A stretch of DNA of 64,000 nucleotides from Apophysomyces variabilis (lineage: Eukaryota > Mucoromycota > Mucoromycetes > Mucorales > Mucoraceae): positions 83,945-147,944 of the forward strand of contig MZZL01000390.1 of assembly GCA_002749535.1 (NCBI GenBank), in the 5' to 3' direction. Shown one piece after another: positions 1-64,000 of the stretch (position 1 is the stretch's first letter; every line of letters starts with the position of its first letter). Below the pieces are notes generated by a model. The model did no database searches. It was not told the origin of the DNA and worked only from the letters and a program-made list of their open reading frames with translations. The translations under genes and the position numbers were made by a program.

Positions 1-1132
1 AGAAAAAGATCGGAATGGGATAATTAAGGGATTGAGAAGTGTCGGTGCGTAGGTAGAGTTCGAAAGAGACCGAGCGCAAAGGTAAAGCGCCCGATTCAAG
101 CGATTGGATACCAGTGACTTGCTCTAAGTGGTCTCCGGGTTTGACAAACGTGGCTATCGATTTCCCGTTGGTTCGACAGCAGCTGGGTACCCAGCATGTG
201 CTACACAACATGCATGCTATCACTTGCACAAATGTATATCAAGAAAAAGAAAAACTTAACGAACCCTTAGCAGTGGTCACATTAACATTATCGAACAAAA
301 TACAGTTGCCAAACTGACGGATGCTTCGACCTTGTCATGCTTTTCCCTATTCGCTTATTACCCAATGTAGTACGTCCTTTTGAAATGTCACAAGGTCATG
401 GCTGATGGGGGCCCATCTATTCTTGGCTCGCCATGCCACATCTCGGCATCGCTTTTCTGCAAACTGACACTGCTATTGACTGTATCCATATTCCATATTA
501 CCCGTCAGCTTCTATTATCTTAAGGTCAACGTTCATCAAATCAATCATTGCAGGGGTTGTATATTTCTTTGCTTTTTTCTGCATTCACGCTCGGAATATT
601 ATCTGCGTGCCGCGCTCACATCTACCTCTCCAAAAAAAATAAAATAAGGGCTAATCGTAAACATTTGACAGATTTTTCTTTTTTTCTTTCTTCTCTTTTT
701 CCTTTTCACGGACTACCAGACCATATTATACCTTCTTTGTCTTTGTCACATGTGTATCATTCGTTTGTTATAGTAACTTTCATCATCAGTTCGCAAAATT
801 GGCAGTTTACTATCATGCCATCTGCGTCCTATTACAAGCCCAGTCAACTTGCATGATCTGACTTAAGGTATCATGCTTTCACATTAGCAAAAGGGAAGCA
901 AATAGAAAAACATTGTGTATTGTAGAAACTGACCGTTTCCGTGGCACAATCCTTAGTTAAGACCTTGTCTCCCCATTCCAATGATAGCCCATACAACAGC
1001 AAAAATAGAAACGTAAAAGAAGGACCAAATAGCCTTCCGTGAGAGTGTGCGAGATCCGAGAGATTTCTTTATAAAAGGTGCCAGATCGATATTCACTTGG
1101 TACAAATTGCTTTAATGGATGAAAATGATTGT
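1..1132. other. Left-edge intergenic region, no gene recognised
   Basis: This stretch lies 3' of the pyrophosphatase gene and holds only short open frames (longest about 100 codons) with no family motif, no splice-linked continuation and pyrimidine-rich low-complexity composition near 600-780. The first 100 bases could be the 5' region or untranslated part of a gene outside the window, but nothing proves it. Confidence 0.4.
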
Positions 1133-2492
1133 TTATAAGCTGTGAGCGCTAATGAAGAACCACTTGTCAATGGAAGGATCAATGGGTGCTGCAGATTGGA
1201 CATTTGCCTAATAAAATCCCAGAAAAGTTACTACTTATTTGCAAATAGATTTCAAACAATTTACCTCAGGAACACTGGAGATCGCGGCATCATCTGTGGC
1301 AACACGGAAGGGAGAGTCTTCAACAGAGACGTTCACACTAAAAGTACGTGTTAGTCGATAATTCGCCGACCAAGCCCACAAATCTTACGCTTCAATATCC
1401 TTCTTGTCAACGGAACCATTGATCAAGTTCTTCCAAGCTTCATGAGTTTCCAGAATGATGTCGGTTGCGTATTTCTATACGAGCATTAAAAACTCCTCCC
1501 ATGCTGATTGTTGACTTTTACCTTGTTCTTGGCTTCGCCACTGAAGGCAAAGACGTTCTCAGGCTTGCCATCGGGAATCTTGTAAATACGGAACCATTCG
1601 TTAGTAGCACGGATAAGGCCAGGAAGATGCTTCTCAACATCCTCGATGTCTACAAGGATGAGTTAAATTGACAACTCGTTATTAAGCAACAACATTTACC
1701 GTTCAACTTAGGAGCAAGAGGATCATTGACATCAATAACAATGACCTTCCAGTCAGTCTCGCCTTCATCCAGGAGAGCCATGATACCAAGGACCTTAACC
1801 TGCTTGATCTGACCGACAGTGGCAACTTGTTCACCAATTTCAATGACATCGATAGGGTCATTGTCACCACGAGCCTTAGTCTCAGGATGCTGCTGGTTAG
1901 GGTCTTCCCAAGTCTGAGAATAAATGCATTAATAAGTACACCATGTTAATGGCAAATCTCTAGTACCTGAGGGAAAGCACCGTAGTTCCAGATGTAACCC
2001 TTGTGAGGGAAACAGTTTCTGACGAATCTCAACTTTCCTTTCTTGGTGTCTTGCTTGATAGGGTTGAAAGCTTCCTCTTTGCTAATCTACATCAACAGTT
2101 CGTATGATCATCATCGAGTAAGCTTTTAGATTGACTTACCTCAAGCTTGGCATTGGTCCAACGGGGAATCTCGACAATCATGTTCAAGATGGTCTTTTCG
2201 GCATTAGCGAAAAGAGGAATATCATGGAAAGGAGAGGCAGGCACACCGTCCTTTTCTATAACCACACGCGTCAGAGTTCAGTATTCGGCACCATCAGTGA
2301 CAACATGCACAAAGACACGCAAAGTGACACTCGCCGTTCTTGTTTTTTGCGGCACAAGTCATTGACGCCAGCTTCAAGAGTGTCACCACTCCCATTGATA
2401 AGAAAACTAAGCAAGAAAAAACACGTACCAAAATAAACACGGTATTCAAGAGTGTTGGGAGCACCGACTTGACGAGTCTGGAATTCAGCCAT
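1133..2492 (-). CDS. IPP1: Cytosolic inorganic pyrophosphatase (eukaryotic family I)
   Basis: Hydrolyses pyrophosphate to two phosphates, pulling biosynthetic reactions forward in the cytosol. I resolve eight exons with consistent phase: 2492-2429, 2255-2140, 2086-1967, 1913-1700, 1649-1522, 1474-1389, 1337-1265 and 1207-1133, giving 291 residues, close to the 287 of the yeast enzyme. The protein opens [17 protein letters not shown], carries the family I metal-binding signature [12 protein letters not shown], the [11 protein letters not shown] and [20 protein letters not shown] blocks and ends with SIDKWFFIS, the same C-terminal motif as in yeast. All donors are GT and all acceptors AG. The seven introns are about 50-175 nt. 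Identification is secure; exact splice sites are inferred by eye. Confidence 0.95.
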
Positions 2493-3100
2493 TATGAGAT
2501 GATGGAAGAGGAGAAGAACAGAAGCAACCGGGGCGAGCTCTCAAATAATACGTGCTAAAACAGGTGATGACGCGATTTTTTGGTTCGGAGCTACGAAACG
2601 CTGATGGCATCTCAATCAGACGCGACCTCATAAAAAGGTCCAAACAACTCGATGCCGGGAATTCATTGGGAGTTTGGCCGTACTAGAATGGTTTATCTTC
2701 CGTAACCTAGAAGAGCATAAGCAAACTTGGTTGTCTTATATGAGAGGGCAGTTTATTTTTGGAGACATCTTTTTGCTACGACCCCACATCGCTTCGTTTA
2801 TATCATCTTCACAATAACAGGATGGCTGTATTTTAGAGGTATGGTGAGAATACTTAATTTATTTATGACGGTGAACACACGCTTGTTTAAGCCTAATTGT
2901 TCTCGTCCGGTCTGTAAAGGAAGAGTCCATACAAAACCCTGAATATTGGAACAGGGAAAAGGGAAAGAGAAAGAACACAGCCAAACATGAGAAGGTCAAA
3001 AAGATAGTTATATGGAAGGGTAGAGGAAGAAAACGAAAATGTCAACAAAGAGATGATTTTTTAGAAGAATCCTGAGGGTTTTCTTTTCTTCTAACAGTAT
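2493..3100. promoter_or_regulatory. Upstream region of the pyrophosphatase gene
   Basis: About 600 bases between the pyrophosphatase start and the A-rich tail of the LINE remnant. It must contain the pyrophosphatase promoter. Short open frames here have no recognisable coding character and no clear TATA box was found. Confidence 0.3.
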
Positions 3101-3119
3101 TAGCATTTTTTTTCTCTTT

Positions 3120-5345
3120 TCTTTTTTTTTTGTTTTTATATAATTATAACAAGGACGAGTCAAGGGGGAGTGTCTTGTACCCACTTCAGAATTGGGAGGT
3201 CGAAAGCGGGGTTTTGCCTGGCAGTAGTAGTCGATTTGCACAAGGGTTTGGCCGAGGATGGGCCAGATGCAGCGCCAGTAGCCTTGGCGGCGTGCAGATG
3301 AGGGCCGAGCTTTTGAAAGCTGGTTCAGGGTGTAGGACATCGGATCAGCAGTGACAGAGGGTGAAAGTCAGAGTGGATTGTGAAGGCGGAGACAAGTGGT
3401 AAGGTGAGATTCGCTGGTACGGCCTGTTTTGCATTGGCATTGCTGTGGTTTACCTGGCAACTATCCAAGCTGCCATCGAATGCAGCGACTGCGTTCATGG
3501 TTTGCCATTGGTAGCCAGAGGATTGGATCCATCTCCAACGCTGGACGGCAAGCTCGGAGTACCTTTGACGCTGCCTGGGAGCATCACGTCTCATACGTTG
3601 GTCTGTAGAAGCTGGCGAGCTGTTTGCTTGAGTGTGCGTGCTCTGGGAGTTGGCAAATAAGGCGGGCAGGAGGAGAGAAATGAGGGTATCGTTGGGAAGA
3701 TGTAGCAAACGGAGAAGAAACTTTGCTTGGAGGATGGAGATGCGATCAGTCATAGCAGGAAGTTTGGCGATATGTTGCATTACTTTGGTACTCGAAGTAC
3801 AATGTCTACCATAATTCATCCATAGACAGTTGTCCTGCGCAGCTTCCAGAAGTTTAATATCTCTAACGCAAAAGGTGCTGATAGCCAGGCCATATTCGAG
3901 ACATGGTCGGATAAATTGCTGGTAAGTGCGACAGGCAAGCAAACGAGGTAAACCGGTAGGGCTCAAACCAATGTCATGGAGAACGCGCATGGAAGAGAGA
4001 GCAGAGGAGGAGTTACTGGCAGCAAGCTGTTGTGTGTCAATATTTCCCTTGCCATTGAAAGGAACACCAAGATATCTGAAGTGTTGTTCACAGGGTATGG
4101 CAGTATTATAGAGTTGCAGCGGGGGACAGGGATTGGGTACCTCAGTGGAGTCATACAATACCACACACTTGCTTGGGTTCCACATATATCCCGAGTTGGA
4201 GGCTATAATTCTCACATTTTTGGAGGAGAACTGACATCGACTCCCAGGTACCAGTTAGAGCAACATCGTCGGGATACGGGAGGCAGTTTAATTGGCTATG
4301 CAGAACTATATACGGAGGGTGCGTGGGAAGGAAGAAAATCAGAGTCAGGATTGGGGAAGGACGGAGGGGCGGAGGGATAGGGGCGAAGGACTTGAGGTAA
4401 ATCATTGATATAAACATAATATAAAACGGAGAAAGCACTGAGCCTTGCAGAACACCTGTGACAGGGCAAAACCGGCGAGAGGCAACATTGAACAAGAGAA
4501 CTTCTATAAAAATGTTGCCAAACACTGTGTTCAAAAGAGGTAGAAGGGGAGGGGGAGAGTCAGCTGTAAGAGCTCACCATATAATATGGCGGTCAACTGT
4601 GTCATACGCAGATTTTATATCAAGGAATGCTAATACCGGTGATGTTCCACGTCTCGCTTTGTGAATTAAACACAGTTCTTGTAGAGCCAAGGCCTGATCT
4701 AGCGCACTGCGAGCAGGTTGAAACCCGCCTTGTGCCATATCAAGTTGTGGAAACGCCGCAGATAGCGGTTGTTGAAGGCAATATTCCATGAGTTTGCGGA
4801 TAACAGACGTCAGGCTAATGGGGCGATAACTGGCGGGATCGGTGACTGGACCTTTCTAACAAATAGGTACAACTTAAGCGATACGCCACAATGTGGGCGT
4901 TTCGGACCACAACCAGCGTACATTGAAAAAGTCAGCAAGAACAGGGGGCCATCTAGTTGAGGATAGGCTTCAGCATTTCGCCGCGAATATGGTCTGGTCC
5001 AGGTGCTTTGCGTACTGGAAGACGCTTGAGAGCTTCAGTCACAGACCCAAGATCGAAGGGGCTGTTATCAGTATGCGAGAAACTGCCAAGAGGAAGGGCA
5101 TCAGACATCGCCAGAATCAGTTGGCCGAATATATAGCGGAGCCAAGAGCAGTTGAGGAGACCAACGTACTTGAGTGCTGGCGAAGTTGCAGTCTTCAGTG
5201 ACCGCAGATGGCTGGAATGGCTCGTAAGTATTTGTCCGTTCCAGCATCTTCTGCTCCCTCTGAGCGGTGCTTTTCGCATGCCAAGTTTTTCGCTCCATTT
5301 CAGCTCAATCCTTTGTTGTCGGAAACAATTCGGAAAAATGTCTTA
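3120..5345 (-). mobile_element. Decayed non-LTR (LINE-type) retrotransposon, reverse transcriptase part
   Basis: Read on the minus strand, successive frames give reverse-transcriptase blocks in the right order: LPVRKAPGPDHIRGEML near 5020-4965, GGFQPARSALDQALAL with FLDIKSAYDTVDR near 4720-4585, GVLQGSVLSP near 4465, and the catalytic box as YPDDVALTG near 4285 where YADDVAL is expected. A 296-codon C-terminal frame (4215-3325) follows, with FRYLGVPFNGKG typical of LINE proteins. The frame changes several times, the catalytic box has Ala to Pro, and no endonuclease domain lies upstream, so this is a 5'-truncated dead copy. An A-rich stretch on the minus strand near 3130-3100 is a plausible 3' tail. 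Confidence 0.85.
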
Positions 5346-5629
5346 GTATATTCCTAGAGTAAACCTTACTCTTTTTTGAATAAAACTCTTTTAGACCACA
5401 ACGCATTACTTCTCTATTCTTTTTCCCAAATTGCCGTTTCCAAGTTAATTTGCTTTTATTGCTATCTTAAAACTTATAGAGCTCATTTAAACTTCATTAC
5501 TTTACTATCAGAACCGCTTTCGGAAGCTTTTCCTACCTTCATGTTACTAATTAGTCTTGTTTGAAGCGACAACAAAACAATGGCACTCTCTTAAATTATA
5601 AAGATGGAGAGCATTAGTCCTTGGTATTT

Positions 5630-5800
5630 CCTACGCGCAATGAGGAATAATTGAATGAATACGAATATTGTCCCTATTATTCGAATAAGCTAAGGATATT
5701 CGTCTACTTATTCGAACGAATGAGAATATCCAAAAAGTTATTCGGATAAAAACGAATATTTATTTTTATTCGTTCATATTCGTCCGTGCCGATTCCTAAC
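5630..5800. repeat. AT-rich cluster of ATTCG/CGAAT motifs
   Basis: Within about 160 bases the pentamer ATTCG or its complement CGAAT occurs roughly ten times in both orientations, so the segment can fold on itself. It looks like a degenerate low-complexity or satellite-like patch or the remains of a palindromic element. It lies between the LINE remnant and the broken zinc-finger gene and has no coding potential. Confidence 0.45.
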
Positions 5801-6083
5801 TGAGACCCCTTGGATTTACTGGGAACGATCTTTAAATTTATTGCCAGGCGTCATGAGTCAGAGATCGTTGGTTATGCTGTGCGATGCCAAGACTTCGACT
5901 GATCACTTGCAACCAACAACACAACCCTAATTTGCCGATTTGCTACCTGAAAATATGACGCACTTGAGTGGAAATAAAAAAGAAAAATGCTCTCACTCAC
6001 TCGTGATCGCTGGTTGAATTATGGTATAACTTTAGGATTGCCTCGAGACAAGTTACCTTATTTCTTACTTTTTTACCGTAAGC

Positions 6084-7137
6084 ATGGCGAATCACTGTAA
6101 AGAAATCAAGTCTAATTGTTGTACAGTTGCAAACTGCGACAAGTATGACAAACCATCCAAGTCAAGCCATGTAATGCGGAACCACAACAACCTAATCCAC
6201 GGTCTATCATATTTCATTCGTTTACACGGATTTGGATGGCAAGGCAACAAAATAAACAACAAGGGCTAAAACATTTATTGCATGATTTATGCTATTAGGG
6301 CATGAGCAACTCGTCTCAGTCGAAAGGAGCAAGGACATTTTACGATGCCCATTTTGTTTTAAACAGTACAAGTCTTCAGAAGGTCTCAGAGCCCACATCA
6401 GTATCCTGAAATCAAATTGCTCGAACGACGATTGTGAGTAAACAGTGGACAAGAGGAGGGCATATTGAGACGTACAAATACAACGGAAAAAGATATACAT
6501 ACTTATGTATTTTCCTGTTGTCATCAGGCATCAGCTCACATGATGAAGACGATGATTTGGACTTGAGCATTGTGACGGTGCCAACGACTTCAGAAATGAA
6601 AGGTATTCCTCATCAGCCAGCCCAAACACCCCTTTACGCAATTATTGGAACGCAATTGTTCATGCCTCCCAATCATCTAAGGACAATCAAAAGGACATCG
6701 AGAAGAGCATGTGGATCATCGACAAGTTGAATTTGGAACCTTTTGCGCCTCTTTGCTCAGACGGCAATGGCGGAAGCGTTGAATACGATGCTCTCAGCCA
6801 TCATTCCAATTTTGAACACGTGGTTGGTCAAAATGTTGAATGCAAACCTATACTTACAGCAAAACGAAATCACGATGGGGATATCATAGACACCAATGTA
6901 TGTCCAGATTTGGCATCGCTCCTTCACCGCTCATCTTTACGCAACATGCTGGTGAAACGAGATTATCTCGACCTGGAGAATGGACCTGGCTGCCTTGCTG
7001 AATAAGGGTTGGATTCATGAGCCCCAGATCAAATTTGCTTGTGCACAGATTCTGGCCGGTGCCATCTTGTTGATTACGGACAACGGTGAAGCGATCCTGG
7101 TGAACACAATCGAATGGGCGCACGAAAAATGTTGATA
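6084..7137 (+). pseudogene. Broken C2H2 zinc-finger protein gene
   Basis: The first frame (from 6084) contains a C2H2-like finger (Cys-Cys, Asp-Lys-Tyr, then His-x3-4-His). After an apparent intron a second finger, RCPFCFKQYKSSEGLRAH, is encoded near 6340-6400. An intron-like segment with donor near 6434 and acceptor near 6529 leads to an acidic stretch (SSHDEDDDLDLS). Further on, two coding-looking frames, 6709-7005 and about 6976-7137 (ending ...IEWAHEKC stop), follow each other in different frames without a good splice pair, which suggests a frameshift. No known family was recognised beyond the zinc fingers. It may be a decayed member of a dispersed zinc-finger family; a gene with unusual introns is the alternative. 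Confidence 0.4.
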
Positions 7138-8100
7138 TTCATCGTGAAATATGCACTTCTGACGAATTAATTTTCCCTCCATCATCATTGCGGATACCAA
7201 ACGTATGGTGTTGTGTCCGGACCACACGAGACGGGCGAAAGCTCATTGTTGGGACTCGATCATGCACAGTCCTTGTCACGTCAAGTATGCGGTTGGATTT
7301 CAAGGCAAGTCCTGACGTCGATCCATCATCTTTTTCCTTTGCTGTGTCACCACAAGCAACGGCAATTTACATTGACAAGGAGAGCTGAATCAAGGCACAA
7401 AAGCTCGCACTTGATGAAGATGCACGATCGATCGAGCCATACCACTTGATTGGACAAGTAGACAACTTCTATCACAGTTTCAGCGAGCGTCAACCTACTA
7501 TCTCTGCCGGTCATCAAGCTATCTCGCTTCCGATCACCCATTCCAGCCATGTACAGTATTCACCTATTGTGATTTTAAAAATGGTAGGAAAACAGTTGAT
7601 GTTGACAGCTCCAGCATGATTGCCTCGTGAATTTTCCAAGCCATTGGCTACGCAGTAATCAAGTCTCCTGAAACAGCATCTCTATCAAAGCAGCTCATCA
7701 GTCCTGTGTGAATCAGTGTAATTGACGTATAAAACGAAATAACAGAATGCTCAGAATAAGCGAGACTGAAAAAAGATCTTTTTTATTTCACGAATGATTG
7801 TTCTCTTTAAATATATTTAGAAACGCGTGCGGGTAAAAGCGGGTTGGGGTAGTTACTAATATCTTTTGTAAAATCCATACGATCGATAATGACATATCAA
7901 CCTTCTGTCTTTTGATATTCTGTGTCCGCTAGAGTCCCAGCAACAGATGAATAGAATATGAAGGTGTTAGTGTAACCTGATCCATACAGTCATTATAGCC
8001 GATATGTTCACTGACAGTCTAGACCTAATATTTTATCCACTGAATATAGCGATGTAATCATGTCAGATATGACAGTAATGACGGAAAAATTAAGCATTTA
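7138..8100. other. Intergenic, no supported gene
   Basis: Only short overlapping frames on both strands occur here, with no domain motif. The stretch 7213-7449 is open but without recognisable homology and may be further debris of the zinc-finger gene. Confidence 0.35.
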
Positions 8101-8502
8101 TTGAACGATATCTTAGATCTCTTCGCCGATGGTGTCAGCACGATACCCATTCTGTACAACATCCAGCTGAATCAAATTCTAAAGCGACTGGCAGATATGA
8201 TGTCGATAAACATCTCCAGGGCCAACCATGCCATTGCAGAAAACATCCAAAAACGTGTCAATGCATTCAACTGCAACCGATTAATGGCATTTTCTGCTTT
8301 TTTTCCATTGCATAGGGATGTTCACAATAAAACGGACTCATATTTTATAGATCCATCTTTTGATTCTGCTTTTAAATTTCATGAGACCAAGGATGATGCT
8401 TGCATAACATGCACGCGTGTTCAACCAGATCACGACGAAAAAAAGGTTTTGAATACTCAATGTTTCACAAAATGTCAGCATATCCAAGGTGCGTCTCAGT
8501 AA
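8101..8502 (+). CDS. Hypothetical ORF next to the hAT element
   Basis: A 133-codon open frame of unknown function, starting MNDILDLFADG, with an amphipathic N-terminal half and several Cys and His residues near the end (CITCTRV and CFTKCQH). It stops nine bases before the left end of the hAT transposon, so it may be the truncated remainder of a gene into which the transposon jumped. No family was recognised and it may be a chance frame. Confidence 0.2.
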   Translation: MNDILDLFADGVSTIPILYNIQLNQILKRLADMMSINISRANHAIAENIQKRVNAFNCNRLMAFSAFFPLHRDVHNKTDSYFIDPSFDSAFKFHETKDDACITCTRVQPDHDEKKVLNTQCFTKCQHIQGASQ

Positions 8503-8510
8503 ATCCAGGT

Positions 8511-11500
8511 TAAAGCTCGCAACGGTCGGAACGGGACGGCACGGACCGATCCAAGCTAGGTGGACCGAGACCGTCGGTTATCATTACTCTGTCAGTATTC
8601 GGGAGGGTCCAAGATCAGATACTGAAACCGCTGCAAGGACCGTTGGTATGACCATCGGTCTATGCTATGCCTTTCACATCACATCACACACGATATCACT
8701 TACAGACATTCAAAGTAAATATTTCCCTTTGCTCCAATAAGTGCGGTTATAAAAGTATACAACAACTTCATTGCTTGCAAGATTTTCAGTTTCAGTGTGA
8801 TTCAAATTACAGATTAAGAGAAGCAATTCATGTAATAAGAAAGATAAAAAAGCAATGCATCGTTTATTAACTGCTAATTCAACACTCGATTTATTTCAGA
8901 GGATATTACATATCAACTTTTTAGTTCCTGTCGTAGCCGGTATTTTTCAAGCATACAGGCACGAATGGTTTCTACAGCAAGTGAAGCGCGATTTGGGCTG
9001 ATAATCGTCTTGCCAGCGGAGAAGACTCGTTCTGATGGAGCACTTGTACCTGAGATAACGATGTTAATCAGAAGACGAATGTGGGGTGAAGGGAGATACT
9101 AACCTGAAATTGCTAAGTAGTCGCGCGCCATTCTAGCTAAGGATGAATACTTGCTAATTCGTATAGTCTGCCACCAGTGAAGCGGATCGCAGTTCTCAGC
9201 ATCGATTGCGAGATATTCAAAGAGCTCATCTTCTTGTCGTGTCTTCGCTTTGTCGCGCAGATGACCGAACAGATGCTGTAACAGTTTATTTTTTCCATCT
9301 CTATTTGTGCCTAACTGATAGCAATATCCTCATCAGCATACTCAACTTCAATGTATGCTATAAACATGGTACGTACTTGCTTCTGTACAAACTGTATCCA
9401 TTTAGTTTCCCATTCGTGTCGCTTATGGAAAGATAGTTTCAGTCGAGGATCTAGTACTGTAAATGATCGTTTAGCTTAAAAATCTACGTTAGAGTGTTAC
9501 CTGTTGCCACTGAGCAAATGGGTGCGAAGTCAGTCATGTTATAGTACTTCTGCAGTTTTCGAACCATGCAACTGTTGCCTCCTGAAGCTTTGAGTTGCCG
9601 GTGGTGTAGTTATCCGGCCTGTCCATCAGAACGTTATATGTAGGTATAACGATCCCCATGGTTGGGTAATTGCTACCACTTAACATGGTTGTGCTCTTTT
9701 TGAAGATCTATCATTAAAAGGTGGATACTGCATATTTAGAATTTAACGCATCTAATAGTAACTTTACCTTTAGAAGGTCCTTCAACTGCAGTAAGATTTG
9801 CCACTCATTCTCAGAAAGAGACCATTTATTCAAGTGGCTTTCAATGCTTATCAATACAACAAGTGGACCTTGGATGCGCAATGCGGAATCGATCATTTCA
9901 TACGTAGAATTCCACCTTGTTCCAACATCAATTACACGCTGATAATGTCGCACATTCATGTTTGTACAACACTGCTTCAGTTCTGCACGGAATTGAACAG
10001 AACGGCGGATCGATACAACGACATTTCGAAGCTATAACTGTGCTAGTATCTTCTAATGCAGTAACCAATTACCTTGGCTAAAATAGATGAAATTCGGTCG
10101 TACTCCGATCAAAATGGATCTCTTCATTATATACGTTGTTCCGTTGCTTCAGGTATTATTTTGATGGTTGCAAAAAGATCCTGCACCGCAAGGTTAATAA
10201 CATGTGCAAGACAGCGGTTATGCTGTCTTCTAGCACTGAAGAAAACGCCAAATTCGGGCCAGGTTTCTTCCAGATGTTGCATAAGTATATCGTTACTTGA
10301 TGCATTATCAGTTGTTATTGCTAAGATCTGTTGATAGTGGATCACTAAAACTGGTAAACGGTATCAAAGCACCTACCTTCAAATGTATATTGAGATCGTG
10401 CATTGACCTCATCAAGGCATCACCTATTGCTTGTCCAGTATGACTTGCCTCGATATGGATAAAATCTAGCAGTAGGTCATGGATCTGCCAGTTTGCATCG
10501 ATGAAATGCCCAGTAACTGCAGGGAAACCAAATGAATTTTGGTGACGTCCACATGTCAAGCGTGAGAGATATATTAGAATCTACTGTCTAAAAGAAGGTA
10601 TTAATATGATAATTGCATCTCTGCAAGTTATCCTACTTTAAGGCGATCTTGCAAGATAATACTGCCATGACTACAGCTATTTATAATATCAGATTCAAGA
10701 GTGTTTGCGCTGGTGGATATCGCTTCTGGATTAAGGTAACTGAACAGGGTTTGAAACGATTTATGACTCTATTTCAATGAATGGTTGGTCATTGAGAACA
10801 CCCCATTCCCGAAGATGTTGACGAAATTTGGACTTGCTAAATTGAGGATGGCTACATCACATGTAACTACAGCAAGAGTAACATATATTTAACGGTACTT
10901 ACGAGGTGACAAATTGGTCCAATGGTCCTTTCTGGGTTGGAGAGTGAGCACTCTTCCATCCTTTAGGGTGGTAACTGCTCATATGTTTTCACATTTGCTT
11001 AGTGCTGCTCCCATTAGCAGAAACCACTGACCTCTTCCTTATTCTAGATAGGATAAGCGATATATTAGAGGCGTAACCAGTTTGGTATTGCACAAACCCA
11101 TCATCTCCGTCACATATGGTAAACAAAGCTGTCTTCGACTTCGAACAATTATCCTAGTTAAGTGATTTAAACCACTTCCAAACAACGCTGGTGCATGTGC
11201 TAGTCACGGTGGCAGAAAAGGTACTAGCTGCAACTGATGTGGAAGATTCTTGAGATTGCAAGCGGTTTGAAGAATCAGTTAGCAGAAAAACGATAATTGA
11301 TTCTTTATCGCTATCTGCTTCGGTGATTCTTGGGCGCTTTTCGTTCCGCTTGTTAATAGACATGTTTTAAAGATACAGACACACCACCATAACTACCCAT
11401 TTTAATTTATAGCGTTTTTTGCAACTTGCACGGATCGTCATCACTATGCACCATGAAAAAATGTATGCATGTTAGGAATCGATCAACACCATACCTAAGC

Positions 11501-12072
11501 AGATATTGAACAATTTCGTATTGATTTCCGTAACGAAGCTCCAGTATATGTATTATCATATCATTGTGAGGGTGGTTAAAGCTAGGATATGCATCCAGAA
11601 AAGTACAATGCTCGGTTGGCGAAATTGCTATGGAGAATTTATAAATTTGGTAAGTGAACAGTCATTATTGCAGAAATCTAAGGTAATAGTTTACTTTTCA
11701 AAAACTTTTTCATACCAGATGCTACTGTTACTTGAAAACGGTATGGCATATAATGTTGAAAGAAAGAACAATTATCAATAATAACAATACGAAGAATAGA
11801 ATACTAACTTACAAATAATTCTTTATTTACATATATTATAAGCAAAAATAAGAAACTATTCTACTTGTTCTGAGAGTTGTTTCTCCAATAATACTTTGGA
11901 AATAATAATTTCTTTTGAAAAACCAAAAATACTACAATGATCGACAGTCCGATCGCTAGGGTGGGGACGGTTTAGCTGAACCAAGATCGGTCTAAAAATC
12001 TATGAACCGAGAACGTTAGTCCAAGGGGACAGATTCCGCATCGGGGCGGTTGGTTCAAAATTGCGAGCCTTA
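8511..12072 (-). mobile_element. hAT-superfamily DNA transposon with short terminal inverted repeats
   Basis: The transposase gene is enclosed by TAAAGCTCGCAA at 8511-8522 and TTGCGAGCCTTA at 12061-12072, which are inverted repeats matching at 11 of 12 positions. GC-rich subterminal regions containing ACCGATC or GATCGGT-like words follow on both sides (8523-8660 and 11940-12060). The 3.56-kb length and the gene content fit hAT. I could not find a convincing 8-bp target duplication directly outside the repeats, so the copy is probably old or the ends are slightly mis-set. Confidence 0.65.
8913..11363 (-). pseudogene. hAT transposase, probably inactive
   Basis: Minus-strand frames encode hAT blocks in order: an N-terminal region with a BED-finger-like VVWKWFKSL (11363-11154), AVTGHFIDANWQIHDLLLDF and HTGQAIGDALM (near 10530-10420), ITTDNASSND with RCLAHVINLAVQDL (10330-10170), DVGTRWNSTYEMI (near 9930), and the dimerisation region TSAPSERVFSAGKTIISPNR ending at a stop at 8913. 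An intron of about 50 nt near 10375-10326 (donor GTAGGT) joins two blocks. Between IYNEEIHFD and ISSILAK the frame shifts without a good intron near 10120-10090, so the copy seems broken there, although an unrecognised intron cannot be excluded. It would catalyse cut-and-paste transposition if intact. Confidence 0.75.
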
Positions 12073-12612
12073 GTTTGCACTCATTCTGTTTTGATCTCTC
12101 AATTAACATATCATGACAAAAAATATGACGCGATGAAGGTGTTCACTATAATCACTTCTGGTGTCCACTTTATAGCTACGTTTCATACGCTTCAGATCTG
12201 ATTATTAGGCATGAAATTAAACTTAGGCGTTGCTCTCGTCTTTCCAGATGACTTCCTCTTAATAGCAGCATCTATAGCTTTGGCATTATCGCATTTTACA
12301 ACAATAACAGGCTCATTTTATAGTTCCTTTTGCACGTTTTCAGCCATAGTCTCGGAGCGACGTGTCTGCAATCATTAAATGAGTCTGAACTGCAGATTTC
12401 ACGTGAATATAGATTACAACAGGACATCACATTGGATTTCTATTGTAATTAAACACGACTTTTTCCCCGATAAATGGTACGAACTATGTCGTATCCGAGG
12501 TGGTCAAAATAAAAAGTTTCAAATTTCGGCATTTCATGCGTATAGAAATGTAGTCTTAAAGTGACCATATCGTAAGGCAATATTTCATTTTATTTATCCA
12601 GTAAAGCAAACA
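12073..12612. other. Intergenic gap between hAT element and ArsC-like gene
   Basis: No coding region is supported. It must include the 3' untranslated part of the ArsC-like gene. A 61-codon frame at 12379-12564 has no family features. Confidence 0.3.
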
Positions 12613-13017
12613 TTAGGCATTTTGTTGAACTCGTGTGGCAACCAATTCTTCCACACCTGATGTGTCTGGTCTTCCCAAAGCAGCCTTACGACGATCCCAG
12701 TCTACAACGAACGGACGTTCCAACAATGCCGGATCTTTCTGAATCATTTGAAACACTTCTTCCCACGAATCAGCTTTCTTTTTAGCTTCAGGTCGCAACA
12801 AATCATCCCAAGGTCTTGTAGCTGTATCTTTATCTGCCAAGCCCAGGTAATCTACCAGCTGTTGCAAGGTCTCCGTAGAGGGAGGTGCTGTGTGATAGCG
12901 CACAACATCGAGTTCATAGTTCACTTTTCCATCTTTGGTCTGGTTTTCTTGTAGGATAGCCAATGCATTCCTGGATTTAGAACATTTAGGGTTATGGTAA
13001 ATGGTGAGAAGAACCAT
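12613..13017 (-). CDS. ArsC/YffB-family thioredoxin-fold protein (arsenate reductase-like)
   Basis: A single-exon protein of 134 residues. The start MVLLTIYHNPKCSKSRNAL places the family's redox motif at the N-terminus (His-Asn-Pro-Lys-Cys, Cys12), as in bacterial ArsC and YffB/Spx relatives. The C-terminal half has DWDRRKAALGRP, matching the conserved RP-(V/I)-...-A-x-(L/I)-G-R-P block that holds the oxyanion-binding Arg in ArsC. The longer upstream open frame up to 13215 is not needed and contains no family sequence. Arsenate reduction is possible, but fungal members are mostly uncharacterised and the single visible active-site Cys gives no proof of substrate. Confidence 0.8.
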   Translation of the reverse strand: MVLLTIYHNPKCSKSRNALAILQENQTKDGKVNYELDVVRYHTAPPSTETLQQLVDYLGLADKDTATRPWDDLLRPEAKKKADSWEEVFQMIQKDPALLERPFVVDWDRRKAALGRPDTSGVEELVATRVQQNA

Positions 13018-16000
13018 CGGAAAAAGCTGGAACTGCTGCTTACCAACCAAACAATTGAATCCTAACCCATCGACTAAACGCCGCTCTTTGAAAGAACGCC
13101 AGCCATATTGATTGGTTATGGAGTAAACACCGCTGCCAAATAGTAAATGCGTTTTTTTTTGATAGTGCTCCCACGGGGCGTAGACCCCTTCCTTCGGGAA
13201 AAAAGATACAAACAATCACAGCTTTGTCAGTGGATTCCCTTGCGAATAACGCATAATTAAGAACGTACAATAACTTTGCGTAAATCCACGGTGTATGATG
13301 AGAAGCTATATTATTATCTATTCTTGCTTTGTGAGTTTCATTACTCATCTTTGTCACTTTTACGCGCCTGAGATGCTTTATACGACACAAAATGGGGTAC
13401 TCCTCTTATTGCATCAAAAAGGGAGAGGGTATGGATGCTATCATGGATACAGAATATTTATACTGTATAATCATTAGAGATTATGGACCCAGAGGGTCTT
13501 TACAGATAGAATATTGCTTTAGAAACAGTTGCAAGAAAAGAAGTCAATCAACAAGTAGTACTAGAAAGTTCCGATCAAGCCAGCTTTCACAAAAAGCGAC
13601 GAGAGAGATACGAATGTATAATTTATCAAGTCAAAACAGGAGATAATAAGACTGGTTACGTTCGGAAACAGAATGTTAATGCGTGTGGTAGAGATTACCA
13701 TGTAAACTGCAACCTTAGCATTTGTTTACTATGGCAATAGCTGACTACAGCTTATACATGATTTCCGCATTCTGCTGTCTTGAACCTTTGAGTTGCAAAA
13801 AGCGCCGAAGCACAAGAAGAGATGTGTGCTTCCCTATTATTTCGTTCATTGGTCATCTACATCAAGTGTTTCAAACTAAATCTATATAAGGAACATTCAC
13901 CCTTCCTTCAGATTAATGCATCAAAGTAAACTGACGGAATTCCGGTTTTGGTGTAAAGGAATCAAAAGAATGAATTCATCATGCGTCGTGTGATTGCAAA
14001 TAAATTTTCTCATGTCTGTCCAACTTGTAATAGCAGGTGCAGCAATTATCAATATGCCTATGTATGAATATCATCAAGCTTTCTGTCTTTCATCTTCCCT
14101 TCACGAGTTTTAAAGACGTATTTCATTGTCCCATGGCACCGTTCCCACGCCATCATCTTTGCAAAGCTCTCATAATGGCAAAAATAGGTGATTATCGTCA
14201 TCAGTGCTCTATTACCAACCTTGTTGAGTTACATAACATTGTCATTTGATACGTCAAAGTATACAGGAATTGTTAGTCATCCGCTTTGTTATCACTTAAC
14301 ACTCTCAGATCCTTAAGCTTGTCGACGCAAATATTACATATCAGGGAAGAGATAATATTTCGCTGGAGTACCAGAGATTTACTAGGCATGAAAGGGAAAA
14401 AAGGAAGAATACTGTCCCAGTTACAGAGTTCGGGATGCATCAGGGATTGATGCCTTATTGAATGCACTTTATAGAGGAATACGTTTTTGTTAACTCAATG
14501 CCTATTTTGACGGAAGGGATACTATAGCGACTTACCGTTGTAGTCGGGAAGAAATTCCAGGAGTATGAGATAGATGGCAGCACTTTGTTCATGTTATTGT
14601 TTTGTTTGTGCTAATATCGGAAGAGGAACATCGTACTATCATATTTGAGGCAATCATCAGCAGGCGAATGGGTGCACAGGCAAATGAGGTCATCTGCATT
14701 TTAGTTTGTGATGAAAGGGCTAATTTATTTAGAGACAGAGAGGCAGAGAGAGAAATATATCCATATATAAACAATGTCATTTTCATTTGCCTACTGATAT
14801 TTGTATTCAGCCCGGTATATCGGGATATAGAGAAGTATTCAGCCGCAAGACTACCTTGATCTGGGAGTGGTCTGGAGGGTAACACAATCAATGTGAAATT
14901 CGGTTTGGTAAAATGTTTTCCCTTTAACTCTGGAAACTTCTTATACTTCGGTCCTGATGGCGGCTAAATCGCGGCCACTTCCCTGGTCTAGACATCTAAC
15001 AAAACTAGCTATAAATAAAAGGATTATTTCAAAGAATACAAGCCATATATGTGTCATTTAAAAGCAAGTAAATGCTCACGCTTGTTGCAAGATATCTCAC
15101 ACTATATATATATCATTCAGATTTGATGGAGATGTGAAATGTTACACGCAAAACGCATGTGTGCGGTACATGAAAATTGGAATCATATCTTTGATTGGGT
15201 TCTTTTCCAATCTGATAATTGCTGATAACCTCGAATCTCCCTAAGATCTGTGTTCTATTCGTGCAGGCTATAGAAGTTGTCAAATACAGGCTATCTATAT
15301 ACGCTAAATAAAGTGGCCATAGACAACCCTTTCAAACTGTTGTAATATTAGCTCTTTGTCCTTGCACAACTTTGACTTTGACTTTGACTTTATATTCTCC
15401 GCCGAGTGCCACATGTTTTAAGATTTGGTTGGCTTCGCAATATTCAACATATCAATACTATCACCTGGTTCTGTCAATAACACTATGCAATAATAAAATG
15501 TTAGTATACGATCGCATGTTTACAGGAAAAACAAGACTGGATGTCTTACGCCGAGAAGTTTAGCAGATTACATCCGGACAGATCGGATATAGCACGATCT
15601 AAGCGTCAATATCATTAACATATCACTATGATGTATGTTCGATCCGGCGGTTCCTGTGCAGATATACCGTACTATACTCTTTGTGTTAAGTCAATGAACG
15701 TAAGGTGAGCATTAAAACTTTGAGCCATCATTTGAACCGCTACTACCGACTAGCGCCAGGGACCCATGGCGACTATCTGCTTGATTTGTTCACCGAGACT
15801 GGATTTATATTTATATAACTTTTAGAAATCCGGTCAAAAAATGGTGCTTGTAGGAAGATTCATCAGATGTCCATAGTATAGCTGCCTACAATTTCCTGTC
15901 AAAAAATCGGTAGCAACTCAAGTCCCCGCAGGAGAGAGAGAGGGAGAAGGTAAGCTCTTATTGGATCTCATGTTTCATGCAGTTCCCCTGTTTTTTTTTG

Positions 16001-16830
16001 GCACGATCTCTTTGGATCCTGTCAGATACAGTGGATCGGGAAAGCGCAATTAATCCGATGTTACGCAGAAACATAGTCGTTGTATCAGCCCAAAAAAAAA
16101 CACGCGAGCGAAAATGAATGCAAAGGCTTATTTGTGGAATTGATTTATTTGATCGTGTGCAAAACATACATGTACATCAATGTTGAAGGCCAACCTATAG
16201 TCCGACACCACGAGATGATGAGTGCCAGTCCTCAAACAGCCATCATGGTATTTGATATTGCAAGCGCTAAACGAGTAGCCATTGTACCCAGTGGTTATAT
16301 AGAACCAAGAGCACATTATGCGAATGAAACTTGCGTAGATATCTTATTACACAAACACATAACCAAAAGAAGCAAATCTTTTCTGAGAACACTCCATTTT
16401 TATTACAACTTACACGCATTGAACAAAAGAGAAAAAAAAGGGTGAGAAGGGGGGGTCGAGAAGAGCCCGAGAAAAATTTTCCACTTATAGACCACATAAG
16501 CCACAATTCACGTGCACCAATGGCAGACAAGGGAAGCAAGTTTCCTTTTTCGGTGACTAAGCGTGTATCTGTATCAGGCAAAGTCCATGCAATGAGATCA
16601 CGCACCACCCATAAACGATCAAGCTTCGTTTATCTCACGGACGGACTTGAATTTAAAATTTACTGATCTCTTCTGACAAAGAAAACTGGATTTCTATTAT
16701 ACCCAACTGCTATATCGGTAAAGTATACAGACAGCATTCATTTGCCTTTATCGAATTTTGCGAATACCTAATATAAATTTCCCTTTGGAATTATTGATAG
16801 TTTTGCATAAAGATGATTACATAGTCATGT
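13018..16830. other. Gene-poor region of about 3.8 kb
   Basis: No gene is supported. Open frames of 60-121 codons occur on both strands (for example 14589-14891 minus overlapping 14602-14859 plus, and 16080-16445 plus), mutually overlapping and without motifs, which is expected by chance. There is a short GACTTT tandem near 15370-15390 and a GT/AT-rich composition. Confidence 0.35.
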
Positions 16831-17046
16831 TCATTGTAAGGAGGTTTTAGGGTGTAAAAGCAATAGGCGTATTCCTCCGCATTTTAGACGGTTCGCATGT
16901 GAATATGATGAACAGGAGCATGTGATGCACAAGGAAAGTACCGTAAAAAAAGTTGACACGGTGGAAGAAGCGTCACGCATTCCATCAGACCGGCTTTTCC
17001 GGCATGTCTCCACACTCACTGCATTCGTCCAGGTAGAATCAATAGG

Positions 17047-17054
17047 TATAAATA
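17047..17054 (+). promoter_or_regulatory. TATA box of malate synthase
   Basis: TATAAATA lies 78 bases upstream of the malate synthase ATG and is followed by a pyrimidine-rich CTTTTTCTCTTTTC tract, the usual core promoter layout of highly expressed fungal genes. About 50 bases upstream, near 16991-17003, is a palindromic CCGG-N5-CCGG, a shape bound by zinc-cluster regulators such as those controlling acetate genes. That regulatory link is inference only. Confidence 0.6.
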
Positions 17055-17131
17055 CCCCGCAAACTTTTTCTCTTTTCATTTCCTAATCCTTTTAGTTATC
17101 TTAATCTCTACAACAAATCATATAACACAGC

Positions 17132-19082
17132 ATGTCTCTTCAAACACAAACACCAAGCCTCTTGAAGTCTTCTGTTCCTGGTGTCGCCGTCTTGGCCCCA
17201 GTCACCGCTGCTCAAGCTGAGATCCTTAATCCTGAGGCCCTTCAATTCGTCGCCACCCTTCAGCGAATCTTCAATCCCACTCGCAAGACATTAATGCAAA
17301 ACAGAGTTTACCGTCAGCAAGAACTCGATCGTGGTGTCTTACCCGATTTCTTGCCCGAGACAGCTTATATTCGTAATGATCCTAACTGGCGTGCAGCTGT
17401 CCCCGCACCAGGTCTGCAAGATCGTCGTGTGGAAATCACTGGTCCGGTTGACCGGAAAATGGTTATCAATGCTTTGAACTCCGGAGCATCCACTTTCATG
17501 GCCGATTTCGAAGGTAAAGATCAAAAATACCAGAAATATTTCCTGCCCAAACAAACGCGTAACACAATATTGGCTCTATTAGATTCCAGTTCTCCCACGT
17601 GGGACAACATGATCAGCGGTCAAGTCAATCTTCGTGATGCTGTTCGTGAGACCATTGAATATGCTAATCCAAACGGGAAGAAATACTCCCTCCGAAAGGA
17701 TGGCAAGCTTGCTACACTTATCGTCAGGTAAGTTTACCTCTTTTGGGAAGGGTCATCAGGAAAGCGGGGGCATCGGAAGGACAAGGAAACAAGAGGGGGG
17801 GAATGATGGAAAAGAAGTGTCATTTCCACGTGAAACATCTGGAAGCGGACCAATTGGCAAGAAGCTTACCTTTTTCCTTTACCTACCTTATAGACCTAGA
17901 GGATGGCATATGGTTGAAAAGCATGTACTTGTCGATGGTGAACCAGTTGCTGCTGGTATTTTCGACTTTGCTCTCTTCTTCTTCCATAACGCCAAGGAAC
18001 TCGTCAAGCGAGGCAAAGGCCCATACTTCTATCTTCCTAAGATTGAATCTCACTTGGAAGCTAGGTAAGAATTTTTGCTTGTTCTTTATTTTATACAATT
18101 CGATTTTAATATGTGCTTCCCCTGAAGACTCTGGAATGACATCTTCAACTGCGCACAAGATATGATCAATATTCCCCGTGGTACTATCCGCGGTACTGTC
18201 TTGATTGAAACCCTGCTTGCTGCCTACGAGATGGATGAAATTATCTATGAATTGCGCGAACACTCATCTGGTCTTAACTGTGGTCGTTGGGATTACATCT
18301 TCTCTTTCATCAAGAAGTTCCGCCAGCACCCTCAGTTTGTCTTGCCAGACCGTTCGGCTGTGACCATGACTGTTCCTTTCATGGACGCCTATGTACGCCT
18401 CCTGATCCAAACTTGCCATAAGCGAGGCGTTCATGCTATGGGTGGTATGGCCGCACAAATTCCTATCAAGAACGACGCCAAGGCAAATGAAGCCGCTATG
18501 GCCAAGGTCCGTGCGGACAAATTGCGCGAGGTTTCTGCCGGTCACGATGGTACCTGGGTTGCCCATCCTGCCCTCGTCCAGTTGGCTATGGATATCTTCA
18601 ACGAACATATGCCCCAGCCTAACCAGATTCATGTTCGACGAGATGATGTTGTAGTCAAGAACACTGACTTGTTGGATATCAACTTTAAGGGTTCTATCAC
18701 TGAGCAAGGTATCCGTGACAACATTCATGTCGGTCTGGCATATATGGAATCCTGGCTACGTGGCGTTGGTTGTGTGCCTATCAACTATCTGATGGAAGAT
18801 GCTGCAACCGCAGAAATCTCTCGTTCACAGCTGTGGCAATGGGCTCGCCACAGAGCCGTCACTGCTGAGGGCAAGACAGTGACACCAGCCTACCTTTCAC
18901 AACTCTTAGAGGAGGAAATCAGCCAACTTCGTCAACAGCTCGGCCCGAAATACGCTTCTACCAAATACGATGCTGCCAAGAAAGCATTTGGATCCAGTGT
19001 TACCAACGAGAAATATGACGATTTCCTGACAACGCTTCTGTACGACGACGTTGTCTCCGTCGGTTCCCGACCTCGCTTGTAA
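17132..19082 (+). CDS. MLS1: Malate synthase (glyoxylate cycle)
   Basis: Condenses glyoxylate and acetyl-CoA to malate, allowing growth on acetate or fatty acids. Four exons with matching phase: 17132-17513, 17583-17727, 17894-18064 and 18128-19082, giving 550 residues, normal for the family. Conserved blocks include [15 protein letters not shown] (formed across the first splice), [43 protein letters not shown] with [12 protein letters not shown], and [18 protein letters not shown] near the end with the catalytic Asp. The first intron (17514-17582, 69 nt) has no stop and a length divisible by three, so an unspliced reading frame exists through it. The C-terminal tripeptide is PRL, a weak variant of the peroxisomal SKL signal. 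Confidence 0.96.
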
Positions 19083-22000
19083 AAAACACATTCATATACT
19101 ATTATTTCATCATGTCTTTTTTTTTGTCTTTCTTCCTTCCTAGTTTGCTGGTCATGACCTTCATGTAATTATGCAGAAATCTGTGATTTTTTTATCAAAT
19201 AAATAACCCGCATAACGCGTAAACAAATACACAATCATTGACATGTGACACAACGTTGCCTTGCATGAACACTGTCGATCAGATGCTCGGAGGAACCTAC
19301 TAGCTAATGTCTTCTTGGATCTCACGCTTGATATTTTCATAGTAGAATCTCGTGTGAACCCGGGCTATTAGAACAAAGGAACTCTTTGATCCGCGTTGGT
19401 TTCTGGTGATTTGACGATTTGAATGTTTGGTATTACAAATCTTTTTTTTCTTTCTTCGTGCTTCTATTTTTACCCGCTGTTGACCAATCTGTTTTGCTTA
19501 GTGTGTAGCAATGAGGGTGGCAAACGAGGCATGCTCCATTACATATCAACCAACGAGAATACTTGATCAAAAGTAGTATCGGTCTAAAAATACTAATCCT
19601 GCATTAGATCTAACTTATCTTGCACAGTCGTATAACCCCGTAGTGTAACCCAGTTTCTAGCTTTCGAAGGTTAGTCCGGACAAGTATGAGAGGTTAAAGG
19701 GTGTTACTTTTTCCATGCGACCCAAATAAACCAGCATTGCGTTTCAAACTAAAGGGGATGCAACAGTCGGTGTTTAAACACGGATATACATTGATCAGCT
19801 CCAAATGTGCCCCCTCTGCTATCCTACTTCCCCAACGAAACCATAGATAAACATCTACTCTCTCGATCTCCGACTATTCTCCACTCTTACACTTTGCAAC
19901 AGCACCGAATACTTTAAGTGCATTAAGATAAGAACCGTAACTAATACTTGATCCGGGTTGAACGGAAGAAAGATATCCGAGTTCCCTGATTATATGCGAC
20001 CCTGCTTATCTCTCCTTACTTCAAATTGAAAAACTTTTTTCCGTATGCATTGTCAAGGAGAAGAGTTTAAGGAAATAACGATCTATCAACGACTTTACGG
20101 AACATTCGAAGCCATACGATCATTTGGTACAAGCAATGGAGTAAGTACATCCCGTTTGATTTGAACTGTTTGATATCTATAGCGTTCAATACATCAAATA
20201 GCTGCTGCGCAACAAGAAAACAAATAAAAATGGTATATCCTGGTTTTATAAGTATTAACAATAGATGATAATGACCTTTTTGTTTGATATCCTTTCTTTG
20301 GTAGTAAGAAGATACCCTTTTCGAGTGTTAGAAGTATCTGATGTAATGCTGCGTTTACTACAAAAACGGAGAAACACCGTTATTCTCTCCGTCAATATCT
20401 TCAATTATCATACACATAATAAACTATTCAATATGTAATTAAGAAACACACAATGATGTTAAACACGTGTATGACAGACTTGTTCATACTATTCGCGTAG
20501 ATACCTATGAGGCTTTATCTTTTAGTGTTGGTGCTTGTTTCCCGAAATATGCTTTTCATAGCTGTAGTAAAAATTTATCTATGTCTTGCAGCATATTAAT
20601 GGCTTGCCTAAAGCTTATTTGTAGTGCTACAGCGGACTAACACTATTTCAATAACTCTACGCAAAATGATTGATAATGCCCAAGTAAGTCAGCAGACGCG
20701 CCACGGATCTTGGATTAAATGTTCGGCTGCGCTAATTTGCAAGTCGCTAAATAATCAATAGCAATCAATATAATGTTTGCTATTTTACGTGTTTGTATCG
20801 TCACAGTAACAAATTTTCCGTTCTTTTACTTTTAGAAATTAAGGAATGGGTTTCTTATATACTAGTACCAGCCTTGGCCCGCTCGCTCCGCAGTGCACCA
20901 AGGCGTCCCACCACCAACCCACCCATTTGATGCTGGATTTGGATACATTAAACAGACGATCATGAAGCGAATATACAATGTAGAAATCGATCTATGGAAG
21001 AGAGACTAATATCTTGAAACAACTATCTAAGATACTGCGTCCAAATCTGCAAAGAGGATATTGAACAATAAGAAAACTAAATCTGAGACTCGATCACTAT
21101 GAAACAGATTATTAAAAACTACAACACCATTGCACATCACTCCATAACTATAGCAAAAGAAAAAAATGTACAACATTACCTTTGTATACTTCCCTATGAA
21201 CAATGACTGTAAATTATTGTCGAAGCTGCTTACGCAGCTTCTCCTGTCCTGGGCATGAAAACCCATTCCCATTGTATAAAGAGATTCTTGCGCAACATAC
21301 AGGTGTGTATAAAAAAAGGTTGGCTATAGCAGATATACTCCTATCTTGAAGTGTGTACTGTTGTACTCTATTCATTGTTATTGCAGAAAGTAGCCCAGAC
21401 CGGAAACGGACGATGACCTAGAATGAAAGGTAGAGGACCTATTTCTCAAGAAAACAATTATCTGTAAAACATATGCCATCTCACCGGGCATGATTGCTGA
21501 GTGCGATGGCAACTTCAATAAGATGATCAGTGAAAAACCTGCAGATCTGCCGCACACTATTGATGAAATTTTCTATCATAGATTGAGTTTGCTAATCAAT
21601 GCAATAAGCTCGCTAAAAATGAAAACATATGCAAGAACGATTGCAATTTGTAGTTTGCGAATGTTTGAAAATACCTATGGATAAAAATTATTTCTTGAAG
21701 TCGGTTACTATTTACAACTGAAAAAGATCGATCAAGCAGAGAATAAAAAAGAAGGGAGACTAAACACCAAAAATAAAACAGGCATCTATAGAAAAGCGTT
21801 AGTAAGTCTCTCATGAAATGGACAAAGCTTACTATGAACATCAGCAGCCATGACAAACTGGAAATCGTAGCATGCAATGTAGCAGACTTAGCTTGATATA
21901 ACTTACTACATAACTGAGAATAACTATTTCTTAAAGCAAGAAAAGTATAACGGCATGATGAAAAAAAGTTTACTATGGATGAAGAGTGCGAAGAAACGTA

Positions 22001-24334
22001 ACAGAGCCCAACAGGCTTTGACAGTGCTTATGCATACCTTTTTTTAGGTACCTTCTAAACTAGTAATTTCCTAAAAGATTTGCTAATTCTCAAATATGGA
22101 AGGTGATATTAAAAAGCAGACAGGTTTGAAACTCTCTCGAATGATGGCAAAGAGTACTTGAAAAAAAAAGCCTTCAATGGAAATTTATGCACTCCAGTCA
22201 AACACCTTTTATGGGATTCTCATGAGGTTTCTTTAGTGTAGCAGTAGATTTATTCTGCGATCCTGCACAAGTCCAGTAGTAAACGAGTCGGAAGTCATGC
22301 TTATTGCGAATCGCTCGAGAAACCCGAAACGGGACAATAAATGTTTCTTTTGAATCGCATGCAAGTTGTTGTTTTCTTTGCTTCAACCCAACGCATGGAT
22401 GACTATACTGAAACCGACCTGCTTTAATCAAGACGCAACACGACTGGTCGACAAAAGATAGTAACAATGAGTTACTCAGCTTTCTCAAATTAAGCGCGAT
22501 GTCCGGCCAAGAGATCAAAGAGCATCTTCGCGACAAGTTCGATAGGTTATCATGAGCCTACAAAAACTAGAAAGTCATGCTTTTATCTGTTTCAAACACA
22601 TTGTAGACTGTGTGAAAATGCCATTATTCGAATAGTAACACGTCGGTTTTTATTTGCTTACACGGAACATTCATATCTCCTTTTAATTATTACCTCTGTA
22701 TGATATTAAAGGTATGATTATTTTAACAAACTGACTGGCTATCCAATGGCTTCGGTAATGGAAGTAATGTGATGCTGCTATCTACAATGACAGATCTGAT
22801 ACCCTTGTTATGCAGATTTGTTTGCACTGTTTGGAAGGGTGCAGTAATGAATGAGAACCTTCACAATTACCAGTAGATCATTCAAGAAACCCTTTGTTCG
22901 AAAACCAAGGATTTGGTGTATTTCTGCAGCAAACAGGCTCATAGTTTTTAAGGCTCACAGTAATGTCATCCTTTGCGATCAGCGTCTTTTCTTTTGCGGT
23001 TTACTGTTTATTGTATTTGATGTCTTATTTACTCACCCCGCGAATGCACCCCACCGCTCAGTGTGGGTGCCAATGCCCACGTCGCATCAAATCCATGATG
23101 GGTGAGAGCGATCAGAAAAGAAAGGAAAAGGCTGGGAATGTGGCATCTGGAACAGCAAGCCTACTTACATAATAAGAATGTTTTGCGCGCATGCGCCGTT
23201 AGAGGGTGAAAGAATCAAACTTAGGAATCACGGTAGCATTTTGTCTGGTTTGTTGTCTTACTGCTTTACTGGATTTCATCTGTATCCGAAAGCACCCGAT
23301 GTTTCAGGTTGCATTGAATGTCCTGGATTGTATGTTGTCCTTGCTCTCGGAGATCGGATAGTTGCTGCAATTCCTTGATGACTATGCCCATTGACCAGAA
23401 AAGAATGTACAATAAGAGAAATTGTAACGTATAGTGCTCAATATCTATTATGACTTGAGGCTGGGTATCTGCATAGTAGCAACGGCATTCAATGTTGTCG
23501 TACCTTGTTTAACCCAATGCCTCTCTGGAAGGATGTCTTGCACCCATCTTTTTATCAGGGATTTTGTGACTTCTCTGGAAGAAATAATGTTAATGAACAA
23601 TAATTATTCTGCTAGCAGGAAATTAGCTTGATTAAGAATCTATCATGTCATTCCGTATTCTTCTGATTTCATACATGGTTGATTGGCTATACTAGAATCA
23701 TGCGGTTAAGAAAAGCCTTCTGATATCTGCTGTCTTTAACTTACGAGGTACGTTTATCATCTGTCGAATTAACAAGGATATCCATAGATCATGCAATTGA
23801 AGATGCAGTAAGAGATAGAGTCAAAAGAAAGGACGAATGGCGACTTATCAATACAGTGACGCGTCATGGTTTTAATGTAGGGGTAGTCGCGAAAGTAGGG
23901 AAATCATTATCGATCGATGTCATGAAAGAAGCTACCCTAAAAGCAATCTAAGTGGAAATGGAACCAGATCCATGGTTCCAATCATGATGCCACATACACA
24001 TACGGATGGAATAATGATATGTCCTGAATTAATACGTGTTACACACATGAATTGGCGGGCATTTTTGGTCAATCAACCAATAATCGATAAGCTTATGTCT
24101 GTTTTTATTCATGATTTTTCTACGTGACCGTAGTAGATCATCATCCACCACCTTATGTATCTGTCCTTAACTAACCTGAACTCTTCCTCAGCCAGTGAAA
24201 ATTCGGAGAATACAATAATGTGGATATATTCTATCGACTCTTCTCCTTCAATTCCATTTTTTCGTTTTTTGCATGAACATTGTCGTGAAGTATAAAATCA
24301 TGCTATCTCATTATTATACTATGTCAGTTTCCTA
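19083..24334. other. Gene desert of 5.2 kb
   Basis: AT-rich sequence without a supported gene or RNA. Frames of 60-112 codons (for example 22198-22536 minus and 21596-21877 minus) have no recognisable motif. One coding-like stretch is listed separately at 23748-23951. The end next to malate synthase includes its 3' untranslated region, with an AATAAATAA-type signal near 19198. Confidence 0.4.
23748..23951 (+). pseudogene. Orphan coding-like fragment
   Basis: A 68-codon open frame without an initiating ATG, reading from VRLSSVELTRISIDH to a TAA, with balanced amino acids and no low complexity, in an otherwise AT-rich desert. It directly follows the sequence CGAG|GTACG. It may be the last exon or a relic of a lost gene. 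No family was recognised. Confidence 0.2.
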
Positions 24335-24415
24335 GTAAGCTTTGGACTATGCGCAGTAAAAACGTGGCTCTTTTTTTCTTTCTGAACCCGGAGCACTCTG
24401 TTACGGGACTGTGCA
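24335..24415 (+). repeat. Possible old terminal fragment of the 1.33-kb repeat
   Basis: About 80 bases resemble positions 27768-27847 in the right end of the repeat copy at 26531-27863: both share TATGC-CAGTAAAA, a T-rich centre and GTTACGG at similar spacing, roughly two-thirds of positions. It sits just upstream of the TPA1-like gene start. It could be a decayed solo end of the same family; convergent T-rich promoter sequence is the alternative. Confidence 0.3.
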
Positions 24416-24433
24416 TGAAAAATCGTGGTTTAA

Positions 24434-26222
<1,789 letters not shown>

Positions 26223-26530
26223 AACTATATGTTGTATTTTATTCTCCTTAGACTTTTAACATTGTTTTCATGCAGATGTTTTCCCATTATTCAACATTAA
26301 TGATGACTGTAAAATATATTTTTGTCCGGCACTGGAAGGAAGGGCTTCTCTTGTTGCGCGCATTGCTCAAGAATTGATTTACGAGAATTCATGGAAAAAT
26401 ACTGCCCGTAAAGGCACCCTTTTCTGTCTGTGCTTATTTTTGCTTCATATGCACCATGCATTAAGATGTCAAGTCATGGAATACAGACAAATAGTAATGT
26501 ATGACTTACGTTATATAACCGAGAATGCGC
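26223..26530. other. 3' region of TPA1 up to the repeat insertion
   Basis: Non-coding sequence between the TPA1 stop and the repeat. It ends with ATGCGC (26525-26530), which recurs right after the repeat at 27864-27869. Confidence 0.4.
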
Positions 26531-27863
26531 TATAGAACCCCAAGTTTCTGCTAAAGAATAAGACAATATGCGTCATTAGTGAATGAGTTTTGCAACCAGC
26601 ACATTTTAATTCAACTTGATCCTCCAGTAGACACGAAATTCTTTCGAATAGCATGCAATATAATTAATGGTTGCTAAATGGAAATGGTATCCTGGAAGTC
26701 TTTTTACTTACATCCGAAGGCTAATCGCAACACATGTGTTGCGGGCCGCAGGGCATCCAGTGCAGGGTGGCCGACGGTATCCTGGAATTCATAAACAGCC
26801 ATTTAGAAAAGTGGTCAAACGAAAAACCGCCAAGCGCTACAGATGGAACAAGATGTTATCAGTATGCAATTATTCATTCAATAAAACTCAAAGTACTTAC
26901 AGACGCCTTATCCAAATCTATGGTATACGATACTCCGCGAGGAGGCGCTGGTACTCATCCTGCGGCGACAGACAAAGAAAAGAAGGGGGAAAAAGAAAGC
27001 GGGAGCGGGACGGCCATGAGGGCGAAGGCACCTCAACTACATCGAGCACAAGAACAGTGTCCAACCTAAAGTGAGTCTAGGGCAAAGAGTGCGGTTAAAG
27101 AGCATCAAATACGTACCAACAGGGGGACATATTCTGGCGAAAGAAGAAAGAAGTACAAAGAAGAAAATAAAGCGACAACACTTTTCACACACACGTTTAT
27201 AAAGGGACGTATCTGAGATATCGTCATGATGTTTTATTCAACACCACCCTGGGATAGTGGGGACTACACTCTTCAGCAACAGATAATGACAACAAAGGTA
27301 TTTGCTCGCCTAATAGGCATCGGAAGCGATATCGCTCATACAGCGTAAGACGGTAGAAAAAAAGGGGAAACATAGAGAGATACAAAAGCAGCCCAGACCT
27401 GGATCACTTGCATGGCAAAGACTAACTGGCAAAGAACTAGACACACGCATGTACTTGTAGCTTGTATTGAAGGGTCATCCGCAAGGTGTTTATAATATAA
27501 ACATCCAATTTACATGGATTGACAGTCTATAGCGAAAGAATGCACTCTATGAAACAGAAATAAGGAATGGGATGAAGAATAGATATTACCACCCAAGTGC
27601 TCCTTATCATCGACCAGCTTATATATCGTTCTTAACCGACGCGAACTTCTGCTCAAGCCGTCGGTTCTTGTTGTTCTGCTACATCAAACGAATATCGTCA
27701 CTAAAGCAATAAGACTACATTATTTTGTTATTACTTTAACACTAGACGTGAACAAGATTTGAAGTATGCACAGTAAAAGCACGGGTTTTATTTTTGTTCC
27801 AACCTTGAGTATTTTGTTACGGTAATATGCTAGCGAGGAATCTACCACAGTCAACGCAGGGTT
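26531..27863 (+). mobile_element. 1.33-kb dispersed repeat, copy A
   Basis: This segment is nearly identical to the reverse complement of 42218-43552. The match begins around TATAGAA and ends at GCAGGGTT, giving lengths of 1333 and 1335 bases. ATGCGC directly flanks both sides of this copy, consistent with a 6-bp target duplication. It contains a 16-bp perfect palindrome (GCAACACATGTGTTGC near 26728-26743), overlapping open frames of about 110-135 codons (26667-27074 and 26734-27069) conserved in the other copy, and on its opposite strand a TATATAAG box and a later AATAAAAC polyadenylation-like signal. No long inverted ends and no transposase are visible. It could be a non-autonomous DNA element or a solo LTR-like unit. 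Confidence 0.7.
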
Positions 27864-27978
27864 ATGCGCAAAAGCGCTCTTGGGACGGCGCAAATTAACT
27901 TGCAAGTTGCACAGAGATCTAACACCGAACCCGGTGACCCAAGTTCTGCTGGTCAACCTCCTTTCACCTGCCACCATA

Positions 27979-29711
27979 ATGGATGTGAGTACCCCAGCAC
28001 TTTGTTCTAACGGCAATGGTCCCATTGACTAGCCAAATCTTAGTACGATTACCCGCATAATAACGATTCCGAAATAGCGTAAGAAGCGTTATCCTATGAT
28101 TCAATAGTGGTGCATAGTTAAACTGATGGTTATTGTTCTATTAGTGATACCGTCGAAGACCATGTTACTTCAGACAAACCACGCATTCTACTAATGGGAC
28201 TACAGAGGTGAGAGCAAGAGTTCATCCAGCAACAACCATGTTGCCGCGTTTAACCAGAGTTCTCAAGACATATCGCTTTCTTTTCTTGCTTAAACCTTTA
28301 AAAGGAGCGGCAAATCCAGTATCCAACGTGTTGTGTTCGGCAAAATGCCTCCTAACGATACGCTTTACCTGGAAAGCACAACAAAAATCCAGAAAGAAGA
28401 TATCACGTAAAGCTAACAGCATAAACAACGCGTTGTCCTTATACATTATCGTAGCCGATCCTTTATAGATTTTCAGATATGGGACTTCCCTGGTCAGGTC
28501 AACTATTTCGATATGGCGTACGACTCTCAGGAGATATTTGGTGCTGTGGGTGCACTTATTTTTGTAATCGATGCTCAGGTATTAGAACAGAACCATACAA
28601 AAAAATAGCAAAGACCAGGAAAAGTATATTCAGTTGCAAAGATAGGATGATTACAGCGAGGCACTTCATCGCCTCTTCTATACAGTTACAAGTGCTTACA
28701 GGGTTAATCCAAATATCACATTTGAGGTCCTTATTCACAAAGTAGACGGACTTTCAGATGACTACAAGATTGGTAAGCGGGAACCATGATAAAGCGCGAC
28801 CGTGTATATGAAAGGCAATCGTTAGATACACAACGAGATATACAACAACGTATGAGTGACGCTCTTGCTGATGCACAAATGGAACATATACATTTGACCT
28901 ACTATTTGACGAGCATCTATGATCATTCGATATATGAAGCATTTAGCAAGATCATCCAAAAGTTGATACGGGAGCTGCCAACCTTAGAAAACTTGCTCAA
29001 TGTCCTGTGCTCGGTATATCTCGTGCAATTCTGTTTATGAATCATTAATGATATATGAATAGAATTCCGGGATTGACAAGGCGTACTTATTCGACACGCT
29101 CACGAAAATTTATATTGCGACTGATAGTTCGCCTGTGGACATGCAATCATATGAACTTTGCAGCGATATGATTGATGTGATTATTGATATCGAGTGTATA
29201 TATGGGTAAATATAGGACGTGGCTCTGGACTTAATACTTAACTTTATTGAAAGAGCCCAAGGCGCAGGCCCGTCCGGAACTGTTGTTGATGAGGAGAGCG
29301 GTGAAGACAGGGAAACCTTGGTGCAATCGCCCATGTTGGAAACAAATTCAAGAAGGCTATCTTCCGATGACGGTAGCCTAAACGAAACCTCACAATCGCT
29401 GGCTTTGCATGAGCGATCGCAGGGTGCAGCTGAGGCAGAAACGTCCAGCCTTATAAAATTGGATAATGGGGATGTATTATATATGCGAGAGGTTAACCGG
29501 TAAGCAAACTTTTACAATTATTTTGCTTATTTAATATTTGCGTAGACTACTTGTCCTCATCTGCTTGTTGCGGCAAGATAACTTTGAAAAACATGGATTG
29601 ATCGATTACAACTTTCAGTGCTTCAAAGAGGCAGTGACAGAAGTTTTTGAGTTCTCTCAGAAAAGAAACACACAGCTTCAGTCCAGTGTTTCTGGCTCTC
29701 ATGAAGATTAA
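27979..29711 (+). CDS. GTR2: RagC/RagD-type GTPase Gtr2 (TORC1 pathway)
   Basis: Partner of Gtr1/RagA in the vacuolar Rag GTPase dimer that passes amino-acid sufficiency to TORC1. Ten exons: 27979-27984, 28044-28078, 28145-28207, 28305-28406, 28455-28578, 28646-28772, 28826-29013, 29063-29205, 29254-29499 and 29546-29711, total 399 residues. Diagnostic blocks: [18 protein letters not shown] (P-loop), FQIWDFPGQ (switch II), [14 protein letters not shown] (HKVD in place of NKxD, typical of Rag proteins), [14 protein letters not shown] [32 protein letters not shown], and the C-terminal roadblock part [13 protein letters not shown]. The first exon is only ATG plus one codon and the second 35 nt. 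The end of a 1.33-kb repeat lies 115 bases upstream. Confidence 0.93.
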
Positions 29712-32100
29712 TAAATATATAATAACTAAAATATAAGCTGGTCATTCGCTCTGCTACAATACATTAATAAGAACGAAGATGATTGCAGATAGGCCAATAG
29801 TGGTTCAATAACACAAGTAGGTCCAAGTGAAAATAAAGTAATTGATAAAAAGCTGGGTCGGGATAAACTCGAGATAAAATAGACGGCATGAACGACATCA
29901 AAATATTCATCTTCGTTCTCTATACTTTTAAACCTACACCAATTTTCCTAATCGAAAAGCATATGTTCTTGCATCAACAAATAGGATAACTTTAGAGTAG
30001 CATGAGATACAATTCAATAAATAGCGCCAGTAAATGCTGCGTTTTATTTAAGCAGAGAAGTGAAATTATGGTAGCTTTGGTTACTGTTGTTATTACTCCG
30101 AGTTTTCTTCAAGACACTACAAATGCTGTTTGCCATTTATAAGCTTATCATCATCTTCATTAACTAACAGCGACTGATTATGCATTATAACATTAATGCC
30201 TTTTCCATGTCTTATACAGCCTACCGATAAACATATCACTTTCTTTAGCAGACATTCTGAGTTGCAACAGAAGGGTAATGTTAACATGGTGTGGTAGCGA
30301 GAGAAAAGAAATAAGAAAAGATGCAAACAGTAAAATACTGTGAGACTGGAATATAGCTTTATTCTCGATACCACTCTCTTATTTATACTTTTTCTACATT
30401 ATCTCAGCTATCATGATGTGACTTTTAATAGTGTCGATCACTAGTCTTATCGATATGTAGCTTCTACCCAGTTTTCGGGGAAGTATTTGACATAGAATCT
30501 CCGATATGGATGATCTTATTATAGTTTAGCCATATTTAGGGTTGTTGTCCTTTTGGATACAACACATGGGCCTTTACTCATGAAATGTATATGCTCTTTA
30601 AACATTGATCATATGTAAATCCGATATATGATGTTGTCAATTCTCCTCTCAATAGTTTTGTTAATTCTAAATAAGATGAAAGAAATGTAAAACAAAAAGA
30701 TATTAATATTATTGCTAAGATTGAACTTGCACTTATTAAAATTATATATTGTTAAAGCAAGTAAATAGAAATAAAAAAACAAACCAACTATGTAAAATCA
30801 AAGTTAAAAAGCTTATATAAAATGGCCACTCTTTCTATGCAATAAGAAAAGTAGAAATTCGAAAGCAGTTAATGCTCTTGACTTGGGGGTTTCTCCCATT
30901 CATTATTAATAGCTGATATAAAATTATTTTTGTTAATAAATGTGACACGTTGCGGTATTGAGTGAATGCTTTTGCAAGCGAATATATGTCTTCTGATGCT
31001 GTGCTTCCTTTTTATGGCAGGGAATCGGCAATCTTTCACGCTGTGCTTTATCAATTAGCGTTGCTGAGGGTGTAGCACACAAAACAGCTGTTCAATTTTA
31101 GGCGAAACTTTTTAATAAGCTAAAAAGAGATCCCAGAACCGGGGATTGTCCATACAACAATAATAAAGACTAATCTGTGCTTAAAAATATAACTGCAAAT
31201 AAAAATAAAATAAAATGAAAAGAATGATTTTATGTTCACATTGACAGAAAACTAAAAGAAGAAGTAAGGAATATTATAAATAAATAATTTAAAACCAAAA
31301 GTAAAAGAAATCTATAAGTAAATCGTACGTCTATCCCCACTCTCAGATTTTACGGTCATTTTTCGGTACGATTGTCTGCTCCCAATGCCTACACACCGTG
31401 TCAATTGTGACACGTGCGGTGCTTTGTCTTGTGACAGAAGGGTACAAAATAAAGAGAATACAAATATACGTAGGAAGGGAAGGGGCGCACAATAAATATA
31501 ACACTTAGAAGAAAAGGATACAATGTAATCGCAATTGATAAAAGGGGAAGGGTACAATAAGATAATCTCAACCGTAAGAAGAGTGTTAAAGAATTTTAAA
31601 AGAGAATAATAAAATAAAGGTGATCGAAAGAAGGAAATACAATAATAGAAAGGTACCAAAAAAAAAGACTCTCGCGAAATGCACAATAAACTTCTGTCAA
31701 TTATATGCTTCAATGATCCTCAGCGATCCAATGACAACAATATAACTTGACCAAGACAAATTTCAGAGTGTAAACAGAGCTTGAGGCACAAAAAGCGTTT
31801 TTGGATGTCGCTCCCGCACACACCTTTCCATTCCCTTTGTCCTCGTCTTTTTATTCATGGAAAACTTCTACTAAACTTCGTACTAGTGAGACAAGATCTT
31901 TAGGAAAGGAAACTAATAAAAGAATGGACGAAACGGAAGACAGCGATAACGAACAAAAGAAAATAATTATGAATTATACTATCTTGACTTAAAAGACAAC
32001 AGCGTATACGTCCGGATAGAACAATAAAATGCAGAGATGATAGCGTCGTGTAACACCGGTTTTACCCAGGTCAAGGTCAAGTGGTAGGTTCATCATTCAC
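29712..32100. other. AT-rich intergenic region
   Basis: About 2.4 kb without a supported gene. It includes the 3' region of GTR2 and long A-rich or T-rich runs. Frames such as 31312-31713 (minus) are aromatic-rich translations of low-complexity sequence and are not convincing. Confidence 0.4.
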
Positions 32101-32103
32101 GGA

Positions 32104-32272
32104 AGTTGTGCACCATTGGAGTCTGTTGTGTGTCTATCTTTCGGTTCGTAAAGGTAGTGTACCTCAAAAGACGCGGTGTACCAACAACTGCCAGACGTTG
32201 TGTCCCAGCCAAATACGTTGTGCACGAACTCCACCCCAAGTGTCGTGTACCTTCAAGAACGTGGTGTACATA
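32104..32272 (+). repeat. Cluster of degenerate GTGTACC-like motifs upstream of tRNA-Glu
   Basis: Seven related words occur in 165 bases in one orientation: GTTGTGCACC, GTAGTGTACC, GCGGTGTACC, CGTTGTGTCC, CGTTGTGCACG, GTCGTGTACC and CGTGGTGTACA, spaced about 15-50 bases. The array ends about 130 bases before the tRNA-Glu gene. It looks like a degenerate tandem or a multi-site binding region. No protein is known to me for this motif. Confidence 0.4.
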
Positions 32273-32402
32273 ACCGAAGAAACAGGAAGAAGACCAAGAC
32301 TTTCCGTAGAATCGAGTATACGCAAGCGCTTCATTTCCGTATTTTTTTACTTCCTTGGGACGGCCGGAAACAATCACCACGGACCGTGTCAAAACATATA
32401 AG

Positions 32403-32474
32403 TCCTCATTGGTCCAGTGGTTAGGATTCCTCGCTTTCACCGAGGCGGCCGGGGTTCGATTCCCCGATGGGGAA
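32403..32474 (+). tRNA. tRNA-Glu (anticodon UUC)
   Basis: A 72-nt cloverleaf: acceptor TCCTCAT pairs with ATGGGGA (one T-G pair), the A box is TGGTCCAGTGG, the anticodon stem-loop CCTCG-CTTTCAC-CGAGG carries TTC, and the T arm is CGGGG-TTCGATT-CCCCG with B box GGTTCGATTCC. Discriminator base A at 32474. No intron. A T6 run at 32485-32490 is the RNA polymerase III terminator. Confidence 0.95.
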
Positions 32475-32484
32475 AATATTTTGA

Positions 32485-32490
32485 TTTTTT
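32485..32490 (+). terminator. Pol III terminator of tRNA-Glu
   Basis: Six T residues eleven bases beyond the tRNA 3' end, the standard RNA polymerase III stop. Confidence 0.8.
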
Positions 32491-32494
32491 ACTT

Positions 32495-33030
32495 TTGCGC
32501 GAAAATGTCGTTGCCGTATTCTGAGCTGGAAATCCAATGGCCAGATAGGGTTGAGACAGGTGTAGAAGACAATGAAATAAAAGATAAACGGATATGATCC
32601 CCTTTTATTCTTTTCGATCGTCTGCGTATTTATATCTTTTTGCTACAATTGTAATTACATAATAATAGTGGTGATAACTATAAGAAAGGAAAACTATGAC
32701 GATATGGTGAAACTGTAACCATGAAGAGGGGCTCAGCAATGTACGGCGACAGATCAGAAATGGACTTCTTGAAGATGCCTGTTTTTGGAATGATGGCCGA
32801 AGCAAAAAGGAAGTTACCCTTTATGGATCTTGGCTGTGATTGGTCGGAAGTTCTTGACTACGACAAAAACAACCTATATTGTCGTCGCCGTATCCTTGAG
32901 CTGGTAATCCAATGGCCAGGAAAAGACGAGATAAAGATAGTGAACAATAGAATCACAATAAAAATAAGTGGATAAGATGATGTTTTATTCTTCGTTGATC
33001 TCATGGATATTTATATCTTTTTTCTATTCT
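32495..33030 (+). repeat. Internal duplication downstream of tRNA-Glu
   Basis: The block 32504-32660 is repeated in diverged form at 32870-33030. Both contain a GAGCTGG(A/T)AATCCAATGGCCAG core, a following ATAAAAG or ATAAGTG stretch, a TTTTATTCTT run and ATTTATATCTTTTT. The two copies encode short matching peptides, one in a 30-codon frame from 32504 and the other at the end of an 84-codon frame (32721-32975), both with an ELxIQWP core. Confidence 0.6.
32721..32975 (+). CDS. Small hypothetical protein with ELVIQWP repeat
   Basis: An 84-residue open frame starting MKRGSAMYGDRSEMDF. It is rich in charged residues and has no recognised domain. Its C-terminal part (RILELVIQWPGKDEI) matches a shorter frame in the upstream duplicate (MSLPYSELEIQWP). 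The amino-acid similarity survives nucleotide divergence, a weak hint that it was once coding, but it may also be a chance frame. Confidence 0.25.
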   Translation: MKRGSAMYGDRSEMDFLKMPVFGMMAEAKRKLPFMDLGCDWSEVLDYDKNNLYCRRRILELVIQWPGKDEIKIVNNRITIKISG

Positions 33031-33546
33031 AAATTATGTAATCTTCTCGGTACGGTGCTAGAAAAGGGAATCGGTTAAAAGACAAAAGGTAAAGTGCGGT
33101 AGATGAGAACTTCTTGGAGATTCGATCTTTTTTGGACAAACACCGAGAGAAGCAAAGACTTGCCTTCTTCGGTGCTTAAGCGTGATTGGCCGATGGTCTG
33201 TACTACGACAATATTTTTGAATACATCGTCGTAAAGTGCTCTTCAAGAGGTATCTTTTGCTACAAGTCTCAGCAAAAACCGTTCACTTTTGGTCAAACGA
33301 TCTCGGAATCTTGACTTGCGGCAATCTAAACTACCTGTTTTTTACTCAACTTGACAGCCGTAATTTTCGTTATTTTTATATCGCAACATCAACAACACCT
33401 TAAGTGAAGTTTCGTCAGCAATCTCAGCAGCACCTGTTTCCCGGGTTTCACGCTTCTACGACTACTTTGGCACTTTTCCACATTTCGAAATTTCGAAACA
33501 ACTCACTTAGGAACAAAAAGTTTTTTTTTTTTAGAGCTCGAACACG

Positions 33547-34200
33547 ATGGATACTGGCCCTCGCGAGACATACGCATACATCGATTCGGTGTACTATCAA
33601 TGCCCCTTGTGTCCAGCCATCCATTTCACAAGCCGTGCCTTGGTGCTACACTGTACTAAATCACACAAATTCAAATTGACAGTTATTTGGCGATGCTATG
33701 ACTGCACAGACACTTTCCGTTCCCGTGACAAGTTTGTAAAACACAAGCGTATACAAACTTATATTGAAGATCAACATATACGCGTCCCACCCAACGTTGG
33801 CCCAGGACCGGATGACTGCGCTATTGATGATTACAATTTTACAAGCAGGACAAAACAATTCATTTGTCCACAATGCAACTCACAGTACGTCGACATTGGT
33901 GCGTTACAACGTCACTATCACCAATCCCATAAGCGACACTTGCGCCCAATTTGGCAATGTCCCACTGGTTGTGGATATGCAACCATTGATCGTCATACTA
34001 TTGCCCAGCATTGTAAATATGAATGCGACAATACCTCTGAGCTGTCAGATCTTGAAGGATCAGGCCTATGTATTGGATGTGGTAGAAGTTTTCCTCCACA
34101 GGATCTGGCCAACCATCAATTAACTCATCCTGGACTCAATGATGTATTAGCCACCACATGGAATCTTCCTTTTGTCGACGATCATCTCGCAGCACTGTAA
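33547..34200 (+). CDS. C2H2-like zinc-finger protein
   Basis: A single-exon protein of 217 residues starting MDTGPRETYAYIDSVYY. It has about five Cys pairs spaced like zinc fingers: CPLC...H...H (residues about 19-40), CYDC with only one clear His (about 50-68), CPQC...HYHQSH (about 107-128), CPTGC...H...C (about 138-160, a C2HC variant) and CIGC...HQLTH (about 177-196). There is no activation domain or other recognisable module. It is likely nucleic-acid binding, but target and process are unknown. An A/T-rich promoter and the tRNA-Glu locus lie upstream; a degenerate copy of that upstream block lies downstream. Confidence 0.75.
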   Translation: MDTGPRETYAYIDSVYYQCPLCPAIHFTSRALVLHCTKSHKFKLTVIWRCYDCTDTFRSRDKFVKHKRIQTYIEDQHIRVPPNVGPGPDDCAIDDYNFTSRTKQFICPQCNSQYVDIGALQRHYHQSHKRHLRPIWQCPTGCGYATIDRHTIAQHCKYECDNTSELSDLEGSGLCIGCGRSFPPQDLANHQLTHPGLNDVLATTWNLPFVDDHLAAL

Positions 34201-34740
34201 ACCATTGTGTTATGCACAGCGGCTACATCAATGGGGTAAGCAACGATATCCTGTGATGCGGCCGTCGTTTATGGATTCAACGCTGCAACTGGACATACAA
34301 CAACACTCCTCTTCCTACGTCACACAGTGCACAGTCCTTTCGTTTGCTATCCCCCGCTTTCCGCCTAACTTTGACAGGTGTCAACACTACGTCTCTTGGC
34401 CATGCTTGACCCATTACCACAATCTTTCTTTTCTCTTTGTTAATCTGTTACTGCTATAGACTTTGCTTTGCTTTTTGTTACTCTCGTTCTGATTCTCTTT
34501 CCATTCCTCTTTTTTCTATGCTCTCTTATACCTTTCATAGTTCCGTTCCTGTACCCCTGCGTCTCAGACCCATCTCTTTTGACACACTTTCCACATTTTT
34601 GCTACTATCCATTCACCCTCCTATGCCAGGATGACTGATCATAGGCAACACCATTTGTAAGGCTAGTTGTCTTTTCTTTTTGCCATAGAGTGGTTTGGTT
34701 TTTCTCACTTTCCTGCTTAATTGATCACCATAAAAATAAA
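34201..34740. other. 3' region of the zinc-finger gene
   Basis: Pyrimidine-rich sequence without a supported gene; the open frames at 34172-34634 are low-complexity translations. A polyadenylation-like AAAAATAAA occurs near 34731. Confidence 0.3.
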
Positions 34741-34750
34741 CGCTTGATCA

Positions 34751-34773
34751 GGTTTGATTCTCCGATGGGGAAG
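34751..34773 (+). pseudogene. tRNA-Glu 3' fragment
   Basis: GGTTTGATTCTCCGATGGGG followed by AA repeats the T-arm and acceptor end of the tRNA-Glu at 32403-32474 with changes in the B box (GGTTTGATTCT), while the 5' half is absent. It marks the start of a duplicated block. Confidence 0.75.
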
Positions 34774-35110
34774 ATATGTTGAACTTTTGACTTATGCATA
34801 AAAGCAATCTAATTTCTTGAACATATCACCTTAAAGCATTTTACAAGGGGTAACTTTTAATACCATAATCAGTGAAAACGGTCTACTTTGGTCCAAAACA
34901 TCTCCGATCCTCTACTTGCGGCGACTTAAATTACCGCTTTTTGCTCATCTTTGCACCCATATCTGTTAACTATTTTACATTATAATCACAAAGGTATGTT
35001 AAGCAAAATTTGATCATTACCACCAGCAGCATCTATTTGCAAAGTTTGACCTCCGTTCCGCTAGTATGGCACATATTGACCTCGCTTTTCACTACTAGCT
35101 TTCGCAAAAC
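34751..35110 (+). repeat. Diverged copy of the tRNA-Glu/zinc-finger promoter block
   Basis: After the tRNA fragment, the sequence follows the order found at 32450-33480: a GAAxATxTTGA run, then AAAACxGTxxACTTTxGGTCxAAA (34876-34899, like 33275-33297), CTTGCGGC, TAAA-TACC, a TTTTTxCTCA stretch, a CAxCAGCAxC stretch and TTTCG-AAAC. The copy is shorter, and the downstream zinc-finger coding part is not preserved. Confidence 0.55.
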
Positions 35111-35540
35111 ATAGGCTTATATCATTATCAATACCTTTGAGTACAGATCATTATGTTTCATGCCAATTCTTACTGTTTTCTCTGGACGTCAAATAAAAGT
35201 AAATAGCAAATTAAAACACATGGAAGACGCGAAACACTGAAGATGTCCGGAATCCTGTCATTAAGAAACGTTATCTATTGAATAAGAGCACTTAAGTGAT
35301 CTCAGAAGCAGAGTCATTTAGTTGTTTCGTTAACCAGAGAAAACATTAAATATTGAAGTAAAATAAAATATTAAGATATTTGTAACTGTCTGCGAGTCGA
35401 TGGGAAACAGCAACATCCTACGATCATTAAATGCTTTAGCTGATTTAGCATTCTTGAGTTAGTTTCATGCCTTCGAAAATCCAGACGCTGTCAAAGTTCT
35501 GTTTAAGATATCCATAGACTGTAATATTAGATCTGATTTT
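35111..35540. other. Intergenic between duplicated block and rhomboid gene
   Basis: AT-rich with no supported gene. It contains the rhomboid 3' untranslated region on the minus strand. Confidence 0.35.
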
Positions 35541-37103
35541 CTAGACGTCTCTTTTATAAAAAATTTCTACAAGGATACCGAGTAAAATCGCCAACAACAA
35601 GAACGCAATGATACGAATAGTCCATAAGTAGACCGAATAACGCCGTGTATAATGTGTAGCTGGCATCGTACAAATTCCGAGTAGCAGACCGCCAATGAAT
35701 CCACCAATATTTGAATAGTTATCGACACTGCCGACATGAAAAAGGGCTGTCATTCTCGCTGTGATCTTCTTGATATTCACCCTACTTACCCCGGCAATAA
35801 TCCTATAGCGGAGCTCAATGCTGCGAACAGAGCCAGCTGATCAGCCACGATAACTAATGTCTAGTCTAGGATTCTCACCAGAAATCACAACAAGTTTGGT
35901 AAGATGCCGAAATGGTTGGTATAAAAGCCGCCATCTTAGCCCGAGATCAACAAATAAACAGGCAATAAGACCGAACAGCGCGCTACTACATCCAACGTAT
36001 GCTACAATTACCACCCGAATCAGCAAGAATATTTACTTCGGTTGTAGAGAATGAAGCACCTACGCACAGTAGACGAGGATATGTTGATTCCGAAAATGTT
36101 ACCGAATATACCCGATATGGTATACAAAACTACAAGCCTGGCTAAATCATGAATCTCTTAAAGAAATATATATGCGTTACCTCCAAAGCGAATAGGGTTC
36201 ATTGCCTTTTCGAGTTGTCTCCCAAGTATAAACAATGCTATAAAATTGATTGCGAAATGGAGTAGCCCAGTGTGAACAAACAACGATGTCAGAAAGCGAA
36301 ACCACTGATCTGGCCTGTCTGGATCAGAGAATCCACCGAATCCGCAAATATCCTGTAGAGAACAGCTTGAAGGAAGCAATCGCGAATCCAGATTATGTAT
36401 TGGCCTCAACAAAGAAAGGGATACATTTGGAGGCGAGTTATTTAGCCCCTTCAGACATAGATAACGCTGAGTGGGCGGCATATTGGTTGCATTGCGTATA
36501 CAAGGAGAAAAGAGAGCGCCGCATTGTATCAAAATCTACTGCCGTTGTTAAGTTTTGTCAACAAGCATTTCGTTGTTTAAGCCGTCTGTTAAGAAGTGAT
36601 GCATACAAACCTGAACCGACGGTCCAATCATGGTATTGAAAGGTTCTAACTGGATAAATTCTCCTATTGCCTTACCACTTTGAGTTTACATAATAGCTGT
36701 TATATTTCAGCCTACCTACTGATTCTCTACTCCACAATAACTCACCGGAGAAAGCAATGAAGAGAAACGAGGCAATAATATACGTAGCTACGACCGGCCA
36801 TCTTGCTGGACTGAATGTTTCAACACCGCTCAAAAATACAACAGCCCATCCTTCATTTTCCTTATCAGCTTTGGCTTGGGTGAAGCCACGCCAATGTTTT
36901 TCATCTTCGTTCGGCAACGGTAAATTCAAGACAGCTGTATCAGAGGATGACCAAGGTATATCACTAGTTATCTTGTCGGTGTATGCATGAATTTGGCAAG
37001 GTCCATTATCCCAGTTGCACATACTACAGCTGGATCTTGCGCACGCTGTATTAGTCATAGTCTTCAGAGAGAATGAAAAAGGATCACTCGAAAATGGCCT
37101 CAA
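35541..37103 (-). CDS. Rhomboid-family membrane protein, catalytic His replaced
   Basis: Fungal rhomboid (S54) with a cytosolic N-terminal domain. Seven exons fit in phase: 37103-36720, 36670-36611, 36535-36181, 36141-36064, 36001-35879, 35853-35790 and 35727-35541, total 416 residues. Diagnostic features are a transmembrane segment in exon 1 (VVATYIIASFLFIAF), MIGPSVQ, CGFGGF followed by PDQWFRFLTSLFVHTGLLHFAINF, the serine motif GCSSALFG, and GLLPGVDNYSNIGGFIGG. In active rhomboids the last motif carries the catalytic His (usually AHxGG); here it is Asn. The intron 35878-35854 would be only 25 nt, which is suspicious. The protein may be an inactive rhomboid (pseudoprotease) or a decaying gene. 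Confidence 0.85.
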
Positions 37104-37903
37104 CTCCTTTTATTCTTAACGAGCTGTGTAATGCAGCATGTTGCCATGCATTTCAATAACCCCTGGGTGCATTAATCACATCATACAGGCCAGTCTCGGA
37201 TACCATGTTGCATAACAGCAAACTGTAATAAATAGAATAATCTTGAAATGAAGTCTGGCTAGGCTTCAACAGGGTAAAACCAGTGTATCGCTGCAAAGAA
37301 ATCACTTTTCGTTACACTTACATGCTGAGCGACCCAACGTAAATAGCTATCCTACACTTCAAATTAACGAGTTTCTCCTTAGCTTTATAGACAAAGTGTT
37401 CGTTTGATGGGTTGCATGCTATATTCATTTTACGAGGTGATTTTAATGTGTCGCTGACAGTCTATTTTTATGAAGCTTAAACGCATTCACTATTTACAAT
37501 TCCCACGTAAAAGACTAGTTCTTAAAGAGATCAAACAGTTTATTTAATCCCCTTGCTGATGGTTATGTTCCTGCAGAGATAGACAAAATCGGCTACTGCA
37601 TCGGAACATATGTCTAGAGCCAAGAATGTCTTTCCTACATGCGTCCGTGATTACAGTCATATGAAAATTTTGAGATTATTCCAATGCTGCGTTAAACCGG
37701 CACATTAACAAAATGTTACTAGAAAACAAACGTGTAATGTCACAAATAATGTGGAATTCATTTTCTAGGTATTCCATGCATAAAGCGACCCGCGCTGTTA
37801 CTGCCATGGAGGTGTGTTCGGATGTCAAAAAGTTTTAAACTGTCCGAAAAATCGAAGAATCAAACATAGTTCAGTGCTAGTGGCAGTCGAAGCGGCAGCA
37901 GAT
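37104..37903. promoter_or_regulatory. Divergent promoter region between rhomboid and WD40 genes
   Basis: About 800 bases between two divergently oriented starts. No motif is decisive and no other gene is supported. Confidence 0.4.
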
Positions 37904-40318
37904 ATGTCCAAACAAGGCAAAAGTATACTGCCGCCATCGCTTTTCTCTGCATCATCGTTAAAGGCCGAGTCCGCCAGCGAAGAGCGTAATGCTACAGATC
38001 GGCTGAAATCTAGCTGTCAGTCTGTTAGTCCATTATTAGTTTCCGCCCCTTCTTCTAGTTCCATGCTGCAATCGAGAGAAAGATCGCATAGATATATTGC
38101 CATGCATAGCGACGACGACAAAAGTTACGATGACAGCAGTGACAATGACAGTCTAGGGGAGGAATACGGCCTGTTTTATAATACAAGCACAACGAAAATA
38201 CAAGGCCATTTACACGATCTAATGCTTAAAGTAAAGCTGGACATTCATCGTAGAAGTTAGAGACACTAACCATATATGCAGTTGCAGCGTCAACAAGCTA
38301 AGCAAGCTCATTATATCGAGAAAACGCGCCTATTGAACCGAAGTATTCAGAAAACGAGTCGCCAAATAGGAAAACTGACGAACATGATAACCGAGCGAGT
38401 TTACGAAAATGAACGTTCTTTTCGGAAGCATACTAGTGAAAGAAAAGGCTCGGTTGACATTTTACCCCAACGAGATCATCCAGACCAAGACATTGCTGGT
38501 GAAGATTCACCTCTTTTAGCAGATCAGCCTAGACAGCTAGCCAAGCGCACTGGGTCACCATCTCACAGACTGGAATCAAAGAGACAACGTGTGGAGTCAT
38601 TAACTCCATTAGCGACCCAAGAGAACAAACCTGTGGCCGAGAATAGGCGCAAACCGGAAATTGTTGCATCCGGAGAGATCGCTATCGCGACAGAGGACTT
38701 CTGTGACCTGTACCTGCACAGAAGTCAATATGTGGTCAATAAAGGATTCGATAAGAAACCGCGTAGTCTGCTGTATAATATTGCAGAAGAGGGATCGAAC
38801 CCAGAGATGAAGAATATTATGGTTACAACATCTTTGGATGGGTAAGGAGATAATAAGCGTTGGTTCCTTTTTCCTAGATGTTAACTAAAGTGATTTCCGC
38901 CTGATGTCTTTCGATTTTAGTAATCTGAGCTTTTGGTAAGTGTTAATGAAAATTGTTTTCAGAAAAAAAGAAGATAAACTTAAAGCATCCATACAATAGG
39001 GACGCATACACTAAACGGTATCATAATAAGCTCTCATTTAAATCATCATGACCAACCTGTTCTTGTTCTAGACACGTCAAAACAATCGGCAAGGGATATC
39101 TGTATTCGACATGGATAGAGGATCTCTGTTGGGCTACACCTACCACACTTGCACTTTGTCCAGCGGCAAAGAAAGGTACCTTGGATGAAGAATCGGTTGA
39201 AACAGTTTCTCTGGTTCATATCCAGGCAACCGATGAGGTATGTAAGCTGAAGACAGTCTTGTGGTATAATTAAACTATTTTTACTGGTATTAGTCCTCCA
39301 TAGAGGGACGAGTACAGTCCCTGCAAGAATTGCCACATGAAAAAGGCATATCTGTTATCGCTCCATTTGGCGGCGGAAAAAGAAGCACAGACGGCGTAGA
39401 GCATGCGCAGTTTGTGACAGGCGGTAACGACAAATCAGTGGTAATGTTTAGATTCTGCCTCGCGACATGCTTCTCATTTAATTCATCATAGTACTTGTGG
39501 AGCCTGAGCAGAGAAAACGCATCTAGTGACTTTTCGGTTTCCAGCCTTGACAGTATCAATGTCAAACATACATCGGCGATACAAGCGTTATACTATGACC
39601 AATCTAATAGTAGACTCTTCACTGGCGGAGCCGATGAAAGACTATTTACTTATGATATGCAAAAGCAGTCGGTAGTAGCTGAGCTCAGAATGGCAGGAAG
39701 AGTAAGCTAAAGAAACAAGTGAATATGGTAACGAATGGAGCAATTACTTAGGTGAACCATATTCTACAAAATCCGGTCAATCCTAATCTAGTCTTATCAA
39801 GGTAAAGGACACTAAGATTATTTTGATTGTTGATATTCACTGATCCGATAGTCTTTCCACAAAATCGGAGCAATTCGCCTTGTACGATCTAAGAAACAAA
39901 GGGTCTAATGCTATTTGCCTTCGATTTGGTTACTGGGAAACAGATAATATCTCTCGTTATATAAGACCCGACATACACAAGAATGGATACATGGTTGTGT
40001 GCGGGAGTCAGTCCGATTCCAAAATCCATTTCTGGTAGGCATAATTCATGGATAGGAAGACATATATTGACATGACTGTTCAGGGACATTCGGTATAGTG
40101 GTGTCACAAGAGGGTCCTGCTTTAGCTTTGACTCGCCAGGTACGATGGCTGGTTTAAACTGGGGCTGACATCCTACTAACTTTTATCTAGGCAAAGCGCG
40201 TATTTTACGCACTCTTTTTTTACCAGACAGCGACACCTTGGTTTCGCTATCTTCTTCTCGTACAATGACATGGACCCAGTTTCATGTTCAGCCAAACTCG
40301 ACTCTCAGTTCGTTATAA
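37904..40318 (+). CDS. WD40-repeat protein with disordered N-terminus
   Basis: Nine or more exons. The 5' exons are 37904-38230, 38282-38841, a 15-nt exon 38921-38935, an 18-nt exon 39000-39017 and 39072-39237; later junctions near 39296, 39440, 39490, 39703 and beyond keep phase to the stop at 40318. The first 250 residues are Ser/acidic and basic disordered sequence with a short coiled-coil-like stretch. WD40 blades follow: SLDGNLSFWDAYTKR (assembled from the two tiny exons), WIEDLCW, FVTGGNDKSVYLWSL, SRLFTGGADERLFTYD, FALYDLRNK, VVCGSQSDSKIHFWDIR and a last strand DTLVSLSSSRTMTW. It is probably a scaffold. I do not recognise the ortholog. An ATG at 37814 in the same frame is an alternative start. 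Confidence 0.8.
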
Positions 40319-40512
40319 AAGTTTGTGTCATTAACCGCATAAATCATTGTGATCCTGCTGCAAAAAGAATCTTCATTTGCTCAACAGTGGACATAAAAGT
40401 AACAGATGGAACTTGGTTCGCTGAATTCTCTCGCAGCGAATTTATCAACTGAAGTCCTTTTAAGCAGTGCACATAAGATTTTCTCGTCTGGGTCTTTTTT
40501 TATCCTTTATTG

Positions 40513-41677
40513 TTATTGTTCTTCTTCCACAGATTCGCGCATAACACTATTCAGCCGTCTCTCCTTTTCCTTTTCCAATTCGCCATATAATAAAAATAGT
40601 GCTCGTTCGTTAGCTTCTGCCGTTCCGTAAATGGTAAACAATCGTTCACTTGTTTCATCATCTGGCACCCTGGCAATGGAAATGCGCGAACCAGAGAGCT
40701 GGCGGATTTCCGAAATTTTAGATCCACCTTTGCCTAAACGATGATACGTACGATTAAAAGCAGCTTTTCATGATAGTCTTTCCTTACCAATAATACACCC
40801 CACCATATCGCTAGGGATCGAAATATGTTGAGCCTTAACCTCATCTTCCAGAGACTGAGAGATACGGCGCTGATGACTGCCAGCTTCCCCAGAAGGCGTA
40901 AAATCGGATCCATTACCGGTACGTGTGATAGAAGCCCTGTGTTCCTTTAACATAGGGCTTGCGACTGGATCATAGAGAATGGTACCATGCTGCTTTTCCT
41001 TATCCTCCAAAAGGCATTGACCTATCTCGCTAATGGCCATACTGACGGCGCTAGGTACACCCCTGACCTCGACAATGCGTTCTGTGCTTTGAGGCAATAG
41101 GGCTTTGGAAGCTGTCATACGTGCTCCAGAAACATCTTGAATCGATTTGATTTTTGCGCCCTGCCGGCCAATGATGCTACCCATCAAGTTGTGAGAGACG
41201 AGTAGGCGAATGGTACATGTGTTATCGGTTGTAGAGGATAAACTCTTATTCGTGTTGTTCTCCGTCAAAATCCGTGCAACTGATGCAAAGGCCTATGCAT
41301 TCAAGTAAGGGTCAATTTTCGTTTTTCTTTTTTTTTTCCTGATTGGTCAACCTTGGCAACGCCTTCCAGTGGACCACTGACGGTGAGAATCCGTTCTTGA
41401 ACGCCCTTGACTGACTGAGAAACACTAGCCTTTACACCTGTCGATTCTCTCAATTCGGCGACATTTTTCCCACCTTATTATTTAGAGTAAGTATTTATTG
41501 TTTTGTTTTTTCGCGTCGTTTAGTCAAAAACTATTCCGTCTGCTAGTCTGATTTACCTTTGCCAATAACCACACCAGCTTCCTTACTGGTTATCAGAGCG
41601 CGTAGCGTTAATTCATTCAAGCTGTCTCGCTCGAGTTCGTTATTGGATGGATGAAGCTTGGTTTCTGGTACTGACAT
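40513..41677 (-). CDS. Three-KH-domain RNA-binding protein (PBP2/Rnc1/hnRNP K-like)
   Basis: Binds single-stranded RNA, probably mRNA, through three KH domains. Four exons: 41677-41557, 41473-41352, 41292-40788 and 40733-40513, total 322 residues. The KH GxxG loops are visible as VVIGKGGKNV (KH1, split by intron 1), SIIGRQGAKI (KH2) and CIIGKGGSKI (KH3, split by intron 3). The architecture KH1-KH2-linker-KH3 and the size resemble yeast Pbp2/Hek2 and fission yeast Rnc1, which regulate mRNA stability and localisation. Two of the three loops are interrupted by introns at the same place, suggesting an ancient intron kept during KH duplication. Confidence 0.9.
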
Positions 41678-42217
41678 AGGCCGTCGGGGGCGTGTGCTAA
41701 GTGTAGGAACGGTGGGGTAGTTGAAGAAGGGGAGGGATTAAGCGGAATTGTGAAAGTGGTGCGAATTAGAAAGGGAAAATTGGTGACCAAGGAGATGGAG
41801 AGAAACGAGAGAAGAACAATAGCCGATGAATCCTCCAGTCAGGACAAACCAGCCAAAAACCCATCAGTGGAACAGAGTCACAATACCTTGCGTACCCCTT
41901 TGCGGCATCGAAACGAGTAACACGGAAATACGTTTAAAGTTCTTATTTGAAAACATCTATTTTGTTCCAGACAGCTCAAAAAAGGAAAAGGATAGAATAA
42001 AAAAAACCCTGCGGATGAGACAAGCAAAAGGTCAGAAGAGCGAGATAGAAACAATGGAAACGGATAAAGGGAAAAAAGTAGTAAATAGAAAGAAACTAGA
42101 AAATAGGAAAACGAGGGAAGAAGAGGCTGTCAGGCCTTGATGTGTCTAGCCTGGTTCAGGAGAGCTAACACAGAAACACAAGTATTTTTCAACGTAGTTG
42201 GCTTCAGTGAACATGAT
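41678..42217. other. Purine-rich 5' region of the KH gene
   Basis: AG-rich leader or promoter sequence. The 104-codon frame at 41826-42140 translates to Lys/Glu/Arg-rich low complexity and is not supported as a gene. The region ends at the inverted 1.33-kb repeat. Confidence 0.4.
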
Positions 42218-43552
42218 AACCCTGCGTTGACTGTGGTAGATTCCTCGCTAGCATATTACCGTAACAAAATACTCAAGGTTGGAACAAAAATAAAACCCGT
42301 GCTTTTACTGTGCATACTTCAAATCTTGTTCACGTCTAGTGTTAAAGTAATAACAAAATAATGTAGTCTTATTGCTTTAGTGACGATATTCGTTTGATGT
42401 AGCAGAACAACAAGAACCGACGGCTTGAGCAGAAGTTCGCGTCGGTTAAGAACGATATATAAGCTGGTCGATGATAAGGAGCACTTGGGTGGTAATATCT
42501 ATTCTTCATCCCATTCCCTATTTCTGTTTCATAGAGTGCATTCTTTCGCTATAGACTGTCAATCCATGTAAATTGGATGTTTATATTATAAATACCTTGC
42601 GGATGACCCTTCAATACAAGCTACAAGTACATGCGCGTGTCTAGTTCTTTGCCAGTTAGTCTTTGCCATGCAAGTGATCCAGGTCTGGGCTGGTTTTGTA
42701 TCTCTCTATGTTTCCCCCTTTTTTCTACCGTCTTACGCTGTATGAGCGATATCGCTTCCGATGCCTATTAGGCGAGCAAATACCTTTGTTGTCATTATCT
42801 GTTGCTGAAGAGTGTAGTCCCCACTATCCCAGGGTGGTGTTGAATAAAACATCATGACGATATCTCAGATACGTCCCTTTATAAACGTGTGTGTGAAAAG
42901 TGTTGTCGCTTTATTTTCTTCTTTGTACTTCTTTCTTCTTTCGCCAGAATATGTCCCCCTGTTGGTACGTATTTGATGCTCTTTAACCGCACTCTTTGCC
43001 CTAGACTCACTTTAGGTTGGACACTGTTCTTGTGCTCGATGTAGTTGAGGTGCCTTCGCCCTCATGGCCGTCCCGCTCCCGCTTTCTTTTTTCCCCTTCT
43101 TTTCTTTGTCTGTCGCCGCAGGATGAGTACCAGCGCCTCCTCGCGGAGTATCGTATACCATAGATTTGGATAAGGTGTCTGTAAGTACTTTGAGTTTTAT
43201 TGAATGAATAATTGCATACTGATAACATCTTGTTCCATCTGTAGCGCTTGGCGGTTTTTCGTTTGACCACTTTTCTAAATGGCTGTTTATGAATTCCAGG
43301 ATACCGTCGGCCACCCTGCACTGGATGCCCTGCGGCCCGCAACACATGTGTTGCGATTAGCCTTCGGATGTAAGTAAAAAGACTTCCAGGATACCATTTC
43401 CATTTAGCAACGATTAATTATATTGCATGCTACTCGAATGAATTTCGTGTCTACTGGAGGATCAAGTTGAATTAAAATGTGCTGGTTGCAAAACTCATTC
43501 ACTAATGACGCATATTGTCTTATCCTTTAGCGGAAACTTGGTCCTTTCCATA
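42218..43552 (-). mobile_element. 1.33-kb dispersed repeat, copy B (inverted)
   Basis: Reverse-complement copy of 26531-27863 with only scattered substitutions. The overlapping frames of 111-112 codons on the minus strand (43007-43347) match copy A almost exactly. In plus orientation a TATATAAG box occurs near 42456-42463 and an AATAAAAC signal near 42843, so the unit may be transcribed rightward. The flanks of this copy do not show an obvious target duplication. Divergence at the outer 15-20 bases makes the far boundary approximate. Confidence 0.7.
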
Positions 43553-44271
43553 GACGCAAAACTTATTTTAGAGTAACGTGAAATGTAGGTCAAAATTAAT
43601 ATTTATTGTCATCAACTTATCGACAATAAAGCCTTGAGTGCTGCGTTTATCCAACATATCCACTCTAGCTCGGCCTCAGAGAAAGAGAAAAGAAAAAAAA
43701 AATGTGGCAAGCACAGAGCAAAAAGGAAAGAGCAAATGAAGACGAGACTGTAAGTCGTGCGAGGAGAAAAAAGAGAGAAAAGCAAAGCGAAAGGAAAAGG
43801 CGTAAGGGGAAAAGGATCAGTGCATAGAGATATATGTCAGGCGGAAGGAATAGCGGGGATGGGAAGGTCCAGCCAAAGCAATAAGTTGTTGGTGTTTGTT
43901 GGAGAGCGTGTAATGTAATTCAATAGACAGTAATAAATTCATTGCTTTTGCTTTGTAAAGGCTATGTACCTAGACTTAAATCTAATACATAGACCCACAT
44001 CTCAGGAATGGAACAGTTTGTGAGATATAGAGAATTTATTCATGACTTTTTGTAGATTGGCTGTATTGCCGACATAAGAATTACAAAAGTACAAACAACA
44101 AAGTATAAGAGAAAGAAAAAAGAGAACATTCAATAAAACCACATCAATAGTACTAGTAGAAGAAATAAGAAAGGAAAATGCTTATTACAAATAAAGAAAG
44201 AAAAAGAATGAAAGGAAACGGCAAAAAGGGATGAATTAGAGAAATAAGAAAAAACTAATTTCTTGTTGGTG
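43553..44271. other. 3' flank of the neurofibromin gene
   Basis: A/G-rich non-coding sequence with long purine runs (43680-43860 and 44100-44260). No gene supported. Confidence 0.4.
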
Positions 44272-47200
44272 TTAGGCGATGATTCTCTCTATGATTTCGC
44301 TAGCCAACTTGGCATGTTGTAGGACTTTGGTACTCGCTGCACCAAAGGTTGGATCACCTAAAGCAGAGAAGCCCACCTCTTCAAGCAGCGCAGTTTGACT
44401 ACGCTTACTCTTGGCCTCACTAAATACGGGATCTGAGCATGCAGTTAAAAGGATTGATTTTACAGATTCAATGATGGGTTGCGTATGGCTGCTAAGAACT
44501 ATCTGGTTCATCTTGGGTAACAACGTATCATATCTGTTCAAAAAGCTGTTCAGCACAAATCTTGTAATCGTGCATCACAAACACTTACACAACTGCAAAC
44601 ACTTCAGGCATAGAAGTTGCGGCTTCCGCAAGCAGACCATAAATGAACAATCTCTCTGACTCGTTGTCGGCTGAGTTCAGCTGAGTTGCCAACATGGATA
44701 TCAATAATAGTGCAGTGGTATTATCGGGAATATCCAGCTTGTCGAAAACACCATGATAAGACGTTCCAGAAGAGCATATATCGGGTACTGATAGCTCCAC
44801 ATCGTACATACCGGCCATACGCAATACTTCCTTAACTGATTCGTTTTTAACAGCCATAGGCAATAGGCCAGCTAGGTATCCAAGAGTATGAGCTTCGATA
44901 TAATTGCCGTCACCGGTGATACGTTTGCATTCGACATTCAGGAAGGTGGTCAGACCTAGGTAAATGGTATCCTTCGCATTACTGTATCGCAGACCTTTCA
45001 TAAATACGCATGTCATTGCAAATGAGAAGTGCGATGTGAAATTGACACCACACAGAGTGTCAAGCTGACGCGCCACATCTGCCATAGGTTTACGTGCAGC
45101 GAGTAACACGTCCACAACAGAGTCTCCTGCAAAATACTCGTCCGCGTCCAAGGCGCGCAAAACCGCTAACAGAAGCTCCACCGCCATAGAAAAAGTGGGG
45201 CCATTATTGATCTGGACCAACGAGACAGCAACCCAAAAAAGAGATAGCAGATAACGTGAATCAGGCGGCAGGCTCTCCACAATATTCTTCAGACACATCA
45301 TGATGCTAAGGACCAGGTTTGGATCGGATTCATTAAAGATGGCTAGCGCTCCGCGTAGTGCTACTAGGATCTGGTAAAGCAAATCATCGTCTACTTCTTC
45401 TCTGCCAAGACATCCTAGCACGACAAAAGCTCGAGGTTGGATAGCGGGATTAAACTGAAATGCGGTGCTGGCAACGAGACTCATCCAACGTGCTCTCCAA
45501 ACGTTTGCAATATCTGCGTATGTTAACCACAATAAACACGCTGCAAAGAAGTTGAGCTGTTTTGTTGCTTACCTGTTGAAGGGGCACCATATGTAATGAC
45601 TTCTAACAGAGTGTTTACGATGCTTTCTAAAGCTAATAGTTGAATCGGTTCCGCGGTATCGCTCATTGTATCTGCTGTGATTGTGAATGCATTGGCGTGG
45701 GACTTCATTAGACCAAATAATAGCCGGAACTTAGAATCCGATATTTCTGTAAGCATGAGCTGAAGTTTCTTGACGTTGCCTTCAGGCAATGGCATGGATG
45801 TGCAAAGAGATTGAATCATGTTGACTACTAGCCCATGAACTGACGCACGAATAATGGTAGGACCAACGCCTACAACTAGGGATACAATATGGAAAATCTC
45901 TGGTACGTAGCTCTTCACCGGCCCGCGGTTGTTGAAAGATAACATCAGAACAAATCGGATCAACACAGCAATTTCCGTCCAAGTCCAATGCTCTGTTAGC
46001 GCACGCGTCGGCTTGAAGGACGTCTTCTGAAGGATTTTACGAAGACGGGAAATTACCTTTCCGCGGACAGCCACATTCGAAAGGGTAACGAAGGTATCTG
46101 CCATGGCTTCAGCTTGAGGCGATCCCACGCCATGCTCATTAGAAAATTGGACAAAGGCTTCCAAAACAAGGTTGAGCACATCGTCTATCTTCCCAATCGT
46201 TTTCCATATCTTTGCTTGCACTAGCTTATACATCTAATACGCCAAACCTTAGTTCACGTATCTCTTATCACTATGTACGATACTTACATCCGTGCGAGCG
46301 ACCGTTAGATCGATTAGCAGCCGGAGTACTTCCTTGGTCTTTTGCAGATTCTGGTTGCTATCATCCAACGTGCCTTGACAGAACAGAGCCAAATTAGGGA
46401 GCCACGGTGTCATATAATCTAGACATAGATAACGGAGAGGTTCGCTGGATTTGTTGAAGCCAAGAAAGCATTCACTTAGAAATTCAAGCGTTAACGACGG
46501 CTCAGCAGCTGCCAGCTTTTCACTGATATTCACAATAAACGCGGTGCTATTCGCGGGGAGACAGAGATCTGGAAAGACAAGGTTAGCACGTCAAAGCGGT
46601 CCAAGTTATTAAGCATACCTCTGGCATCCAATAGTTGCTTTCCGACATCGAAATTAAATGTCATACTAAGCGCATATAACAAATTGTACGCAGACAAACG
46701 CAGATTCGGGTCTTCACTGCCAATGTTGAGCAATGCCATGTTCAGTAATCTGCCAGGTACGTCGTTGGGTCGAATGGTACGTTCCGATATGTTGCTCGGC
46801 TTCGTCATCTCGTATCTTCGCTTGCTATGTCGTATAGTCTATACGATAGATAAAGAATTAGCTTTTGTGGTATTAGATCATGCAAGCGAAAACTTACTCC
46901 TACTACTGCTTCCCGTTTCGGTGTGGAGAGGATAACTTGCGATTTCCCCTTGTTGTATTTGAAACTTAGTTCATTTGCAGCTTCCGTTCCGCGACCGTGC
47001 TGCCCGATGCTAATATCCTCAACTTCGGATATATGGTACACGTCATTGGTTACGGTACTCACACCGTAGAGAAGTTCTTGTTTACGCACAGTCATAACCT
47101 GGATGTACTCAGCACCCACTTTCACAGTGACAGGTATATTAATGCGGTATTGCGACAGCCGGTTAACAGGGTAAAAAACAGCACACGGTTCGGTGTCCAG

Positions 47201-50200
47201 TGCCACTAGGAACATCTTACATTAGCATATCTTCTGGTCATCGTTGCCTTATAGTATTTACTCGTCGATTTAGGAAGTCGAAGCTCCGTAGGTAAAATAT
47301 GCTCGTGGAGTTCAGCAAGTGTCACGGCAAAAGTGATGCGTCTACTAAGCTTGTGGGTCACAGGCCGGGGTAATTTCTTGATATATTTCCGCAAGTGCGA
47401 ATTAGGGTTGTACAAGTGAATAGTAGCGACATTGTCGTAGACATCAAAAGGCAGTAACTGCATTGTCTGGCTGATCCATTGGTTCGGCACTTCGTTCGAT
47501 GGGCTAAACAGCGTCATATCAAGGACTACTTCGATTGATTTGTTTGCTGCTGGTTCCAATATCTAATTTTAGCGGACCTATTTAGTAATTGCCTCTACCT
47601 TGCTTCAATGCTTCTGTACCTGTAACATATAGTAGACCAGGAGTTCAAAATCGATACTATCCGCAATGACATTGCGCGCGATAAAATAGAACACAGGTCG
47701 GCCGGCTTTTGATGTGCCTGATTCATAGAATATATTCTTAGACACAATGGATTCAACGCTTCGATGACTATTGCGTCGCATGAATTCTGCATAGAGTTGG
47801 TTTGCCGCTGCGAACGTATAGCTTCTTAAACCATTAAACTCCTTTTTAGTAACTGCAGGAGGTCGGCCCAATTGCGCCAAGAGATTGGAAAACTTGTCGA
47901 AATGCCGCTTCGATGCAGTTAGTGACTCTTGATCTGCTACCATACGTAATCGTCGCGTTGCTAAATCTCTAGATATACGCTCCATATTGTCGGCCAAAAC
48001 GCGATGTAACATGGCGTAGTCTTTTTCATCCATAGGTGTAATCGCAGTCCTTGTTTCTTCAGTGGATGGCGGTACGTTAGATATCTCGCGCAAAAAGCTA
48101 GTGACTTTATAGATGTTGATTGTCAAGAAATCGTTCAAAACGATCATGTACGTTTCTTTTGCGCCGAAAAGGACATTGTTAGCTAAGTTTTGGATAACCT
48201 TCGTAGCAATTAAATGACCACGACGCATCTCTCTGGAAATCGAAGAACTCTTGATTAGCCCTTCGGATTCCGGTGCCACAATAGCTGGACAAAAGAAACG
48301 CAAGAAGATGAAAGCGCCCACGGCTGTGTATTTTGCCTCTGGGAATCGTTCACGGACCGAAGTTAAAATATAGTGGCAAACTTCGCGGAAGCACCTGTAT
48401 AGCAAAACAAAAAAAGCGTAAGATTACGTGCATAAATGAACAATAGTGTATCGGTGCTTACCTTGGTGCCTCGTTTGCCGAAGCACAAATCGCGTTCAGG
48501 AACATTTCTGTAGCATTGACGACATTTTGCTTATTCTTCGATACGTCTTCACCTGCATCTACCTTGGAGGAATCAAGCTCAAATGTCCTTTCTTCCGGAG
48601 GCTTGTCTGCCAATGCATAGAAAACGGGCTGCAAAACTGATTGTACGTACTGTGCGCCATTGATTTTTGCAAAGACTGACAATAGACGAGTGGCAATACT
48701 CGTTCGCCGAAACAGTTCTGTTTCGCTATCTATGTCATAGAAAGGTTAGTATTTGAAGTCATTGTAAGGACAAGCTAAACTTACCGGTGTTTTGCACTTC
48801 TTTTTCAATGACAGCCTTCAAGAGATCCATCGCTTTGCCACGGGATGAGAAGCAAGCCAAAAGGGCATTGGCCACGTCGTCTACATCCGGAGCAGGGCAG
48901 ACTTCGCAGAGAGACAACACGATATTCATATCATATTCTACTAACATCTAGCGTATCACAAGGGTTAGACAGCTTACTAAGACCAACGAGAAAGATATTA
49001 CATCGACAATCTTTTCGTAACGATCTGTCATGACCGTTTCTGCTAGCGTTTCAAACTCTGTGCCTTGGTTTAAAATGTTCGTGAGCACCTGCATAAATGC
49101 TGATCGCATGCGTGTATCTTCGTGATAACCCATCGAAAGGGAGTATTTTAAGCCTGCATCTACATTAGCACTAAGAAGATTTGACATGGCGAGAATTGTG
49201 AAGTCCTTTAGAGGGGCCAGGTAAGTAGTACTGTCTTTGTTCTTGAAGCAATGTGAGAAAAAATTAAAACACTCCATTAATATTCTACCTTTGGCAGCAA
49301 CATTTCCGGATTTCGCATAGGCAATGCATTTGACTCAACTTCTGAAATTCGGCATCGGTTCAAGAGCTTCAAGAAAAAAGTGAAATATTTGTAAAAGATT
49401 CTGCTTTTGACCTGTGCAGCATCTGTTTCATGGACTGGTTCGGAGGGCTGAAGGGGTAACTGATGAAGCAATCCGACAATTGTCTTCAAACAAGAAAGAT
49501 CTAGTTCGCGATGTAGTTTCTGACTTTGTGCTGAGTCACTTGCAGAGGCATATCCCGTTCCGGTTTCGCATTTCTTTTTCGCTTGTTAATATCTAGAACA
49601 TAAGGATCGTTTTTTTTTGCTAACGCTTACCAAACAAAAATCGCTTGTCCATTCCACGATGATTTCCAGGAGTTTATTGCGTAATCGGAATTCTTGCCGA
49701 AGCGTTACTCTATCTTTCTTGGCCATAAGGACCTCGCACAACTGGCAAAATTTAATCTTGATCTTCAAGGACGCTTGCCCAATCCCTAGCTTATTCAAAT
49801 ATTTGGCGTACTGATCCATTAAACCGCTAAAGTCTACAGTAAACAGATTCTCAGTGGACTCCTCCATTCGATCTAGTACGAATTTGAGCACACTGATAGC
49901 TTGTTCCACAAATAGCGTGTAGCGAGGACTGCAAATCGGATCACCATCCGGCCCAAAGCATTTGCCAAGTACAGTTTCCAAATGCCGGAATAGGATAGGA
50001 TACAAAGCCGGCGATAGATCAGTTCCTAAGATTTCTTTGACCCACTCGCGCACAATGACATTATCGCAGAGCAACAATTCTACCATTTCCATTACAAACT
50101 TGTCGACCATAGTGGCCGATTCGCTTGGAGCTGAAACCCGACGTTGTGTCTCGTATTCACGCGGGGTGGCGGGAGATACTGGGGAAGCTGGCGGAGCATC

Positions 50201-53200
50201 TGTCATGAGACAAATACCACCAAGTGCTGCAAGGAATCCAGCATAATTTTGCCATTCTGAAGATTTATCGTCATCTAGACCTTCCGCTCGCGGGGCCAAA
50301 TAGTTTGTTTGACGATTTGAGTTGTTTCGAAGTTTATCATGCCATGCTTGTCCGCCCTTCCGCATTGCTTCGATAGTTTCTTCTTTCGTTTCTTCTTGGG
50401 CGCGTGTGATGGCCGGCGTCATATATTTCCACCGTTTCCAGGCCTCTTCCCATGCCGCAAGATTCCCTGGAGCATAGTGGGTCATCATTCGAAGCAATCG
50501 ACGGATGCGTTTTTGTTGTGATTTGCGTCCAGTTACAATACCCGTATTGGATGTAAGCTCAACATATATTGGTAGATTTTCGACAATCGTCAATGCTGCC
50601 TGGTGCGGATCTTCAACGCTGTCGGTTATATGCACCTCGACACAAATATATCCAAAACATGCGATGGCGGCGGAACAGATATCCGTATCTGCAGAACATA
50701 GCAGCACTAAAAGCGCCACTTCTAATCCGATGGAGGCCTGCAGTCGTTCTCGAACATCAGCACCTTGCATGGCAATATCCTAAGAATGTAAGATAAGTAA
50801 AAGTGAATCTCAGCTCTAGCAAGTCAACCTGTTGCATCCTCAAAAACTCGTTTCTCAATTTTAGCAGCTTTTTCAATAAATCTAACAGCTTCTTCAGTCC
50901 TTCATCTTTTTCGCGATTATCCAACAATTGCTTTGCAAGAGCGAACACTACTTGAGAGGAGGTCTTCCAAAATGATTCCATAAATCTCTCGGATGGGCCC
51001 CATTCAAGTATATAGTTCGGTGAGTGTAGGCTGTATAGACATTCAGCAGCAGCATCACGCACTGCCGCGCTCGGTTCGCGCAAGCAATTCGTGATGGCTA
51101 CCATGACGGCCGCATTTTGTTCGAATCGATCAGTATTATCCCCCTTTACAAAGCCGTAAGTGTCCTTGTTGCTTTCCCAGTATCTTAAATGTGGTTACCT
51201 TAATGGCCATGTTTGGATCAGCCTGATAAAGTCGTAAAATATCGAGAATCATCTCCAATCTGTCATTATTCGTGTCTAAGCGTATATCTTTTCTCATTCT
51301 TTTGTCGGCGCTCGCGCTTCCGATAATCGTCTTTCGGCTGGGTGTCAAAGTAGTCTGACTGCTCGTTTCTGATTTGGCAGGGTCGCGACTGGTGATTTCC
51401 AAGAAAAGTCGGCGGAGCGGGCCGCACATGGATTCGTAAAGAGTGGATACGGATGGATTCCAAGGTAATCTATTTTCTTCGGATGCAATAGCCAGGCATG
51501 CCTTGACCAAGCTAAGCTTGAAAACGGTAGGCGCACGGTCGCTAAGGCAGGCTGGGAATAGGCTATGCATCACGTTTCGAGGATTTAGACGGAACATAGC
51601 CACTAAGCCATCTGCAAGTAAACATCGATGATCGATAACGATGCCCAAACTTCCCATTAAACCTTCGGGGAGTAAAGGTCGTTCCATATCAAACAATTTT
51701 TCCCTTAATTCGTTTTCGACTTCTGGTACGATGTGACGCAAGGCGGACACATCCGATTTGGACACGTATGTGGCAGCTTTGCATATGTCAACATAGCAAA
51801 TAATCGAAAGTTCTGCCATGCGTCCCCCTTTAAGAGATTTCCTCAGCGCGTTAAGAAACACAGTCTATAAAGCGCGTACAGGTTAAAACACTCTTAGCAA
51901 CTTGAGTTTTGTTGTTTACCTTTTTGGTATTAATTCCTCGATTCTCAGATACGGTTGAGCTTAATAGCAGGTCTGGACACAAGATAAGCAACAGTATCTG
52001 GAGTGGCCAGAGAATAGCCTTTTTCCTTGTCGTGTCAGCGAGCGAATTGCAGATGTCGAACAATATCTCTGGCCCCCCTTCGAGACGTTTTTGACTATAG
52101 CACAACCGCATAAACTCACTGGGGTAGGTCTCAATCCAACCCCAGATAGCTCTCCGCAACACGACGGCCACGACGAGCTGTGCCGACTTTTTCAGATGCA
52201 GAAAGGTTGCACATAATTCTATCGACCCAACAAATTTCAACATTGGAGGGTTGTTGCCTGTATCTTAAATCTTACCTGCAAGGACAGTACTTAGTCGTTT
52301 CGCATTGAGAGCACAGCATTCCAAGAGGCGCATATCAGCGGTTTCGGGGTTTTCATCAGTAGTTGTGGATAGATACAAGATGCGTGTCTTAATTTTTGCG
52401 AATACAACGGGCCAATTACTCGCGCTCACATAAAACACGATACGGCTAGCAGCTTTATAGATGTCTACCATAATATCGGAGGTCGAGCCAGCGACATTGG
52501 AATTAGTTGTATAGTATTCAGTACGGGTGATATTTGTGGCGTGATTTGTGGCCAAGCCGAGATCTCGTTCTTCCATCACTGTCATCTGGTGCATAAAACG
52601 CGACATGATAGCGACGACGTATTTTGCGCAGGTATCATCCAGTGGGGGAGGGTCTTCTAGATCTGCTGGATGGTTTTCTGCCGACCTCATGTCTATATTG
52701 TTCGTCGAACCATCCTTGTGCGGAACTAATGTTGGGGCTTCTGAACGGGATTCGCGGACAAATTGCCAATGATGTTGCATACAAGCGGATAACATGCGGA
52801 GTAAGAAAAGTTGGGATTGTAGTACATCGTACGGCACGAACTCCTCATTGATGCTGATGGATGGGGTCTGTGTTCATGCCATTTAGACGATGTTTCCTGA
52901 TTTCGCTTCCTTTTCTTTTCAGGAATGCTTACTTTTGATATACTTTCAAGCACGCCTACAATAGTACTGGCGATCGTAGGGAGTCGAAACTTGGATAGTT
53001 CTATCAAGGCTGCCACTGCGAAGCGAAAAGTCAAAAGGAAAAAAAAAGTTAATTAAACTTTGCATCGTTCGATTATCCTCGGGTGACTTACCTCTACAAA
53101 AAGAGAAAAAGAGGGAAAAGAAAAGAGAAGAGAAAAGGGATTTAGTAAAAAATGCTTTCGACGCGCCATGAGCAATTACGTTTGTTGAACAAGTGGGTCG

Positions 53201-53370
53201 TTCTCGACGGAATGGTGTTTGTTGCCGTTATTACTAGGGAGCTATTGGAGAAGGGAGGGGCAGAGAAGAGTTTCTTTAGTCCTCATGTAATTATTATGGA
53301 TGTGGATAGGAGATACCCTGACAGCTATTCTGTTGACCAAGCTCAAGATCAGCTTTGTGTCTGGGCTCAT
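44272..53370 (-). CDS. Neurofibromin/IRA-type Ras GTPase-activating protein
   Basis: A giant regulator that stimulates GTP hydrolysis by Ras, damping the cAMP pathway. Many exons span 9.1 kb, encoding roughly 2,600-2,700 residues (estimated from summed frames), comparable to NF1 (2,818). The N-terminus is inferred as MSPDTKLILSLVNRIAVR (53370-53317), then LPSNNG...PLVQQ (53241-53180), a 2-nt exon (53093-53092) and VAALIELSKFRLPT (from 53015). The central RasGAP domain shows the arginine finger in ELFRRTSIATRL (near 48715-48675), FLRFFCPAIVAPE and NLANNVLFGAKE (near 48320-48150). A Sec14/CRAL-TRIO-like part (FSPSNEVPNQWISQTMQLLP, near 47520) and a PH-like stretch with DVYHISEVEDISIGQHGRG (near 47030) follow, then helical repeats to the stop at 44272. 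Identity is secure, exon edges only partly checked. Confidence 0.93.
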
Positions 53371-55875
53371 TTGGGGCGATGGTCAAGCACCAGCATGCAA
53401 CAGAAGAGGAAACTAAAAGGGAAAGGGGGGCGCTGTGACCGAAGAAGCGGTTAGATGAGGTTCGCCAATGGAGCGTAATGAAGTATACCGAGAAAAGTAC
53501 GGGCAATAAAAAGATACGGGAAAGGGGATGAAGTGGAAGGAACAGCTGATTCAGTGCAAACGAGCAAGAAACAGTTCGGTACAGCCGGGTCGAGAAAAAA
53601 AACTATAAAAAAAATAAGTTCGTCAGGACAAAAAGGGGAAATGAAAAGTTGTTGGGTTGGACTAACGCGCACCCCATTGGCGCACCGCTGTGTACCTTTC
53701 TGTCTCAGCCGAATTGCCCTGGTTACTCAAATAGGAAACTTCCGTCATTGCAAAGACAAAACCCTCCATTATAGCCCGATCCACTAACCATTCGATCTCC
53801 ATCGAATAGAAGATAACTAGCCAATCACATGCATAAAGTATCACTCAACCATGCATCTACATCAAAGATATATATCCAAAACATGGTTGTTCGGCAATGT
53901 ATCATAGAAATGTAAGTTTTACGGGTAACCTTGAGGATTCCTCTTGGAGATAGTCATGGTGTAACAAGCATTTTGACTGCGGACACCCGATAGCACCATT
54001 TAACCGGATTGGCCAAAATGTTTGCGCGCCGAAATATTTGCGGCCTTTAACTCAACGTTTTTGTCTTCTCGCCTACATGTGGCAACTTCGCGTCCTGTAC
54101 GGAAAAAGCTTATGTAGAATGTTGCGTCAATTAGATAGTGTCACACGGTTTGGTTTAAGATACGTAATAGCTTGAATCTTTTTCTCTTTTAGCTTTGCGT
54201 TCGAATTCCTTGTCTTAATTTTCTTAAGAGTTGATGCTGTTTTCCATCTTTTACTGTATTATGAACCATAAGTTGAGATAACCATAGCTTATTTGTCTTT
54301 TTCTGTGTGGTATTATCCTTGATCAGACATCCATTGATTCCCTATCAATGACTGCGATTAATTGGTTTCATTGATCCATACTATTTAAACAGAACACTCT
54401 TTGACTTTGCTCTTCAGAAACATCCGTGGTATATACTTCAACTGACTCTATATAATGGATGACTGAAATGTCTGTGGTGTATCTTTAGCTGCATGGTCTC
54501 TGTCCCAAAGCACCTTGGTTGTGTGAGTAAGATCTCTGAACTCCACTTGGTACGTGAAAAATAAATTTGTCCGTTTTCGCCTGATGTCGTTCATTCTCTT
54601 GTTGATCTCCAGTCCTCGCCAGATTTCCTATCGCTTGAGGTCTTCTGCAGTGCATTAACCCAAAGATTAGCCACTCCTCGAAGCCGAACACTTCCTGCAT
54701 AACTTATTAGTTGGCGTCAAGCTCAGTTTTTCAAATGCGGCAAGTGGATTTGCAAGATGCAATGATTTTACTTTTTGGAGATATAGTACATTAACATACA
54801 ATAATCATACTATCTGTTACCCTAAATAAAATGAGGGATTACGAATCTTATACTGCATCTTCCATTGTGTCAATAAACTGAGGTTTAGAAATGCATAGGC
54901 ACGAAACGGATTAAGGTTAAGTTTAACCACATGATCTGGGCATGCCAAATCAAGTATGTAGTGAAGACTTAAGAGCCGATACAACAAATAACTAAGCAAA
55001 CCACGAGACATTTCGATCGCGTTTTGTTCTGAGAGTTTGGATTACTTGCAATTGATGGTTACAGCGCAGCAAATGATCTATATTGAGAGTGAACTCTGGG
55101 AATCCTTCAACTAAACATTCCTGGAACATATTTTCAGTTCTTCGTTCATATCCATCATCTGGTTGGAAGCGATGTAAACGCCAATCATTAACGAAGAGAA
55201 AGAACAAACAAGTTCTAATGGAACAAGAGTTTTTCCCATTGTAGTTTAACCTACTCTCAAAAAATACTATTTCGTAGGTTAGCCATTTAGCTCAGTCGTG
55301 GAATTGACATACTCTGTCTTTGGCCATCATATTACATTTTGAGTCATAACCAATTTTATCCATATCAAAGTGAAGGGCTTCAACAAAGTGAAAAAGCAAA
55401 GGCTATGTTTAAGCTCTAGCGAACCATGGCAGGTACTGACTAAGTGTATGCTTTCTATCATTTATGTACAGGAAAATAGATATTAAGTAGTAAGATATAT
55501 AAAATGCACCTGTCCCCATCTATCTGTGAATTAGTTCCACGTCTTCCTAATGTCCTTCATAACGATTGGTCAATTGCCCGTACGCAAAGTTGCAGTGTTG
55601 GCATTTGCAAGACTTTCTCTTGCCCAATTCACGGATTATTGACATAAACAACATGCGCATTTATGTACCTATACATATTCCGTTCAATGTCTTTTCTTTG
55701 TAACAACTAAAGTAAAGAGAATGACGAAATATGAGGCTCAAAGGGAAAAAAAAGGGGGGAGCGTATATTTTACGGAGCAGGGGTTGGACACGGCAAAGGT
55801 GCAGCATACATTTTTCATAAAGAGCATAAAAAGGCCACCGCTATCTTACTCTTTCCGTTTTCCTTTACTCTTCTT
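53371..55875. other. Intergenic, 2.5 kb
   Basis: Includes the promoter of the neurofibromin gene. Minus-strand frames at 54485-54700, 54817-55011 and 54992-55207 look weakly coding (for example ENMFQECLVEGFPEFTLNID) but lie in different frames without clear introns; they may be remains of a decayed gene. No RNA gene is convincing. Confidence 0.35.
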
Positions 55876-58509
55876 ATGTCCATACAAAGCCCTATTCACC
55901 CGACAGGGCAGCCTAATTCCACTGTGTGCCTGACCCCGACTTGTGTGAAAGCTGCAGCATCTATTCTTAACGATGTAGATCTGACCATCGATCCTTGCTC
56001 TGACTTTTACCAATACACTTGTAACCCATCGTAATAAGTAATATGTCTTCCCGTTGTTTAACGATGGCTTTCTTTAGGTGGTGGATGGCTTAAAACCGCA
56101 ACGATACCGGAGGATGAATCAAGTAAAGTTCATAGTCTTACGTTTGTCTTGAAAGAAGCATATATTAACCTCTTTTCCTTTCGTCCAAAGGCGTCGGAAC
56201 GTTCCTCAAATTGAGAGATGACAATTACAACTTGATGATTCAGATCATGGAATCCTCCTACGAGGACTTTATCAAAGATATTCACACGGAATTTGCAGTG
56301 GACGAACAGGATAAGATTAATTTTGGCATGGCCCAGGATTACTACAAGTCATGCATGAATGAGACGGCTCTGGACGTTTTAGGTCCAACGCCCATATACC
56401 CGGAACTGGTGTCCATCGTCTCGACATTCCCTGACAATAGCGTATTCAAAGCAACTGACGTGCCTGATTTGACAGATGTCTTGATGAAGGTATACGAGCA
56501 AGGTATCGAGCCGTTTTCGTCCGTTTCTATAGGCCCGGACGATATGCATCCTGAGACGATCTCTATCACTATTAGCCAACCCGACCTTGTCCTACCATCA
56601 AAAGAGTATTACCAACAGCCCGAAGCCTTGGATATCTATAAAAAATCCCTTACCGAACTGTTTAAAACTGTACTTGGCCGGTCTAATTGTACTGCTACCG
56701 ACACCTTCCGCATATCAAAGGCGGAGGAACTCGGCCTTGAACTGCTTTCCGACAGTGAGATCGAGGACCTCGTGACGCGTGTGGTAGACTTTGATACTCG
56801 TTTGGCTGATATTACCTACAAACAGTAAGTATATCTTTTTTAGCCTTTCTGTCTAGTATTCATATGGCAACTATCTTTAGAGAGGATCTTCAAGATCCGG
56901 TGACAAACTACAACAAAATGCCACTTTCACAGATAAAGCAAGCGTATAGTCACGTTGATTGGGAACGGTTTCTGCGTCATTTTGTTCCGGAGGGACAGGA
57001 AATACCTGAGACCGTGATCATTCCCACCCCTCAGTACTTTGAAAAACTTGCAGCTTGGTTCCAATCTAATCTACCCATGCAGACAATCCGTGAATACATT
57101 ATGATGCGTAATATTGTAGCCAAGGCATATGCCTTGGATTCGAATACACGATCTATCATGCGCAAAATGATCAGCGCGATCTCAAGTGGCACAACGGCCC
57201 CACCATTCCGTTCCCGAGTCTGTATCCAGGCAACCAGTAGCTCGTTTGGTGCACTGATGGGACGGTATTATACCATGAAAAGTTTTGGTGGCGACGCCGA
57301 GAGCGCACAAGTAGAGAAGTTTGTAGATTTAATCCACCAAGCCTGGTTGAAGCGACTGCCACAGATGGATTGGCTTGATTCCGAGACTCGCGAAAGAGCA
57401 ATTGACAAGGTATAACAAAAAAGAGGTGTATTTGTATCTATTGCTAACATCTTGTTCTAATTAAAGGTCCAGAAAATTAAACACAAATTGGCGTATAGTA
57501 TCGTTGCGCCTGACGTACGATCGCCGTCCTCTCTAAAAGAGTATTTCGATGGAGTCCAAATCAGTCCAGCATCATTTTTCGAAAACGAGCAATCTACCAC
57601 GAAGTGGGAGCTGAACAAGGCCTGGAAAAAGCTGGGTAAACCCGTCGATAAGAATGAATGGCTTATGAATCCCCAAGACGTGAATGCTTATTATACTCCC
57701 AATTACAACGAGGTAGGGCCACATATGGTGGTTTATATTGCTTCAATGTGATTTAAACATATTATGTAGATTGTCGTACCAGCCGGTATTCTGAAATCCG
57801 TCTTCTACGATAAGGATAATCCGAGTTACCTAAATTATGGTGCCATAGGCATGGTTGTCGGACACGAACTCACGGTATAAATTTGTTTTCTTTACTTGCT
57901 TCATGTAGACATTGTCACCTAATATGAACGTTTTAGCATGCTTTCGATAATTCCGGACGTCATTTCGGTGGTGACGGCAATCTTATAGACTGGTGGAGCG
58001 ATATAACAGCTAAACAGTTTGAAGAAAAGTCGCAATGTTTTGTGCGCCAGTACGGCAACTTCCACATCGAAGGACCTGATGGCAAGGCTTATAATGTGAA
58101 CGGCAAGGTATTGCCATGTCCATTCCCCCAGTTCCCTTGCTCCATTATGTTTAATTAATCCCTTTATTTCCTTTTCCAGATGACCTTAGGCGAGAATTTG
58201 GCGGATAATGGAGGTCTGGATGCCTCCTACATGGCGTACAAACAGTCAATGAAGGACAAGCCAGACTATCGACGTCTTCCTGGACTAGATAATCTTTCGC
58301 CAGATGCACTGTTTTTTATTAATTTCGGTCGGATGTGGTGTGCACGTGATAGACCCAGAATGGCTGTCCAGCGAGTTTTGACAGACGTGCATTCGCCTAA
58401 TCGATTCCGCGTGAATGGTGCCCTCCAGAATTCAAAAGCCTTTTCTGAAGTGTTTCAATGCAAATCAGGGAGTCCAATGAATCCTACTAACAAATGCGAA
58501 GTGTGGTAG
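55876..58509 (+). CDS. M13-family zinc metallopeptidase (neprilysin/endothelin-converting-enzyme type)
   Basis: A gluzincin that cleaves short peptides, usually at the cell surface or secreted. Eight exons: 55876-56020, 56078-56122, 56191-56824, 56881-57409, 57467-57712, 57770-57874, 57937-58107 and 58180-58509, total 734 residues. Motifs: [14 protein letters not shown] at the N-terminus, [18 protein letters not shown] (substrate-binding Asn), zinc motif HELTH in GHELTHAFDNSG (split by the intron after residue T), [10 protein letters not shown] with the third zinc ligand Glu, and the C-terminal CEVW, the conserved Cys-x-x-Trp end. From the ATG at 55876 no signal anchor precedes the domain. 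The same frame upstream encodes a hydrophobic stretch ([13 protein letters not shown]) but lacks an ATG, so a 5' exon may be missing from this model. Confidence 0.92.
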
Positions 58510-59348
58510 TTACTTTCTCTTCTCTTATTTTTGCGTTGCTTTACAGACAATTTCAGTATCCTGCTCATATATGGAATTTCGGATAGCTTTGATTCGCTTT
58601 CTTATCGATTTTTGCTATTTTACCGTTTATTGGCAAGGTTTAATTACCCAATAAATTACAATTTGTTTTATCATGATTTGCACGGCTTGATATTTGTCTT
58701 GTGATGGTTCGAAGAAAATAAATACGCTACTGTCCATTTTGTGTTTCTTAATGAATCAAACATGCCTTAGTTAAACATTGCCTAAGGTATTGGACGATAC
58801 TCCATTTCATTTAATATGTTTGCTTCAGCCGTTCATTATTATGATAAAGAATTGTCTATCCATGAGAAAAAAGTTGCTCTGTTGCATATATTAAAACATA
58901 TTCCCAGTTACTGTGCATCTGTTTGTATCCCTAATAGATGGCTTTTTAGATTAATCGATCAATATACACTTTGATCTTGCAAACAGTTTAACTATTTTTT
59001 CTAATGTTTCTTCTTCATTATAGTAGATGATGCCAGTTTCTAGTTGATATTCAATGGGTAGCATCTTTCTTATCATGATATTGTTCCCAAAGGATCCAAT
59101 AAACAGCGTCCCATTGATAGACTCGATGATCATGTTTCAAGTATTCTTTTTATTAACATGTATCAAATAAGTTGCTGCAATGCTTATTCTCAAGTCATAG
59201 TTAAATAACCCGGCTTTAATCAGTACAATCCCGCATGCTGTTCAATTTGTCCAGTGATGTAACACATAGTTATTACTCACAACTATATTGAAAGGTTTCC
59301 TTCAAAATGTATTGACTTAGGTTGTTTGGTTCTATTGTAATTGTAGTT
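58510..59348. other. Convergent 3' regions between M13 peptidase and COG7
   Basis: Mostly AT-rich untranslated sequence. One 60-codon minus frame (58951-59133, starting MIIESINGTLFIGSFG and ending ARSKCILID) has a globular-looking composition but no recognised family. It may be a small gene, an exon or a relic. Confidence 0.3.
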
Positions 59349-61964
59349 TTATAATTCTAAGAGAACCACTCCTCGCATTTCAGCCACTTGTTTCAACATC
59401 TTGTTCTCTTTGTTCGGGTTCTCCCTTGCCACCCATAGCTCCTTGATGATTTGTTGTTCGTCTAAATCGAATAACTCGTACACTTGTAGCAGTTCAGGTA
59501 CGGGTTGCACTTCCAAAGCAGCCAGCACGTTGACTAAATATTCGATATCTGTTCGCAGCTGGCGACCGCCTTGCTGACTCATGTTCCGTATTTCGAACAC
59601 TTCGTCCAAAAACGTTTTCATAGTACCGCGTGCGACAGACGTCGTCCATAGCTGTACTACCTGCTCAGTTGGTACTGGCTCTTCCAGCTCGATCGTATCA
59701 TCACCAATGAAAGGAATGGTATCCGTATGGTACGCTAAGCAGTCATCGTCGGAATATACTTCGAATTGCTGCGGCAACATTAAAAGTTGTTCACCCACGC
59801 GCGTAATATATTCATTCGGTGATAAGCTAAACTGTGGCATTTCGATGGATGATGCATCGCGACGGGTGGGGTTATCGGGTGCTTCAGCTGCCCATATGGG
59901 ATTAGTAGCAACGCCAGCAAGATGACGAGATATTGGCGTGTGGATTGCCTCATGAAGGAAACGCTGACATTCTTCAGTAAATCGTTCGATGCTCTGGTAT
60001 CCGTCGTATAACATTTGATTCACTATATTTGGTTTTTCTTCCTCTATAACGGATGAAGCCTGACTGATCAACTTGTGTAGTTCATGGGTATTAAGAGAGG
60101 AAGTTCTCAACAGCGCTAGCGATGCTTGAGGTAGTTTCTCACCATGACTGTGCTCTTGTATTTCTCTTGCAGTGCTTGCACTCCGTTTCCGTTCATGCGT
60201 CCGCACAGGCTCAGCTCCGACCGATGTTTCTCGTCTTCGAGCACCTGGGGTCAATGGGGGTTCATCATCCTGTAACACACGTCGAACTCCTTCAAATACG
60301 CGACAAACATTCTCCTCTAACCCGTGCAAATGAATCTCCATAATCCGACATATTCCGAGCAAACGTAATCCTACTTGGAAGTCTGACCAATCGTTGTTTT
60401 GCAACTCGGCATCAAGATCCAAGTCGTCTGTAGCGTCTGAAGAAATAGAGATTCTAGGTGGGTTCTCCTCGGCATGGCTTGTGTCGACGATAGTTTCGCA
60501 ATTTTTTTCTATGTGTGCTAATATGGCTCGTAGTTGTACCTTCATATCATCCACGTAGTTATTCAGCATTTTGAGCCATTCAACACCTCCGTAGCCATGC
60601 GTTAACGCAAGGCATCTATTCAGAGATTCCTTGGCAAGGCTAAATACTTTGCCAATTACCTCGCTAGATATGAGTTGTGCCAATTCCATCGAACCTTTCT
60701 GATGAGATTTCGCTTCGTTAAACATCGATATCATCTGCGCAGTCAAGTATTGTCCTTCAAGCGAAGCATATTGCGACTGGATGGGTAAAAACGGCTCATA
60801 CAAGACATAAGACCATGCGTTTGTATCAGCATGGCGCAGTACTAAAGGAACTAACGTAAGCTGGTTTCCATGAGAATGTCGGCGTGCATGCGACTTTATA
60901 TGGACATTAAAAGAAGATGATTCTGCTGAAGCTGTAATCACCGGGGGCTTTGCAAACAGACGTTCCAAAGAGAAACCGAAGGCTTCAGTCACTGAGAATG
61001 CAGCCACCATAGTTGGTAACGCATGTGGACCATTGGTCTGCTTAACTGTCTGCAACATGTCATCTAGAGAGGGATCCAAAGATTGCAAGATATTCTGAAC
61101 GAACGCTTGTACTATAGGTTTTGGATCCGGAAATATAGACGCGCACCAAACGTATTCTTCGGAAAGCAAGACAAAGATGGATTTGTAAAACGCATCCAGC
61201 ATATTTATATCGAGCTTGTCACCTTCACCCACATTCTTCCATTGTAAAACTGCGTCCGGGTTTCGTACTTCGAAATACAGGTCCACAAAATCTTCAGCTC
61301 GCCCAATGCGCCCAAACACTTTGTAGAACTTATGGCACTCTACAGCGTCATGCGCCTTTAACGCTTCCATCACTTTCGGTTTTAGTGCTTGCTGTAAATC
61401 ATCCTGCAACTTTTTCAGCAAGCGGCGACGAGGTTCGTATTCAGGAGTGTGCTGGAAGACGTCCAAACTCTGCTGAGCGCTTTGCAAACGTGCGGCTGCT
61501 CCTTCGTAGTCTTCGTTCGTTAAACGACTTGTTTCAGCTTCCAAATTACGCCAGTTCTCAGCTTCACGCAAGGCAGATCTGCACTGCTCCATTCGCGTCT
61601 TTACTAAGTGAAGCTGTCGCAGCTTTTCAAGCGCTGTTGCCGTATCCTTTTCTACAACGCCTAGGTTCGTCTTCACGCTTTCTACTCCTTCTTTCGTAGC
61701 TTTGGCACTGTCACTGATCAATTTAAGATCGTACAATATGCGAGGCATGCTCTTGATGACATTATCAGTTACTTGGCCCACTTTACGCGATGTCTGCTCA
61801 CTGGCTAATTGCAGTTTTGTGACCAAAATCGTTGCATCCTGCTCTGTTGTAGTTGCCGTGGAATCAGGTACTGATGAATTAGACTTAAGTAGAGCATTGA
61901 TCCACGTTTTAGGATCGAAGTCAGGATCGGAAAAGGTGGTGATATCGACTGTAGAAGGAGCCAT
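59349..61964 (-). CDS. COG7: Conserved oligomeric Golgi complex subunit 7
   Basis: Subunit of lobe B of the COG tethering complex, which captures retrograde vesicles at the Golgi and keeps glycosylation enzymes in place. Single exon of 871 residues, typical for COG7 and long for this intron-rich genome. The N-terminus DFDPKTWINALLK matches the DFDVKEWINA start of animal COG7. A helical region follows, with KLQLASEQTSRKV, MPRILYDLKLI and LRQLHLVKTRMEQCRSALREAENW aligning in order with the animal protein, then TPEYEPRR and a long helical-bundle C-terminus ending ...MRGVVLLEL. The internal start MAPSTVDITTF (61964) is preferred to the ATG at 62003 because the family begins close to the DFD motif. 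A disordered acidic/basic insert lies near residues 570-620. Confidence 0.93.
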   Translation of the reverse strand: MAPSTVDITTFSDPDFDPKTWINALLKSNSSVPDSTATTTEQDATILVTKLQLASEQTSRKVGQVTDNVIKSMPRILYDLKLISDSAKATKEGVESVKTNLGVVEKDTATALEKLRQLHLVKTRMEQCRSALREAENWRNLEAETSRLTNEDYEGAAARLQSAQQSLDVFQHTPEYEPRRRLLKKLQDDLQQALKPKVMEALKAHDAVECHKFYKVFGRIGRAEDFVDLYFEVRNPDAVLQWKNVGEGDKLDINMLDAFYKSIFVLLSEEYVWCASIFPDPKPIVQAFVQNILQSLDPSLDDMLQTVKQTNGPHALPTMVAAFSVTEAFGFSLERLFAKPPVITASAESSSFNVHIKSHARRHSHGNQLTLVPLVLRHADTNAWSYVLYEPFLPIQSQYASLEGQYLTAQMISMFNEAKSHQKGSMELAQLISSEVIGKVFSLAKESLNRCLALTHGYGGVEWLKMLNNYVDDMKVQLRAILAHIEKNCETIVDTSHAEENPPRISISSDATDDLDLDAELQNNDWSDFQVGLRLLGICRIMEIHLHGLEENVCRVFEGVRRVLQDDEPPLTPGARRRETSVGAEPVRTHERKRSASTAREIQEHSHGEKLPQASLALLRTSSLNTHELHKLISQASSVIEEEKPNIVNQMLYDGYQSIERFTEECQRFLHEAIHTPISRHLAGVATNPIWAAEAPDNPTRRDASSIEMPQFSLSPNEYITRVGEQLLMLPQQFEVYSDDDCLAYHTDTIPFIGDDTIELEEPVPTEQVVQLWTTSVARGTMKTFLDEVFEIRNMSQQGGRQLRTDIEYLVNVLAALEVQPVPELLQVYELFDLDEQQIIKELWVARENPNKENKMLKQVAEMRGVVLLEL

Positions 61965-62719
61965 TGCCCGAAACAGAAAAGGTCGACATCTGTCGGTGAA
62001 CAAAATTCATTGCGATTGTTTTCAATCGCAGATTGACAGTGCATTGTGAGAGCTTCACAGTATATCAATATGCAAGCAAGCGAATCTGACGATCCAGTTA
62101 AAAGAGGAGCAAAGCAAAACCTATACGTGAAATATAACCGGCGTTTGCCACGGGAAAGTAGTTGATTTAGTTCTGAGTAATGTATGGGCATTAATAAAAG
62201 CTGCAAGAAAAAGTGCATTTGTCCCCGCAGACTGCTAAAGAAAGGAATTACTAAATGCACGCGAAAAGGTATTCGTCATAACCATAGACTAGAAGAAGCC
62301 CATTCTGTTTCTTGAAAGTCACAATCTTATAAAAGAATGGTGAGATCCTTAAAGGCTTGTGTCCTCTTTTATTCGAACAACTCCCTAAAAATTGGTAGTA
62401 TCAGCATTACTGCCATTTTCATCACGCTGAAATAAGGCTTGCTTATCTATGCTGAACCGCGCTAACCGCTGTCTATCAACACGCAGTGAGCCTGAAATGA
62501 TAAAAGCGGACTAATTAATCCTAAATAGCACGTAGCTAAGATTATCAATAAAATACGTCGAGACATATGGATTCAATAACAAATCCATAAGTAGCGCATA
62601 AACATATTATTGAAATTGTTTCTTGGCTGCTTGCTTTATTTTTCAGGACCAACACATGCTGCTTTCGTTTTTGGTTGTCATTGTACTTTATTTCCAAAAA
62701 TTAAAGTCGCATCTAGCAG
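61965..62719. other. Intergenic upstream of COG7
   Basis: Contains the COG7 promoter. Short frames only, no gene or RNA recognised. Confidence 0.35.
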
Positions 62720-62859
62720 ATTCACTTGGCGCATTTTGGAAACTGGGCTTGACGCTAACAAATTACATTAATTGTCGTGTTATAAGAGTTCGAATTGACC
62801 AGTTTTACATACCTGTCATAAAACTGACGACGCCATACCCATCTCCCCGCCAAGTGAAT
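62720..62859. repeat. 140-bp segment with 12-bp inverted ends, downstream of Fanzor ORF
   Basis: ATTCACTTGGCG at 62720-62731 is the exact reverse complement of CGCCAAGTGAAT at 62848-62859. The enclosed 116 bases have no long second stem that I can see. It lies 95 bases beyond the stop of the Fanzor ORF. It could be a tiny inverted-repeat element, a structured RNA stem, or part of the end of the Fanzor-carrying transposon. Confidence 0.5.
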
Positions 62860-62953
62860 GTAAGATGCATATATAAATCTCAGTTGATGAGTAATAGAAG
62901 AAAAAATAACAATAGTATTCAATGACACTTACTAAATACCGGGCGTAAAAGCC

Positions 62954-64000
62954 CTATCCATATGACTCATGGATCCTTTTCTGTCTTTTTGCTTGCTGCC
63001 TCTCAGATCGCCTTAAAGGAGCTCGGGACGATTCTGCTCTTTCCTCTTCTCCTCGGCTGATTCGTCTGCGAGACCTGGGTGGTTCAACCATAGTCTCGGT
63101 TTGGCTGGCTCTTGTTCGACGTCGTGCAGTTGGGATTATCACCGCCGCTTCTTGGCTAGGGCTTCGTCGAGGCTCGGCAATCCCAGGCACCTCCCGTGCC
63201 CCTGCTACCTCTCGGCCACTAGCTCGCTCTTCTAGAGGGGTTGTCACCGCCATCTCTGTTTCTGTTGAAGGGGTTATCACCGCCATTTCACGGGGAGGGG
63301 TTGCCACCGCCATCCCTTCGCTAGGGTGTCGTCGAGGTTCGGCAATCTCAGGCACCTCCGTCACCTCTCCACCACTAGCTCTCTGTTGAAGCCCTGCACG
63401 ACCAGTCATCACCATCGCCTCCTCTTCGCCAGCCGCTTCCAGACGCCTTGACGGATGGATGAACCAACGAGGACGCTGCTGAAACCGTAGCATGTATCGT
63501 GCAATGGTAGCCTGGTTGTCTGCTGCATTACCATCCCGGTGGAACGTACGATCACAGTTCGCACACTGAACTACGCGTAACACTTTCTCCTGACCGTTCT
63601 CCAATCGAGCTCTGTCTTGCACCGTTGCCGTAGGAGGTCGTCGCAAAAAGTCGATACGTCGGTCTTGACATTCCTTGGAACAGCGACAATACACCTTGGA
63701 TGTGAGATATTCATCGACTCGAGTGCATACGTCGACATGTTGCCTGTCCTTGTTTCGATTCTTCTGGTTGATCTCCCGGTACAAAGCATTGGCAATCTTG
63801 TGGTCCATAGGCGCCAAACCCCCTCGTCTTGACTTTCGACTCATCCCGTCTAAGCCAAAAGCGTAGACAAGACGAGGCTCATCGACATGTCTACGATTAT
63901 CATCCATTTCGTGATTCATGTCGAAAGTACGCCTAGCTTGATTCGTTATGAGGTAGCAAGCCTTGTCAAGACACGATCTCTGAGATATCGCATTGTCCCA
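62954..64000 (-). CDS. Fanzor (TnpB-like RNA-guided nuclease), C-terminal part, cut by window edge
   Basis: The frame is open from the window edge (64000) to the stop at 62954; the first internal ATG is at 63919, but in-frame sequence continues upstream, so the N-terminal part lies outside. Counting from that ATG, DEYLTSKVYC (69-78) is the TnpB/Fanzor block before the zinc ribbon, Cys78/80/84 and CANC (119-122) form the ribbon, and FHRDGNAADN (126-135) is the RuvC-III motif with catalytic Asp129. Glu70 could be the alternative RuvC-II glutamate of the rearranged active site known in Fanzors. Residues 165-321 are a Glu/Arg/Pro-rich tail with internal repeats ending in a basic RRSERQQAKRQKR, a likely nuclear signal. 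Family members use a guide RNA from the element's 3' side to cut DNA. Confidence 0.85.
   Translation of the reverse strand, partial: WDNAISQRSCLDKACYLITNQARRTFDMNHEMDDNRRHVDEPRLVYAFGLDGMSRKSRRGGLAPMDHKIANALYREINQKNRNKDRQHVDVCTRVDEYLTSKVYCRCSKECQDRRIDFLRRPPTATVQDRARLENGQEKVLRVVQCANCDRTFHRDGNAADNQATIARYMLRFQQRPRWFIHPSRRLEAAGEEEAMVMTGRAGLQQRASGGEVTEVPEIAEPRRHPSEGMAVATPPREMAVITPSTETEMAVTTPLEERASGREVAGAREVPGIAEPRRSPSQEAAVIIPTARRRTRASQTETMVEPPRSRRRISRGEEERAESSRAPLRRSERQQAKRQKRIHESYG

Follow-up and report, generated by a model that had tools for sequence, protein, structure and literature searches.

A Fanzor-type gene predicted to carry an XPG/Exo1-like nuclease in a DNA transposon of Apophysomyces variabilis

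At one end of a 64,000-nucleotide stretch of the Apophysomyces variabilis genome (the window; G000:C75:83945-147944, within a 38.7-Mb genome), an initial annotation had read a reverse-strand frame as a Fanzor-type RNA-guided nuclease, either active or only recently silenced. The locus raises the question of what protein this frame belongs to, in what state it survives, and what its nuclease would be for. Our main reading, to which we assign a probability of about 0.7, is that a dead copy of a fungal DNA transposon reaches into the window with its 3' end, that the transposon gene would encode an XPG/Exo1-like nuclease, a linker and a Fanzor, and that the gene product would promote copying of the element by cutting and resection.

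The window frame and the state of gene copies

The frame is indeed open to the window edge over 348 codons, and it carries both the run CANC-x4-HRDGNAADN with the RuvC-III Asp and the nuclear-signal-like basic cluster that had been noted near its C terminus (Table 1). A 5,494-base N run begins exactly where the window ends, which is why the frame runs open to this point, and the lack of a stop is no proof of an intact gene. The zinc site is not as described: rather than four or five intact zinc-binding Cys, the frame has a Tyr where the first CxxC pair should start with Cys. Residues 92-162 match Pfam PF07282 (Cas12f1-like_TNB) with E = 1.3e-4; the score of 22.5 bits falls short of the curated 26.3-bit cut-off, which some sibling loci exceed (for example C88:152289, 30.4 bits). 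With fragments counted separately, the frame has 124 matches in the genome: itself, a 94% copy and others with identities as low as 34%. Compared with the sibling copy C64, the frame has 20 extra residues in its tail.

Table 1. Positions of predicted gene and transposon features in the window
Feature	Position	Strand	Remark
Predicted XPG-Fanzor gene, C-terminal 348 codons (part of RuvC, zinc ribbon, basic tail)	62954..64000	-	Continues across N run beyond window
Stop codon of XPG-Fanzor gene	62954-62956	-	
Alternative catalytic Glu (VDEY; frame residue 97)	63710..63712	-	Six residues ahead of first zinc-Cys position
First zinc-Cys position	63689..63691	-	Tyr (TAT) in window copy; Cys in C64, C78, C88, P0002
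CANC, second zinc pair	63554..63565	-	Coordinates derived from frame
RuvC-III Asp (HRDGN)	63533..63535	-	
Basic KRQKR cluster close to C terminus, nuclear-signal-like	62975..62989	-	Coordinates derived from frame
Right end, also retained in 280-bp derivatives	62683..62878	-	Strong RNA fold; expected place of omega-RNA
Right terminal inverted repeat	62686..62710	-	Imperfect partner of 5' end CAGTATCTCCCAAAAATAATTTCGC
TA adjoining right end	62684..62685	.	Putative TA target-site duplication
Flank just beyond right end	62663..62683	-	Guide would be read here if omega-RNA is made; inference from known Fanzor loci

Past the N run, the window locus reads SLDFGE (GLDFGE in C64), which supplies the RuvC-I Asp that had been sought beyond position 64000. 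Frame-breaking lesions are found there as well: 4 frameshifting indels and 2 stops interrupt this upstream part when it is compared with C64. In the window's own part, the 943 exon bases compared show no frameshift and no stop. Given these lesions and the damaged zinc site, the window copy is not intact. A stretch of the gene is also duplicated beside the N run at this locus (L009:2001-8101), a single N marking the joint, and represents either a nested copy or a scaffolding artefact.

Other copies are in a similar condition. The C64 introns have clear GT...AG ends, the last of them (59 bp) lying ahead of the RuvC part, and the spliced exons give one frame that starts with MGLKGF, ends in a basic tail of the window type and contains 6 stops, with no frameshift needed. 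The C68 copy is broken by 7 stops and 1 frameshift, and the C59 copy by 9 stops and 11 frameshifts. An XPG part is present at no fewer than 9 places in the genome (13 matches), and judging from their lesions the XPG-bearing copies are dead in all four cases examined.

A predicted fusion of two nucleases

The XPG part of the gene lies wholly beyond the window and was seen in sibling copies and in two other Mucorales. In these relatives, the predicted gene is an XPG/Rad2-family (Exo1-like) nuclease joined in frame to a Fanzor-type nuclease, with an encoded layout of ~345 residues for the XPG/Rad2 (Exo1-like) half, ~150 for the linker and ~1,050 for the divergent Fanzor half. Two annotated proteins cross the junction, one of 1416 aa from Lichtheimia hyalospora (P0002; K492DRAFT_200548) and one of 1036 aa from Apophysomyces ossiformis (P0001; EC973_000314). 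In C64, a single exon of 2,221 bp runs from the last part of the XPG half (GNDY) through the linker into the Fanzor half, and the read-through product would comprise ~1,570 aa.

The Fanzor half keeps the order of the published Fanzor motif, D-X(125,275)-[TS][TS]-x-x-[C4 zinc finger]-X(5,50)-RD (PMC3627910): the RuvC-I catalytic Asp (D1126 in P0002, D1147 in C64) is followed after a gap of 197-198 residues by TS, CxxC, the second zinc pair and the last Asp. The RD is found in P0002 and the window and reads HGD in C64; the C4 zinc finger is complete in C64, has lost its first Cys in the window and lacks its last Cys in P0002. An alternative Glu lies six residues ahead of the first zinc Cys in P0002 and C64, with the Glu present in the window too, and the cited sections of PMC10711439 report such an arrangement ahead of the zinc ribbon for Fanzors. 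The same sections name as a Fanzor feature the TDG motif of the WED domain, which reads TDGVRLY in C64 and P0001 and TNGIRVY in P0002. Direct PDB searches found no Fanzor. A profile built from six other Fanzor frames of the same genome finds TnpB, Cas12 and Fanzor chains (SpuFz1 at 0.0048, PpFz1 at 0.05), and the profile of the XPG-Fanzor family matches that of the other Fanzor families with 97% probability.

Based on motif order, Glu spacing, TDG motif and profile match, we place the Fanzor half as a divergent Fanzor1-like protein that departs from the family in two tested features. Its RuvC-I motif is DFG in P0002 and C64, instead of the DPG described as near-exclusive in Fanzors in the cited part of PMC10711439, and at 1416 aa (P0002) or ~1,570 aa (C64 read-through) the whole protein exceeds the 400-700 aa, in some cases up to ~800, given for Fanzors in the relevant parts of PMC10432273 and PMC10711439. 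With Fanzor1 (SpuFz1, GtFz1, PpFz1 and the Bao and Jurka elements) it shares the RuvC-I Asp, the alternative Glu six residues before the zinc ribbon, the RuvC-III Asp, the TDG motif and a transposon with TIRs that carries the gene at its 3' end; unlike Fanzor1, it has an N-terminal XPG/Exo1-like nuclease and a long stretch between its two zinc pairs. The Parasitella protein PpFz1 is likewise a Mucorales Fanzor1 with an extra domain, but that domain, FRI, is a ~100-aa insertion in RuvC that binds cyclophilin (as given in the cited part of PMC11423790), whereas here a whole nuclease precedes the Fanzor. The earlier assignment to a Fanzor-type protein, here in a fungal transposon, is supported by the upstream RuvC-I Asp, the alternative Glu and the profile match to Fanzor families of the same genome.

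The XPG half resembles Exonuclease 1 and FEN1 in its MG(I/L)KG start, its XPG_N and XPG_I regions, seven acidic positions and its predicted fold, and differs from them in its low identity, its place in a transposon protein and its joining to an RNA-guided nuclease. Pfam XPG_N scores over its cut-off of 22 bits in 2 of 6 short relatives (P0006, 26.1 bits; P0005, 22.7 bits), and is below it or without a match in the other four, in P0001, in P0002 and in the C64 piece; the best XPG_I score is 22.7 bits (P0004) against a cut-off of 24.9. P0002 keeps 7 of 7 positions taken as the metal-binding acids of XPG nucleases. Foldseek and VIA rank Exo1/FEN1 top for a model of this half, the closest solved fold being human Exo1; since the model has a pLDDT of 59, we place moderate weight on the predicted XPG/FEN-type fold. 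Between C59 and three other copies, the XPG half shows a dS of 0.40 and a dN/dS of 0.34-0.35, against 0.95-1.15 for the C-terminal tail in six comparisons with C59 (0.5-3.3 across all 21 pairs), and this difference indicates that the XPG half evolved under constraint. Among close copies, where the values include decay after death, dN/dS is 0.46-0.50 for the XPG half, 0.38-0.61 for the Fanzor N-part and 0.29-1.09 for RuvC-TNB; the linker (0.39-5.9, with few changes) is uninformative. The C59 copy (G000:C59:532500-551800; L026, L036) itself looks chimeric, with a distant XPG half (dS 0.40), a close Fanzor N-part (dS 0.035-0.065) and an apparent switch near the fusion junction.

Two simpler accounts of the frame have to be weighed against a fusion protein. 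An ordinary zinc-ribbon protein that is no Fanzor might explain the sub-threshold Pfam score of the window frame and the outcome of the direct PDB searches, but is extremely unlikely in view of the Fanzor-like spacing of RuvC-I Asp, alternative Glu and RuvC-III Asp among the relatives, the TDG motif, the 97% profile match and the transposon setting. It is also very unlikely that gene prediction merged two neighbouring genes, XPG and Fanzor, and that no fusion protein exists. Such a merger would fit the status of P0001 and P0002 as predictions, the TGA at the junction codon in C64 and C59, and P0004 of Rhizomucor pusillus, an XPG-only gene model of 273 aa and one of six short relatives that are all XPG-only pieces, found by a search that admits short proteins only. 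Against it, the junction is open in C68, C75 and P0001, the joining exon is unbroken, the P0002 alignment runs through the linker, and a long Met-free stretch follows the junction in C64 (182 residues to the next Met) and P0001 (167 residues); in P0002, Mets occur closer to the junction, and the linker of C75 contains one Met.

We favor a single polypeptide: at the level of sequence, the fusion is established, with annotated proteins in two genera and with the XPG acids and most RuvC and zinc positions conserved in relatives. Our search, confined to open-access journal papers, found no description of an XPG/Exo1-type fusion to a Fanzor. The main texts by Bao and Jurka, by Yoon and by Saito contain neither ‘XPG’ nor ‘exonuclease’ (0 occurrences), and no such fusion is described in the Results of Bao and Jurka.

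The transposon and its right end

The C64 element spans 8,912 bp (~8.9 kb). Element copies begin with TACAGTATCTCCCAAAAATAATTTCGC and end with GCGACTTTAATTTTTGGAAATAAAGTAC, which form imperfect inverted repeats, and the element end sequence is CAGTATCTCCC. Of the 20 copies whose 5' end lies inside the fetched DNA, 17 have a TA there, and for the 3' end the count is 20 of 21; a single empty site (n=1, at another locus, 73-80% identity) has junctions that fit a TA duplication within 1-2 bp. TA is the probable target. Among ORFs of at least 45 aa in the 5' part of the C64 and C75 copies, no DDE transposase of the element was seen. Near the 5' end, a segment of ~189 bp occurs in opposite orientations among ~1.7-kb element copies (L041:461-649 and other short copies), reflecting either two subfamilies or an inversion event. 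The 5' end of the C64 element also holds a 48-codon stop-to-stop frame (L035:6383-6526; ALPMPTVKQSKAELAAAKAEISRLKQ...), with a similar form in C64 and C75, that looks coiled-coil-like to the eye.

Deletion derivatives include ~4-kb forms, a ~1.7-kb family (16 copies fetched and 40 places scored, counting the C64 element itself) and a 280-bp form, and these keep the last ~198 bp. The 280-bp form consists of 78 bp of left end and 198 bp of right end, and its junction is crossed by 21 of 40 among the matches listed, the other 19 matching the right end alone. In the window copy, the right end has a strong predicted RNA fold (z = -3.46; 1 of 200 shuffles equally good). Counting against a guide RNA, covariation was seen at 0 of 31 predicted pairs in 15 sequences, and conservation of the right end is not above that of neighbouring regions. 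Either a guide scaffold or a transposase binding site could account for its retention across these derivative classes. About 0.7 kb downstream of the transposon's right end, on the same strand, begins a long frame for the Golgi complex protein COG7 (window 59349-62006, minus strand; Pfam E = 1.1e-94).

A possible role for the joined nucleases

We propose that the Fanzor half would cut the empty target site, whether left by excision or present on the other chromatid, under the guidance of an RNA that reads out of the element's right end into its flank. The Exo1-like half would then trim or resect the 5' ends of the break, and the intact chromatid would serve as the template from which repair copies the element. 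With the Exo1-like domain supplying 5'-end resection on the same chain, this copying-back outcome should be favored. According to the cited part of PMC10432273, characterised Fanzors cut DNA to leave staggered or blunt ends, the biological role of this cutting is unknown, and TnpB cutting is thought to allow an element to copy itself back by homologous recombination. Five exonucleases have been fused to Cas9 in Pichia: positive rates were highest with Mre11 and Exo1, and homologous recombination rose with the Mre11 fusion (PMC9450370, in the part cited). These fusions likewise pair an RNA-guided cutter with an end-resecting nuclease; they were made in the laboratory, whereas XPG-Fanzor would be their natural, transposon-borne counterpart.

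Two other divisions of labor between the halves can be envisioned. Enzymes of the XPG family work on bubbles and on junctions between single- and double-stranded DNA, and the covalent link would place the XPG half at the R-loop, where it could nick the displaced strand or a Fanzor-made flap so that both nucleases together make the double-strand break. We consider this rather unlikely: given the RuvC triad positions in relatives, the Fanzor half should need no partner to cut both strands, as holds for the Fanzors characterised in the cited part of PMC10432273, and the nearest fold is Exo1 and not XPG, although fold similarity is no proof of substrate. An XPG half that processes transposon ends in excision or repair, alongside a Fanzor half with another role, would suit an element that has TIRs and TA ends and in which no transposase was seen; this too is unlikely, since the 171 DDE_3 (mariner-type) matches in the genome could supply transposase in trans, and nothing links XPG to the ends.

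A repair-type nuclease fused to a Fanzor in two genera, with its XPG acids kept, points to a possible purpose of the cut, makes the idea of ‘cut, then copy back’ directly testable, and suggests that the pairing may aid the element's self-copying. We put forward only tentatively the possibility of a natural cut-and-resect homing machine, in which one transposon protein cuts an RNA-specified site and its fused Exo1-like nuclease steers repair toward copying of the element; if true, this would give Fanzors a concrete role. None of the 13 XPG matches falls at the eight places (L001-L008) of other Fanzor families in this genome; these families have a more usual zinc ribbon, and PF07282 matches in the genome number 73.
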